Shown piece by piece: positions 1-44,665 of a stretch of DNA of 44,665 nt. Each line of letters begins with the position of its first letter. Position 1 is the first letter of the stretch. Below the pieces are notes generated by a model, which saw only the letters and a program-made list of their open reading frames with translations, was not told the origin of the DNA and searched no databases. Where the stretch lies: assembly GCA_021831565.1 (NCBI GenBank), contig JAKBMM010000021.1, positions 1-44,665 on the forward strand, in the 5' to 3' direction. A program made the translations under genes and the position numbers. The stretch is from Planctomycetota bacterium. Lineage in GTDB: Bacteria > Planctomycetota > Phycisphaerae > WQYP01.

Positions 1-44
1 TTGGTGACACGGTCAGCAGGCTGACCCGTTAAACACCGTTTTCC

Positions 45-162
45 TTGCGGTTACGGACGGCCGTGGATTTCCATCCACGGCTGCGGGGGGGGGCGGCCAT
101 GGAGCAGCCGCGAGGATCGCAATCCCGCGGCCGTTTTCCGCGCCGCCGTGAACGGTTACAAA
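45..162 (-). repeat. R1 interspersed repeat, left copy
   Basis: This 118-bp block is the reverse complement of positions 44240-44357, with three mismatches that I can count. It contains a hairpin formed by CCGTGGAT and ATCCACGG around a four-base loop (61-80), next to a run of nine G (85-93). It begins 75 bp beyond the stop of the leftward FkbM gene, so that gene would be transcribed into it, just as the peptidase gene at the other end reads into the right copy. It encodes no evident protein. It could be a REP- or MITE-like element or a 3' RNA element; the sequence alone does not decide. Confidence 0.85.
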
Positions 163-236
163 GACCGGTCCGCCGCGCGGCCCGCGTGGCGCTGCGTCTG
201 ATCCGGCGGTGAGAGGATCGCCCGGGGCGGGCTTAA

Positions 237-1133
237 CTATTTGACTTTTCCCAGGCGTAGAAAGACCAGGGAGGATGCCTCCCCCTCCCGCGTGACGGAA
301 AAATTTTTCACGGAGCAAACGGCGATCTTCGCCCCGGCCAGCCGGAGATCTTCCAAAAGTTTCTCCGCGTTATAAGGATCATGGGTTTCTATCGCGGCGC
401 GGGAGATTCGGCCGATCCAGGGCCGGCAGTTGTGAAATATTTCGGCTTCCGCGCCTTCGACATCACATTTTAATAGATCAATCGGTCCGTCGGAGCCGGC
501 CAACAGGGTCAACAATCCGGCCACCGTGCGTTTGGGAATCTTTTCCGCATCCTCACCCTGGACGCAGGTCATGCGAAAGCGGACTTCGTCGCCGGAGCGG
601 TCGAGGAACGCTTCGCCGGGTTCGGCCGCGGCAAAGGCCCGAATGGCGTGGACTTTTCCGGGCGCCGGGCCGGCTTGAATATTCTTCAAAAGCTGCCGGA
701 AGTTTCCGCGGTCCGGCTCGACAACCACAATAAAAGATTCGGGGAAATATTCCTGCCAGAAACGGACGGAAAGTCCGATATTGCCGCCCAGGTCGAGAAT
801 TTTCCCCGCCGCGCCGGGGACCATTTGTATCGCGGGTCGATAGATATCCCAATCAAATAATTCCGTGATAACCGACATATCGGCTGTATGGGCGCGAACC
901 AGAACGGGAAACCGCCAGTGCCGGGGTCGAAGGCGAAAATCTCTGTTTTGCAATGATGGGAAAAGGCCGGGGCGGCAATTGAGCCATCGCACATACGCGT
1001 CCGTGAGCCAGCTTCTGGTATCCGCAAACAGGCGGCGGCGCTGGAATTGGCGCCGCAGCCGCGCGATCGGGGAGTTTTTCTGATACCCGCAAGGGGCCGG
1101 CATGGATATGGCTTTTCCCCTTTTATTTCGCAT
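237..1133 (-). CDS. FkbM-family SAM-dependent methyltransferase
   Basis: This 298-residue protein should transfer a methyl group from S-adenosylmethionine to a hydroxyl, typically on a glycan or lipid. The class I SAM-binding motif is at residues 112-120 (ILDLGGNIG), followed by an acidic end of strand two (VVVEPD). The FkbM hallmark LLKCDVEGAE lies about two thirds along. The first 80 residues are basic and aromatic and match nothing I recognise. The start at 1133 lacks a clear ribosome site; an internal ATG at 1103, preceded by an AAGGGG run, is an alternative. It follows the upstream methyltransferase gene by 29 bp on the same strand, so the two probably form an operon acting on a surface polysaccharide. 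The acceptor substrate cannot be read from the sequence. Confidence 0.85.
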   Translation of the reverse strand: MRNKRGKAISMPAPCGYQKNSPIARLRRQFQRRRLFADTRSWLTDAYVRWLNCRPGLFPSLQNRDFRLRPRHWRFPVLVRAHTADMSVITELFDWDIYRPAIQMVPGAAGKILDLGGNIGLSVRFWQEYFPESFIVVVEPDRGNFRQLLKNIQAGPAPGKVHAIRAFAAAEPGEAFLDRSGDEVRFRMTCVQGEDAEKIPKRTVAGLLTLLAGSDGPIDLLKCDVEGAEAEIFHNCRPWIGRISRAAIETHDPYNAEKLLEDLRLAGAKIAVCSVKNFSVTREGEASSLVFLRLGKVK

Positions 1134-1162
1134 GTTTTACCACGTGAACGGTTGCTGCCATA

Positions 1163-2098
1163 TCAACCCGTGACCTCAAGCCAGGCGGATGAAGGGAAGA
1201 GCTCCCCGGCGTCATAGGAATCGCCCAGACCATCGTGGTTCGCCGGCGGACGGTAAGAGGGAAGGAGTTCCCGCAATGTCCCGGCGGCGGCATAGTGCAG
1301 CATGGCCAGCGAGCAGCGCAGCGTGTAGCGGGAGTTGTGAATTAAAAAAGCATGCAGCAGAGAGGATTCAACCGGAAAAAACGGGTCGTAGAACAGGGAC
1401 CGATGGTAATCGTAGGGGAAATAAATATCGTGGAAATGAACCCATGCGCCGCGCACCAGGCGGGGCATGATATCCAGGATGATCCGATTGACCTCGCTGG
1501 CGACCTTGACCGTGTGCGTTGAATCCACAAAAAGCAGCCCGCCCTCGCCCAGGTCGCACAACATCCGGCGGGAGACGGTTTGAGCCGGCTCGGCGACCAG
1601 TTGGATTCGCCCGCCGTCCCGGCAACGCTTGAGATAATCGGTGGGAAAAGGATCGACGCAAATCAGATCCAGCGTGTGGCCGGCGTCCGCGGCGGCCTTG
1701 AGAATCACGGCGGTCGATACTCCCGCGCCCACCTGTACCACGCGATGGGGTCGGCGGGTGGAGATGAAAAAATACAGAAACTCGGCGTCCACGGGGTTAT
1801 AGCCGGCGGCGCCGTTTTCGCGGGCGGCGTAGCCGGCCAGGTCCATGTCCGCGAGGCGCAGCCGGAGTTGTTCCGGGCCGCACGCCCGGGCAAAGGCCAA
1901 CTGCGGGCCGATATCCGCTCCCGCGACGCCGATCATGTCCAGCGGCGCCCGCCAATAATTCGTTCGGGAAAGAGCCGCGATATCGGGTATGGATGAGTAA
2001 AAATGCCGGGGGAGTATATCGACTCCGAAACGCTGTCCGAACCGGAACAGGGCGTACAACCCGCCTTTGAGGGCGTTGCGCCATCGCCTGCCGATCAT
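1163..2098 (-). CDS. class I SAM-dependent methyltransferase (Methyltransf_24-like)
   Basis: This protein of 311 residues has a Rossmann methyltransferase core: VVQVGAGVSTAVI as the glycine-rich SAM loop, LICVDPFP as the acidic strand-two end, LLFVDSTHTVK as the next strand, and WVHFHDIYFPYDY near the C-terminal side. This pattern fits the Methyltransf_24 type often found in glycan and secondary-metabolite loci. The start at 2098 is chosen because a perfect AAGGAGG ribosome site (2104-2110) sits five bases upstream. A longer frame to 2182 has no such site. It is the first gene of a probable two-gene leftward operon with the FkbM methyltransferase. Substrate unknown. Confidence 0.78.
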   Translation of the reverse strand: MIGRRWRNALKGGLYALFRFGQRFGVDILPRHFYSSIPDIAALSRTNYWRAPLDMIGVAGADIGPQLAFARACGPEQLRLRLADMDLAGYAARENGAAGYNPVDAEFLYFFISTRRPHRVVQVGAGVSTAVILKAAADAGHTLDLICVDPFPTDYLKRCRDGGRIQLVAEPAQTVSRRMLCDLGEGGLLFVDSTHTVKVASEVNRIILDIMPRLVRGAWVHFHDIYFPYDYHRSLFYDPFFPVESSLLHAFLIHNSRYTLRCSLAMLHYAAAGTLRELLPSYRPPANHDGLGDSYDAGELFPSSAWLEVTG

Positions 2099-2453
2099 AA
2101 ATGCCTCCTTCAGATTCCACCACTCGAGAATATCCGGAACTTGAACGTTACAATCCAAGCGCCGGGATAAGTCGCCGTTCACACGCCGCTACGGGCCGTA
2201 ATGATCGGTTATTTCTTAACACCCAGCAAAGCGACGACGCCCGCGTTCCGGTAAAGATTGTATCCCTCCCCTCTGGTATTGAACAGATAAATGGGACCGC
2301 ATGGGCGTGGCACACCTCCGAGCCGCGCTTAACGAATCCGCCGATTGCGACTAAACTTAGAGATGAGTTTGCGAAAGGCGCGGTCGCGAAGCCTGTTTCA
2401 ACAGGCGCGGGATTGTGTAATCGATGTGCGCCGGCTATTTGCGAGGTACGCCC
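2099..2453. other. divergent intergenic region, 355 bp
   Basis: This gap lies between the leftward methyltransferase and the rightward E2 gene and must hold promoters for both. I see no convincing sigma-70 pair. A small hairpin (GCCTGT, loop TTCA, ACAGGC; 2391-2406) lies about 50 bp before the E2 start. No gene, tRNA or recognisable riboswitch is visible. Confidence 0.5.
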
Positions 2454-3725
2454 ATGCCCATGGAAATCACGATGCCCAAACTTTCCGACACCATGACCGA
2501 TGGCACACTGGTGCACTGGCTCAAAAAGGAAAAAGATAAGGTTCAACCCGGCGACATCATCGCTGAGGTTGAAACCGACAAGGCTACCCAGGAACTGGAA
2601 GCATTTGAACCGGGAACCATAGCTAAAATCGTGGTGCGGGAAGGAACCAAGGTTCCGGTGGGGGGGGTGATCGTGGTGCTGGCCGGGCCGGATGAAGACG
2701 CCGAAGCGGTGGCCAAGGCTTACGTCGTCAAACCGGTTCCCGTGGAGGCGGTCAAAGATTCCTCCGCCACCGCCGCTCCCGCGCCCATCCCGGCTCCCGC
2801 GCCCCCGCCGGTGGCGCCCGCGCCGGTTCCGGCGCCATCATCCGCCGGTTCCACCGGCGGCGGCCAGCGCCGGCGGGTCTCGCCGCTGGCCCGGAAAATC
2901 GCCGAGGAAAAGGGTGTCGACCTCGCTGCGGTTGCGGGGTCGGGGCCGGATGGGCGCATCATCAAGCGCGACGTTCTGGCGGCCGCTGAAACTGTTCCCC
3001 CGGCCGGCGCCGCGCCAAGGCCGATTCCGGGAACATCCCGGCTGGAGGCGAAAACGATGGCGCTTTCCAACGTGCGCCAGACGATAGCCCGCCGCCTTCT
3101 GGAAGCCAAGCAGACGATTCCGCATTTTTATGTGTCGATTGATGTGGTGATGGAGGCGCTGCTGGACCTGCGTAAGTCCGCCAACGAACAACTCGCTCCC
3201 GCCAAACTTAGCGTTACCGACTTCATCGCCCGGGCCGTGGCCGTGGCGCTCACCCAGACGCCGGCGGTCAACGCCAGCTTTAGTTCCACCGCCATCGTTC
3301 GCCACGGAACGGTTCATCTTGGCATCGCGGTCGCCGTCGACGACGGCCTGGTGGTGCCGGTGATCCGGGACGCCCAGACCAAAGACCTCCGGCAAATTTC
3401 CGCCGAGATCCGGCAGCTCGCCGAGCTGGCCCGGACGCACAAGCTCAAGGCCAATCAATTGACCGGCGGTACGTTCACCATCAGCAACCTGGGTATGTAT
3501 GGCGTGCGCGATTTCATGGCGATTATCAACCCGCCGGAGTCGGCGATTCTGGCCGTGGGCGCAACCGAGGCAAGGCCGATCGTCAGAGGCGCCCAGGTGG
3601 TTCCCGCACAGGTGATGACGCTTTCGCTCTCGGCCGATCACCGCGTGGTGGATGGCGCGACCGCGTCCGAATTCCTGAGCAAACTTAAGGCCATTCTGGA
3701 AAATCCGCTGGCGATGCTGGTCTGA
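2454..3725 (+). CDS. pdhC: dihydrolipoyllysine acyltransferase, E2 of a 2-oxoacid dehydrogenase (pyruvate type)
   Basis: This 423-residue E2 subunit would pass acyl groups from E1 to coenzyme A on a swinging lipoyl arm. The N-terminal lipoyl domain carries the modified lysine at about residue 43 in EVETDKATQELE. A linker rich in Ala and Pro follows (about residues 100-130). Then comes a peripheral-subunit-binding domain (RVSPLARKIAEEKGVDL...GPDGRI), and the catalytic domain ends with DHRVVDG, where H396 and D400 fit the HxxxD active site. The start at 2454 is preferred because GAGG (2443-2446) precedes it and the lipoyl domain begins right after it; an upstream in-frame start at 2424 would add ten unlikely residues. 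E1 and E3 genes are not adjacent, so the pyruvate rather than 2-oxoglutarate assignment rests on sequence impression only. Confidence 0.93.
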   Translation: MPMEITMPKLSDTMTDGTLVHWLKKEKDKVQPGDIIAEVETDKATQELEAFEPGTIAKIVVREGTKVPVGGVIVVLAGPDEDAEAVAKAYVVKPVPVEAVKDSSATAAPAPIPAPAPPPVAPAPVPAPSSAGSTGGGQRRRVSPLARKIAEEKGVDLAAVAGSGPDGRIIKRDVLAAAETVPPAGAAPRPIPGTSRLEAKTMALSNVRQTIARRLLEAKQTIPHFYVSIDVVMEALLDLRKSANEQLAPAKLSVTDFIARAVAVALTQTPAVNASFSSTAIVRHGTVHLGIAVAVDDGLVVPVIRDAQTKDLRQISAEIRQLAELARTHKLKANQLTGGTFTISNLGMYGVRDFMAIINPPESAILAVGATEARPIVRGAQVVPAQVMTLSLSADHRVVDGATASEFLSKLKAILENPLAMLV

Positions 3726-3798
3726 CGGAGTCTTCCCGCCCCGCGCCGCGGAAGTTTATTTTTCCCGCCGGGGAGGCTTGGCGGCGTTTGCCCGCTTG

Positions 3799-3816
3799 CC
3801 CGGCGGGCCCGCCGGG
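3799..3816. other. perfect 18-bp GC palindrome downstream of the E2 gene
   Basis: CCCGGCGGGCCCGCCGGG is a perfect inverted repeat between the E2 stop (3725) and the LolA-like start (3845). There is no T-run after it, so it is not a textbook intrinsic terminator. It may still slow transcription or mark the operon boundary. Confidence 0.4.
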
Positions 3817-3844
3817 ATGAAAGGCAAGTGATGCGGGGGTAATC

Positions 3845-4576
3845 ATGCAACGTTCGTTGCCAGGTTCTCTGGCGGCCCTGGCATCCTTGTTATGGTTAAC
3901 GCCGGCGCCGGCGGCGCGGGCGACGGCCAAGCCGGCGGATCAGATGCTGGCCCGCAACATTGCGGCCATGCGCGGGGTCCGTGCGATTCGCGTGAATTTC
4001 CGGTGTGAAAAAAAACTCCAAGTATTGAAAAGACCGTTTGTCAGCGGGGGTGTCATCACCATAGCCCGGCCCAACCAGGTGCGATTCCAAACCATTAGCC
4101 CCTATCTTTCCTGCTATATTCTCACCGGCCGAAAGGTTTTTTCGCGCAACCAGACCGACCGGCATTGGCATACGGCGCGATTGGATCGGCAAGAATCCCT
4201 GGCCATGATCATGCGGCAATTCGCGCTCTGGTCGCTCGGCAAACAACGAAACATTGGAAAAGATTATTCCGTGACGATGACCCGCACCGCCTTGCCGCCG
4301 CCCCCGCGCCTCTCCGGCGCGCCACCCGGCGAACCATCCCGTCGAGCTTTGCCGGCGCCATCCCGGGAGGTGGAACTATTCACTCTTACGCCGCGCAATT
4401 CCCTTCTGGCCAAGGCGATCCGGACGGTGCAACTGGGTTTTCCGCCCCAATCGCCGCACTTGATATTCATCCGGATTGCTTCACGGCATGACAATCAAAG
4501 CTTGTACTGGTTCGACCATTTGCGAATGAATCCCCATCTACCCGCGAGCTGTTTTAAGCCGGTTGGACCGCCATGA
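3845..4576 (+). CDS. LolA-like outer-membrane lipoprotein carrier family protein
   Basis: This 243-residue exported protein has an N-terminal signal peptide (hydrophobic about residues 7-25, ending near PAARATA). The rest fits the LolA-like fold: an alternating beta pattern with VRAIRVNFRCEKKL, then GGVITIARPNQVRF, which corresponds to the 'G.l.i.rP...R.' signature of LolA relatives, then a C-terminal segment pairing LTPRNS with IRTVQLGF. Such proteins carry lipid or lipoprotein cargo across the periplasm. Its stop overlaps the start of the next gene in an ATGA (4573-4576), so it is translationally coupled to an MMPL exporter. That pairing is typical of aryl-polyene-type and related lipid-export loci, and argues for cargo other than ordinary lipoproteins. 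A proline-rich insert is seen around residues 150-175. Confidence 0.68.
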   Translation: MQRSLPGSLAALASLLWLTPAPAARATAKPADQMLARNIAAMRGVRAIRVNFRCEKKLQVLKRPFVSGGVITIARPNQVRFQTISPYLSCYILTGRKVFSRNQTDRHWHTARLDRQESLAMIMRQFALWSLGKQRNIGKDYSVTMTRTALPPPPRLSGAPPGEPSRRALPAPSREVELFTLTPRNSLLAKAIRTVQLGFPPQSPHLIFIRIASRHDNQSLYWFDHLRMNPHLPASCFKPVGPP

Positions 4577-7113
4577 ATGACGCACCGGAAGCGCGGAATA
4601 ATCATTCGGCCGGCCGTGCCCCCCCGGCTGATTTTCTGACCCGTGGCATGATGGGGTGGTATGGCCGGCTGGCGGCGCATCGCTGGGCGCTGACGGTAAT
4701 TCTGGCGGTGTTGGGTGTTGTTTTTTACCTGTCATCCACGCAAATCCATTGGGGGGCAAACGCGATCCTTTATTTCTCCAGCCACAGCAAAACCGTCCGC
4801 GACCTGCAAGCTTCCGAAAAACAACCGGGCCTGGGCAACAATCTGCGATTGGACGTTCATTTCGCCGCCGGCCAGACCGGCGATCTGGCCGGCGCGGTGC
4901 GGAGATTGCGGAGAGCTTGCCAGCAGACCGGCCAGTTCGAGTGGGTCTGGACCGGCGTATCCGCCCAAGAGCAAATTCGCGCCGCGGCTGATCTGACGCG
5001 GCTTGGCCCGGCGCTGCTGCACGCCAGAGAGATATCGCAGGTCCGAACGCGGCTATCCGTCGCCTGGCTCAAGAGGCATTTCCGACACGTCGCGGCGCGG
5101 CTGGAAGATCCGGACGGACAACTGCTCGCCGCCGAGTTGCAACATGATCCGCTGGCTCTGCAGGGCCTTTATTTCACGCGCTTGGAGGCGCTTCATCCCC
5201 TACCGGGCGCGCATCTTGCCGACGGTCTGCTTCTCTCCGCCGACGGTAAACACGCGATGATGGTCCTGGCGCCGCGCATTTCGCCCCAGAACGTGGCCGC
5301 CTCGCGGACCATGCTCAAGAAACTCCGCGCCGCCATCGCCCAGGTGCAAAAAACGATGCCCGCCCTGCGGGTGTGGGTGATCGGATCGGCGCTGAATTAT
5401 GCGAGCAACCAGCGGCGGGTGCTGCACGATGTTGTCATCATATCGCTGGTGGGAACTCTGCTGGTGGCGGCGGCGATCCTCCTGTTTTTTCGGCGCTGGG
5501 TGTCCGTTTTGATCTGCCTGATACCGCCGACGATCGGGGTGGGCACGGCCATGGGAATCGCCGGTCTGCTGCGGCTTGATCTGCCGCTGATTGTGCTCGG
5601 ATTCAACGGGCTGATCTGCGGTTCGACCACTGATTATGGCATTCAGTTGATCGCCGCCGTCAATCGACGGATACGCCGGGGGGAGGAACTGCGGATCGAG
5701 ACGCTCGCCGCCGCCACGCGCGAAATGTTCGGTCCCATTTCGATGAGCGTGTGTACCAGCGTCACCGGCTATTCGGCGCTGGCGCTAAGTTCCGCACCGG
5801 GGTTGCGGGAGTTGGGACTTTTCGTGGCCGGGGCGACGATCTGCATCTGGCTGGCGACGTTCCTGGTGCTGCCCGCTTACCTGGGTCCCTGGATCGTGCG
5901 CCCGCAAAGATCAGGTGGCGCTACCCCCCCGATGATGCGTCCGGGCCGCCGGCTCAAAATTGTCGGGGGCGCGGCGTTTCTGGCGTGCACGGCACTGCTG
6001 ACCTGGCATGCCGCGCGTGTCCAATACTCGTACCATGGCGCCGCGCTCGACGGCAGCTCCCGCCGTCTGCTGCATCGGGAAAAGCTGTTCCTCAAGACGT
6101 GGGGAGACCTTCGCCAACGCGCGATCGTGGTTGTTCACGACGCCTCGGCCAGGCAGGCGCTGGTTCGATTGCACGCCCTGTCCCGCACGCTGCGAAGATT
6201 CCAGCGGGAGCATTTGATTCAAGGTTACCAAACCCCCGCCGGTATCCTGCCGGATGATGCCGCGATTCGGCGCCGGCGCAACGCCTGGCGGCATTTCTGG
6301 ACGCCGGCGCGGCGGGCTTTGGCACACAGGCATATCGCCCAGGCCGCGAAAGAAGCGGGCTTTGATCCGGCGGCTTTCGCCGGCGCTGTAGCCGCCCTTG
6401 CGCGGCTTGGCGCCGTTCCGCCGGCGCGCCTCCGGTTGGCAAACTCACCGGCGGCGCTGCTTCCCGGCTCGATCCTGCTTTCCGCCCGCGGCGTCACGCT
6501 GGCGGGGTTTGTGAGCCCCAACAGGAATCTCTCCCCGCGTATGCAAGCCCGCTGGGCCGGGGAATTGCGATTGGCCCACCCGCACGCGGCGATCATTTCC
6601 GGCGCCCTTCTTTTCTACAACACGACCCGGCGGGCCGCGGCCGAGATGAAACGGCTGTTTCCCTGGGTGGCGATCCTGATTCTGGTTCCGATGTGGATCT
6701 ACTTTCGGCGGATCGACTTGACGTTGATCGCGGCATTGTCGCTGGGAGTCGGTTTTCTCTGGCTTCTGGGCGCGGCCCAGTGGTTCGCCGGCGGATTGAA
6801 TCTGCTGAGCCTGGTGCCGATGCTTTTTACCATGGGGGTGGCGGTTGATTACGGTATTTATGCCGCCAGCGATCCGGCGCAGCGCCGCGCGCACGACGGG
6901 CGGGCCAATAGAAATCCGGCGACGTTCCTATGTGCCGCGACCACGATTCTGGGAACCGGCGCCATGCTGCTGGCCGGCCATCCCGTCCTGCATTGGATCG
7001 GTTTGACACTCACGGCGGGAATCACCGGCGGTTATCTGGCTTCCTTGTTCCTGGTCGGCCCGCTCACGCGCCGCTTATTCCGATCCATCCGACCGGAGGT
7101 CCACAAATTTTGA
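4573..7113 (+). CDS. MMPL/RND-superfamily lipid exporter
   Basis: This 846-residue inner-membrane protein is built as two tandem halves, each with one transmembrane helix, a large periplasmic domain and a cluster of about five helices. This is the MMPL (RND superfamily) layout. The first cluster (about residues 280-450) contains FNGLICGSTTDYGIQLI and the second (about 690-835) contains LFTMGVAVDYGIYAA; both are the conserved helix with a central Asp-Tyr pair that carries protons in this superfamily. It is translationally coupled to the LolA-like gene upstream. Together they suggest export of a lipid or lipid-linked pigment to the outer membrane. Its 3' end overlaps the convergent ligase gene by 39 bp. 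No membrane-fusion partner is present. Confidence 0.85.
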   Translation: MNDAPEARNNHSAGRAPPADFLTRGMMGWYGRLAAHRWALTVILAVLGVVFYLSSTQIHWGANAILYFSSHSKTVRDLQASEKQPGLGNNLRLDVHFAAGQTGDLAGAVRRLRRACQQTGQFEWVWTGVSAQEQIRAAADLTRLGPALLHAREISQVRTRLSVAWLKRHFRHVAARLEDPDGQLLAAELQHDPLALQGLYFTRLEALHPLPGAHLADGLLLSADGKHAMMVLAPRISPQNVAASRTMLKKLRAAIAQVQKTMPALRVWVIGSALNYASNQRRVLHDVVIISLVGTLLVAAAILLFFRRWVSVLICLIPPTIGVGTAMGIAGLLRLDLPLIVLGFNGLICGSTTDYGIQLIAAVNRRIRRGEELRIETLAAATREMFGPISMSVCTSVTGYSALALSSAPGLRELGLFVAGATICIWLATFLVLPAYLGPWIVRPQRSGGATPPMMRPGRRLKIVGGAAFLACTALLTWHAARVQYSYHGAALDGSSRRLLHREKLFLKTWGDLRQRAIVVVHDASARQALVRLHALSRTLRRFQREHLIQGYQTPAGILPDDAAIRRRRNAWRHFWTPARRALAHRHIAQAAKEAGFDPAAFAGAVAALARLGAVPPARLRLANSPAALLPGSILLSARGVTLAGFVSPNRNLSPRMQARWAGELRLAHPHAAIISGALLFYNTTRRAAAEMKRLFPWVAILILVPMWIYFRRIDLTLIAALSLGVGFLWLLGAAQWFAGGLNLLSLVPMLFTMGVAVDYGIYAASDPAQRRAHDGRANRNPATFLCAATTILGTGAMLLAGHPVLHWIGLTLTAGITGGYLASLFLVGPLTRRLFRSIRPEVHKF

Positions 7114-8385
7114 CGGCTTTCGCGGATTGGCTTGCGTTTGTAAAGTTCTGATTTCCGCCGCCGGGGCGTAAACGATCCGCGGCGTTACTTTCAAAATCGC
7201 CCGGGCCCGCTGCTCCAGGCGCTGGCGCGTCCGGGCTTTTCCGTCGCGCAAGCAGACATGCAGCGTTAATAAATCGCTTAGATCGTGCGCCTTGCGGGCC
7301 ACGATAAGGTAATCGCGCACTTCGGGCATGGAATTGAGAAGATCAAAAATCGCCGCCGGGAAAAGGCTCGTCCCGCGCACTTTGAGCAACTGTTGCCGCC
7401 GGCCGAGGATCGGCCCGAGCCGCGGCGTGGTTCGGCCGCAGGGGCATGGCTCGGTAAATAGCGCCGCGATGTCTCCCGTCCGGAAACGGACCAGGGGCAT
7501 TCCCCGCACGCCCAGCGGGGTGACGACCACTTCACCCGGAATTCCCGGCGCCGCCGGCAACCCCCGTTCGTCGAGGATTTCCACCACCGCCAGCGAAGGA
7601 TTTAAGTGTCCACCCCGGCATTGCGGGCCTTCGGCAAAAGTGGTGCAGGTTTCCGTGGATGCGTAGGTGCCAAGCAGGGGCGCCGCAAAAATCGCGGTCA
7701 ACCGTTGCGCCAGGGAATTCGGCGCCAAGTCGGCCGAACGAAGCGGTTCGGCAATGCCAATAACGGCCGCCAGGCTGCGGAAAGCTCGCCGATCCGCCGG
7801 CCTTTCGCAATCAACCAGTAGAGAAGGGACCGTGATCACGAAATTGCGGGGATGTCCGGCGAGCAGGGAACAGAGCAAGTCACGCTGGGACACAAACGCC
7901 GGTCCCACCCGCATGCAGGCGGCGCCCAGCCGCTGGGCGCCCAGCCAGTACGCCAATCCCGCGACAAACAGACGATCCATCGCCACCGCGATGATCAATG
8001 TGTCGCCCGCCCGCAGCCCGGCGATGTGCAACGCCGCCGCCTCGTTCTCGGCCAGGCGATGAAGGTCGCTTGGCGTCAGCGGCACGCGCAGCGGCTTGCC
8101 CGTAGTGCCGGAAGTGCTGACCCATTCGCGGATGTCCGCGCGCCGGCAGCCGAACGCGGCTTCGCCGGCCAACGCCAACTGATGTTTGTCCGTCAGCGGC
8201 AACAGGGCGAGATCGGCCAGACTTTTAATCCGTCCGGGACGAATCCGGCGATGGTAAAAATCCGTTCGCGCCGCATTCGCCACGTGCGCCAGAAACCGTT
8301 TTTCCTGCAGCGCCCGCCATCGCCGCAGCGGCCAGAAAAGGCGATCGCTCATTGTCCCGCTCATGGCTCCGCTCATTTTCAACAT
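7075..8385 (-). CDS. PaaK-like AMP-forming CoA ligase / adenylating enzyme
   Basis: This protein (about 436 residues) belongs to the phenylacetate-CoA ligase-like branch of AMP-forming enzymes, which activate a carboxylic acid as an acyl-adenylate. The phosphate-binding loop is STSGTTGKPLRVPLT, the adenine-site motif is GTYASTETCTTF, the hinge-region motif is VRFRTGDIAALF, and the C-terminal lid begins near VRGTSLFPAAIFDLL. The start is uncertain: ATGs lie at 8385, 8376, 8364 and 8352, the last three heading an imperfect 12-base repeat (MSGA, MSGT, MSDR). The frame remains open beyond 8385 only because it runs into repeat R2. It converges on, and overlaps, the MMPL exporter gene. The acid substrate is unknown; an aryl or fatty acid that the neighbouring exporter handles is an inference. 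Confidence 0.78.
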   Translation of the reverse strand: MLKMSGAMSGTMSDRLFWPLRRWRALQEKRFLAHVANAARTDFYHRRIRPGRIKSLADLALLPLTDKHQLALAGEAAFGCRRADIREWVSTSGTTGKPLRVPLTPSDLHRLAENEAAALHIAGLRAGDTLIIAVAMDRLFVAGLAYWLGAQRLGAACMRVGPAFVSQRDLLCSLLAGHPRNFVITVPSLLVDCERPADRRAFRSLAAVIGIAEPLRSADLAPNSLAQRLTAIFAAPLLGTYASTETCTTFAEGPQCRGGHLNPSLAVVEILDERGLPAAPGIPGEVVVTPLGVRGMPLVRFRTGDIAALFTEPCPCGRTTPRLGPILGRRQQLLKVRGTSLFPAAIFDLLNSMPEVRDYLIVARKAHDLSDLLTLHVCLRDGKARTRQRLEQRARAILKVTPRIVYAPAAEIRTLQTQANPRKPSKFVDLRSDGSE

Positions 8386-8421
8386 CTTGTTTTTCTGACA
8401 ACAAAGCAAGCCGCGAATTGT

Positions 8422-8526
8422 AACCGTTCTCGCCCGGGGTGTGGCAATTTTTCCGGAGCAGCCGAAGAAGCGGCGCGGCGCCCGGCGCGCCGGGATTGCC
8501 AGGTTCCCCACAGGCGCTCCCGAAAA
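8422..8526 (+). repeat. R2 interspersed repeat, copy A
   Basis: This 105-bp block, beginning AACCGTTCTCGCCCGG and ending GCGCTCCCGAAAA, recurs in direct orientation at 9010-9128. I count one substitution and a 14-bp length difference from two extra GC-rich seven-base units in copy B. It lies upstream of the ligase start and left of the ribbon-helix-helix gene. Confidence 0.9.
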
Positions 8527-8592
8527 AAATGCCGCGGCCTGGTTCGGTCCCCGCCGGCGGCGTACACCCACCATTGTGACATCATAGGCAAT

Positions 8593-8602
8593 ATGATATC
8601 AT
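8593..8602. promoter_or_regulatory. candidate operator palindrome ATGATATCAT
   Basis: A perfect 10-bp palindrome lies 35 bp before the ribbon-helix-helix gene and overlaps TATGAT (8592-8597), a good minus-10 match. A second ATCAT half occurs at 8581-8585. Ribbon-helix-helix proteins commonly bind short palindromes in their own promoters, so autoregulation is plausible but inferred. Confidence 0.35.
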
Positions 8603-8637
8603 TCAGAGGTGAGATTGGTGCTCGACACGGATAAGCA

Positions 8638-8901
8638 ATGAGGCAGACAAGCACATACCCCCTGCGGCTGCCGCCATCGCTCAAGCAGGCGGTTACGCGG
8701 TTGAGCAAGGAGGACCGCACCAGCATCAACCAGTTTGTGGTCACAGCGGTGGCCGAAAAGGTCTCCGCGTTTGAAACGGCCCGGTTCTTCGCCGATCGGA
8801 AAGCTCGGGCGGACTTCGCGGCCTTCGACCGGATTATAAAGCGGCGCGGCGGAGAACCACCACGCCCAGGCGATGAATCGCTAAAGCGAAGCAGGCGTTA
8901 A
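8638..8901 (+). CDS. ribbon-helix-helix protein, HicB/Arc-type antitoxin-like
   Basis: This 87-residue protein starts TYPLRLPPSLKQAVTRLSK, a beta strand then helix, followed by SINQFVVTAVAEKVSAFETA as the second helix. This is the Arc/MetJ-type ribbon-helix-helix DNA-binding fold found in proteins labelled HicB-family antitoxins. The C-terminal half is charged and may be flexible. The ATG at 8638 is the first possible one because an in-frame TAA lies immediately upstream; no clear ribosome site is visible. No toxin gene follows: the next 260 bp hold repeat R2 and then an unrelated gene on the other strand. The gene sits alone between two direct repeats, suggesting a small mobile or recently inserted cassette. 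It may be a free-standing regulator rather than half of a toxin-antitoxin pair. Confidence 0.75.
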   Translation: MRQTSTYPLRLPPSLKQAVTRLSKEDRTSINQFVVTAVAEKVSAFETARFFADRKARADFAAFDRIIKRRGGEPPRPGDESLKRSRR

Positions 8902-9009
8902 ATTGCACTCTTCGCTCGCGTTGGCATATTCCTTGTGCCCGGTCCAACCGTCGCGTCGCCTCTTTAATATTTCTAATCCCCGGGGAATAATCGGTCCCGG
9001 CGGCGCTGC

Positions 9010-9128
9010 AACCGTTCTCGCCCGGGGTGTGGCATTTTTTCCGGAGCAGCCGAAGAAGCGGCGCGGCGCCCGGCGCCCGGCGCCCGGCGCGCCGGGATTG
9101 CCAGGTTCCCCACAGGCGCTCCCGAAAA
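9010..9128 (+). repeat. R2 interspersed repeat, copy B
   Basis: This 119-bp direct copy of 8422-8526 differs by one substitution and two added seven-base GC units (about 9068-9081), which look like slippage. Together with copy A it brackets the ribbon-helix-helix gene. The rest of the gap 8902-9162 shows no gene. Confidence 0.9.
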
Positions 9129-9162
9129 GTTGCCGCTCGCCCGTCGCCCCGGACGGTTCGAT

Positions 9163-9855
9163 TTATCTTTCCGATGCGCCATCGCCGGCCGGATCGCGTG
9201 GTTTTCTTATGAAGTCCAGAATCAAAAGGCTCCCCCGGCCCGGATTCCACAGCACCAATTCGCCCGGCATTCCCGCGGCGTCATAATGCAAATATTGAAT
9301 TTGCAGCCGGGCGCCGCCGGCAAAGTTCACGGCGCAGATGTGCAGATGTCCCGCCGGGCCGGCAAAAGTTAGCGTGTAAACATTGCCTGCGGCATCCCGG
9401 CAACGAATTCGTGCTTTATGATTCAAGCGAACCAGGGCATGGACGTTCGCCGTGGCCAGGGCTGGTGCGGTCAATGCCCGGCGCAACTCTCGGCAAAAAA
9501 TGACCGGCAATCGGACGGGCGCTCCGGCGGCTATTTTCAGTATTTGGATCCGGGCGCCCCGCGCCCGCGCATCGAAAATAAGAGTTCCCAGCTCGCTGGC
9601 GCAGGTGAGCCGGAACCGCCGCGCCGCATGGGCGTGCAGCCGGCCAACCATGGTCCACTCCTGATGCCCGAGGCGTAAACTTGCAAAGAACTGCCGGTCG
9701 AATCCGGTGGGAAAGGCCGCCAGCGCCCGGGCCACCGCCCGGCGCTGCGGCGCGGGGACATTTGGCGGCTGGTAGACGGCGGGATGCGGCTGGGAGCAAC
9801 CGCAGACAACGGTCAGTATGCCTATTAGAAACACCGCAGGACAGCCGATTCGCAA
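9163..9855 (-). CDS. small lipoprotein, possibly DUF3261 family
   Basis: This is a 230-residue predicted lipoprotein. I choose a TTG start at 9855 because AAGGAG (9865-9870) lies nine bases before it and translation would begin directly with the signal peptide; a longer frame to 9927 has no such site. The hydrophobic segment PAVFLIGILTVVCGC ends in a plausible lipobox (VCGC). The mature part is beta-rich, with QEWTMVGRLHAHAARRFRLT and, near the end, PGELVLWNPGRGSLLILDF. This resembles the DUF3261 lipoproteins that accompany LolA-like and MMPL genes in aryl-polyene-type clusters. The family call is tentative; the lipoprotein call is firmer. The nearby LolA, MMPL and ligase genes support a role in the same envelope process. 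Confidence 0.55.
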   Translation of the reverse strand: MRIGCPAVFLIGILTVVCGCSQPHPAVYQPPNVPAPQRRAVARALAAFPTGFDRQFFASLRLGHQEWTMVGRLHAHAARRFRLTCASELGTLIFDARARGARIQILKIAAGAPVRLPVIFCRELRRALTAPALATANVHALVRLNHKARIRCRDAAGNVYTLTFAGPAGHLHICAVNFAGGARLQIQYLHYDAAGMPGELVLWNPGRGSLLILDFIRKPRDPAGDGASER

Positions 9856-9958
9856 CCCAAGGCGCTCCTTAGTAAAGCCCGCATTCGCCGATGTGGCGCG
9901 AGGAATTATAACGTGCCCCGGCCGCAACCAGAAGGACTGGGATTTAAGTGCCTGTCAG

Positions 9959-10822
9959 TTATGGCACGGGCGCGCCGGCGGCCCGCTGGCCATGCCGTTC
10001 GTGGCTCTGCCGGATCGCGGAAGGCGCCAGGCCATACATTCGGCGGAACTGCTTGTTAAAGTGGCGTGGGTCCGGCAGGCCCACTTGCCGGGCAATATGG
10101 GCTATCGCCATATCGGTATTCGACAACAGGTGTCGCGCGTATTCAAGTCGTTGCGTGAGCAGGTAACGCGGCATGGTCATACCGAACCGCCGGCGAAATA
10201 GACGCGCCAGATAATTCTGCGAAACGCCCAGACGATCCGCCAGATCCGGGATGGTCAACGGTTCATTGAAATGGCCCGCCATCCACGTCGCCGCCCGCTG
10301 CACCGCGGACCGCCCGTGGCGGCCGCCCTGGTAGCGCGGCGCCGGGGAAAGAAGCGCCTCGGCCAACCACAACATAAAATCCTGAAACATGAACGCGAGG
10401 GCAGCCTGCGCCAGCCGGCCCTCCGGCCTGTGCGGGTCGACGCGCGACCATAATTCAGCGAGCCGCTCCATCCTTTGCCCGCCATGCGCCTGCCGCGGTC
10501 CGAGGGAAAAGTGCCGTGGAAAATAGAGCAGGTTCGTTCGCCGCCGCGCGGGCCGGAAATGCACGCACCAGTGCCAGCCCGGCCGCGGCAGGTCATAACC
10601 ACTGGGCCGGCCGGCGGGACTGAACGTAATGTCGCCGGGAGCGAGTTCGTAAACAACCCCATCTATATTCACCCGACCATAATAATTATGCAGATGCACG
10701 GCATGGGTGGGGGAAAAATATTTATAGGCGAACCCCCTGGCGTCCAAGGGAGCGCGCCCGGCAATGGTCACTTCCGGTATCCACATGGCCGGCCATGCGA
10801 ACCCAGGGGCGGAAATTGCCAT
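9959..10822 (-). CDS. AraC-family transcriptional regulator with cupin-type sensor domain
   Basis: This 287-residue regulator has an N-terminal ligand domain of cupin type: HAVHLHNYYGRVNIDG and PGDITFSPAGRPSGYDL are the two beta-barrel motifs. A C-terminal AraC/XylS domain follows with two helix-turn-helix units (LTIPDLADRLGVSQNYLARLFRR and, about 50 residues on, MAIAHIARQVGLPDPRHFNKQFRR). The start at 10822 has GGAG six bases upstream (10829-10832). It is divergent from the phytanoyl-CoA dioxygenase-like gene at 11087, which it most likely controls. The histidine-rich sensor pocket suggests a sugar or small-metabolite ligand; the identity is not readable. Confidence 0.88.
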   Translation of the reverse strand: MAISAPGFAWPAMWIPEVTIAGRAPLDARGFAYKYFSPTHAVHLHNYYGRVNIDGVVYELAPGDITFSPAGRPSGYDLPRPGWHWCVHFRPARRRTNLLYFPRHFSLGPRQAHGGQRMERLAELWSRVDPHRPEGRLAQAALAFMFQDFMLWLAEALLSPAPRYQGGRHGRSAVQRAATWMAGHFNEPLTIPDLADRLGVSQNYLARLFRRRFGMTMPRYLLTQRLEYARHLLSNTDMAIAHIARQVGLPDPRHFNKQFRRMYGLAPSAIRQSHERHGQRAAGAPVP

Positions 10823-10961
10823 ATTTTTCTCCGATATTCACCCGCCGCGGCACTCCTGCCCGCTGGGCGAATCCTGGGTTTCCGCAATGGCCGGGGCGAG
10901 GACGCACGCCTTCACAGAGAAATCACGCCCGGCGGATCCCCGCGACAACCCCGTATGATTG

Positions 10962-10997
10962 TGTTGAATTTTTACCACATATTGTTGAAAGGTTCAA
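10962..10997. promoter_or_regulatory. candidate AraC operator between divergent genes
   Basis: TGTTGAA occurs twice in direct orientation, at 10962-10968 and 10983-10989, exactly 21 bp apart, which places both on the same helix face. The second overlaps an inverted repeat TTGAA-AGG-TTCAA (10985-10997). AraC-family proteins usually bind such paired direct half-sites. A weak promoter (TTGACG at 10999-11004) follows toward the dioxygenase gene. Confidence 0.4.
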
Positions 10998-11086
10998 ATT
11001 GACGAGTGTTTGCTGGACCGGCTAACGTGAACGGTGTTGCGGGGCGTTTCCGCCAACTATTTCGGAATAATGACAAGGAGAAAAAC

Positions 11087-11893
11087 ATGAGTTCCGGTCC
11101 CCCCGGGTTGACGCAGGAACAAAAGGCGTTCTACCAGAGCAATGGTTACGTGTTATGCCAAGGCATGTTTACCCGCCAGGAAGCCGCGGCTCTGCGCCGT
11201 GAAGCGCACGAATTGGCGCAACGGCTCACGCAGTTTCGCAATATCGAGGTCGTCTGGACGACGGTCCGGCAGACCAATACCGTCGTTCAACATTGCCATG
11301 ATGTACAATTTTATTCGGCGGTCTTCACACGCTTGCTCGTCGATGCCCGTTTTACCGCCGCGGCCCAGTCGATCCTGGGGCCTAACGTGCAGCTCCATCA
11401 CACCAAAATATTCATCAAGCCGCCGGAAAAGGGGGCGCCCTTTCCCATGCACCAGGACTATCCCTACTTTCCGCATCAGAACGATTCCATGATCGCCGCC
11501 ATTATCCATTTTGACGATGCGCCGCTGGAAAAAGGCTGCGTTCGCGTCATTCCCGGCAGTCACAAACTCGGACCACTCCAGGCGGCGGCGGCGGACCATT
11601 CCCTTCCACACGACAAGTACCCCATCGAGAAAGCCACGCCTTGTCCAGCGGAGGCGGGAGATGTGTTGTTCTTCAGCTATTTGACGATTCATGGCTCGGG
11701 CATGAACACCAGCGGCGAGGCGCGTACCACCCTGCTGGTTCAGATGCGCGATCCGCTTGATCCGCCCCTGTCGCACGAGCATAAGTCGCGGGGGCAGGGC
11801 ATGATGCTGGCGGGAGTTGATCCATCGTGCTGTACCACCAAAGTGATTGAGGAATCAGCGGATCAGTCCCCCGTTGCGAATCAGCCGCGGTAA
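11087..11893 (+). CDS. phytanoyl-CoA dioxygenase-family (PhyH) non-haem iron oxygenase
   Basis: This 268-residue protein fits the PhyH branch of Fe(II)/2-oxoglutarate oxygenases. It opens with LTQEQKAFYQSNGYV, the typical start of PhyH proteins. The iron site is MHQDYPYFPH (HxD) and the distal histidine is in FFSYLTIHGSGMN. GCVRVIPGSHKLG is the conserved stretch between them, and the following basic region would bind 2-oxoglutarate (an Arg in ARTTLLVQMRDP). The start at 11087 is set by AAGGAG a few bases upstream. It is divergent from an AraC regulator, so it is probably inducible by the ligand of that regulator. The substrate is unknown; planctomycete PhyH homologues are numerous and varied. 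Confidence 0.85.
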   Translation: MSSGPPGLTQEQKAFYQSNGYVLCQGMFTRQEAAALRREAHELAQRLTQFRNIEVVWTTVRQTNTVVQHCHDVQFYSAVFTRLLVDARFTAAAQSILGPNVQLHHTKIFIKPPEKGAPFPMHQDYPYFPHQNDSMIAAIIHFDDAPLEKGCVRVIPGSHKLGPLQAAAADHSLPHDKYPIEKATPCPAEAGDVLFFSYLTIHGSGMNTSGEARTTLLVQMRDPLDPPLSHEHKSRGQGMMLAGVDPSCCTTKVIEESADQSPVANQPR

Positions 11894-12124
11894 ACAATTT
11901 CCGCACAAGCAAGAAGGTGCGGTGCCAGCGAATAATTGCCTGCTCCGGTCGCCAAGGAAGCACAACCGAAAATACGAACCGGGATCGTAAGCGACCCAGT
12001 TGACACAGACCCCTCTGTGCCCATGCCGCTTGCTGACGCGCACGGCTCCACGGCGCGCCGGGCCGTGGCGGCCGGTTGTGGCCTTTTCCGGGCGGTCTGG
12101 GCGCCCCCGCCGCATCGGAATCAT

Positions 12125-12154
12125 TTAACAGAATCGTTGGAAAAAGCGTAAAAT
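12125..12154 (+). promoter_or_regulatory. sigma-70-like promoter for the PQQ-propeller operon
   Basis: TTAACA (12125-12130), an 18-bp spacer and TAAAAT (12149-12154) form a good promoter. The expected start of transcription, about seven bases downstream, coincides with the ATG at 12162, so the mRNA may be leaderless. The rest of the gap from 11894 holds no gene. Confidence 0.5.
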
Positions 12155-12161
12155 CAAGGGC

Positions 12162-15100
12162 ATGACTCGACCGCGCCGGAATCAATTCGCCACCCCGCTT
12201 CGTCTGGTTCCTGCTGCTGCGCCGGGAACGGTTCGTCCGCCGCGACAATTTCGTTTTGCATCCGCTCTCTTAATTGCGGGCTTGGCGGCATTGGTTTATA
12301 CCGCCGGTCCGCCGGATTCTGCTGCGGTTGTTGTTCATCGGAAATCGGGGCGAGCTGTGCCGCCGGCCACGCTCCCAACCGTGGACCACGGCGGAGCAAC
12401 AGCTTTTTCCCGTGTGCAGGTTAACGACTCCTTCGGCGCGCGCGACATGCTGGATGCCGCCCGGCATCTCATGGACAATGACCGTCCGTTTCCGGCGATA
12501 CGCCTGTACCAGAAAGTTGTCCGAAAATACGGTCGCAAAGTCATCGGAGTCGGCGCCGGCGACTACCGGTCGGTGCGGAGTTATGTCTGGAACCTGCTGC
12601 TCAAGATGCCACCGGTCCGGCATGGCATTTACGATCAGCTTTATGGGCTGCAGGCACAAAACGCCGTGCGAAGCGCGGAGAAAACCGGGCAATTGCGCCC
12701 TTTGCGCACGGTGTGCGAACGTTACTTTCCCTCCACTGCGGCCGCGCGCGGTCTGCGCGTCGCGGCGCGGAAGGAATTTGAGCGGGGTTCTTTCGCCGCC
12801 GCCGCGCGGACATGGCTGCGTCTGTGGAACCATCCCGCCGCGAAAAAATGGCGGCCTCTGCTGCTCGATCATGCGGCATTGGCCGCCTGGCTGGCGGGTG
12901 AAAGGCGCCTGGCCCGGCGGTTGGAGAAACGGTTGGCCCGGCGATTTCCGCAGGCCACGGGAGATATATATGGTCGAAAAATACTGCTGGTCCGGCATTT
13001 GCAACAAGCTCTTGTTCCCGCGCTGTGGGTAAGCCCCCGCGCCTCCTCCCATTTTTGCTGGAATAGTATTCAGGGAAACTTTTCCCGCAATCTGATTCCG
13101 GACACCCGCTCGGTTCCCGGCGCGGTCATGTGGACCAAACCCCTTGACACGCTCCGACCGCCGCCCTTGGCGCCGGGAGAGCCGGCAAACACCTTGGCGC
13201 TGTTTGAGCAGAGAATGGCGGCATTCGGGCTGCGAAGCAACCCTTATTCCGGAAAAATTTCCAACAACATCATGTTTTCGTTTCCAACATGCCGGCGCGG
13301 CGAGCTTTTCGTCGATACCGGATATGAGGTCGAAGCGTTTAATATCGCTTCCGGTTATTCACTCTGGCGGTATCCCGTTCGACATTCGCACGCCGCCGGC
13401 GCTTCCGTCGATCTGGCCGCTTTGGTCATGGGGCTGGACTCCTATTCCTGCAGTCTTTCCGGGAATCGTGTGTATGCCATCACGCACGGCGGTTCCGGGC
13501 CGGCGAATCTGATGGGGCCGCCGTATGGTTTCGGCGGTGTTACGCTCTCCTACGCTCTTATTTGCCTGGGAGAGCGATCCGGCCGGGTCCACTGGCGGGT
13601 TTCAATTGATAAACTGTTTCCACAAAGTCCCGGTGTGCTGATCTGGCCCGCCTGCTCGCCGTTGGTCCGGGGCCGGAGCATTTTTCTACTGATCGTTTCC
13701 ACCCGCCAACCTGGCGGGCAGAACCGGCTTTCACTTGTTCGACTCGACGCCCGGACCGGTCAAACCGTTTGGCGGCATTATCTTTGTACTCTCAACGGTA
13801 CGAGCTACTTCCACGAACCGGTGGATATTGTGCCGGCCATGGCCACGGGCATGATTTATTTTTCCACCGGGCAGGGCGGTATCCTGGCCGTCCATGCCGG
13901 CTCCGGTCGCATCGCGTGGCTGCGGCTGACCCCTGCCGCGCACGCGCCCTTCAAAACAATGTATTGGGACGGGTTGCAGCACCGAATCCTGCCATGGAAG
14001 GTCAATCCGCCGCTGGTCTACAAGAACCTGCTGATCACGCAGGACTCTTTTTCTCCGCTCCGCGCGCACATCGACGTATGGGATCGTTGGACGGGGCGTT
14101 TGCTGGAATCATTCTCGTCCGGCCGTTTGGATCACGCCTACCTGGTGCTGGGCGCTATGGGAGGCGATTTGTACACCGTGGGTCAAAAAGTTCAGGCGAT
14201 TAACCTGCGCTCGGGTCGCGTGCAGTGGAGCAGTCGTCGTATCGCCGCGGCAGGACAACTGGCGGCCAGACCGTTTCTTACTCGCAGGTTCGTTTATCTG
14301 CCGCTGAACAAGGGGCTGCTTCGCATTGCTACGCGAAACGGCCGCAATCAGCCACTGATTTCCTGGCCGCGCGCCGGACGGCATGCGCCCGGCGGTCCCG
14401 GCAATCTTCTGGTGACGCCGCATCAGCTTGTTGTCGTTAACGACAGCGCCATCATTGATTACGCCCGCTGGCGCGACGTCCTGGCCTATCTGCAGGCGCA
14501 AATCCGCGCTCGACCGGATAAACCGCAGCCCTATTTTTCCCTGGCCGAGGCGGCCTTCCGCACCATTCATTACCGTCTGGCTCAAAATATGATGGGCCGG
14601 GCCGCCCGGCTTACCGTCCGAGGCGCCACCGCGGATGCCGCGCTGCGCAACCGGATATTCAACGTGTGCCTGCGTTTTGGACGCCGGCTGGAGAATATTT
14701 CCAACCCGCTGTCCGCCGGGGCGTTGTTCTATTTTCAGCAGGCCCGCCGGACGGCTGGAGATCCCATCCAGCAGGCGCGGTGGCGAATCAGCACGGCCCG
14801 GTATTACCTTCGCCACCTTGCACCGGTCCCGGCCTTGAAATTGTTGGAACAAATTCTTGCCCGGCGTTCCTTCCGCCACGCGCCGTTCACGCATGCCGGC
14901 AATACCATGCCGGCCGGAATGGCGGCGGCCCATGTCATTGCGCATGACGTGATCGGCCGTTTCGGTCGCAAGACTTACGCAGGGTACGAAGTTGCAGCGC
15001 GTACCTTGCTGGCGCAAGCGCGGGCCGTCCACAGTTGGCCGCTGCTGGAACGTGTGGTGCATCGCTATCCCAACAGCGTCGCCGGCCGGCAGGCCGCCAG

Positions 15101-16829
15101 ACGATTGGCCCGGAACCTGGCTCGCCACAGCCGGTGGCGCAAGGAACTGGCGATATTGTTATGGCTGCGTGAACATACCACCGCCCGTGCGGACAAAGCT
15201 CGCCTGCTGGCCGCGCTGGTTCAGAACATGATGAGCCTGGGCCATTGGAATCAGGCCCTGGCGCTGGCGCGCCGCGGGGTACGTCTGTATCCGGCGCCGC
15301 GGCCGGCCGGCCGGATGCCGGATTTCCACGCACTGCGGGCGTCCGTCGTCAAAGCCGCGCCGGCAGGGGCGCTGGCGCGCCTGGCCGTATTGAATTTCTC
15401 AACCACCAATCATTTAACTCTTGCTTCGCCTATTGCCGGTTCGCTGCTTACGCCGGTTGATCCCGATCCGGCGTATCATCGTTACGGAAGATTCCTGGTA
15501 AGCCGCAGCCACGGAACGGGGGTGCAACTGACCTGCCGGGGAGCGGGCAGCGGCGCCGTGCAATGGACCGTTGCCATTCCCCATGTGGTTCGATTGGCAT
15601 TGCTGGGTTATGAAAACCATGCGATTCTGCTGGCCTCGGCCCACTCGGTTTTTGCCATTTCCACCGCCACGGGCCAAACCATCTGGACCACTCATCTTCG
15701 CGCGCTGCTCGGCCGCCACCCCCCACCGGCAAAATTCCACGCGACGGCCATCCCTCCCATGTTGGTCAACGGCGGCGTGCGGGTATTCCCGCCGATGCCC
15801 GCCGTGATGTTCCAGGGAAATATGCCATTTGCGGCCGGATCGGCCTTTGTCCAGCAGCGGATTCTGGCGCAGAAACTGGCTTGGCGGCTCCAGCAAAAAC
15901 TTGGCGCAACGGAATTCCGGCTGGTCAAGCTTTTCCCCGGAGAGTTCATCATCGCGGCCGGCGGCAAGGTGATGCTTTACGATGCGGCGACCGGCAAGGC
16001 CCGCTGGCGCCAATCCGTCGACATCGCTCCGTTGGGCACGCTTACGTCGATCGTCCGCACCGGCGCTTCCTTCGCCTTGGCCCTGAATTCGCCGATTACG
16101 GTCTTGGCGCTGCTTGATCGGGCCAACGGGCATCTCTGGAGGATCATGCGCTTTGGCGCGCGTAACGATTTGTTCTGGCTCGGCCGCGGAGTGACCGGCA
16201 CGATTTACCTTTCCGGCATAAAGGCTCTCTACGCCTGCCGTCCGTCTGGCGGTTTGACCATTCCGATCTGGAGCCGGCGCGACTTGGACGATCCGTCCCC
16301 GCTGGCCACGCAATGGTCGCTGGATGGTTTAATCGTTCCAACGGCGCATGGAATTATGTGTTTGGATGATTCCACGGGCCGCACCCGCTGGCGTCGCCAC
16401 AGTATTTCCGCCTCCGTATCCGCGGCGGCGCCGCGTACCATTACCACATTTGTGAATCAGGATACACTGGTGGTGATGACCCCGACCAGCCTGCTGGCTT
16501 ATTCCACCCGCCGCGGGCGCATTCGCTGGAAGGCGGAATTTGTCGCGGCGCAAACTCCACCGCTCCTCCAGGCCCGACTGGGTGATCCCGATATTGCCAT
16601 ACAGGCCGTCGGTCCGCTGGACGGCGTCCCCGCCACGGCGTATCTGTATCTGGTGGATCAGGCCGATCGGCGGGGCCGGCTTGATAACGGATCGCTGGTT
16701 CTCGCGCAGCGGTTGATCCGTTCGCACCATGAATCCAACGGTCCGCATATCGCGCATTGGCTGCTGGTCAATCACGGCGTCGTTTTTGAAGTTAGCGGAA
16801 ATATCTTCCGGTGCCATCTGTCTGATTAG
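12162..16829 (+). CDS. giant membrane-anchored double PQQ-like beta-propeller protein
   Basis: This 1555-residue protein has one N-terminal membrane or signal segment (about residues 31-49), then an alpha-helical TPR-like stretch (about 95-280), a first PQQ-like propeller (about 370-740), a second helical repeat stretch (about 790-1090) and a second propeller (about 1110-1530). Blade signatures of the form 'TG..W' recur: ARTGQTVWRHYL, SGRIAWLRL, RSGRVQWSS, ATGQTIWTTHL, ATGKARWRQS and STGRTRWRRHS. These are docking motifs of PQQ-like/BamB-like propellers and do not by themselves show that PQQ is bound; no dehydrogenase active-site Asp or Cys-Cys pair was noticed. It probably works in the periplasm as a scaffold or sensor. 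It starts an operon with a membrane protein (19 bp on) and a haem-motif kinase. Confidence 0.8.
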   Translation: MTRPRRNQFATPLRLVPAAAPGTVRPPRQFRFASALLIAGLAALVYTAGPPDSAAVVVHRKSGRAVPPATLPTVDHGGATAFSRVQVNDSFGARDMLDAARHLMDNDRPFPAIRLYQKVVRKYGRKVIGVGAGDYRSVRSYVWNLLLKMPPVRHGIYDQLYGLQAQNAVRSAEKTGQLRPLRTVCERYFPSTAAARGLRVAARKEFERGSFAAAARTWLRLWNHPAAKKWRPLLLDHAALAAWLAGERRLARRLEKRLARRFPQATGDIYGRKILLVRHLQQALVPALWVSPRASSHFCWNSIQGNFSRNLIPDTRSVPGAVMWTKPLDTLRPPPLAPGEPANTLALFEQRMAAFGLRSNPYSGKISNNIMFSFPTCRRGELFVDTGYEVEAFNIASGYSLWRYPVRHSHAAGASVDLAALVMGLDSYSCSLSGNRVYAITHGGSGPANLMGPPYGFGGVTLSYALICLGERSGRVHWRVSIDKLFPQSPGVLIWPACSPLVRGRSIFLLIVSTRQPGGQNRLSLVRLDARTGQTVWRHYLCTLNGTSYFHEPVDIVPAMATGMIYFSTGQGGILAVHAGSGRIAWLRLTPAAHAPFKTMYWDGLQHRILPWKVNPPLVYKNLLITQDSFSPLRAHIDVWDRWTGRLLESFSSGRLDHAYLVLGAMGGDLYTVGQKVQAINLRSGRVQWSSRRIAAAGQLAARPFLTRRFVYLPLNKGLLRIATRNGRNQPLISWPRAGRHAPGGPGNLLVTPHQLVVVNDSAIIDYARWRDVLAYLQAQIRARPDKPQPYFSLAEAAFRTIHYRLAQNMMGRAARLTVRGATADAALRNRIFNVCLRFGRRLENISNPLSAGALFYFQQARRTAGDPIQQARWRISTARYYLRHLAPVPALKLLEQILARRSFRHAPFTHAGNTMPAGMAAAHVIAHDVIGRFGRKTYAGYEVAARTLLAQARAVHSWPLLERVVHRYPNSVAGRQAARRLARNLARHSRWRKELAILLWLREHTTARADKARLLAALVQNMMSLGHWNQALALARRGVRLYPAPRPAGRMPDFHALRASVVKAAPAGALARLAVLNFSTTNHLTLASPIAGSLLTPVDPDPAYHRYGRFLVSRSHGTGVQLTCRGAGSGAVQWTVAIPHVVRLALLGYENHAILLASAHSVFAISTATGQTIWTTHLRALLGRHPPPAKFHATAIPPMLVNGGVRVFPPMPAVMFQGNMPFAAGSAFVQQRILAQKLAWRLQQKLGATEFRLVKLFPGEFIIAAGGKVMLYDAATGKARWRQSVDIAPLGTLTSIVRTGASFALALNSPITVLALLDRANGHLWRIMRFGARNDLFWLGRGVTGTIYLSGIKALYACRPSGGLTIPIWSRRDLDDPSPLATQWSLDGLIVPTAHGIMCLDDSTGRTRWRRHSISASVSAAAPRTITTFVNQDTLVVMTPTSLLAYSTRRGRIRWKAEFVAAQTPPLLQARLGDPDIAIQAVGPLDGVPATAYLYLVDQADRRGRLDNGSLVLAQRLIRSHHESNGPHIAHWLLVNHGVVFEVSGNIFRCHLSD

Positions 16830-16848
16830 CTTTTTGATAAGGGTTTCC

Positions 16849-17904
16849 ATGATCGAACCAATTTTCCCAAACTCTCCGCCGGATTCGGCAGCGTCCTCGT
16901 CCGGCGCTCCAAGCGAACCGCGTCATTCGGCTGGGATGGCGTTTCTGCGGCAGATTCGTTTTCTGGCGGCGATAATTCTCTCCGCCGCCGTGTTTATCTG
17001 GGTTGGCGGGCATACGGTGGCCTCACCCAACGTCGATGGAACGGTAGCCCTGGCGTGGGGACCGGCGGTTTCGCTCGGTGCGGAGGTCGCCATGCTCGGC
17101 GCGCTGATTTTCACTTTCGTTCTAAGCTCGCTGATTGTTTGGCCGGATACACCGCACGCGGGCCTTTTCACGGCCTGCATCGGATTGGCGGCGCTGGCGG
17201 TTCGCTGGGGCGGCGTTCACAAGCTGCTCGTGAACCATTACGCCGATATGCCCGTGATGTTCCATGCACTCGTCCTCCAGTGCCTTTTTTGGGTTATTTT
17301 TGTGCTTCTCGGAGAAATCTGCTGCCGCTTTTTTTATCGCCGGCTGGGACGTTCGCGGCATTGGCCGGGATTGCTCGGCCTGCCCTGGCCGCCGCCCTGG
17401 GAATCGCCCGTATGGCAATTGCCGGCCTATCCGTCCGCGGCTATCGCGCTGTGCGGTCGCAAGCCGGCCTCCAATAATCCCGTCGTACCGGGACTTCGCC
17501 GCCTGGCCGATCATATCGCCGGCTTGCTTCTCACCGGCCTGGCCGCCGCCCTGGGGCTGGCGCTTCTGCTTAAATCGCAGGATTCCGGCCAGGTTCTCTT
17601 CGCCTGTTTCATCTCTTTTGCAGCCGGAGGCTTTGTCGCCGGCATGGCTGTTCCGCTGGCCGGCGACTGGTCCATCTGGCTTGCCGTACCGGCGACCGCG
17701 CTGGTTGGTTATTGGATCGCCGCCGCGGGCACGGCTGCATTTCCGGGCCAGGTTCCCCTGCTGCACGGCTCGCCGGTATACCTGGCGCGGGGATTACCGG
17801 TGTATTATGTTTCCGCCGGTTGGGCCGGAGCCATGACCGGATTCTATACCGCTCTGCGAGTCCATTATCGGCAGCGGTTCGACCAGTTTTTTTCCAACGC
17901 CTGA
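16849..17904 (+). CDS. polytopic inner-membrane protein of unknown function
   Basis: This 351-residue protein has a polar, Pro/Ser-rich N-terminus (about 30 residues), then roughly eight hydrophobic segments, for example FLAAIILSAAVFIWVGG, LGALIFTFVLSSLIVW, CLFWVIFVLLG and AVPATALVGYWIAAAG. I do not recognise a family. There is a basic soluble loop around residues 160-220 that includes CCRFFYRRLGRSRHW. The start at 16849 is preceded by AAGGG five bases upstream; an earlier in-frame start at 16729 would overlap the preceding gene. The gene lies between the PQQ-propeller protein and the histidine kinase with gaps of 19 and 14 bp, so the three are probably co-transcribed, and this protein may link periplasmic sensing to the kinase. 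Confidence 0.75.
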   Translation: MIEPIFPNSPPDSAASSSGAPSEPRHSAGMAFLRQIRFLAAIILSAAVFIWVGGHTVASPNVDGTVALAWGPAVSLGAEVAMLGALIFTFVLSSLIVWPDTPHAGLFTACIGLAALAVRWGGVHKLLVNHYADMPVMFHALVLQCLFWVIFVLLGEICCRFFYRRLGRSRHWPGLLGLPWPPPWESPVWQLPAYPSAAIALCGRKPASNNPVVPGLRRLADHIAGLLLTGLAAALGLALLLKSQDSGQVLFACFISFAAGGFVAGMAVPLAGDWSIWLAVPATALVGYWIAAAGTAAFPGQVPLLHGSPVYLARGLPVYYVSAGWAGAMTGFYTALRVHYRQRFDQFFSNA

Positions 17905-17918
17905 AAAGACCACTGCGG

Positions 17919-19667
17919 ATGGCGAAGCGCGAATTAAACATTTCTCTGGCGGCCAAATGCCAACTCCTGTTTGGTTTCGCGGTGTTGGTGATCATCGCCG
18001 GCGCTTTGGCTATTCCCTGGCAGCGCATGGAACAACTCGCCGGTCGCCAGCCGTTTGACGAGGCGCGCGTGGCGGCCGATATGGCGCTGCGGGAAATACA
18101 CGTGACTTATCCGTCTTACCCACCACGCATGGCGACGGAGCGCAACCACGGCGTACCCGCCGGAGCGGCGCATAAAATTTCACCGCGGCACAGCCGCAAG
18201 GCGCCGTCGCCACGAGCCGAGAAGCGCTGGAACGCCGCCGGTTTGCCCGGCTTGAACTATCCCCCCCCGCGCCTTATCCCGCTGGCTTCTCCCGGCGTGG
18301 TTCCCCCCACCGCTGGTCCCATCACCGCCCAGGCGGTGCGATTGTTTATTAGTAACGCCGCGCGCCGTCAGTTCGGCCGCCTGGAAAACGCCTTCCAACG
18401 TCGCCCCATCTACCAGTATGCCGCGGCCGTGCGGGCTTCCCAATCGTGCCTCCGCTGTCATGCCCAATGGAAAAGCTGGTTCCGAGAAGTTGGCGTGCCA
18501 TCGCCGCCCGCGGCCACTTTGCCCGTTTCTCCCGCCCCCGGACGGAAAACCAGGATCACCTCCCTGGTCGACCTGCACCCCCTGGTGGCTGTCATCCGTG
18601 TCGCCATGCCCGTGCATGTAAATGCCAACCAGTTCCTCCTGAATCGAATCGTTATCGTGCTGGCCGGGCTTATTGGCGGCGCGCTGGCCATCATCGTGTT
18701 CTATCTGATCACCACGCGACTGATTCTCCAGCCGGTGCGAGTGCTGCGCAACACTGCCGAAAAGGTCGCGCAGGGGGATTTGACGATTCGCTCGGCAATA
18801 TTCACCGGTGACGAATTCCAGCAGCTATCCGAAACCTTCAATGCCATGCTCGGTACTCTCCAGACGTCGCAGAATCAGTTGGAGGCCACCAATCGCAGTC
18901 TCGATACGCGCCTGGACGAGTTGGCCCAGCGCAACGTCGATCTTTTTCAGGCCAACCGCCTCAAAAGCGAGTTTCTCACGAATGTAAGCCATGAATTGCG
19001 CACGCCGCTGAACGTCATCATCGGTTTTACCGAGTTGCTTGGGAGCGACAAACAAGTCACCGGTGACCCGCGCATGGCCCGCTACCTGGAGAACATTCAA
19101 CACAGCGCCCGGCAATTGCTCGAATTAATCAACGATCTGCTCGATTTGGCAAAAATCGAGGCGGGCAAGCTCGTTTTACGGATGGAACGCGTCAACATTC
19201 CCGATATCTGTGAATCGCTGATCAATTTTATGAAGCCTTTGGCCCAGAAAAAAAATATCGAGGCGTCGCTGGCCGTCGAAGGGCAAATTCCGCTGATTCG
19301 CACCGACCCGGGCCGGATTCAGCAGATTCTTTACAACTTTCTTTCCAATGCCATCAAATTCACTCCCCCCGATGGCCGGGTCCGCGTGGTGGTCAGCCTG
19401 TTGGAACCGTCATGGATCAAGGTGACAATCCGTGATACCGGCCCGGGAATTCCTCCGGAACACCAGCGGGATATTTTCGAGAAGTTCCGTCAGCTCGACG
19501 CCTCGGTCACCCGCCAGCACAGCGGCACGGGACTGGGGTTGGCGATCAGCAAAGAACTCGCCGCCATGCTTGGCGCGAAGATTGAATTGGTCAGTGCGTC
19601 CGGCGAAGGCGCCGCCTTCAGTCTGATTATTCCGCTCGCAGCGCCGCCGCCGGCGACGCCGGCGTAG
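17919..19667 (+). CDS. sensor histidine kinase with periplasmic c-type haem motif (DUF3365-like)
   Basis: This 582-residue kinase has a first membrane helix (about residues 10-32), a periplasmic domain of about 200 residues holding a single CLRCH haem-c attachment motif near residues 177-181, a second helix (about 240-265), a HAMP segment (RLILQPVRVLRNTAEKVAQGDL), a coiled segment, a dimerisation domain with the phospho-accepting His in NVSHELRTPLN, and an ATPase domain with N-box NFLSNAIKFT, G1 DTGPGIP, and G2 GTGLGLAI. The sensor resembles the DUF3365/Tll0287 haem domain, implying a redox or gas signal. An unusually Pro/Ala-rich insert lies before the haem motif. No response regulator is encoded nearby, so it is an orphan kinase. 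The start follows the upstream stop by 14 bp. Confidence 0.88.
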   Translation: MAKRELNISLAAKCQLLFGFAVLVIIAGALAIPWQRMEQLAGRQPFDEARVAADMALREIHVTYPSYPPRMATERNHGVPAGAAHKISPRHSRKAPSPRAEKRWNAAGLPGLNYPPPRLIPLASPGVVPPTAGPITAQAVRLFISNAARRQFGRLENAFQRRPIYQYAAAVRASQSCLRCHAQWKSWFREVGVPSPPAATLPVSPAPGRKTRITSLVDLHPLVAVIRVAMPVHVNANQFLLNRIVIVLAGLIGGALAIIVFYLITTRLILQPVRVLRNTAEKVAQGDLTIRSAIFTGDEFQQLSETFNAMLGTLQTSQNQLEATNRSLDTRLDELAQRNVDLFQANRLKSEFLTNVSHELRTPLNVIIGFTELLGSDKQVTGDPRMARYLENIQHSARQLLELINDLLDLAKIEAGKLVLRMERVNIPDICESLINFMKPLAQKKNIEASLAVEGQIPLIRTDPGRIQQILYNFLSNAIKFTPPDGRVRVVVSLLEPSWIKVTIRDTGPGIPPEHQRDIFEKFRQLDASVTRQHSGTGLGLAISKELAAMLGAKIELVSASGEGAAFSLIIPLAAPPPATPA

Positions 19668-19700
19668 CCGTTTCCCATGAGGAACCGTGAATATGCGCGG

Positions 19701-19724
19701 TAATACCGATGCGCATCGGGATTA
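19701..19724. terminator. bidirectional terminator candidate between convergent genes
   Basis: CCGATGCGCATCGG (19706-19719) is a perfect palindrome, extended by TAAT and ATTA arms with one mismatched pair. It lies between the kinase stop and the convergent hldD gene and includes the hldD stop codon. T-rich tails are short. Confidence 0.45.
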
Positions 19725-20687
19725 TTGAACGGCCAGATAATTGACGACATAATCGCGCACGCCATCTTCCAGTTTCGTGAAAGGCTTTTCATATCCGGCC
19801 CGCCGGAGCTTGGCGGTTTGGGCCTGCGTAAAATACTGGTATTTACCGCGCAAGGTTTCGGGCATGTCGATAAACCTGATATCGGGTTTGCGCCCCATGG
19901 CCGTGAACACCGCCGTTACCAGGTCTTTCCATGTTCGCGCCTCGCCGGTGCCGCAGTTGAACAACCCGTTGGTCTCCCGCTGCGCAAGCAAATGCAGCGT
20001 CACATCCACCGCATCCTTCACGTAGATGAAGTCGCGCTTCTGTTGGCCGTCGGCGTAGTCCGGGCGATAGCTTTTGAACAGTTGCACTTGGCCGGTCTGG
20101 AGAATCTGTCCATACGCCTTGTTTATGACGGAGCGCATGTCCTCCTTGTGGTCCTCATAAGGCCCGTACACGTTGAAAAACTTGAGGCCCGCGATTCGCC
20201 CCAGCAGTCCGGTTCGCAGCGCCCACAGGTCAAACATGTGCTTGGAATAACCGTACATGTTCAGCGGCAAGAGCGTCGGCGTGGACGCATCATCATCGTT
20301 GTAGCCCTTGGAGCCGTCGCCATAGGTGGCCGCACTGGAGGCATACACAAACCGCGCGTCGTTTTGCAGGCACCATTCGCACAGGCGGCGCGTATAGTGG
20401 TAATTGTTTTGCGCCAGATAGTCCGCGTCGCGTTCGGTCGTGGCGCTGCAGGCGCCCATGTGGATGACCGCATCCGCGGCCGAGGCTTTCCCCGAGAGAA
20501 CCTGGTTCAGATACGTTTGCGGGTCCAGAAGGTCTTCGTAGCGCAGTCCCACCAGGTTACGCCACTTGCCCTCTTTTCCTAGAGAATCCACCAGCAGGAG
20601 ATTGTCGATGCCGCGGTGGTTGAGCGCCGCGACGATATTCCGCCCGATGAATCCCGCCGCTCCGGTCACCACGATCAATTTCGCCAT
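19722..20687 (-). CDS. hldD: ADP-L-glycero-D-manno-heptose 6-epimerase
   Basis: This 321-residue enzyme inverts C6 of ADP-D-glycero-D-manno-heptose, the last step before heptose goes into LPS inner core. The NADP site is VVTGAAGFIGRNI. HMGACSATTERD is the HldD-specific segment, YASSAATYGDG carries the catalytic Ser, NMYGYSKHMFD holds the catalytic Tyr/Lys pair, and FNVYGPYEDHK and GKYQYFTQAQ are further family stretches. Length matches the family (about 310-330). It is the third gene of a leftward operon, six bp after the adenylyltransferase. Its presence shows an LPS-type outer membrane, as expected for Phycisphaerae. Confidence 0.95.
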   Translation of the reverse strand: MAKLIVVTGAAGFIGRNIVAALNHRGIDNLLLVDSLGKEGKWRNLVGLRYEDLLDPQTYLNQVLSGKASAADAVIHMGACSATTERDADYLAQNNYHYTRRLCEWCLQNDARFVYASSAATYGDGSKGYNDDDASTPTLLPLNMYGYSKHMFDLWALRTGLLGRIAGLKFFNVYGPYEDHKEDMRSVINKAYGQILQTGQVQLFKSYRPDYADGQQKRDFIYVKDAVDVTLHLLAQRETNGLFNCGTGEARTWKDLVTAVFTAMGRKPDIRFIDMPETLRGKYQYFTQAQTAKLRRAGYEKPFTKLEDGVRDYVVNYLAVQ

Positions 20688-20693
20688 GGTTGT

Positions 20694-21188
20694 TTAACCT
20701 TTCTTCCCGTAAACTTGGACGATCTTTTCAATGGTATTGGTCGTGGAACGTCCCTCGACCATATCCGCCAGGACCACCGTGCCGCCGTTGGCTTCCACAA
20801 TCTCGCGCCCGCTGACGTAGTGCGCCCAATCTTTTCCCTTTACCAGCACCTGCGGGAGAATCCGGGCGATCAGGTCTTTCGGCTCCGGTTCATCAAAGTA
20901 CACCACGTAATCCACCGCGCGCAGGGAACCGAGCACATACGCTCGATCTTCCTGGTTGTTGATCGGCCGATCGTTTCCCTTGTTCCGCTTCACCGACGCA
21001 TCCGTGTTGAGTCCCACCACCAGCGCATCGCCCTGGTTGCGGGCAAACATCAGATAGGTCACGTGACCGCGATGCAGAATATCAAAACAGCCGTTGGTGA
21101 ATACCAGTTTTTTGCCCGCGCCAACCAGGCGGTCGCGCTCGGCCCGCATCTGATCGGGCGTTAGTATCATGGGATTTTCCACCCGCAT
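20694..21188 (-). CDS. hldC: D-glycero-beta-D-manno-heptose 1-phosphate adenylyltransferase
   Basis: This 164-residue nucleotidyltransferase joins AMP to heptose 1-phosphate. LVFTNGCFDILHRGHVTYL contains the HxGH-type motif of the cytidylyltransferase superfamily, and RPINNQEDRAYVLGSL and the C-terminal VEGRSTTNTIEKI are the RfaE domain II signatures (the latter the ISTT-like motif). It corresponds to the second half of the Escherichia coli bifunctional HldE, here encoded as its own gene. The start at 21188 follows AAGGAG (21194-21199) by five bases. It lies between the kinase-HAD fusion gene (44 bp upstream) and hldD. Confidence 0.92.
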   Translation of the reverse strand: MRVENPMILTPDQMRAERDRLVGAGKKLVFTNGCFDILHRGHVTYLMFARNQGDALVVGLNTDASVKRNKGNDRPINNQEDRAYVLGSLRAVDYVVYFDEPEPKDLIARILPQVLVKGKDWAHYVSGREIVEANGGTVVLADMVEGRSTTNTIEKIVQVYGKKG

Positions 21189-21232
21189 AAGCACTCCTTC
21201 ATTGTTTTGGCCCGGTCTTCCCTGAATGCCGG

Positions 21233-23158
21233 CTATTGGATGCGGCCGTCCAGTTGCAGCGTCCGCAGCAGCGCGGGAAGCTGACTGAAGTCCGGGACAA
21301 TCAAATCAGCTCCCGCCCGGATCAGCCGGGAACGCTTGGAAGCGTTTAATCCCCAGCGGCGCACTTCGTCGCTGGCTACGCCCACCGTTACTCCGCCGCA
21401 CTTGCGAGTTTCGCGGATCTCCACCGGCCCATCGCCGAACGTAACCAGCTCCGGTCCGGACAATTTATGCTCCCGTATGATCCGCTCCAGCACAAGTTTC
21501 TTGGCCTCCACTTTCACATCGCCCACGGCGCCGAAAATACGATCCTCAAAGCGATGGGCATAGCCCATCGCTTTAGCCTCGGCGATTACGTCGGCCACAT
21601 CCGTGCCGCTGGCCAAATACAGTTTGACCCCGTGCTCCTGCAAGGCCCGCAGCAAGTGCGCGGCGTTCTTTACCTGGAAATCAACCGACTCCAGTTCGCC
21701 ACGCTCCAGCTTGGCCACCCGCAGCTTCACCATCGCCAGCAAATCGTCGTTGTACACTTTCTTATAGGCGGCAGGGTCCAGAATGTCTTGCTCCGGCACG
21801 CATTGGAACCGCCGCACCAGTTGCACCAGGCCGTGCATCTGTACCAGTGTCTGGATGCCGGTGGTCTTGTCGATAAACTGCCGCACGGCGTCAACCACTT
21901 TCAAATAAAGCGATTCCTCGGCATTCTGGTAGCGGGCGCCCAGTACGGCGCGGACCATCATGGGTTCCATGATCTGCTCCCAGCCTTGGCGCAGCGTCGA
22001 AAGCGTGCCATCGTGATCGAAGATGGCATGCCGGATGTGCATGTTGGGAAGTTTGCACACCAGCTCAATCTCCGTATCGGCAAGGTACTGCGCATGCCGC
22101 GCATCTTCCGCCAGGTCCGGCAAGTACACGTAATCCGGCGTCGGACCGACGGCGCGAATTTCCGCCGGGGAAGCTGTTCCCGTGGTCTGCAGCTTCCGCA
22201 CGGTGATCGACGCGGCGATATTGGCCAGCCGCGCGGCTGCCACTGGCTCACTTCCCCCCGCCAATGCCGCCGCAATGGTCGCCGCCACCGTGTCCCCCGC
22301 ACCCACCGTGTCGGTGCGATCCACGATCTGTATGCCCGGCACTTCTTCCACCCGACCACTCTCGGCCACTACCATGCCGCGGTCGCCGCGTGTCACGAAT
22401 ACTGGAAAGCCGGTACGATCCTGGATGACCTGCGCGTAGTGCCGCGCCTGTTTGCCGGTCAGGCGTTCATCCTCCGCTTGCGGCTCGCCGGCGAGCCTGG
22501 CCGCCTCATGCGCATTAAGCTTGAGAATTGCACCCCGGTATTGATCAGGCCGGTGCCGCGAATCTACGATAAATCGGGTTTGGGGATGCCTGGCGATAAT
22601 CCGGTTAAGTTCCGTAATCATCTCCGGTGGACTGCTCCCGGCCGGAATTTGCTGGTTGAGTATCACGGCGGCGCATTCGCCCGCCAAATGATCCAGTTGT
22701 CCCGCCAAGGCGCGGATTGTCTCCGGGCGCAGCCGGTTGAAGGCGCCAAAATCGAACCGGTTCTGTTCCTGTTCGTCCCGGTACGGTTTGGCGTATACCA
22801 TCGTCTGCCAATCGTCTTGGGTATTGAGCAGGGCGGTCGTATCGACCCCGCAGGCCTGCATCTGGCTAATCATTTCATTCCCAAAAATGTCCCGTCCCAC
22901 CACCCCAACCGCCCATACCCGTTTGACGCCCAGGTCCACCAAATTGGCGATCACGTTACCAGCCGCCCCCAGGCTGTACCGCTGCCGGCGCACCCGCCGC
23001 AGCGGAAGGTTGGTCTCCAGCGATCTCTCCTGCTCCTGGGATTCCAGCAGCCAGTAAGCGTCCAGGCAAAAATCTCCAAAAACGGCGATTTGCGTTTGTG
23101 CAATGCCCGCCAGAGATGCCTCCAACCAGCCGTTACCCGAGTTGCGATCATCCGCCAT
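21233..23158 (-). CDS. heptose 7-phosphate kinase (HldA-like) fused to a HAD phosphatase domain
   Basis: This 641-residue two-domain protein is unusual. Residues 1-335 form a PfkB/RfaE domain I kinase, with FGDFCLDAYW and LGAAGNVIANLVDLG near the N-terminus and the anion-hole motif DTVGAGDT at about 283-290; this would phosphorylate C1 of heptose 7-phosphate. Residues 375-641 form a HAD hydrolase: motif I FDHDGTL (D381, D383), motif II LASGTD, a lysine before the last motif, and motif IV FGDGPVE. The following ADP-heptose step needs removal of the 7-phosphate (GmhB in E. coli), and no gmhB is seen here, so the HAD half may do it. The HAD half looks like a capped HAD with a long helical insert rather than the compact GmhB. 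It heads the operon with hldC and hldD. Confidence 0.85.
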   Translation of the reverse strand: MADDRNSGNGWLEASLAGIAQTQIAVFGDFCLDAYWLLESQEQERSLETNLPLRRVRRQRYSLGAAGNVIANLVDLGVKRVWAVGVVGRDIFGNEMISQMQACGVDTTALLNTQDDWQTMVYAKPYRDEQEQNRFDFGAFNRLRPETIRALAGQLDHLAGECAAVILNQQIPAGSSPPEMITELNRIIARHPQTRFIVDSRHRPDQYRGAILKLNAHEAARLAGEPQAEDERLTGKQARHYAQVIQDRTGFPVFVTRGDRGMVVAESGRVEEVPGIQIVDRTDTVGAGDTVAATIAAALAGGSEPVAAARLANIAASITVRKLQTTGTASPAEIRAVGPTPDYVYLPDLAEDARHAQYLADTEIELVCKLPNMHIRHAIFDHDGTLSTLRQGWEQIMEPMMVRAVLGARYQNAEESLYLKVVDAVRQFIDKTTGIQTLVQMHGLVQLVRRFQCVPEQDILDPAAYKKVYNDDLLAMVKLRVAKLERGELESVDFQVKNAAHLLRALQEHGVKLYLASGTDVADVIAEAKAMGYAHRFEDRIFGAVGDVKVEAKKLVLERIIREHKLSGPELVTFGDGPVEIRETRKCGGVTVGVASDEVRRWGLNASKRSRLIRAGADLIVPDFSQLPALLRTLQLDGRIQ

Positions 23159-23322
23159 GAAACCTCTACTCCACCAAAGATCAAAAAATCACCCCGACAC
23201 GCTGCCGGGCCGTTGGTTTAACGGAGTCCTGATATAACATGTTTTACTGCCATTCGCCACGAGATTCGCAAGGGCAACGATGCCCGGCGGCAATTTTTCA
23301 GAAGAATCCGTAGAACGCTCTC

Positions 23323-24312
23323 TTACCAATAACCACGAAGCTCCACGGCGACATAGGGTTGGTTGGCCATCTGCGCCACCGGCGCCAGCGAACGTATGTC
23401 AAAGCCGCGCATAAACTCCTGGTTGAAGGCGTAACCAACGGCCAGGCTCACATCAATCCAAGGTTCGTGGATCAGGCGCAATCCTCCTTCCACCCGGCAG
23501 AATTCCATGAAAAGCCGGGTATTGTCCGGATAGGCGTTGATCTGGTACCCTTCCAAATAGTTCTGAAAATCGCCAAACGCATAGAGACCTTTCGTCAACC
23601 GATAACGAAGCGTGGCTGTGCCGTCGATGGGAACTTCGTACGATACGTTAAGCAGCCAGCGCGGCGCCGGTCGCCACTTGAGATTGTCCGTGGGAAAGCC
23701 GACCAGAAAAGAGAGTGAATGGGTCTGATGCCGCCAACCGAAGCCGGGCAGGGGTACGTCCGGCAACAGCGCGCCATGTCCATAATAATCAAGCGTTAGA
23801 TAGACCTGATTGTGCGGGTTTAGGGTATGGGCCAGTTGCACGTGGCCGATGCCGTAAATCGCCCGCGTATCACCGAACGGGCTGTTCCCGGCGTAACCGG
23901 CGCCTAGAATGATTCCGAGCCGCCAGTTCCGCCAGTGCGCCACCGGCATTCCCAAAACCAGCGATTGATCCGTCAACTGGGTGGGCAGCAGGGGATCATG
24001 GGTGCCCAGGTCGATGTACATGACCCGGTAACCAAGTGTCGGAGCGTATTTGGCCTTCGGATTCAGCCGAATGCGGCCGAACGAGTCATACCAGAAAACG
24101 TGCGATGAGCGCCCGTCGTTGCGTATCCAGCCTTTGTTTTCCTCCAGGAGGTGATCCCACGTCTGAGCCATGGCGGACGTATTCCAGGGATTGAGCGTCA
24201 GCAGGGGTGGCGCATCGGCCGGGGCCGGTTCGGCCCGCGTCAGAACGCCCGCAAGTATTGCCAGACACAACGCGATCATGCACGAACAATATTTTCTTAT
24301 AGATCTACGCAT
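23323..24312 (-). CDS. secreted outer-membrane beta-barrel candidate
   Basis: This 329-residue protein has an N-terminal signal peptide (basic MRRSIRKY, then hydrophobic MIALCLAILAGVL), an acidic and polar first third, and then many alternating strands rich in Tyr, Trp and Gly, such as LGIILGAGYAG, NQVYLTLDYYGHG, HSLSFLVGF, RWLLNVSYEVP and GLRLIHEPWIDVSLAVGY. It ends in VELRGYW, with a terminal aromatic residue as in outer-membrane barrels assembled by BamA. No named family is recognised. It is transcribed toward the heptose operon, 164 bp upstream of the kinase-HAD gene, and follows the TIGR03790 gene on the same strand by 154 bp. Confidence 0.65.
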   Translation of the reverse strand: MRRSIRKYCSCMIALCLAILAGVLTRAEPAPADAPPLLTLNPWNTSAMAQTWDHLLEENKGWIRNDGRSSHVFWYDSFGRIRLNPKAKYAPTLGYRVMYIDLGTHDPLLPTQLTDQSLVLGMPVAHWRNWRLGIILGAGYAGNSPFGDTRAIYGIGHVQLAHTLNPHNQVYLTLDYYGHGALLPDVPLPGFGWRHQTHSLSFLVGFPTDNLKWRPAPRWLLNVSYEVPIDGTATLRYRLTKGLYAFGDFQNYLEGYQINAYPDNTRLFMEFCRVEGGLRLIHEPWIDVSLAVGYAFNQEFMRGFDIRSLAPVAQMANQPYVAVELRGYW

Positions 24313-24466
24313 AATTCATTCACCATGTAACATTTCTGATTCGCAGGAGCGTTCCGCCGCCCCTGGCGCCCCGGGGAGCGGGGGTTGAGCCGGCGGGATT
24401 ATATCCGGTCCGGTTGGGCGGGGCCATGAACAAGCCGCCGGGTTTGAGTAGCGGCGGGAGCAAACC

Positions 24467-26248
24467 TTAACGAGGTGGCGCCGGCGTTTTTCCGCCGGGC
24501 AATTCCAACAGGGCGTTTCGCAGCATGGGATTTGCCTGGAGTTGCTTGCGCGAGATCAGCGGATCCTTTTGGAAGGGATTGTACAAGGGATCACCCACAT
24601 AGGCGATTCGCCAGCCCATCACCGGCGTGGTGAGATAATACACCTCGGCCTGTGTGAACCGTCCCGAGAGCAGCAGTGGGAAGAATTGCGAAGGAAGCGG
24701 AAAAGAGAAAAGATACGGCTCGGCCACCGCGCCGAGGGTTCCGCAGACGCCGTTCTTGAGCAGGTTGATGCACCAGGCGGTATCGGAAGGATTGTGCAGC
24801 GAGTCCAGCTCGAAGCTGGCCACGTGATAGGCCACGGATCCGGGCAGCCATTGGCAACTGTCCACGTAATGGTGCACCGAATACCATCCGCAATAGATCG
24901 CCTCATCCGGGCAGTTTTTGGCCTCCAGCAGCGCCGGCGTGTCGTTGAGCACCACTTTCATGGTCGTATGGGAGCGAATGTAACGCGCCGCGGCGCGGAT
25001 GTTCCGGTCAAAATCGCTGTAGGCGTCCCGGCCGTGCAGCCCGCGCGCGTCGAAATAAGCGACGCCGGAGAGTCCCTTGTTTTGTACCCGGATGGAGCGG
25101 CGAATCATGCCGATGACCATCTTCGGCGAAAGGCCGTCCAGCCGGCTGACCATCATGACCCGTGGATAATCTCTCTTATATTTCAGATGGCTCCATATAT
25201 CGATGCACATCGGGTTGATAAACCAGCGGGGGCCGGCCAACCGGCCGTACCAGAGCATCATTAAGTCGCTGTCGAGCGCGGTGGTGGGACGACGGCTGGA
25301 GAGAAAAACTTCATCCGAGAGGATCTGGCGCGTCAGACCGACGATGCCGAACTCCCGGCGCTGCAGCCGGCGCATTTTCCCGCGATCCTGGCGTCGATTG
25401 CGACGGATGAGCAATTTCACGTAAAGCCGCATCTGGCGCCGGAGAATTTGTTCGCCTCGGACGCGGGCCGCCCGCGCCGGGCCCGCCAGCGGGCTTAGCG
25501 GGTTCACGTGGATCATCGCCAGCAAACCCGCCGGCCCAATGTAGCGTGGGAGCAGCCGCACCAGCCGGCGGTTAAGTTTCGTCTGTTTTCGCGGCGGCGC
25601 GTTCCGGATTTTTTCGATGGTCGCCTGCAGCGCGGTTTGAAAATTTTTCAGCAGCGCGCGGGCCGACGTTGTGGAAATTCCGGCCGGTCGGGACGCCGCC
25701 GGCGCTTTTTGCGAACCCGCCGCGGCGGCGGATGCGGGGCCCGCCGACGATGGATCGTTCTTCTGGCCAAGGCGCTCCAGCCGCCCGATGCCCCGCCGCA
25801 GATCTCTGGCGCAACGCGCCAGTTGCGTGTGCAGGCGGGCCAGTTCCGCCTCGTCTTGCGCCGTGGGCGTTGCCGGCCCCACTTTCAGCGGAACGCCATA
25901 AGTGGTTACCAGGCAGCGGATTTTGCGCTTCAGGTGGCGCATTTGCAGAATCTGTCGGATCGCCCGCGCGACCCGAACATTGTAAAACCCCGCGGTGATG
26001 GTGTCGGCGTTGAAGGGCAGATTCAGAACCAGCAGGTTGGCCGGCGGAATATGGCGCGCCCGGGCGTAGTACCGGGCCACCCGCAACGAGTCGGGGTTAT
26101 TCCCGTTGACGACAATCGCCACCTGTTGCGGGCTTAGACCCCGGACCATACCCGCCCTCGCCAGCCACATTGTCGCGGCCAGGAGCATGAAACCGGCTTT
26201 TCTTACGCCTGTTTTTTTGAACGCCGCGAGACTTCTATTATTTATCAT
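24467..26248 (-). CDS. TIGR03790-family protein
   Basis: This 593-residue protein has an N-terminal hydrophobic segment (about residues 18-34) consistent with export. PQQVAIVVNGNNPDSLRVARYYARARHIP is the start of the TIGR03790 domain and LVTTYGVPLKVG follows, both typical of this uncharacterised family known from planctomycetes, acidobacteria and relatives. An Ala/Arg-rich insert of about 170 residues (about 125-295) separates the two halves. The C-terminal half contains MVSRLDGLS and YCGWYSVHHYVDS and ends with YVGDPLYNPF. Function unknown. The region just upstream (26240-26285) is strikingly AT-rich, with no ribosome site before the ATG. Proline-rich tail. Confidence 0.8.
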   Translation of the reverse strand: MINNRSLAAFKKTGVRKAGFMLLAATMWLARAGMVRGLSPQQVAIVVNGNNPDSLRVARYYARARHIPPANLLVLNLPFNADTITAGFYNVRVARAIRQILQMRHLKRKIRCLVTTYGVPLKVGPATPTAQDEAELARLHTQLARCARDLRRGIGRLERLGQKNDPSSAGPASAAAAGSQKAPAASRPAGISTTSARALLKNFQTALQATIEKIRNAPPRKQTKLNRRLVRLLPRYIGPAGLLAMIHVNPLSPLAGPARAARVRGEQILRRQMRLYVKLLIRRNRRQDRGKMRRLQRREFGIVGLTRQILSDEVFLSSRRPTTALDSDLMMLWYGRLAGPRWFINPMCIDIWSHLKYKRDYPRVMMVSRLDGLSPKMVIGMIRRSIRVQNKGLSGVAYFDARGLHGRDAYSDFDRNIRAAARYIRSHTTMKVVLNDTPALLEAKNCPDEAIYCGWYSVHHYVDSCQWLPGSVAYHVASFELDSLHNPSDTAWCINLLKNGVCGTLGAVAEPYLFSFPLPSQFFPLLLSGRFTQAEVYYLTTPVMGWRIAYVGDPLYNPFQKDPLISRKQLQANPMLRNALLELPGGKTPAPPR

Positions 26249-26476
26249 TTATATATACCAATATAGATTCATTATCTAATATGCGCCATCCGCCATCGCC
26301 GGTGGCGCCCTTTGGCGCCGCGCCGCTGGGGGACGCCGCCGGCGCCGCCCGCCGCGTCTGGAAAATCATAGGCCGGGATGCCCGCCGCCGCCATATTGGA
26401 AGCATTCTTGCGAACCGGTTATGCTTTCCCCGCCGAAACGCCGGCGACTTGATGGCTTGAGAAAAAGGAGAACTCC
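26249..26476. other. divergent promoter region, AT island beside a GC-rich block
   Basis: This 228-bp gap separates the leftward TIGR03790 gene from the rightward sugar kinase. Positions 26250-26282 are almost pure A/T with several TATATA and TATATT strings, and 26285-26390 is nearly all G/C with repeated GCCG and GGCGCC words. AAGGAG just before 26477 serves the kinase. No gene is seen in it. Confidence 0.5.
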
Positions 26477-27607
26477 ATGATGGCAAATCCGGACCGCGGC
26501 GCTCTGTGCGCTTCCACCAGCAAAAAACTCGCCCACGCCGCCGTGGCGAAGATTGAAACGCTGATCGGCCTGGATGGGTTTGTTGATGAAATTATCCAAG
26601 TAGTCGATAAGCGCCACAGCCTGGAGCAGTACGACCGCATCCAAACCATCGATCAGTTCGCCCGCCGCGCCGCACAGGCCGCCGGCCAAAGCGCCAATTT
26701 CGAGCTGGTGGTCACCCAGGAGAAACTCGGCGGCAACGGCCCGATCATGGCCAATGCCCTGGCCGCCATTGGTCTGCGCGTGACCTATATCGGAAATCTC
26801 GGCTACCCGGACATTCACCGGGTTTTTCAGCCCATGACCACCCGGGCGCGTGTCATCAGCATCGCTCCCCCCGGCCATACCGACGCCCTGGAATTTCTCG
26901 ACGGAAAGTTGATGCTCGGCAAACTCGGCCCCATCGCCGAAATCACCTGGGAAAACATCCTGGAGCGAATCGGCAAAGATCAACTGATGGCGATGGTGCG
27001 CTCCGCCCGCCTGATCGGTACGGTCAACTGGACCATGCTGCCCTTTATGAACGATATCTGGAAACACCTGATGCGGGATATTCTGGCTCATATTCCTCCA
27101 GCTGAGCGGGTACTGTTTGTGGACCTGGCGGATCCGGAAAAGAGAACCCGTGCTGATTTGCGCGGCGCCCTGGAAATACTCGAGCAATTTCAGAAGTATC
27201 TGCACGTGATCCTGGGGCTGAATCTCAAAGAAGCCGTGCAGGTCGCCGCCGCCGTCGGGTTGCCGGAATTTCGCGAACCGGAATCCCAGATCGAAGCGAT
27301 GGCGGCGGCCATTCGCGCCAAACTGCAATTGGGAACCATCGTGATTCACCCCCGCGGCGGCGCCGCGGCGGCGGATCAGGACGGATCAGCCCAATTCGCC
27401 GGGCCGTTCGTTACCCAACCGAAAATCAGCACGGGAGCGGGCGACCATTTCAACGCCGGTTTTGTCACCGGCCGCCTGCTGGGCTTTAGTCTGGCCGAGT
27501 CGTTATGCGTTGGCACCGCCACCAGCGGTTTTTACGTTCGTACAGCCAAAAGTCCGACCCTGACCGATCTGACCGAGTTTGTGCGCACGCTTCCCCCGCC
27601 CCAGTAA
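26477..27607 (+). CDS. PfkB-family carbohydrate kinase
   Basis: This 376-residue kinase is of the ribokinase/PfkB type. GLDGFVDEIIQVV is the N-terminal substrate strand, LGGNGPIMANALAAIG is the glycine-rich motif near residue 90, VTYIGNLGYPD follows, and STGAGDHFNAGF is the C-terminal anion hole with the catalytic Asp. It would transfer phosphate from ATP to a sugar or nucleoside; the substrate is unknown. Length is above the usual 300-340, with an extended middle. An AAGGAG ribosome site lies six bases before the ATG. It converges on an aldo/keto reductase gene 45 bp away. No sugar transporter or isomerase flanks it, so its pathway cannot be inferred. Confidence 0.88.
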   Translation: MMANPDRGALCASTSKKLAHAAVAKIETLIGLDGFVDEIIQVVDKRHSLEQYDRIQTIDQFARRAAQAAGQSANFELVVTQEKLGGNGPIMANALAAIGLRVTYIGNLGYPDIHRVFQPMTTRARVISIAPPGHTDALEFLDGKLMLGKLGPIAEITWENILERIGKDQLMAMVRSARLIGTVNWTMLPFMNDIWKHLMRDILAHIPPAERVLFVDLADPEKRTRADLRGALEILEQFQKYLHVILGLNLKEAVQVAAAVGLPEFREPESQIEAMAAAIRAKLQLGTIVIHPRGGAAAADQDGSAQFAGPFVTQPKISTGAGDHFNAGFVTGRLLGFSLAESLCVGTATSGFYVRTAKSPTLTDLTEFVRTLPPPQ

Positions 27608-27652
27608 TGGCGACGGTGCACAGCTTTTTCCCGGGAACGGATACGAACGGGG

Positions 27653-28714
27653 CTATACGGTTTCACCCGCCTGGTAGCGGCTGCGCGTGGCGCCGGTGGG
27701 CGAAACGCTGCTTTTGAGATCGCAGGCGTGCGCCTCGGGTCCCAGGCCGAAGTCGCTTTCCACAAGTTCCTGAATTTCCCGCATCTCTTGGGGGAGGAGC
27801 GGTTTGCCATCGCAGGCGGCGACAAATTCCGTCAGTTCCGCTTCAGTGGTAATGTTCGGCTCGATGCTTAAACAGGCCGGCCAGGCGAGCAGCCATTTCA
27901 TGGCCAGTTGGCCCATCGTGCAGTTGTGGCGTCTTTGAATATGGCGGAGTTTTTCAACTTTTTTCAGGCCGTAAATAAGCCAATTGCGATCACGAAACTT
28001 GCGGTGATCGGTGAAGTCGCTTTGCTCGGTGTACATATCCTGCAGGATGCCGGAGCAATGCGGTACGCGGCTGATAATACCGCCGCCCGTTCGCGCGGCG
28101 ATCTCGCAAAACTCCCGTCCCGGATGCTGCTCAAGCATATTAAAGACAGTTTGCACGGTGGCGGCTTCCCATTGCGCAAGGGCCATCACGCCTTCTTCGC
28201 GCCAGCCGATGGCCGGTCCCAGAGCCACGCCCCAGGCGCGGATTTTTCCCTCTTTGCGCAGACGATCGAGCGTGTTGCGCAGGTCGTCGTTCATCTGGTG
28301 AAGTTTGAGATTGTGCGCCTGCCATAGATCGATCCAATCGGTCTTGAGCCGCGCCAGGGACTTTTCCAAGGCGGCGTGGATGAATTTTGCGGAGAAATCC
28401 TGGCGCCGTTCGCGGTGCGAGTCGGGGGTTCCCGGATCGGAGTAAAAGTCATAGCCAAACTTGGTGGACAGAATAATATGGTCGCGACCGGCGTGGCGAA
28501 TGGTTTCGACCATCATTTTTTCCGCCCGACCGTTGTCGTAGGCGTCGGCGGTGTCAAAAAAGTTTACGCCCAGGTCCCACGCGCGGTTCTGGAGGCGAAT
28601 GCCATCCGCTTCATCCGCGGGAGTCTTGCCCCACATGAAGCTGCCATAAATGAAATTTCCAAAGGCCAGCTCGGATACGCGCAAATCGGTTCCGGGAATT
28701 TGGCGATACTGCAT
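27653..28714 (-). CDS. aldo/keto reductase
   Basis: This 353-residue NADPH-dependent reductase starts MQYRQIPGTDLRVSELAFG, the standard opening of the family. The tetrad is visible: Asp and Tyr in FFDTADAYDNGRAE, Lys in ILSTKFGYD, and His in DLWQAHN. The NADP-binding end lies near LSIEPNITTEAEL. Overall it resembles the YajO/Kv-beta-like group of soluble oxidoreductases, some of which act on aldoses or aldehydes. I place the start at 28714 because the family N-terminus begins there, although the frame stays open upstream to 28945. It diverges from cdaA. A 20-residue polar tail follows the usual end. Confidence 0.9.
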   Translation of the reverse strand: MQYRQIPGTDLRVSELAFGNFIYGSFMWGKTPADEADGIRLQNRAWDLGVNFFDTADAYDNGRAEKMMVETIRHAGRDHIILSTKFGYDFYSDPGTPDSHRERRQDFSAKFIHAALEKSLARLKTDWIDLWQAHNLKLHQMNDDLRNTLDRLRKEGKIRAWGVALGPAIGWREEGVMALAQWEAATVQTVFNMLEQHPGREFCEIAARTGGGIISRVPHCSGILQDMYTEQSDFTDHRKFRDRNWLIYGLKKVEKLRHIQRRHNCTMGQLAMKWLLAWPACLSIEPNITTEAELTEFVAACDGKPLLPQEMREIQELVESDFGLGPEAHACDLKSSVSPTGATRSRYQAGETV

Positions 28715-28925
28715 GGAGTAAAATCCTGTTTTGGTCGGACCCGGCCGCCGGATGGCGAATATTGCCTGTGTCCTGGCGCTTCGCGGCGGCCATACCGGGC
28801 GTTTCCAGCACGCTCCCTGATTCCCAGGATCAGAGTTTACCAGAATACAGGGGATGCGTGAAACCCGGTATGATGGGAAGCACAAACAGGCGCTCAGGCG
28901 ACATTGGACGTATACTGGTCGGCGG

Positions 28926-29741
28926 ATGCCGCTATTCCTGCACAACTTCCTGACGCGAATCGCCGCTTACTCATGGTGGGTGGTGGCGGTGGAGTTGCTG
29001 CTGATCGGTGTGGTGGTGTATTCCGTGCTGGAGTTTCTCCGCGGCACGCGCGGGGCAAGGCTCATCAAAGGCACGGCGCTGTTTCTGATCATCTCATACA
29101 CGGTGATTAAACTCGGGGGAGACAAGCTGGTGCGGGTGGAGTGGCTTTTCAGCCGGTTGCTGGTCTTTACCAGTTTTGCCATCGTGGTGGTATTTCAACC
29201 CGAGCTGCGACGGGCGTTGATCCGTCTGGGCGAAGCGCGATTCTTCCGGCTGGGGAGATCGGCATCCCAACGGCTGATCGATAACCTCTGCCAGAACGCG
29301 GAATACTGTTCGCGCAACCGCATCGGAGCGCTGATCGCGGTGGAGCGCGAAGCGGGATTGGGAGGGCTTACGGAACAAGGCACGCCGATAAACGCCGATG
29401 TCAGCGCGGAGCTGCTCAACACCATTTTTTGGCCCGGTTCCATGCTGCACGACATGGGGGTGGTGATACGAGACGGACGGATCGCGGCGGCGGGTGTGCA
29501 ATTTCCACTGGCGGAGGGCGTAGAATTGAGCCAGGAAATGGGCGCGCGGCACCGCGCGGGACTGGGCTTGTCGCAGGAGTCGGATGCGGTCATTATTATC
29601 GTCAGTGAAGAGACGGGTACCATCAGCGTGGCCGAGCGCGGACAACTGATCCGCGGCGTTTCCGGCGAGCAACTTCGCAACCTGCTCGCCGACGCGCTGC
29701 GGCACCCGGAATTGGCGCTGATGCGCCGTCCGGCCGCTTGA
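28926..29741 (+). CDS. cdaA: diadenylate cyclase (CdaA/DacA type) with altered DGA motif
   Basis: This 271-residue membrane enzyme makes cyclic di-AMP from two ATP. It has about three N-terminal membrane helices (residues 15-90) ending VVVFQPELRRALIRLG, the characteristic CdaA linker. The catalytic DAC domain contains LIAVER, the RHR motif (residues 208-210, in GARHRAGLGLS) and IIIVSEETGTIS. The usual DGA motif reads D-M-G here (residues 176-178, in SMLHDMGVVIRDG): the metal-binding Asp is kept but Gly-Ala is replaced. The start at 28926 matches the family N-terminus; the frame remains open further upstream. It precedes a YbbR gene as in Firmicutes cdaA-cdaR operons; glmM is not next. Confidence 0.9.
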   Translation: MPLFLHNFLTRIAAYSWWVVAVELLLIGVVVYSVLEFLRGTRGARLIKGTALFLIISYTVIKLGGDKLVRVEWLFSRLLVFTSFAIVVVFQPELRRALIRLGEARFFRLGRSASQRLIDNLCQNAEYCSRNRIGALIAVEREAGLGGLTEQGTPINADVSAELLNTIFWPGSMLHDMGVVIRDGRIAAAGVQFPLAEGVELSQEMGARHRAGLGLSQESDAVIIIVSEETGTISVAERGQLIRGVSGEQLRNLLADALRHPELALMRRPAA

Positions 29742-29837
29742 GGGAGTTGTGGAAAAGTCTGCGATGGCGTCGCGTGCAGCAAGCCGCGACCGCTGCTGGC
29801 GGGTGAATATCTCCGGCGCGCCGGTGTAAGGGAATCC

Positions 29838-30965
29838 ATGGCTCGCGGAACCGGCCATTTTCTCGATCGCTTGAAGGTCTTGCCGTTGACAATTCTGTTG
29901 ACGGTATTGCTGTGGCTTTACGCGGACTCCCACCTGACCTCCACCGAGAGTGATCTGCCCATCCATATAGCGGTACTGGCGTCGCCGGCCGCTCCGGGAA
30001 ACCGAACCGTGCGAATAATCAATCCAAAGGATGGCGCATTCCAAATCGCCATTCAAGGCCCGCGCAACCGCGTGCAACGCGTGCGCGAGCAATGCAACGG
30101 CCGGGCGGTGTTCACCCCACAGGATGTCAACGATTTGGTTTACATGATTCCCCATGCCGGGCGGTTGCGGATCGGGGCGAACAATTATCTCAATGCGCTG
30201 CGGGTTTTCAATTCGCTTGCCTACTTCCGGCAACGACGGATCAACGTAATCTCCGTCAAGCCCGCGCGGATCCGGTTGCGGGTGGATGAAATAGTGACGG
30301 TGCGGCGACCGATCCTTTTCCGAGCCTTGCGCGGCGTGCCGGTGAAGATTTCACCCGCGACGGCGCGGATATCGCTGCCGCGGAGTCTGCTGGCAAGCAT
30401 CGGCGGCGTGCGTCAACTGCGGGTCATCGCCCGGCCGCTGCGGGACTTAAGCGCGCTGACACCCAACCGTTCGCACACGATCGCGGCGCAGCTTGTAGCG
30501 CAATACCCCGGCCCGACGAGTTCGCAGGTTGGCGTTTCGCCGACAACGTCGCAGGTCACCCTGACGATTCCGCCGCAGCCGCGCGGTAAACTTTTTATCG
30601 GCATCGTGCCGGTATGGGTGGGCGGTCCGGCCCGGCTGTTGGATCGTTATTCGATCATCGTTCGCCCCGGCACGTTGCGGATTACGGTCACGGGATCGCG
30701 GCGGCGGCTGGCGCGTTTGCGCCGTTTTCTGGTCAAAGGGGGCGCGGCGCCTTTGCGCCAACGCGTCACGGCGCTGTTGGCGGTAAGTTCTTCCTGGATT
30801 CCCACGACCGGCTGGGTGCGGCGTCGCCTGGACTATGAACTGCCACGCGGCGTGCGGCTGCTGGCCGGTCCCCGGCACGTGCTCTGCCGGGTGCGGCGCC
30901 GGAACCAGCGCGGCGCGCCGGCGGCGAGTCAACCCATCGCGCCGACGGCGCGGCTCGCCAAATGA
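29838..30965 (+). CDS. YbbR/CdaR-like regulator of diadenylate cyclase
   Basis: This 375-residue protein has one N-terminal membrane helix (LPLTILLTVLLWLYADSHL, about residues 15-33) and then several extracytoplasmic repeats of the YbbR type; segments such as PIHIAVLASP, RIRLRVDEIVTVRRPI, VTLTIPPQPRG and LRITVTGSRRRLARLR mark them. YbbR proteins bind and adjust the cyclase encoded upstream; here the gap to cdaA is 96 bp. Divergence from Firmicutes CdaR is strong and the call rests mainly on gene order plus topology. The C-terminal tail from about residue 341 is basic and is partly duplicated in frame beyond the stop codon (see the repeat entry). Confidence 0.75.
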   Translation: MARGTGHFLDRLKVLPLTILLTVLLWLYADSHLTSTESDLPIHIAVLASPAAPGNRTVRIINPKDGAFQIAIQGPRNRVQRVREQCNGRAVFTPQDVNDLVYMIPHAGRLRIGANNYLNALRVFNSLAYFRQRRINVISVKPARIRLRVDEIVTVRRPILFRALRGVPVKISPATARISLPRSLLASIGGVRQLRVIARPLRDLSALTPNRSHTIAAQLVAQYPGPTSSQVGVSPTTSQVTLTIPPQPRGKLFIGIVPVWVGGPARLLDRYSIIVRPGTLRITVTGSRRRLARLRRFLVKGGAAPLRQRVTALLAVSSSWIPTTGWVRRRLDYELPRGVRLLAGPRHVLCRVRRRNQRGAPAASQPIAPTARLAK

Positions 30966-31031
30966 GGCGCCGCCCCGGCAGGGGGCCTGCTGGCCGATCC
31001 CCGGCACGTGCTCTGCCAGGCGCGGCGCCGG
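30858..31031 (+). repeat. in-frame duplication of the YbbR C-terminal coding segment
   Basis: Forty-five bases at 30858-30902 recur at 30987-31031 with three substitutions. The spacing of 129 bp is a multiple of three, so the second copy would encode LLADPRHVLCQARRR in the same frame, but it lies beyond the TGA at 30963-30965. It looks like a tandem duplication of the gene tail cut off by a stop, or a repeat element shared by both places. Confidence 0.8.
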
Positions 31032-31386
31032 CAACATAAATGTTGCCGCCAAGGCGGCGAACCGGGAACTCTTGTACCGATTCCTTACCCCAAACTCACG
31101 TTTGGGCGCAGGGGCTGCATGATAAATACGCATCGCCATCAGGTTGTCTTAGGACTCGCTTATGAGATAGGCAGGAAATGGACGGTATCCATTAACGAAT
31201 CGCCACGGCACACAATTTGCTCAAGCAAAGAGGGTAAGCAAAAAAGAGGGTAAAAAGAGGGTAAAAAGAGGGTAATTTGCTCAAAGATCGTGCTGTCGTT
31301 AAAATCATTGCCTTTGTTACCCGGACTCAAGAGCGCGGTTTGTGAATGGACCGAATGATCGAAACAGTTTTTTATACAGGAGTCTT
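30966..31386. other. 421-bp intergenic region before glnN
   Basis: It holds the second copy of the YbbR tail segment, a perfect 20-bp palindrome at 31029-31048 (CGGCAACATA and its complement, which could form a hairpin), a featureless stretch, and the GAGGGTA tandem array described separately. No gene is supported; the short open frames here have no ribosome site or family resemblance. No confident sigma-70 promoter was found. Confidence 0.6.
31214..31284 (+). repeat. GAGGGTA tandem array in the glnN leader
   Basis: GAGGGTA occurs four times (31230, 31246, 31257 and 31268), the last three at exact 11-bp steps separated by AAAA. The array is bracketed by two copies of AATTTGCTCAA (31214-31224 and 31274-31284), 60 bp apart. 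The left copy overlaps an inverted repeat TTTGCT-CA-AGCAAA (31216-31229). An 11-bp period places the repeats on one helix face, so a regulator-binding array is possible; slippage is also possible. Confidence 0.75.
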
Positions 31387-33588
31387 ATGATTATGGGCGC
31401 ATCCACCGCTCGTCGCGCCGCCATCGCGGCACTGACCAACTTTCGCAGCGTTCCCCCTCGTGTAAACTTCAAGGAAACACCCGTCAAAGACGTGTTCGCC
31501 AAGAATGTTTTCAATGAAGACGTGCAACGGCAGCGCTTACCCAAGGCCGTTTTCAAGAAACTCCAGGAGACGGTTAAGAAGGGTGCTCCGCTGGATCTTT
31601 CCATCGCCGATTCCGTCGCCTCCGCCATGCGCGACTGGGCCGTGGAAAAGGGCGCCACACACTACACCCACCTGTTCTATCCAATGACCGGCCTGACGGC
31701 GGAAAAGCATGACAGCTTTCTTTCGCCGGTGGAAGGCGGCGGCGGCATCCTGGAATTTTCGGGAAAGGAACTGGTCAAGGGCGAGCCGGATGCTTCGTCG
31801 TTTCCCTCCGGCGGTCTGCGGGCCACATTCGAAGCCCGCGGCTACACCGCCTGGGATCCCACATCACCCGCATACATTCTGGAAAATCCCAACGGAACCA
31901 TTCTGGTGATTCCGACGGCTTTCGTTTCCTGGACCGGCGAGGCGCTGGACAAAAAAACCCCCCTGCTTCGTTCCATGGAGGCGCTGTCCAAACAGGCTCT
32001 GCGGGTGCTCCGGTTGTTCGGCAATACCACCGCCACCAAGGTGTTCACCACCGTCGGTTCCGAGCAGGAGTATTTCCTGATCGATCGCAACTTCTATTAT
32101 GCCCGACCCGATTTGATCAACTGCGGCCGCACCCTCTTTGGCACCAAGCCGCCGAAGGGCCAGGAGATGGAAGATCATTATTTCGGCAATATTCCCGAGC
32201 GCGTGCTCGCGTGCATGCTGGAAGCAGAGCAGGAGCTTTACAAGCTGGCGGTGCCCGTGAAAACCCGCCATAACGAAGTGGCGCCGGCCCAGTATGAAAT
32301 CGCCCCGCTTTTCGAAAATTCCAACCTGGCCCACGACCACCAGATGCTCACCATGGAAACCCTGCGCCGCGTGGCTGAAAAATATGGAATGGCATGCCTG
32401 CTGCACGAAAAGCCATTCGCCGGCGTCAACGGATCGGGTAAGCACAACAACTGGTCAATGGCCACCGACTCCGGTGAGAACCTGCTAAGCCCCGGCGACA
32501 CACCACACGATAATGCGCAGTTCCTGGTGTTCTGCGTTGCGGTCATTCGCGCGGTCAACAAGTACGCCGAACTGCTGCGGGTGGCGGTCGCCTTCGCCGG
32601 TAACGACCACCGCCTGGGCGCCCAGGAAGCGCCGCCCGCCATTATTTCCATTTACCTGGGCGAGCAGCTCCAGGATATCATGGATCAGATTGAAGCCGGC
32701 GGCGCCAAGAGCGCCAAGGCCGGCGGCCACATGGAAGTTGGCGTGACGGTTCTGCCCCGCCTGCCGCGCGACGCGAGCGATCGCAACCGCACTTCTCCCT
32801 TCGCCTTCACCGGCAGCAAGTTCGAGTTCCGCGCCGTCGGCGGCGGTCAATCCATCGCCGGCCCCAACACCGTTCTCAACACCATTGTGGCGGAGTCTCT
32901 GGATTATATTGCCACCCGGTTGGAAGCCGACAAAAAGGCCGGCAAGGACTTCATCAAGTCCATCCAGGCCGTGCTGGCCTCCATCATCAAGGAAAACAAG
33001 CGGGTCATCTACAACGGCGACAACTACGTTCCGGAGTGGTACAAGGAAGCTGAGAAACGCGGCTTGCCGAACCTCAAGACCACCGTCGACGCCGTGCCGC
33101 ACCTGATCGGGAAACCGTCTCTCGATCTGTTCACCAAATACAAGGTGCTCAACGCGAAGGAACTTCACAGCCGGTACGAAATCTACCTCGAAAACTACAT
33201 CAAGACCGTCGGAATCGAAGCCCAGATGACGGCCCTGATCGCGCGGACAATCATTCAGCCGGCGGCGATCAAGTACCAGCAGGAAGTGGCGTCGTCCATC
33301 ACCGCGGCCAAGGCGGCGGGCATATCCGCCAAGACCATGAGCGAACAGGAGGCTTTCTTGCTGGAGCTTTCCGGCGCCATCAGCGACCTGCAGAAGAAAA
33401 ATGCCGAACTGGTGAAAATAGCCGAGCACCACGCCGCCGGCGATACACTGGCCCACGCCAAATACTCTCGCGACAAAATCATTCCGGCGATGAACGCGGT
33501 GCGGACGCTGGGCGACAAACTCGAAACGATGGTGTCCGATGATCTTTGGCCGCTGCCGACGTACCGTGAGATGTTGTTCATTAAATAA
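31387..33588 (+). CDS. glnN: glutamine synthetase type III
   Basis: This 733-residue enzyme makes glutamine from glutamate and ammonia. Its size and sequence identify type III (GlnN), not the 450-residue type I. Family segments include [13 protein letters not shown] near the N-terminus, [20 protein letters not shown], the glutamate-binding [27 protein letters not shown], and the ATP/ammonia region [13 protein letters not shown] followed by [13 protein letters not shown]. The C-terminal third is helical, as in the family. AGGAG (31378-31382) lies four bases before the chosen ATG at 31387; a second ATG at 31393 is ten bases from it and is equally possible. The long leader with a tandem array suggests nitrogen-related control. 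It converges on the ThiO-like gene. Confidence 0.96.
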
Positions 33589-33603
33589 TTGGGATTGTCT
33601 CTG

Positions 33604-33632
33604 GCGTGCCGCAGCGTGCCGCAGCGTGCCGA
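33604..33632 (+). repeat. short 10-bp tandem repeat downstream of glnN
   Basis: GCGTGCCGCA is repeated almost three times head to tail, between the convergent glnN and oxidase genes. It may be slippage. Confidence 0.7.
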
Positions 33633-33654
33633 AAGTGAGATCGGCAATGCCGAA

Positions 33655-34779
33655 TCAAGTCGGAGCAAATTCGCTGATGTCGTATGGAGTTTTCCCGGTG
33701 AGGATCAGATCCGCCATCAACTCGGCCGCCAACGGGGCCATGCCGATACCGATCTTGTAATGTCCGGCGCAGATAAAAAGATTTTCCACTCTGCCCACGC
33801 GGCCCATCAGCGGCCGATGGCCCGGCCCGGACGGGCGTAAACCGGCCCAGATGCGCTCCAGCGCAGCGGTTTTAAGTTCGGGGCATATTTCCACGGCTCC
33901 GTGTAGAAGCGTTTGCACGCCGGCGGCGGTGTTGGTGGTGTCGAATCCGGCTTCGGGTTCGGTAGTGGAACCAACCAGAATGCGGCCATCGGGCCAGGGA
34001 ACCAGAAAAATCGGACCGTTTTTGACAATGTGGCCGATCAAGCCCCCGGCGGCGCGCAGCAGCAGCGCCTGACCTTTGACGGGAACGATGGGATGTTCGG
34101 CGGTGTGCGATAAATCCGGCAAGCGCGTTCCCACGCCGGCGCACAAAAGAACTTTTCCGGCCGCAAGTCGCTCCAGCCCCATCCGCGCGCCGCACGCCCG
34201 GTCGTTCGCTATCTCAATTTGATCGACGTGGCTTCCCTCACGGATGGTCACACCGGCCAACCGGCAGGCCGCGACCAGCGCCGCAAGGATCTGTTCCACT
34301 TCCACTTGCGCAGACCAACGGCAGAACTGCGCGCCATGGGGCGCGACGTTCAGACGCGGCTCAATGGCCAGCACCTGATCGCGATTCAATATTTCCATCA
34401 CCTGTCCGGAATCCAGAGCGGGCCAGCCGGCGATTGCGGCGACGACATGGCGCCGCGCGTTTTCCAGGGCCCGGGGCGAGTTGAGAAATTCCAGCTTGCC
34501 GTGACGCCGATAGTCCACCGCAAGTCCGGATACGCTCCGCAGTTCCCGCACGAAAGGCTCGAAATTCCAGAGACTGGCCCGCTGTAGATTCTGGAGCGGG
34601 CCGGCGTTCGCCAGAGGCGACGGCCAGAGCGCGCCCAAGGCGGCCCGACTGGCGCCGTGGCCGCAGCGGTTTTCCTCCAGAATGGTCGTTCGCAAGCCGC
34701 GCTGCGCCAGACGCCAGGCGCAGGCCAGTCCCATGACTCCTCCCCCAACGATCAGTACGTCCGGATTCGCCTCGCCCAT
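33655..34779 (-). CDS. FAD-dependent glycine oxidase-like protein (ThiO type)
   Basis: This 374-residue flavoprotein belongs to the D-amino acid oxidase/ThiO group. VLIVGGGVMGLACAWRLAQRG is the N-terminal dinucleotide loop, ending with Glu in ILEENRCGHGASRAALG, where ASRAALG is the FAD-contacting stretch. The substrate domain includes DYRRHGKLEF. The C-terminal AGLRPSGPGHRPLMGRV and YKIGIGMAPLAAELMADL segments close the FAD site. In thiamine synthesis ThiO turns glycine into dehydroglycine, but no thiG or thiS lies nearby, so a different amino-acid substrate is possible. GGGAG stands nine bases before the ATG at 34779; an upstream ATG at 34812 is the alternative. It diverges from pyrC. Confidence 0.82.
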   Translation of the reverse strand: MGEANPDVLIVGGGVMGLACAWRLAQRGLRTTILEENRCGHGASRAALGALWPSPLANAGPLQNLQRASLWNFEPFVRELRSVSGLAVDYRRHGKLEFLNSPRALENARRHVVAAIAGWPALDSGQVMEILNRDQVLAIEPRLNVAPHGAQFCRWSAQVEVEQILAALVAACRLAGVTIREGSHVDQIEIANDRACGARMGLERLAAGKVLLCAGVGTRLPDLSHTAEHPIVPVKGQALLLRAAGGLIGHIVKNGPIFLVPWPDGRILVGSTTEPEAGFDTTNTAAGVQTLLHGAVEICPELKTAALERIWAGLRPSGPGHRPLMGRVGRVENLFICAGHYKIGIGMAPLAAELMADLILTGKTPYDISEFAPT

Positions 34780-34912
34780 GAAATATCGCTCCCGCTGGGA
34801 AACTTTCTCCATAAAGACGATGCGGAGTATAACCGCCGAGGACGACGGCTCCACGCACAATGCGCGGCACGCGCCCTCGCCGTCGGCCCACACGGCGTTT
34901 ATACTTATAGCC

Positions 34913-36265
34913 ATGAACCCGGCCCAACTACTGCTGATCAACGGCACCCTTCTGGACCCTGCGCGGGAGCGGCCGGAATCCGTCGATTTGCTCATTGAGG
35001 ACGGGCGGATCGCCGCCAGAGGCCCCGGTTTACGCGCGCAGGCGCCCGCGGCGACGATCCTCGACGCCGCCGGCGGCTACGTGGCGCCCGGCCTGATCGA
35101 CATGCACGTGCACTTCCGCGAGCCGGGCCAGGAACAGAAGGAAACCATCGCCTCCGGCTCGGCCGCCGCCGCCGCCGGAGGGTTCACCAGCGTCTGCTGC
35201 ATGCCCAACACCACGCCCGCCATCGACAGCGACGCCCAGGTGGAATTTGTTCTCACCCAGGCGGCGCGGGCGAATCTTTGTGACGTGTTGCCCTTCGGCG
35301 CGATCACCAAGGCCCGCGAAGGCCGCGAACTCGCCGAGCTGATGCTCATGTCCGAAGCCGGCGCCATCGGCTTTAGCGATGACGGCGCGGGCGTCGGTTC
35401 CGCCGCGGTTATGCTCAAAGCGCTCCAATACGTCAAAATGTTTGACGGCCTGTTAAGCCAGCATTGCGAAGAACCGGCGCTTTCCGGCGGTGTGATGAAC
35501 GCCGGGGCCATTGCCCTGCGGCTGGGACTGGGCGGCGCGGCGCCGGTGGCCGAGGAACTGATGATCGCCCGCGATCTCCTGCTCAACCGCCGCATCAACG
35601 CGCGCTACCACGTCCAGCACATCAGCACCGCCGGGGCTGTGGAGCTGGTCCGCCAGGCCAAAAAAAGCGGTCACCGGGTAACCTCCGAAGTAACCCCTCA
35701 TCATCTGCTGTTGACTGACGAATCCTGTGGTTCCTATGACAGCAATTTCAAGGTAAATCCACCCCTCCGCGGCGCCGCTGACGTGCTGGCCTGCGTCGGA
35801 GGTGTGGTCGATGGGACCATCGACTGCCTGGCCACCGATCACGCCCCGCACACCCGTGAGGAAAAGGAACTCGAATTTGACAAGGCCCCTTTTGGCGTCG
35901 TGGGTCTGGAGACGGCTCTGCCACTCTATGCCGAAGCGCTGGTTCATTCCGGCCGCCTCACCTGGTTGGAGTTAATTCGAAAAATGACCGCCAATCCCGC
36001 CCGAATTTTGCGCCTCGGCGACCGCGGTTCGCTTTCCCCCGGCTTGCGCGGCGACGTGGTGGTATTTGATTCCGAGTTGCGCTGGCGTGTGGATCCGCAA
36101 AAGTTCCACTCCAAAGGGCGCAACACTCCCTTTGCCGGACGGATCGTCAAAGGCGCCGTGCGTTACAGCATCCGTGCGGGCCGGGTGGTCTACCAGCGTC
36201 CCGCCGGGAAAGAAACTGTGGAAATCCCTGCTCCGCCCGGCCGGAGTTCAGACAAAGAAAGATAA
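34913..36265 (+). CDS. pyrC: dihydroorotase
   Basis: This 450-residue enzyme closes carbamoyl aspartate to dihydroorotate in pyrimidine synthesis. Metal ligands are visible in GLIDMHVHFREPGQE (HxH), in QHCEEP and YHVQHIST (single His each), and in ATDHAPHT (Asp and His). MPNTTPAID is a further family stretch. These patterns and the length fit type I dihydroorotase as in Bacillus and Aquifex. There is an unusual ~20-residue polar tail. The start at 34913 matches the family N-terminus (LLINGTLLDP); the frame continues upstream without support. No pyrB partner is adjacent. The stop is followed by a hairpin at 36312-36339. Confidence 0.95.
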   Translation: MNPAQLLLINGTLLDPARERPESVDLLIEDGRIAARGPGLRAQAPAATILDAAGGYVAPGLIDMHVHFREPGQEQKETIASGSAAAAAGGFTSVCCMPNTTPAIDSDAQVEFVLTQAARANLCDVLPFGAITKAREGRELAELMLMSEAGAIGFSDDGAGVGSAAVMLKALQYVKMFDGLLSQHCEEPALSGGVMNAGAIALRLGLGGAAPVAEELMIARDLLLNRRINARYHVQHISTAGAVELVRQAKKSGHRVTSEVTPHHLLLTDESCGSYDSNFKVNPPLRGAADVLACVGGVVDGTIDCLATDHAPHTREEKELEFDKAPFGVVGLETALPLYAEALVHSGRLTWLELIRKMTANPARILRLGDRGSLSPGLRGDVVVFDSELRWRVDPQKFHSKGRNTPFAGRIVKGAVRYSIRAGRVVYQRPAGKETVEIPAPPGRSSDKER

Positions 36266-36311
36266 CTTCAGAAATGGCGTCCGTAGCCGTAACGCTCCCC
36301 AGAGCCTGTGT

Positions 36312-36339
36312 GAGAAGATAGCGGGCCCGCTATTTTCTC
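36312..36339. terminator. 28-bp inverted repeat between pyrC and speA
   Basis: GAGAAGATAGCG-GGCC-CGCTATTTTCTC forms a 12-bp stem with one mismatch around GGCC, 47 bp after the pyrC stop. It lacks a strong T-run, so termination or a regulator site are both possible. Just after it, TCTCCCATGGG occurs twice (about 36335-36360). Confidence 0.5.
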
Positions 36340-36461
36340 CCATGGGTTTCTCCCATGGGCCTTGGACAAGAATTGCGGAGAATATGGATTGGCCGGGAAG
36401 TTGGTATAGTAACGTCCGAAAGTTTTTCGCGGCGGATTCTTTTGTGAAAAATGGTATTGGG

Positions 36462-38399
36462 ATGTCGCCATCCGTGATGAATATCCTCAAAGGCTGGTCG
36501 GTTCAGGATTCCGCAGAGGCTTACAATATCCAGAAGTGGGGTAAAGGCTATTTTTCGATCAACGCCGAAGGTAACGTTGCCGTTCATCCCGACAAAAATA
36601 CCGATCGCTCCATCGATCTGAAAAAACTCATTGATCAACTCATTCTCCGCGGCATCCAGCTTCCCACCCTGATCCGTTTCAGCGACATTCTCAAACACCG
36701 CCTGGCGGAAATGCACGGAGCGTTTGATGCGGCCATTCAGGAAAACGGATACCAGGGCCGCTATATTTCGGTTTACCCCATCAAGGTCAACCAGCAGCGG
36801 CACGTGGTGGAGGAAATCCTTCAAGCCGGGAGCCGCTATGGCTGGGGGCTGGAGGCCGGCAGCAAACCGGAATTGCTGGTCGTGCTGGCGCTGACCAACG
36901 GCCGCGATACGCCGATCATCTGCAACGGCTTCAAGGATGATGAATTTATCGAAACCGTGATCCTGGCGCAGAAACTCGGCAAGAACATCATTCCGGTCGT
37001 CGAAAAGTTCACCGAACTGGAGCTGCTGATCCAATACGCAGAGAAACACGGCGTGCGACCCCGTATGGGCGTGCGGGTGAAGCTGGCCACCCGCGGCAGC
37101 GGCCGCTGGGAATCTTCCGGCGGCGCCCGCAGCAAGTTTGGTCTGTTCGTAACGGAAATTCTGCGCGCGCTCGATTATCTCAAGCAGCGCGGGATGGAAG
37201 ACTCTCTGAAACTGCTGCATTTCCACCTGGGCAGCCAGATCACCAATATTCGCATGGTCAAAAACGCGCTCAACGAGGCCGCGCGCGTGTACGCCGAATT
37301 GGCCCGCGCCGGCGCGGGCATGGAATATCTGGACGTCGGAGGAGGACTGGGGGTGGACTACGACGGCAGCCAGACCAATTTTGAATCGTCCATCAACTAT
37401 ACCCTTCAGGAATACGCCAGCGACGTGGTTTTCCGCATCAAGACCGTCTGCGATGAATGTTCCGTGCCGCATCCCACCATCATCAGTGAAAGCGGCCGGG
37501 CCATGGTGGCCTACCACAGCATATTGGTCTTCAACGTGCTGGGCGTAAGCGGCTTGAATTATTTCGACGTGCCGCGGGAACTTCCACCCGGCGAAGAAAT
37601 TCCCCAGCCGGTCCAGGACCTTTTCGATGCCTACCGCGACGTGAATAAGAAAAATTTCATGGAAATATACCACGACGCCACCCAGCAGCGCGACGAGGCG
37701 TTGAACCTTTTTAATCTCGGCTACCTGAGCTTGGGGCTGCGCAGCCTAACCGAAAAACTTTTCTGGGGCATTTGCGGAAAAATTCTCAAGGTGCTCAAGG
37801 AAATCGATTATGTCGGCGATGATTTCGAATCGCTCGAAGCGCAGTTATCCGACACCTACTTTTGTAATTTCTCGCTTTTTCAGTCCATGCCCGACAGTTG
37901 GGCCATCCACCAGCTTTTTCCCATCATGCCCATCCACCGCCTGGGCGAGGAACCGACGCGCCGCGGCGTGCTCGCCGACATCACCTGCGACAGCGATGGA
38001 AAAATCGACTGCTTCATCGACTTGCGCGACGTGAAAAAGACGCTGGAACTGCACGAATACAACGGCGGTGATTATTTTCTCGGCGCGTTCCTGGTGGGCG
38101 CCTACCAGGAAATTCTCGGCGATCTGCACAACCTGCTCGGCGACACCAATGCCGTGCATGTGCACATCGATGAGGCCGGTGAAATTCACCTGGAAGAAGT
38201 GGTGCGCGGCGACACCGTGCGGGAAGTGCTTGAGTATGTGCAGTTCAACGCCGACGAACTTCTGGCCCGCATGCGCCGGGATGTCGAACGGGCCGTGCGG
38301 GAAAAGACCATTTCCATTGAAGAATCAACTTTGTTGCTGCGGTTCTATGAATCCGGCCTGCAGGGTTACACGTATCTGGAAGATCCGCATGACCGCTGA
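36462..38399 (+). CDS. speA: biosynthetic arginine decarboxylase
   Basis: This 645-residue PLP enzyme turns arginine into agmatine for polyamine synthesis. The lysine binding PLP is in VYPIKVNQQRHV near the N-terminal barrel; HFHLGSQITNIR, GGGLGVDYDGSQT and ISESGRAMVAYHS are conserved barrel segments, and DITCDSDGKIDCF carries the Cys of the second active-site half. The start at 36462 gives the normal length of SpeA (about 630-660). Several earlier in-frame ATGs (36384, 36342) add residues with no family match. A TATAGT box (36405-36410) lies about 50 bp upstream without a clear minus-35. argB follows 93 bp downstream. Confidence 0.95.
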   Translation: MSPSVMNILKGWSVQDSAEAYNIQKWGKGYFSINAEGNVAVHPDKNTDRSIDLKKLIDQLILRGIQLPTLIRFSDILKHRLAEMHGAFDAAIQENGYQGRYISVYPIKVNQQRHVVEEILQAGSRYGWGLEAGSKPELLVVLALTNGRDTPIICNGFKDDEFIETVILAQKLGKNIIPVVEKFTELELLIQYAEKHGVRPRMGVRVKLATRGSGRWESSGGARSKFGLFVTEILRALDYLKQRGMEDSLKLLHFHLGSQITNIRMVKNALNEAARVYAELARAGAGMEYLDVGGGLGVDYDGSQTNFESSINYTLQEYASDVVFRIKTVCDECSVPHPTIISESGRAMVAYHSILVFNVLGVSGLNYFDVPRELPPGEEIPQPVQDLFDAYRDVNKKNFMEIYHDATQQRDEALNLFNLGYLSLGLRSLTEKLFWGICGKILKVLKEIDYVGDDFESLEAQLSDTYFCNFSLFQSMPDSWAIHQLFPIMPIHRLGEEPTRRGVLADITCDSDGKIDCFIDLRDVKKTLELHEYNGGDYFLGAFLVGAYQEILGDLHNLLGDTNAVHVHIDEAGEIHLEEVVRGDTVREVLEYVQFNADELLARMRRDVERAVREKTISIEESTLLLRFYESGLQGYTYLEDPHDR

Positions 38400-38492
38400 A
38401 TATGGGAAACGGTGAAAAATCCCGGCGCGTTTTATTGAAATCGCGCGGGTCGCTGCGTATTCTCATTCGCTTCAACGGGATCCGGCCTGACA

Positions 38493-39467
38493 ATGGAGAG
38501 CATTGTGGACATTCCCATGGAACCCGGCGTCCTGGAAAAAGCCGGTGTGCTCATTGAAGCGCTGGGTTATATCCAGCGCTTCAATGAAAAAATCGTGGTG
38601 GTGAAGCTGGGCGGTTCGTTCATGGACAGCCGGGACGAACTGGGCAAGGTGCTCACCGACATCGTGTTCATGCAGGCGGTGGGGATGCGGCCGATCGTGG
38701 TGCATGGCGGCGGTAAAGCCATCACGCAAGCCATGAACGAGGCGGGACTTCAGGCGCGGTTCGTGCTGGGTCGACGGTACACGGATGAACGTACTTTGGC
38801 CATCGCCGAGCGCGTGCTGGTGAATGATATCAACGCGTTCATTGTGCAAAGCATCAACAAACTGGGCGGAAAGGCGATGCCGCTGCATTCGCTGGGCAGC
38901 GCGGTGCTGTTCGCGGAAAAACTCCATCTATCCGACACCGGGAACCGGCGGATTGATATCGGCCGCGTGGGGCAAGTGACGCGGGCCAACAACGAACTGC
39001 TGCTGGCGCTGACCCAGTCTGACTTTATCCCCGTGATCGCCCCCATCGCGCTGGACGCCGGCGGCGGCAAACTTAACGTGAACGCCGACACTGCGGCGGG
39101 CTGCGTGGCCGCGGCCTGCCAGGCGGAAAAATTGGTGCTGGTGTCGGACACGCATGGCATTCGCCGCCGCAAGGACGATCCCGCTTCGCTGCTGCGCAGC
39201 GCGACGCGTACGCAAATTGAAAAGTTGATCGCCGCTTCCCAGGTGGGCGAGGGCATGCTGCCGAAGGTGGAAGCGTGTTTCATCGCGCTGGAGGGGGGCG
39301 TGCAGAAAACCCACATCATCGACGGCCGGTTTCCGCATGCGCTGTTGCTGGAGATTTATTCCGATCGGGGCGTGGGCACGGAAATTGTGCGGGACTCCGG
39401 CGCCCCGACACGAACGCGCGGCTCTTCCCGCCGCGGCGCCCGGGGCCGCGCAAAGGATGGATCATGA
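38493..39467 (+). CDS. argB: acetylglutamate kinase
   Basis: This 324-residue kinase phosphorylates N-acetylglutamate in arginine synthesis. The amino acid kinase fold is seen in VVVKLGGSFMDS and VVHGGGKAI, the acetylglutamate site in LNVNADTAAGCVAAACQAE, and a C-terminal IAASQVGEGMLPKVEACFIAL region where the family has 'GGM.PK'. It is slightly longer than usual, with an extra N-terminal 30 residues, which is common in arginine-inhibited ArgB forms and may permit feedback inhibition (inference), and a basic C-terminal tail (TRTRGSSRRGARGRAK). Its stop overlaps the argF start in an ATGA (39464-39467), so the two are translationally coupled. The start codon is uncertain between 38493 and 38517. 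Confidence 0.95.
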   Translation: MESIVDIPMEPGVLEKAGVLIEALGYIQRFNEKIVVVKLGGSFMDSRDELGKVLTDIVFMQAVGMRPIVVHGGGKAITQAMNEAGLQARFVLGRRYTDERTLAIAERVLVNDINAFIVQSINKLGGKAMPLHSLGSAVLFAEKLHLSDTGNRRIDIGRVGQVTRANNELLLALTQSDFIPVIAPIALDAGGGKLNVNADTAAGCVAAACQAEKLVLVSDTHGIRRRKDDPASLLRSATRTQIEKLIAASQVGEGMLPKVEACFIALEGGVQKTHIIDGRFPHALLLEIYSDRGVGTEIVRDSGAPTRTRGSSRRGARGRAKDGS

Positions 39468-40417
39468 CCCAGACCAGCGGATTCCAACCGCCGGGAAAAA
39501 TCGATTTCCTTGACGTACTACCCACCCCGCGGCCCCAACTGGAACGCCTGCTGATTCTGGCGGCGCGCCTGAAAAAGCAGTATCGCGCCACGGGGCGCAA
39601 CGAACCCCTGGCCGCCGGTAAAACACTGGCCATGATTTTTGAGAAACCATCGCTGCGCACGCGGGTGAGCTTCGAGGCGGCGATGCACCACCTGGGGGGA
39701 GCGGCGATTTACATTTCGCCGGGGGAAATCGGCCTGGGCCGGCGCGAAAGCGTGCCCGACGCGGCGCGGGTTCTCTCCGGTTTTTGCGACGCGATCATGG
39801 CGCGTACGTTTTCGCATCAAACCATTGAACTGCTCGCCCGTCACAGCCCCCGGCCGGTGATCAATGGTTTGAGCGATTACAGCCACCCCTGCCAGGCCCT
39901 GGCCGACATGCTGACGATCCAGGAGCGATGCGGCGATCTGCGCGGTTTAACGCTTGCCTACGTGGGCGACGGCAACAATGTGGCGCGCTCGCTGATGGAG
40001 GCGTGCGCGACGTTCGGCCTGAAATTCCGGATCGCCTCTCCGCCGGGGTACGAGCTCGATCCGCAGAGCATTCAGAGAACTTGTCAGGCCGTGCCCGGAT
40101 TTGATTGTTCCACCGGCGCCGACCCGCGCCAAGCGATCCGGTCCGCCGATGTGATTTACACCGACACCTGGGTAAGCATGGGGCGGGAAAATGAGAAGCA
40201 GGAGCGTCTGCGCGTGTTCGGGCCGTACCAGGTCAACAGCGAATTGCTCGCGGCGGCGCCATCCCAGGCGGCGGTCATGCACTGTCTGCCGGCGTACCGC
40301 GGCGTGGAAATTACCGACGAAGTGATGGACAGCCCGCGGAGCATTGTCTTCGCCCAGGCGGAAAACCGCCTCCACTTTCAGAAGGGTTTGCTCGCGGCGC
40401 TGATCGGCGGACAATAA
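39464..40417 (+). CDS. argF: ornithine carbamoyltransferase
   Basis: This 317-residue enzyme joins carbamoyl phosphate to ornithine to give citrulline. The carbamoyl-phosphate loop is EKPSLRTRVSFE (SLRTR in place of the common STRTR), with HxxQ in SHPCQALADML. The ornithine-site segment is SMGRENEKQERL and the C-terminal HCLPAYRGVEI motif identifies it as a true ornithine enzyme rather than an aspartate carbamoyltransferase. Length is normal. Translation is coupled to argB through the ATGA overlap. No other arginine genes (argC, argJ, argD) lie in the window. Confidence 0.95.
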   Translation: MTQTSGFQPPGKIDFLDVLPTPRPQLERLLILAARLKKQYRATGRNEPLAAGKTLAMIFEKPSLRTRVSFEAAMHHLGGAAIYISPGEIGLGRRESVPDAARVLSGFCDAIMARTFSHQTIELLARHSPRPVINGLSDYSHPCQALADMLTIQERCGDLRGLTLAYVGDGNNVARSLMEACATFGLKFRIASPPGYELDPQSIQRTCQAVPGFDCSTGADPRQAIRSADVIYTDTWVSMGRENEKQERLRVFGPYQVNSELLAAAPSQAAVMHCLPAYRGVEITDEVMDSPRSIVFAQAENRLHFQKGLLAALIGGQ

Positions 40418-40512
40418 CCGGCCCTCGCGGACGCCGCCGCGAAAGCGCGGTACTGGAGGCGGCCTTCCCCGGGTCATCTTCCCGCTTATGCGAGGCGATC
40501 ATGGGAGCATTC

Positions 40513-41226
40513 ATGCGACACGATGGACGCAAGTCGAACCAAATGCGAAAAGTTGTCTTTCACCGCCACTTCACCGCCCAGGCGGGTGGGGCGGTGCTGG
40601 TGGAGTGCGGCGCTACGCGCGTGCTGTGTACCGCCATGATTGAACCGGGGGTTCCCGCCTGGCTCCAGGGCAAGGGACGGGGGTGGCTTACCGCCGAGTA
40701 CGCCATGTTGCCCTCGGCCACTCCGAATCGAAAAAAACGCGACGGCGCCCGCCCCGATGGCCGCAGCGTGGAAATTCAGCGGCTGGTGGGCCGGGCGTTG
40801 CGCCGCGTCGTGAACCTGGTTGAACTAAAGGAGAACACGCTTTGGCTGGATTGCGACGTACTCCAGGCCGACGGCGGCACGCGAACGGCGGCGATCACGG
40901 GAGCGTACGTGGCTCTGTGTGACGCGGTGCGCCGCGCCCGGCGCGAGAATCTCCTTGCCAACAACCCCATCACCGGCCAGGTGGCGGCTCTAAGCGTGGG
41001 GTTGTTGCATGGCCGGGCGATTTTGGATCTGGATTACCAGGAAGACTCCGCCGCGCAAGTGGACATGAATGTGGCGATGCTCGCGGATGGATCGTTCGTG
41101 GAAGTGCAGGCGACCGGCGAACAGGCGACATTCACCACGCGGCAACTGGCGGCAATGCTCCGGCTGGCCGCGACAGGCATCCGGCGGCTCCACGCCCTGC
41201 AGAATAAGGCGCTGAGAATAAAATAA
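40513..41226 (+). CDS. rph: ribonuclease PH
   Basis: This 237-residue phosphorolytic exoribonuclease trims tRNA 3' ends. It opens MRHDGRKSNQMRKV, the family N-terminus, which fixes the start at 40513 with GGGAG five bases upstream; an ATG at 40501 is less likely. Further signatures are GKGRGWLTAEYAMLPSAT, RDGARPDGRSVEIQRLVGRA and VLQADGGTRTAAITGAYVAL, with the phosphate-binding GGTRT. The C-terminal LDYQEDSAAQVDMNVAM contains the two catalytic acids. It follows argF by 95 bp on the same strand and ends at a probable terminator. Confidence 0.97.
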   Translation: MRHDGRKSNQMRKVVFHRHFTAQAGGAVLVECGATRVLCTAMIEPGVPAWLQGKGRGWLTAEYAMLPSATPNRKKRDGARPDGRSVEIQRLVGRALRRVVNLVELKENTLWLDCDVLQADGGTRTAAITGAYVALCDAVRRARRENLLANNPITGQVAALSVGLLHGRAILDLDYQEDSAAQVDMNVAMLADGSFVEVQATGEQATFTTRQLAAMLRLAATGIRRLHALQNKALRIK

Positions 41227-41267
41227 ATATTTTTATATATCGTTTAATTAACTGATGATCCATGGTC

Positions 41268-41288
41268 GGGGCCGCGCGGCCGTTTTTA
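41268..41288 (+). terminator. intrinsic terminator after rph
   Basis: GGCCG-CG-CGGCC (41270-41281) is followed at once by GTTTTTAT, a GC stem plus T-run. It would end the speA/argB-argF/rph transcription unit. The AT-rich stretch just before it (41227-41250) holds no gene. Confidence 0.6.
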
Positions 41289-41301
41289 TCATGATTCTCC
41301 C

Positions 41302-41336
41302 GTACATCGGATGATCCGATAAGCCATGTACATCGG
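41302..41336. promoter_or_regulatory. candidate operator before the second PhyH-like gene
   Basis: ATCGGAT-G-ATCCGAT (41306-41320) is a perfect inverted repeat. GTACATCGG occurs at 41302-41310 and again at 41328-41336, 26 bp apart. The arrangement suggests a regulator site controlling the gene at 41446; no promoter boxes are clear. Confidence 0.35.
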
Positions 41337-41445
41337 CATGCCGGCGGCGAAAAATGGATGATGACGAGGCTGGCCGCTCCGCCCGAATGGTTCGAACCCA
41401 GAGCGCGGCGGGGGTGCTTGGTTGCCGCAAGGCAAGGAGATATGG

Positions 41446-42273
41446 ATGCTTGATTCCCAACAGGTTGCGACATTCCAGCGCGATGGTTTTATCAATGCCG
41501 GGCCGGTGATTACGCCGGAGGAAGCGGATGCCCTGGCCGCGGAAACGCTGCGGATTCTGGCGGACCGCGACAAGGCGAATGTGCCGCAGCCGGTGGCTAT
41601 TGGTAATCTGGGCAAAGAGGATGCACCGGTGTGGCAGATCGTGAATATCTGGGAAGCTTCCGAAGCGTTCCGCAAGCTGGTTTTTAATCTGCGGATTACC
41701 GAGGCAATCGCGCAGGTGCTCGAAGGCGACGCCATACGCCTCTGGCATGACCAGATACAATACAAACCGGTGGCGACGGGCGGGGTGAACATGTGGCACC
41801 AGGACAGTCCTTACTGGCCCAGCCTGACGCCGAAAGACCAGCAGGCCACCTGCTGGATCGCCCTGGACGACGCCGCGGAGGATAATGGCTGCATGTCCAT
41901 GGTTCCCGGTTCGCACCGCTGGGGCAACAACATTGATTTTCTGCATCAAATCAAATCCTTCGACGCCCTGCCGGCCGAATTCCAGGGCCGGCCCGTGCGC
42001 GCGCGGCTGTGCCCGGTAAAAAAAGGACACATGCATATACACCATTCTCTGACCTGGCACGGTTCACATGCCAACCGCAGCGGCCGGCCGCGGCGGGCCA
42101 TTGCTCTGCACTTTATGAACGATCGCACGGTATTCGTGCAAGGCGGCAACCATATCATGGAACGGTTCATCCAGGTTCCCCATGGCGCCAATATCGAAGG
42201 GGATCATTTTCCGCTGGTATGGCAACGACGCGGCAATTTTTTCGGGAATGCCGGCGTGGAACCGGCAACATAA
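41446..42273 (+). CDS. phytanoyl-CoA dioxygenase-family (PhyH) non-haem iron oxygenase
   Basis: This 275-residue protein opens MLDSQQVATFQRDGFINAG as PhyH proteins do. The iron site shows HxD in NMWHQDSPYW and the distal His in HHSLTWHGSHAN; DNGCMSMVPGSHRWG lies between, and a basic residue in NRSGRPRRAIALHFM should bind 2-oxoglutarate. It differs clearly from the homologue at 11087. AAGGAG six bases before the ATG at 41446 sets the start. The last dozen residues and the stop codon lie inside a diverged R2 repeat, so the repeat may have altered the C-terminus. The substrate is unknown. Confidence 0.87.
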   Translation: MLDSQQVATFQRDGFINAGPVITPEEADALAAETLRILADRDKANVPQPVAIGNLGKEDAPVWQIVNIWEASEAFRKLVFNLRITEAIAQVLEGDAIRLWHDQIQYKPVATGGVNMWHQDSPYWPSLTPKDQQATCWIALDDAAEDNGCMSMVPGSHRWGNNIDFLHQIKSFDALPAEFQGRPVRARLCPVKKGHMHIHHSLTWHGSHANRSGRPRRAIALHFMNDRTVFVQGGNHIMERFIQVPHGANIEGDHFPLVWQRRGNFFGNAGVEPAT

Positions 42274-42380
42274 ATGCCGCCGCCAGGTCCGCGCCGGACG
42301 CCGCGCCGCTTCCCCGGCTGCTCCCGGCCTACCGGCGGACTGGCCGGAAAAATTGCCACTTACCCGCCGGCGATGAACCG
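42239..42380 (-). repeat. diverged R2 repeat, inverted copy
   Basis: Read on the minus strand, this region aligns with R2 copies A and B: TTTTCGGGA, then AACC.GGCAA, then CGCCGCGCCGCTT, CGGCTGCTCC and CCGGAAAAATTGCCAC in matching order, with an insertion of about 20 bp. It begins within the C-terminal codons of the PhyH-like gene and reaches the promoter of the corrinoid gene. GCAACATAAATG inside it (42266-42277) also recurs at 31031-31042. Similarity is by eye and patchy. Confidence 0.6.
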
Positions 42381-42390
42381 CCGGGGGTGC

Positions 42391-42421
42391 TTGACAATGA
42401 CGGCCGCATTCCGGTTAATAT
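42391..42421 (+). promoter_or_regulatory. sigma-70-like promoter for the corrinoid protein gene
   Basis: A perfect TTGACA (42391-42396) is followed 18-19 bp later by TTAATAT (42415-42421), of which TAATAT is the best minus-10. It lies immediately after the R2-like repeat and about 43 bp before the chosen ATG. Confidence 0.55.
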
Positions 42422-42463
42422 GATCCGAAAATGTGAAAAGTTCGCTTTTTGGGGATCCCATAT

Positions 42464-43099
42464 ATGGACGCCGCCATGTTAAACCAGCTCACCGCGGCCA
42501 TTAAATCAGGCAACCGCAAACAGGCCACGGCCCTGACCAGCCAGGCCATCGCGGACGAAGTCAACGCTCAAGTGATTCTCGATGCGATGGTGGCGGCGAT
42601 GGATGATGTCGGCCGCCGCTTCAAGAACAATGAGATATTTGTCCCGGAGATGCTCATCGCCGCGCGGGCGATGAAAGAATCCATGGCGTTGTTGGAGCCG
42701 GTGCTGGTCAAGGCCGGCATTCGCCCCCACCACACCGCCGTGGTGGGCACGGTCCAGGGAGACCTGCACGATATCGGCAAGAATCTTGTGGCCATGATGT
42801 GGAAAGGCGCAAACTTTAACGTGATCGATCTTGGCGCCAACGTCCCGCCGGAAAAATTTGTTGCGGCCGCCGGTGAGCACCACGCTCATTTGATCGGTCT
42901 GTCCGCTCTGCTGACGACCACCATGCCGGCGATGAAGACCACGCTGGACGCGGTCCGCGCCGCCGGCTTGGCGGGAGTGAAGGTGATTATCGGAGGGGCG
43001 CCGGTTACGCAGGCCTTCGCCGATGAGATCGGCGCCGACGCCTACGCCGCCGAGGCCGCCAGCGCCGTGGAAGTGGCCCGGAAACTGGTGGCGGCGTGA
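42464..43099 (+). CDS. methyltransferase-cognate corrinoid (B12-binding) protein
   Basis: This 211-residue protein carries a cobalamin as methyl carrier. An N-terminal helical cap (about residues 1-85, with NEIFVPEMLIAARAM) is followed by a Rossmann B12 domain. GDLHDIGKNLV holds the DxHxxG motif whose His binds cobalt from below. SALLTTTMPAM and VIIGGAPVTQAFADEIGADAYA complete the nucleotide-tail pocket. This is the MtbC/MttC/methionine-synthase-like type. A substrate-specific methyltransferase and an activator normally stand beside such a gene; none is here, and the neighbours are a PhyH-like oxygenase and a peptidase. The start at 42464 is chosen because GGGGA lies about nine bases upstream. 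Confidence 0.9.
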   Translation: MDAAMLNQLTAAIKSGNRKQATALTSQAIADEVNAQVILDAMVAAMDDVGRRFKNNEIFVPEMLIAARAMKESMALLEPVLVKAGIRPHHTAVVGTVQGDLHDIGKNLVAMMWKGANFNVIDLGANVPPEKFVAAAGEHHAHLIGLSALLTTTMPAMKTTLDAVRAAGLAGVKVIIGGAPVTQAFADEIGADAYAAEAASAVEVARKLVAA

Positions 43100-43116
43100 G
43101 GATGATGGATACTTTT

Positions 43117-43144
43117 TTGACAAATTCTTAAAAAAGCGTATAAT
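43117..43144 (+). promoter_or_regulatory. consensus sigma-70 promoter for the glutamic peptidase
   Basis: A perfect TTGACA (43117-43122), a 16-bp spacer and a perfect TATAAT (43139-43144) form the strongest promoter in the window. Transcription from about 43151 would give a leader of about 117 bases. It is far more AT-rich than the surroundings. Confidence 0.75.
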
Positions 43145-43267
43145 TAATATAGATAACTTGGCCGCCGCTCGTAGCGACTGGAATTTTTCCGGGCGCATAA
43201 GGCGGAAATTCCGGCCGATCTTAATGTTGCAGCGCCGCGGTTTGCATTTTTTCGAGGGAGAGTTTCT

Positions 43268-44125
43268 ATGCGTACCACCACACTACTGTTATCTTGCGGA
43301 CTGTTGGCTATGGGAGGCGCTGCAAGCGGAGCGGGCATTGCTGACGCGACGCCAATCGTTGATACTACCTCGAATTGGGCTGGTTACGTCGATACGTTAC
43401 CCTCGGATTCCGGTTACACCATCACATCTGTTTCCGCCGAGTGGGCTATGCCGACGATGCAGGCTCCGGCGGGAAGCGCCGCCTCTTATTTAGCGATCTG
43501 GGTGGGGTTTGACGGCTGGAACAACAACACGGTTGAGCAGATCGGCATAGAAACCGTCATCTACGGCAATCCAATCTATTATCCAGTGTATGAAATGTAT
43601 CCAGAATTCCCGCATAACATTTCTCTCGGCACGATAAAACCGGGTGACATTATTTCCGCATCGGCAAGTTACAGCATTTTTTCGAAAGAGTTCACGATGT
43701 CCATCAGCGATTTGACCGCCGGGCCTCAGGCTACTTTCTCCACTGTCATACCTGGAAACGGGCTGCAGGCAAGGTCATCTATGGAATGGATTGTGGAAGA
43801 CCCGGCGCCCCCGCTCGCCAATTTTGGCACGGTATCGTTTTTTAACGCATCCGGGAGTGTGCAGAACACAAGCGGGAAAACATTCAGTGGGCCGATTGAT
43901 TCAGCTTCCAATATCGGAGGAACTACCTACCAAGTTTGGATGAAACAAAACAACGTCTTTCGCGCTGGCGTGCGCGGATTGTCCGATTACAAAAGCGGGT
44001 CAACCGCCACCAGCGCGTTTACTGTTGATTACCTTCCCGTCCCGGAGCCTGCGTCGCTGGCCCTGCTGGCGTTGGGCGGCATGGCTATTCCGCTGATCCG
44101 GCGGCGCCGGGTCATGCGCTGGTAA
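43268..44125 (+). CDS. G1-family glutamic peptidase (eqolisin) with PEP-CTERM anchor
   Basis: This 285-residue secreted protein has a signal peptide (hydrophobic about residues 5-20), a peptidase G1 domain and a C-terminal PEP-CTERM sorting signal. SNWAGYV begins the domain, WVGFDGWNNNTVEQIGIE carries the catalytic Gln (Q91) and SMEWIVEDP the catalytic Glu (E173). VPEPASLALLALGG, a hydrophobic stretch and RRRR form the PEP-CTERM tail. Eqolisins are acid-active peptidases, best known from fungi and some acidophilic bacteria. A GAGGGAGAG ribosome site precedes the ATG. Three sampled 60-base lines gave 23, 32 and 29 G/C, well below neighbouring genes, which suggests horizontal transfer. No exosortase is encoded in the window. 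Confidence 0.88.
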   Translation: MRTTTLLLSCGLLAMGGAASGAGIADATPIVDTTSNWAGYVDTLPSDSGYTITSVSAEWAMPTMQAPAGSAASYLAIWVGFDGWNNNTVEQIGIETVIYGNPIYYPVYEMYPEFPHNISLGTIKPGDIISASASYSIFSKEFTMSISDLTAGPQATFSTVIPGNGLQARSSMEWIVEDPAPPLANFGTVSFFNASGSVQNTSGKTFSGPIDSASNIGGTTYQVWMKQNNVFRAGVRGLSDYKSGSTATSAFTVDYLPVPEPASLALLALGGMAIPLIRRRRVMRW

Positions 44126-44239
44126 GCACGCCGGGCGGCCGGCCACCCCAGCCGTACGACTTCGTCTCCGCCGCCTGGTAGTCCATGCCTTGGGTCGCAT
44201 CGGACCCAGCCTGCCGCACCTGGTCAACATCTTGGAGTA

Positions 44240-44357
44240 TTTGTAACCGTTCACGGCGGCGCGGAAAACGGCCGCGGGATTGCGATCCTCGCGGCTGCCC
44301 CATGGTCGCCCTCCCCCGCAGCCGTGGATGGAAATCCACGGCCGTCCGTAACCGCAA
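44240..44357 (+). repeat. R1 interspersed repeat, right copy
   Basis: This is the inverted counterpart of 45-162: 118 bp, three mismatches. In the direction of the peptidase gene it begins TTTGTAACCGTTCACGG 114 bp after that stop codon, and ends GTCCGTAACCGCAA. It has the same orientation relative to its upstream gene as the left copy has to the FkbM gene. Confidence 0.85.
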
Positions 44358-44568
44358 ACCATCATGCCTCTTAAACCAACCACCGCTCTATTACCATCCA
44401 CGACCGTGAAAAGCCGCGCGGAGGTGGACGCAAAACGGCCGCGGGATTCCACCACTCGGCTGCGTGACTGGGGCGGCGCGGTGATTGGCGGTCCCGACAC
44501 ACCGGAAAAACCCATGCCCGCCGGGACGTGCGCCAAAAACATCCGGTGGGGCCTGTGACAGTTTCTGC

Positions 44569-44607
44569 AAAAGTGGCGTAATCAGCAAAAAAACGCCACT
44601 TTTTGCT
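44569..44607 (+). terminator. hairpin with T-run and an overlapping alternative hairpin
   Basis: AAAAGTGGCGT (44569-44579) pairs with ACGCCACTTTT (44593-44603) and is followed by TGCTTTG. AGCAAAAA in the loop (from 44584) can pair instead with TTTTTGCT (44600-44607), giving a second, exclusive stem. The arrangement may be an intrinsic terminator for unseen or upstream transcription. Confidence 0.45.
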
Positions 44608-44665
44608 TTGCAGAGCACTTTTTTTGTGATTTTTATGCCCCATAAACTTCAGATTCCACATTATT

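Follow-up and report, generated by a model that had tools for sequence, protein, structure and literature searches.

A PEP-CTERM-tagged glutamic (G1) peptidase gene of a planctomycete and the near-consensus sigma-70 promoters found at PEP-CTERM genes of its genome

Introduction

Does a gene lying at the end of a planctomycete contig encode a genuine acid peptidase displayed at the cell surface, and is it a recent newcomer to its genome? A preliminary description of the sequence had seen in it a glutamic (G1) peptidase, or eqolisin, anchored by a PEP-CTERM signal, driven by a perfect sigma-70 promoter, rare in bacteria, recently acquired and adapted to low pH. These claims are reassessed here in the window, i.e. 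the whole stretch of 44,665 nucleotides that was analysed, which is an entire contig (C74) of a draft genome of 2.81 Mb in 86 contigs (G000). The 16S fragment of this genome carries GGTTAAGGCATGCAAGTC, with 2 mismatches to the Planctomycetes PLA46 target, which is suggestive, not conclusive.

Family assignment, catalytic residues and fold

The gene (43268..44125, + strand) encodes a protein of 285 aa and is preceded, 5 nt 5' of its ATG, by the likely ribosome-binding site GAGGGAGAG (43254..43262, + strand). The protein matches the Pfam family Peptidase_A4 (PF01828) with 103 bits for a curated cut-off of 22.3 (E 1.9e-29), its G1 domain spanning residues 35-202 (43370..43873, + strand), and a sequence search of solved structures retrieves the aspergilloglutamic (AGP) and scytalidoglutamic (SGP) peptidases. 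It is the sole eqolisin found in the genome. A probable Sec signal peptide, recognised by eye as a hydrophobic N-terminus and disordered in the AlphaFold model, covers about residues 1-23 (43268..43336, + strand). It is separated from the domain by about 10 residues, i.e. by almost no pro-region, prepro-segments of eqolisins being of about 55 aa (PMC6154417).

The catalytic dyad had been placed at Q91 and E173. When SGP numbering is mapped using the anchors G8, G41, D43, G44, I51, W67, E69 and L105 (from PMC6154417), Q91 (codon 43538..43540, + strand) does correspond to the catalytic Gln, SGP Q53. E173 (codon 43784-43786, + strand) corresponds to SGP E132, a conserved, non-catalytic residue, and is thus ruled out as the catalytic Glu, which is E177 (codon 43796..43798, + strand; SGP E136, AGP E219). 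The dyad is therefore intact, with one of its partners displaced by four residues from the position first proposed. Q91, E173 and E177 are all invariant among 21 aligned sequences (the window protein and 20 relatives), and the invariance of Q91 and E177 leads us to expect an active enzyme. Other hallmarks are found as well, the residues G39, G80, G83, G93, D82 and E109 being those of SGP G8, G41, G44, G55, D43 and E69.

One hallmark is absent: the position of the substrate-binding Trp67 of SGP is occupied by V107 (codon 43586..43588, + strand), where all the relatives compared have W or F. In SGP, Trp67 holds the catalytic Gln in position and makes a stacking contact with the substrate (PMC6154417); it is a frequent hallmark of eqolisins, not a defining residue, and F also occurs. 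Owing to V107, the activity of the window peptidase could differ, and its substrate specificity may depart from that of usual eqolisins. In the eqolisins of two related genomes (G020 and G002; L070 and L075), E69 is replaced by A and P72 is missing; these proteins are possibly altered or non-peptidase homologues.

The AlphaFold model, based on 21 aligned proteins, has a mean pLDDT of 84.7, most 10-residue blocks of the domain reaching 93-97. In the PDB, this predicted model best matches the eqolisins 2ifw, 2ifr, 1s2b, 1y43 and 3trs; neprosin, another glutamic peptidase, comes next, and the closest structure is that of SGP (TM 0.81). Below the peptidases, the fold search lists lectins, the eqolisin fold being related to that of concanavalin-like lectins. 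The protein could accordingly be imagined as a catalytically impaired surface protein, lectin-like or structural, in which the beta-sandwich has been kept rather than proteolysis; the replacement of Trp67 by Val and the little homology of PEP-CTERM proteins to known proteins (PMC1569441) would fit with this. We nevertheless consider it unlikely, as the dyad, the hallmark glycines and the equivalents of D43 and E69 are all intact, and as the fold search gives peptidases much better scores than lectins (3e-13 versus about 8e-4). The window protein is a real, if rather ordinary, addition to a known, fungus-type enzyme family, and its sorting tag is likewise of a known type.

The PEP-CTERM tag, the exosortase and a proposed mechanism

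The sorting signal, VPEPASLALLALGGMAIPLIRRRR, covers residues 257-281 (44036..44110, + strand) and is recognised above cut-off by Pfam PF07589 (23.3-27.9 bits). It consists of VPEP, a hydrophobic helix (263-271 in the predicted model) and RRRR. The genome contains 38 PEP-CTERM sites over cut-off and one exosortase (C78:25192-25965; E 1.9e-51, over the TIGR02602 cut-off), for which none of the typed exosortase subfamily models reaches its own cut-off. The exosortase, which sits in an exopolysaccharide export locus, is flanked on one side by an EpsE-like export protein. On the other side lie an unassigned protein, at the position of an EpsI-type partner, then a TPR protein and a Wzc-like tyrosine autokinase. 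As an exosortase is encoded by 28 of 29 related genomes, it does not set eqolisin carriers apart.

The coexistence of an exosortase and about 38 PEP-CTERM genes makes surface sorting plausible, and with it the delivery of the window eqolisin to the surface or the exopolysaccharide. Related eqolisins of the family have autotransporter domains or no anchor, and one could thus see in the C-terminal hydrophobic stretch a mere membrane anchor, foreign to any exosortase. This is very improbable, given that the tag is matched over cut-off and that the genome encodes both an exosortase and many PEP-CTERM paralogues. The earlier reading of a G1 peptidase with a PEP-CTERM tag is thus upheld by the family search, the fold, the motif, the exosortase and the many PEP-CTERM genes.

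We therefore hold it as highly probable that the gene encodes a secreted MEROPS G1 glutamic endopeptidase that the PEP-CTERM/exosortase system would direct to the surface of the cell or to its exopolysaccharide layer. Its strong near-consensus promoter would probably give a monocistronic transcript. The product would be exported by Sec, and the single exosortase, on recognising VPEP, the transmembrane helix and the Arg cluster, would release or attach the protein outside the inner membrane. At this location, water would be activated by the Gln91/Glu177 dyad and peptides cleaved, with an optimum that most likely lies at acidic pH, the enzyme serving either extracellular protein digestion for nutrition or the processing of matrix proteins.

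Acid-favouring proteolysis is probable by analogy with PepG1, a bacterial enzyme of the same family that has its optimum at pH 3-4 and is insensitive to pepstatin (PMC3009609). As for the adaptation to low pH that had been proposed, it would be an extrapolation from the enzymology of the family. Sedolisins, another acid-active secreted peptidase family, would have been a separate hint of life in acid surroundings, but none was found in 29 related genomes.

Near-consensus sigma-70 promoters at PEP-CTERM genes

The promoter upstream of the gene is, as initially described, a perfect TTGACA-16-TATAAT (43117..43144, + strand; -35 at 43117-43122, -10 at 43139-43144), with a 12/12 match to the consensus. 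It is the only such site in 42000-44665 and one of only 5 in the 2.81-Mb genome, the reversed-pattern control giving 0. The leader from the -10 box to the start codon (43145..43267, + strand) is about 120 nt long; a hairpin is possible, but it folds no better than shuffled sequences (z-score 0.30) and has zero matches in Rfam, and a structured leader RNA was rejected.

When the pattern is relaxed to TTGACA-N15-19-TATWAT, 7 sites are found genome-wide (0 for the reversed control), and 5 of these are located on the coding strand, 50-236 nt upstream of a PEP-CTERM gene (C1:19221, C7:2383, C38:3866, C73:16292 and C74:43117, at L033, L135, L136, L035 and L036, respectively), a non-random placement. 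The P value of this association is about 7e-13 under random positions and about 2e-8 if every such promoter precedes some gene (2400 genes assumed); with a looser -10 box, the promoter is present at 10/38 PEP-CTERM genes versus 1/138 control upstream regions (Fisher 7e-7, or 8e-6 with controls restricted to upstream gaps of at least 100 nt), all these P values being somewhat optimistic since the motif was noticed before being tested. Gene starts were picked heuristically, controls came from a 0.2-Mb sample and the window, and the PEP-CTERM gene set includes some tandem paralogues. A search for enriched 7-mers at PEP-CTERM genes, made without any prior motif, likewise ranks CTTGACA first. In 0.45 Mb of the congener, where 9 PEP-CTERM genes are clear, the sole promoter of this kind again lies before a PEP-CTERM gene, apparently an orthologue.

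Sites for sigma-54 have been described at proteobacterial PEP-CTERM genes by Haft et al. (PMC1569441). The presence of such sites at the PEP-CTERM genes of G000 was considered and discarded, as they are not enriched upstream of them. The association between promoter and PEP-CTERM genes is the most interesting of our results and the part most worth following, as it provides a simple and testable hypothesis for the control of exosortase substrates outside Proteobacteria.

Distribution of eqolisins and diversity of their C-termini

In the window's family, 12-13 of 28 genomes contain PF01828, as does one genome from another family of the class. Among 392 genomes drawn across the phylum, it is found in a single one, G000 itself. 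The rarity attributed to bacterial eqolisins is thus confirmed at the scale of the phylum but fails locally, as about half of the window's own family carries them. The tree places the window protein as sister to the eqolisins of G012 and G026, from its own family (support 100/99; identity about 49-54%), the deep branches being poorly supported. These two draft genomes, assigned to different genera, share 2181 bases with 99.9% identity on contigs of less than 5 kb (L064 and L046), which probably reflects a misbinned contig in one of them, or else a very recent transfer.

The C-termini of these relatives, assigned by Pfam for five of them and judged by eye from similar ends for the remainder, are diverse. 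PEP-CTERM is found in ten sister proteins, and an autotransporter beta-domain ends the eqolisins of G019, G022, G005, G016 and G009, fusions of about 980 to 3700 aa (L058, L059, L060, L061 and L062). In G028, from another family, one eqolisin (L063) combines three InlB/Flg_new-type repeats with a type I dockerin, and a second one has no C-terminal module. The nearest homologues, in G012 and G026, have a degenerate AEP tag that Pfam does not recognise. When these labels are placed on the tree, at least 6 changes are needed versus a minimum of 2, which makes it likely that C-terminal anchors have been swapped among eqolisins. One bacterial family with many eqolisins and three C-terminal surface or attachment modules provides ready material for a comparison of the modes of display of acid peptidases. 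A search of the open literature yielded no G1 peptidases anchored by PEP-CTERM or autotransporter modules, which is no proof of absence.

A broader picture, to which we give about even chances, is that near-consensus sigma-70 promoters, otherwise almost absent from the genome, mark its PEP-CTERM genes, the eqolisin gene included, as a surface-protein regulon replacing the sigma-54/PrsR control of Proteobacteria, and that acid peptidases have been repeatedly re-anchored in this lineage by PEP-CTERM, autotransporter and dockerin swaps.

Origin of the gene

The recent acquisition of the gene had been deduced from its GC content and its promoter. The GC content of the gene is about 54% (54.2-54.4%) and its GC3 60.5%, which is indeed lower than in the 24 other ORFs of the window taken as genes (GC 60.7 +/- 2.7%, GC3 72.1 +/- 3.2%), but falls within the spread of the 38 PEP-CTERM genes of the genome (56.9 +/- 2.6%), so that the difference largely follows the class of the gene. 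As the promoter class is likewise enriched before PEP-CTERM genes, neither feature was retained as evidence of transfer, and recent acquisition is not supported on these grounds.

The neighbourhood of the gene was then considered. Upstream, 41422-43099 contains a phytanoyl-CoA-dioxygenase-like gene followed by a gene for a methyltransferase-type corrinoid protein, possibly forming a demethylation unit, whose adjacency is conserved in the only genome of the same genus (G001). Downstream, there is no clear gene before the contig end (44126-44665), a stretch in which an AACGGCCGCGGGATT element occurs twice in similar form. In G001, the corrinoid neighbour is 97% identical and the eqolisin is absent at the site: similarity stops directly past the stop codon of the corrinoid gene, and a different low-GC gene is found there. 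Opposite the window from 43100 onwards, the eqolisin's slot is occupied by an AT-rich gene of unknown function (L127, ~3370-4400, reverse strand). The eqolisin being missing at this site in the congener, the site is variable and the gene accessory; absence in one congener is compatible with gain or loss.

This variable site and a GC content under that of the neighbouring genes would fit a foreign gene recently brought in by horizontal transfer. We regard this origin as improbable, however, since the GC content is typical of the PEP-CTERM genes of the genome, the promoter class and the tag type are common to about 38 native genes, and inspection of the ORF list by eye revealed no transposase or integrase next to the gene. 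Furthermore, no close donor was found: a scan of contigs gave a 39% identical relative at best, and the nearest homologue, with an identity of only about 49%, belongs to the same family. The eqolisin gene is accessory, in a lineage that commonly carries eqolisins, and is not demonstrably a recent import.

Comparison with known systems

The window protein resembles SGP/SCP-B and aspergilloglutamic peptidase (MEROPS G1) in its predicted fold (TMt 0.81 to both 2ifw and 1y43_B), and shares with them the Gln/Glu dyad and the hallmark residues. It differs from them by an identity of about 31%, the lack of a Cys at the SGP Cys141 position, a very short pro-region, the PEP-CTERM tag and the Val at Trp67. 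Like PepG1 of Alicyclobacillus sp. DSM 15716, the first of the few bacterial eqolisins to have been characterised, it is a bacterial, presumably secreted G1 peptidase with the dyad; in the available part of the description of PepG1, surface anchoring is not mentioned (PMC3009609).

As for sorting, the PEP motif, transmembrane helix and Arg cluster at the C-terminus, the location of the exosortase in an exopolysaccharide locus and the long upstream regions of the genes are all reminiscent of the PEP-CTERM/exosortase (EpsH) system (PMC1569441). In contrast to the proteobacterial PEP-CTERM genes with their sigma-54 sites, those of G000 are enriched for near-consensus sigma-70 promoters. Finally, the autotransporter-fused eqolisins of the five sister genomes have the same G1 domain (32-36% identical) and are presumably surface-bound as well, but an outer-membrane beta-barrel and a passenger region stand where the window protein has its PEP-CTERM signal.
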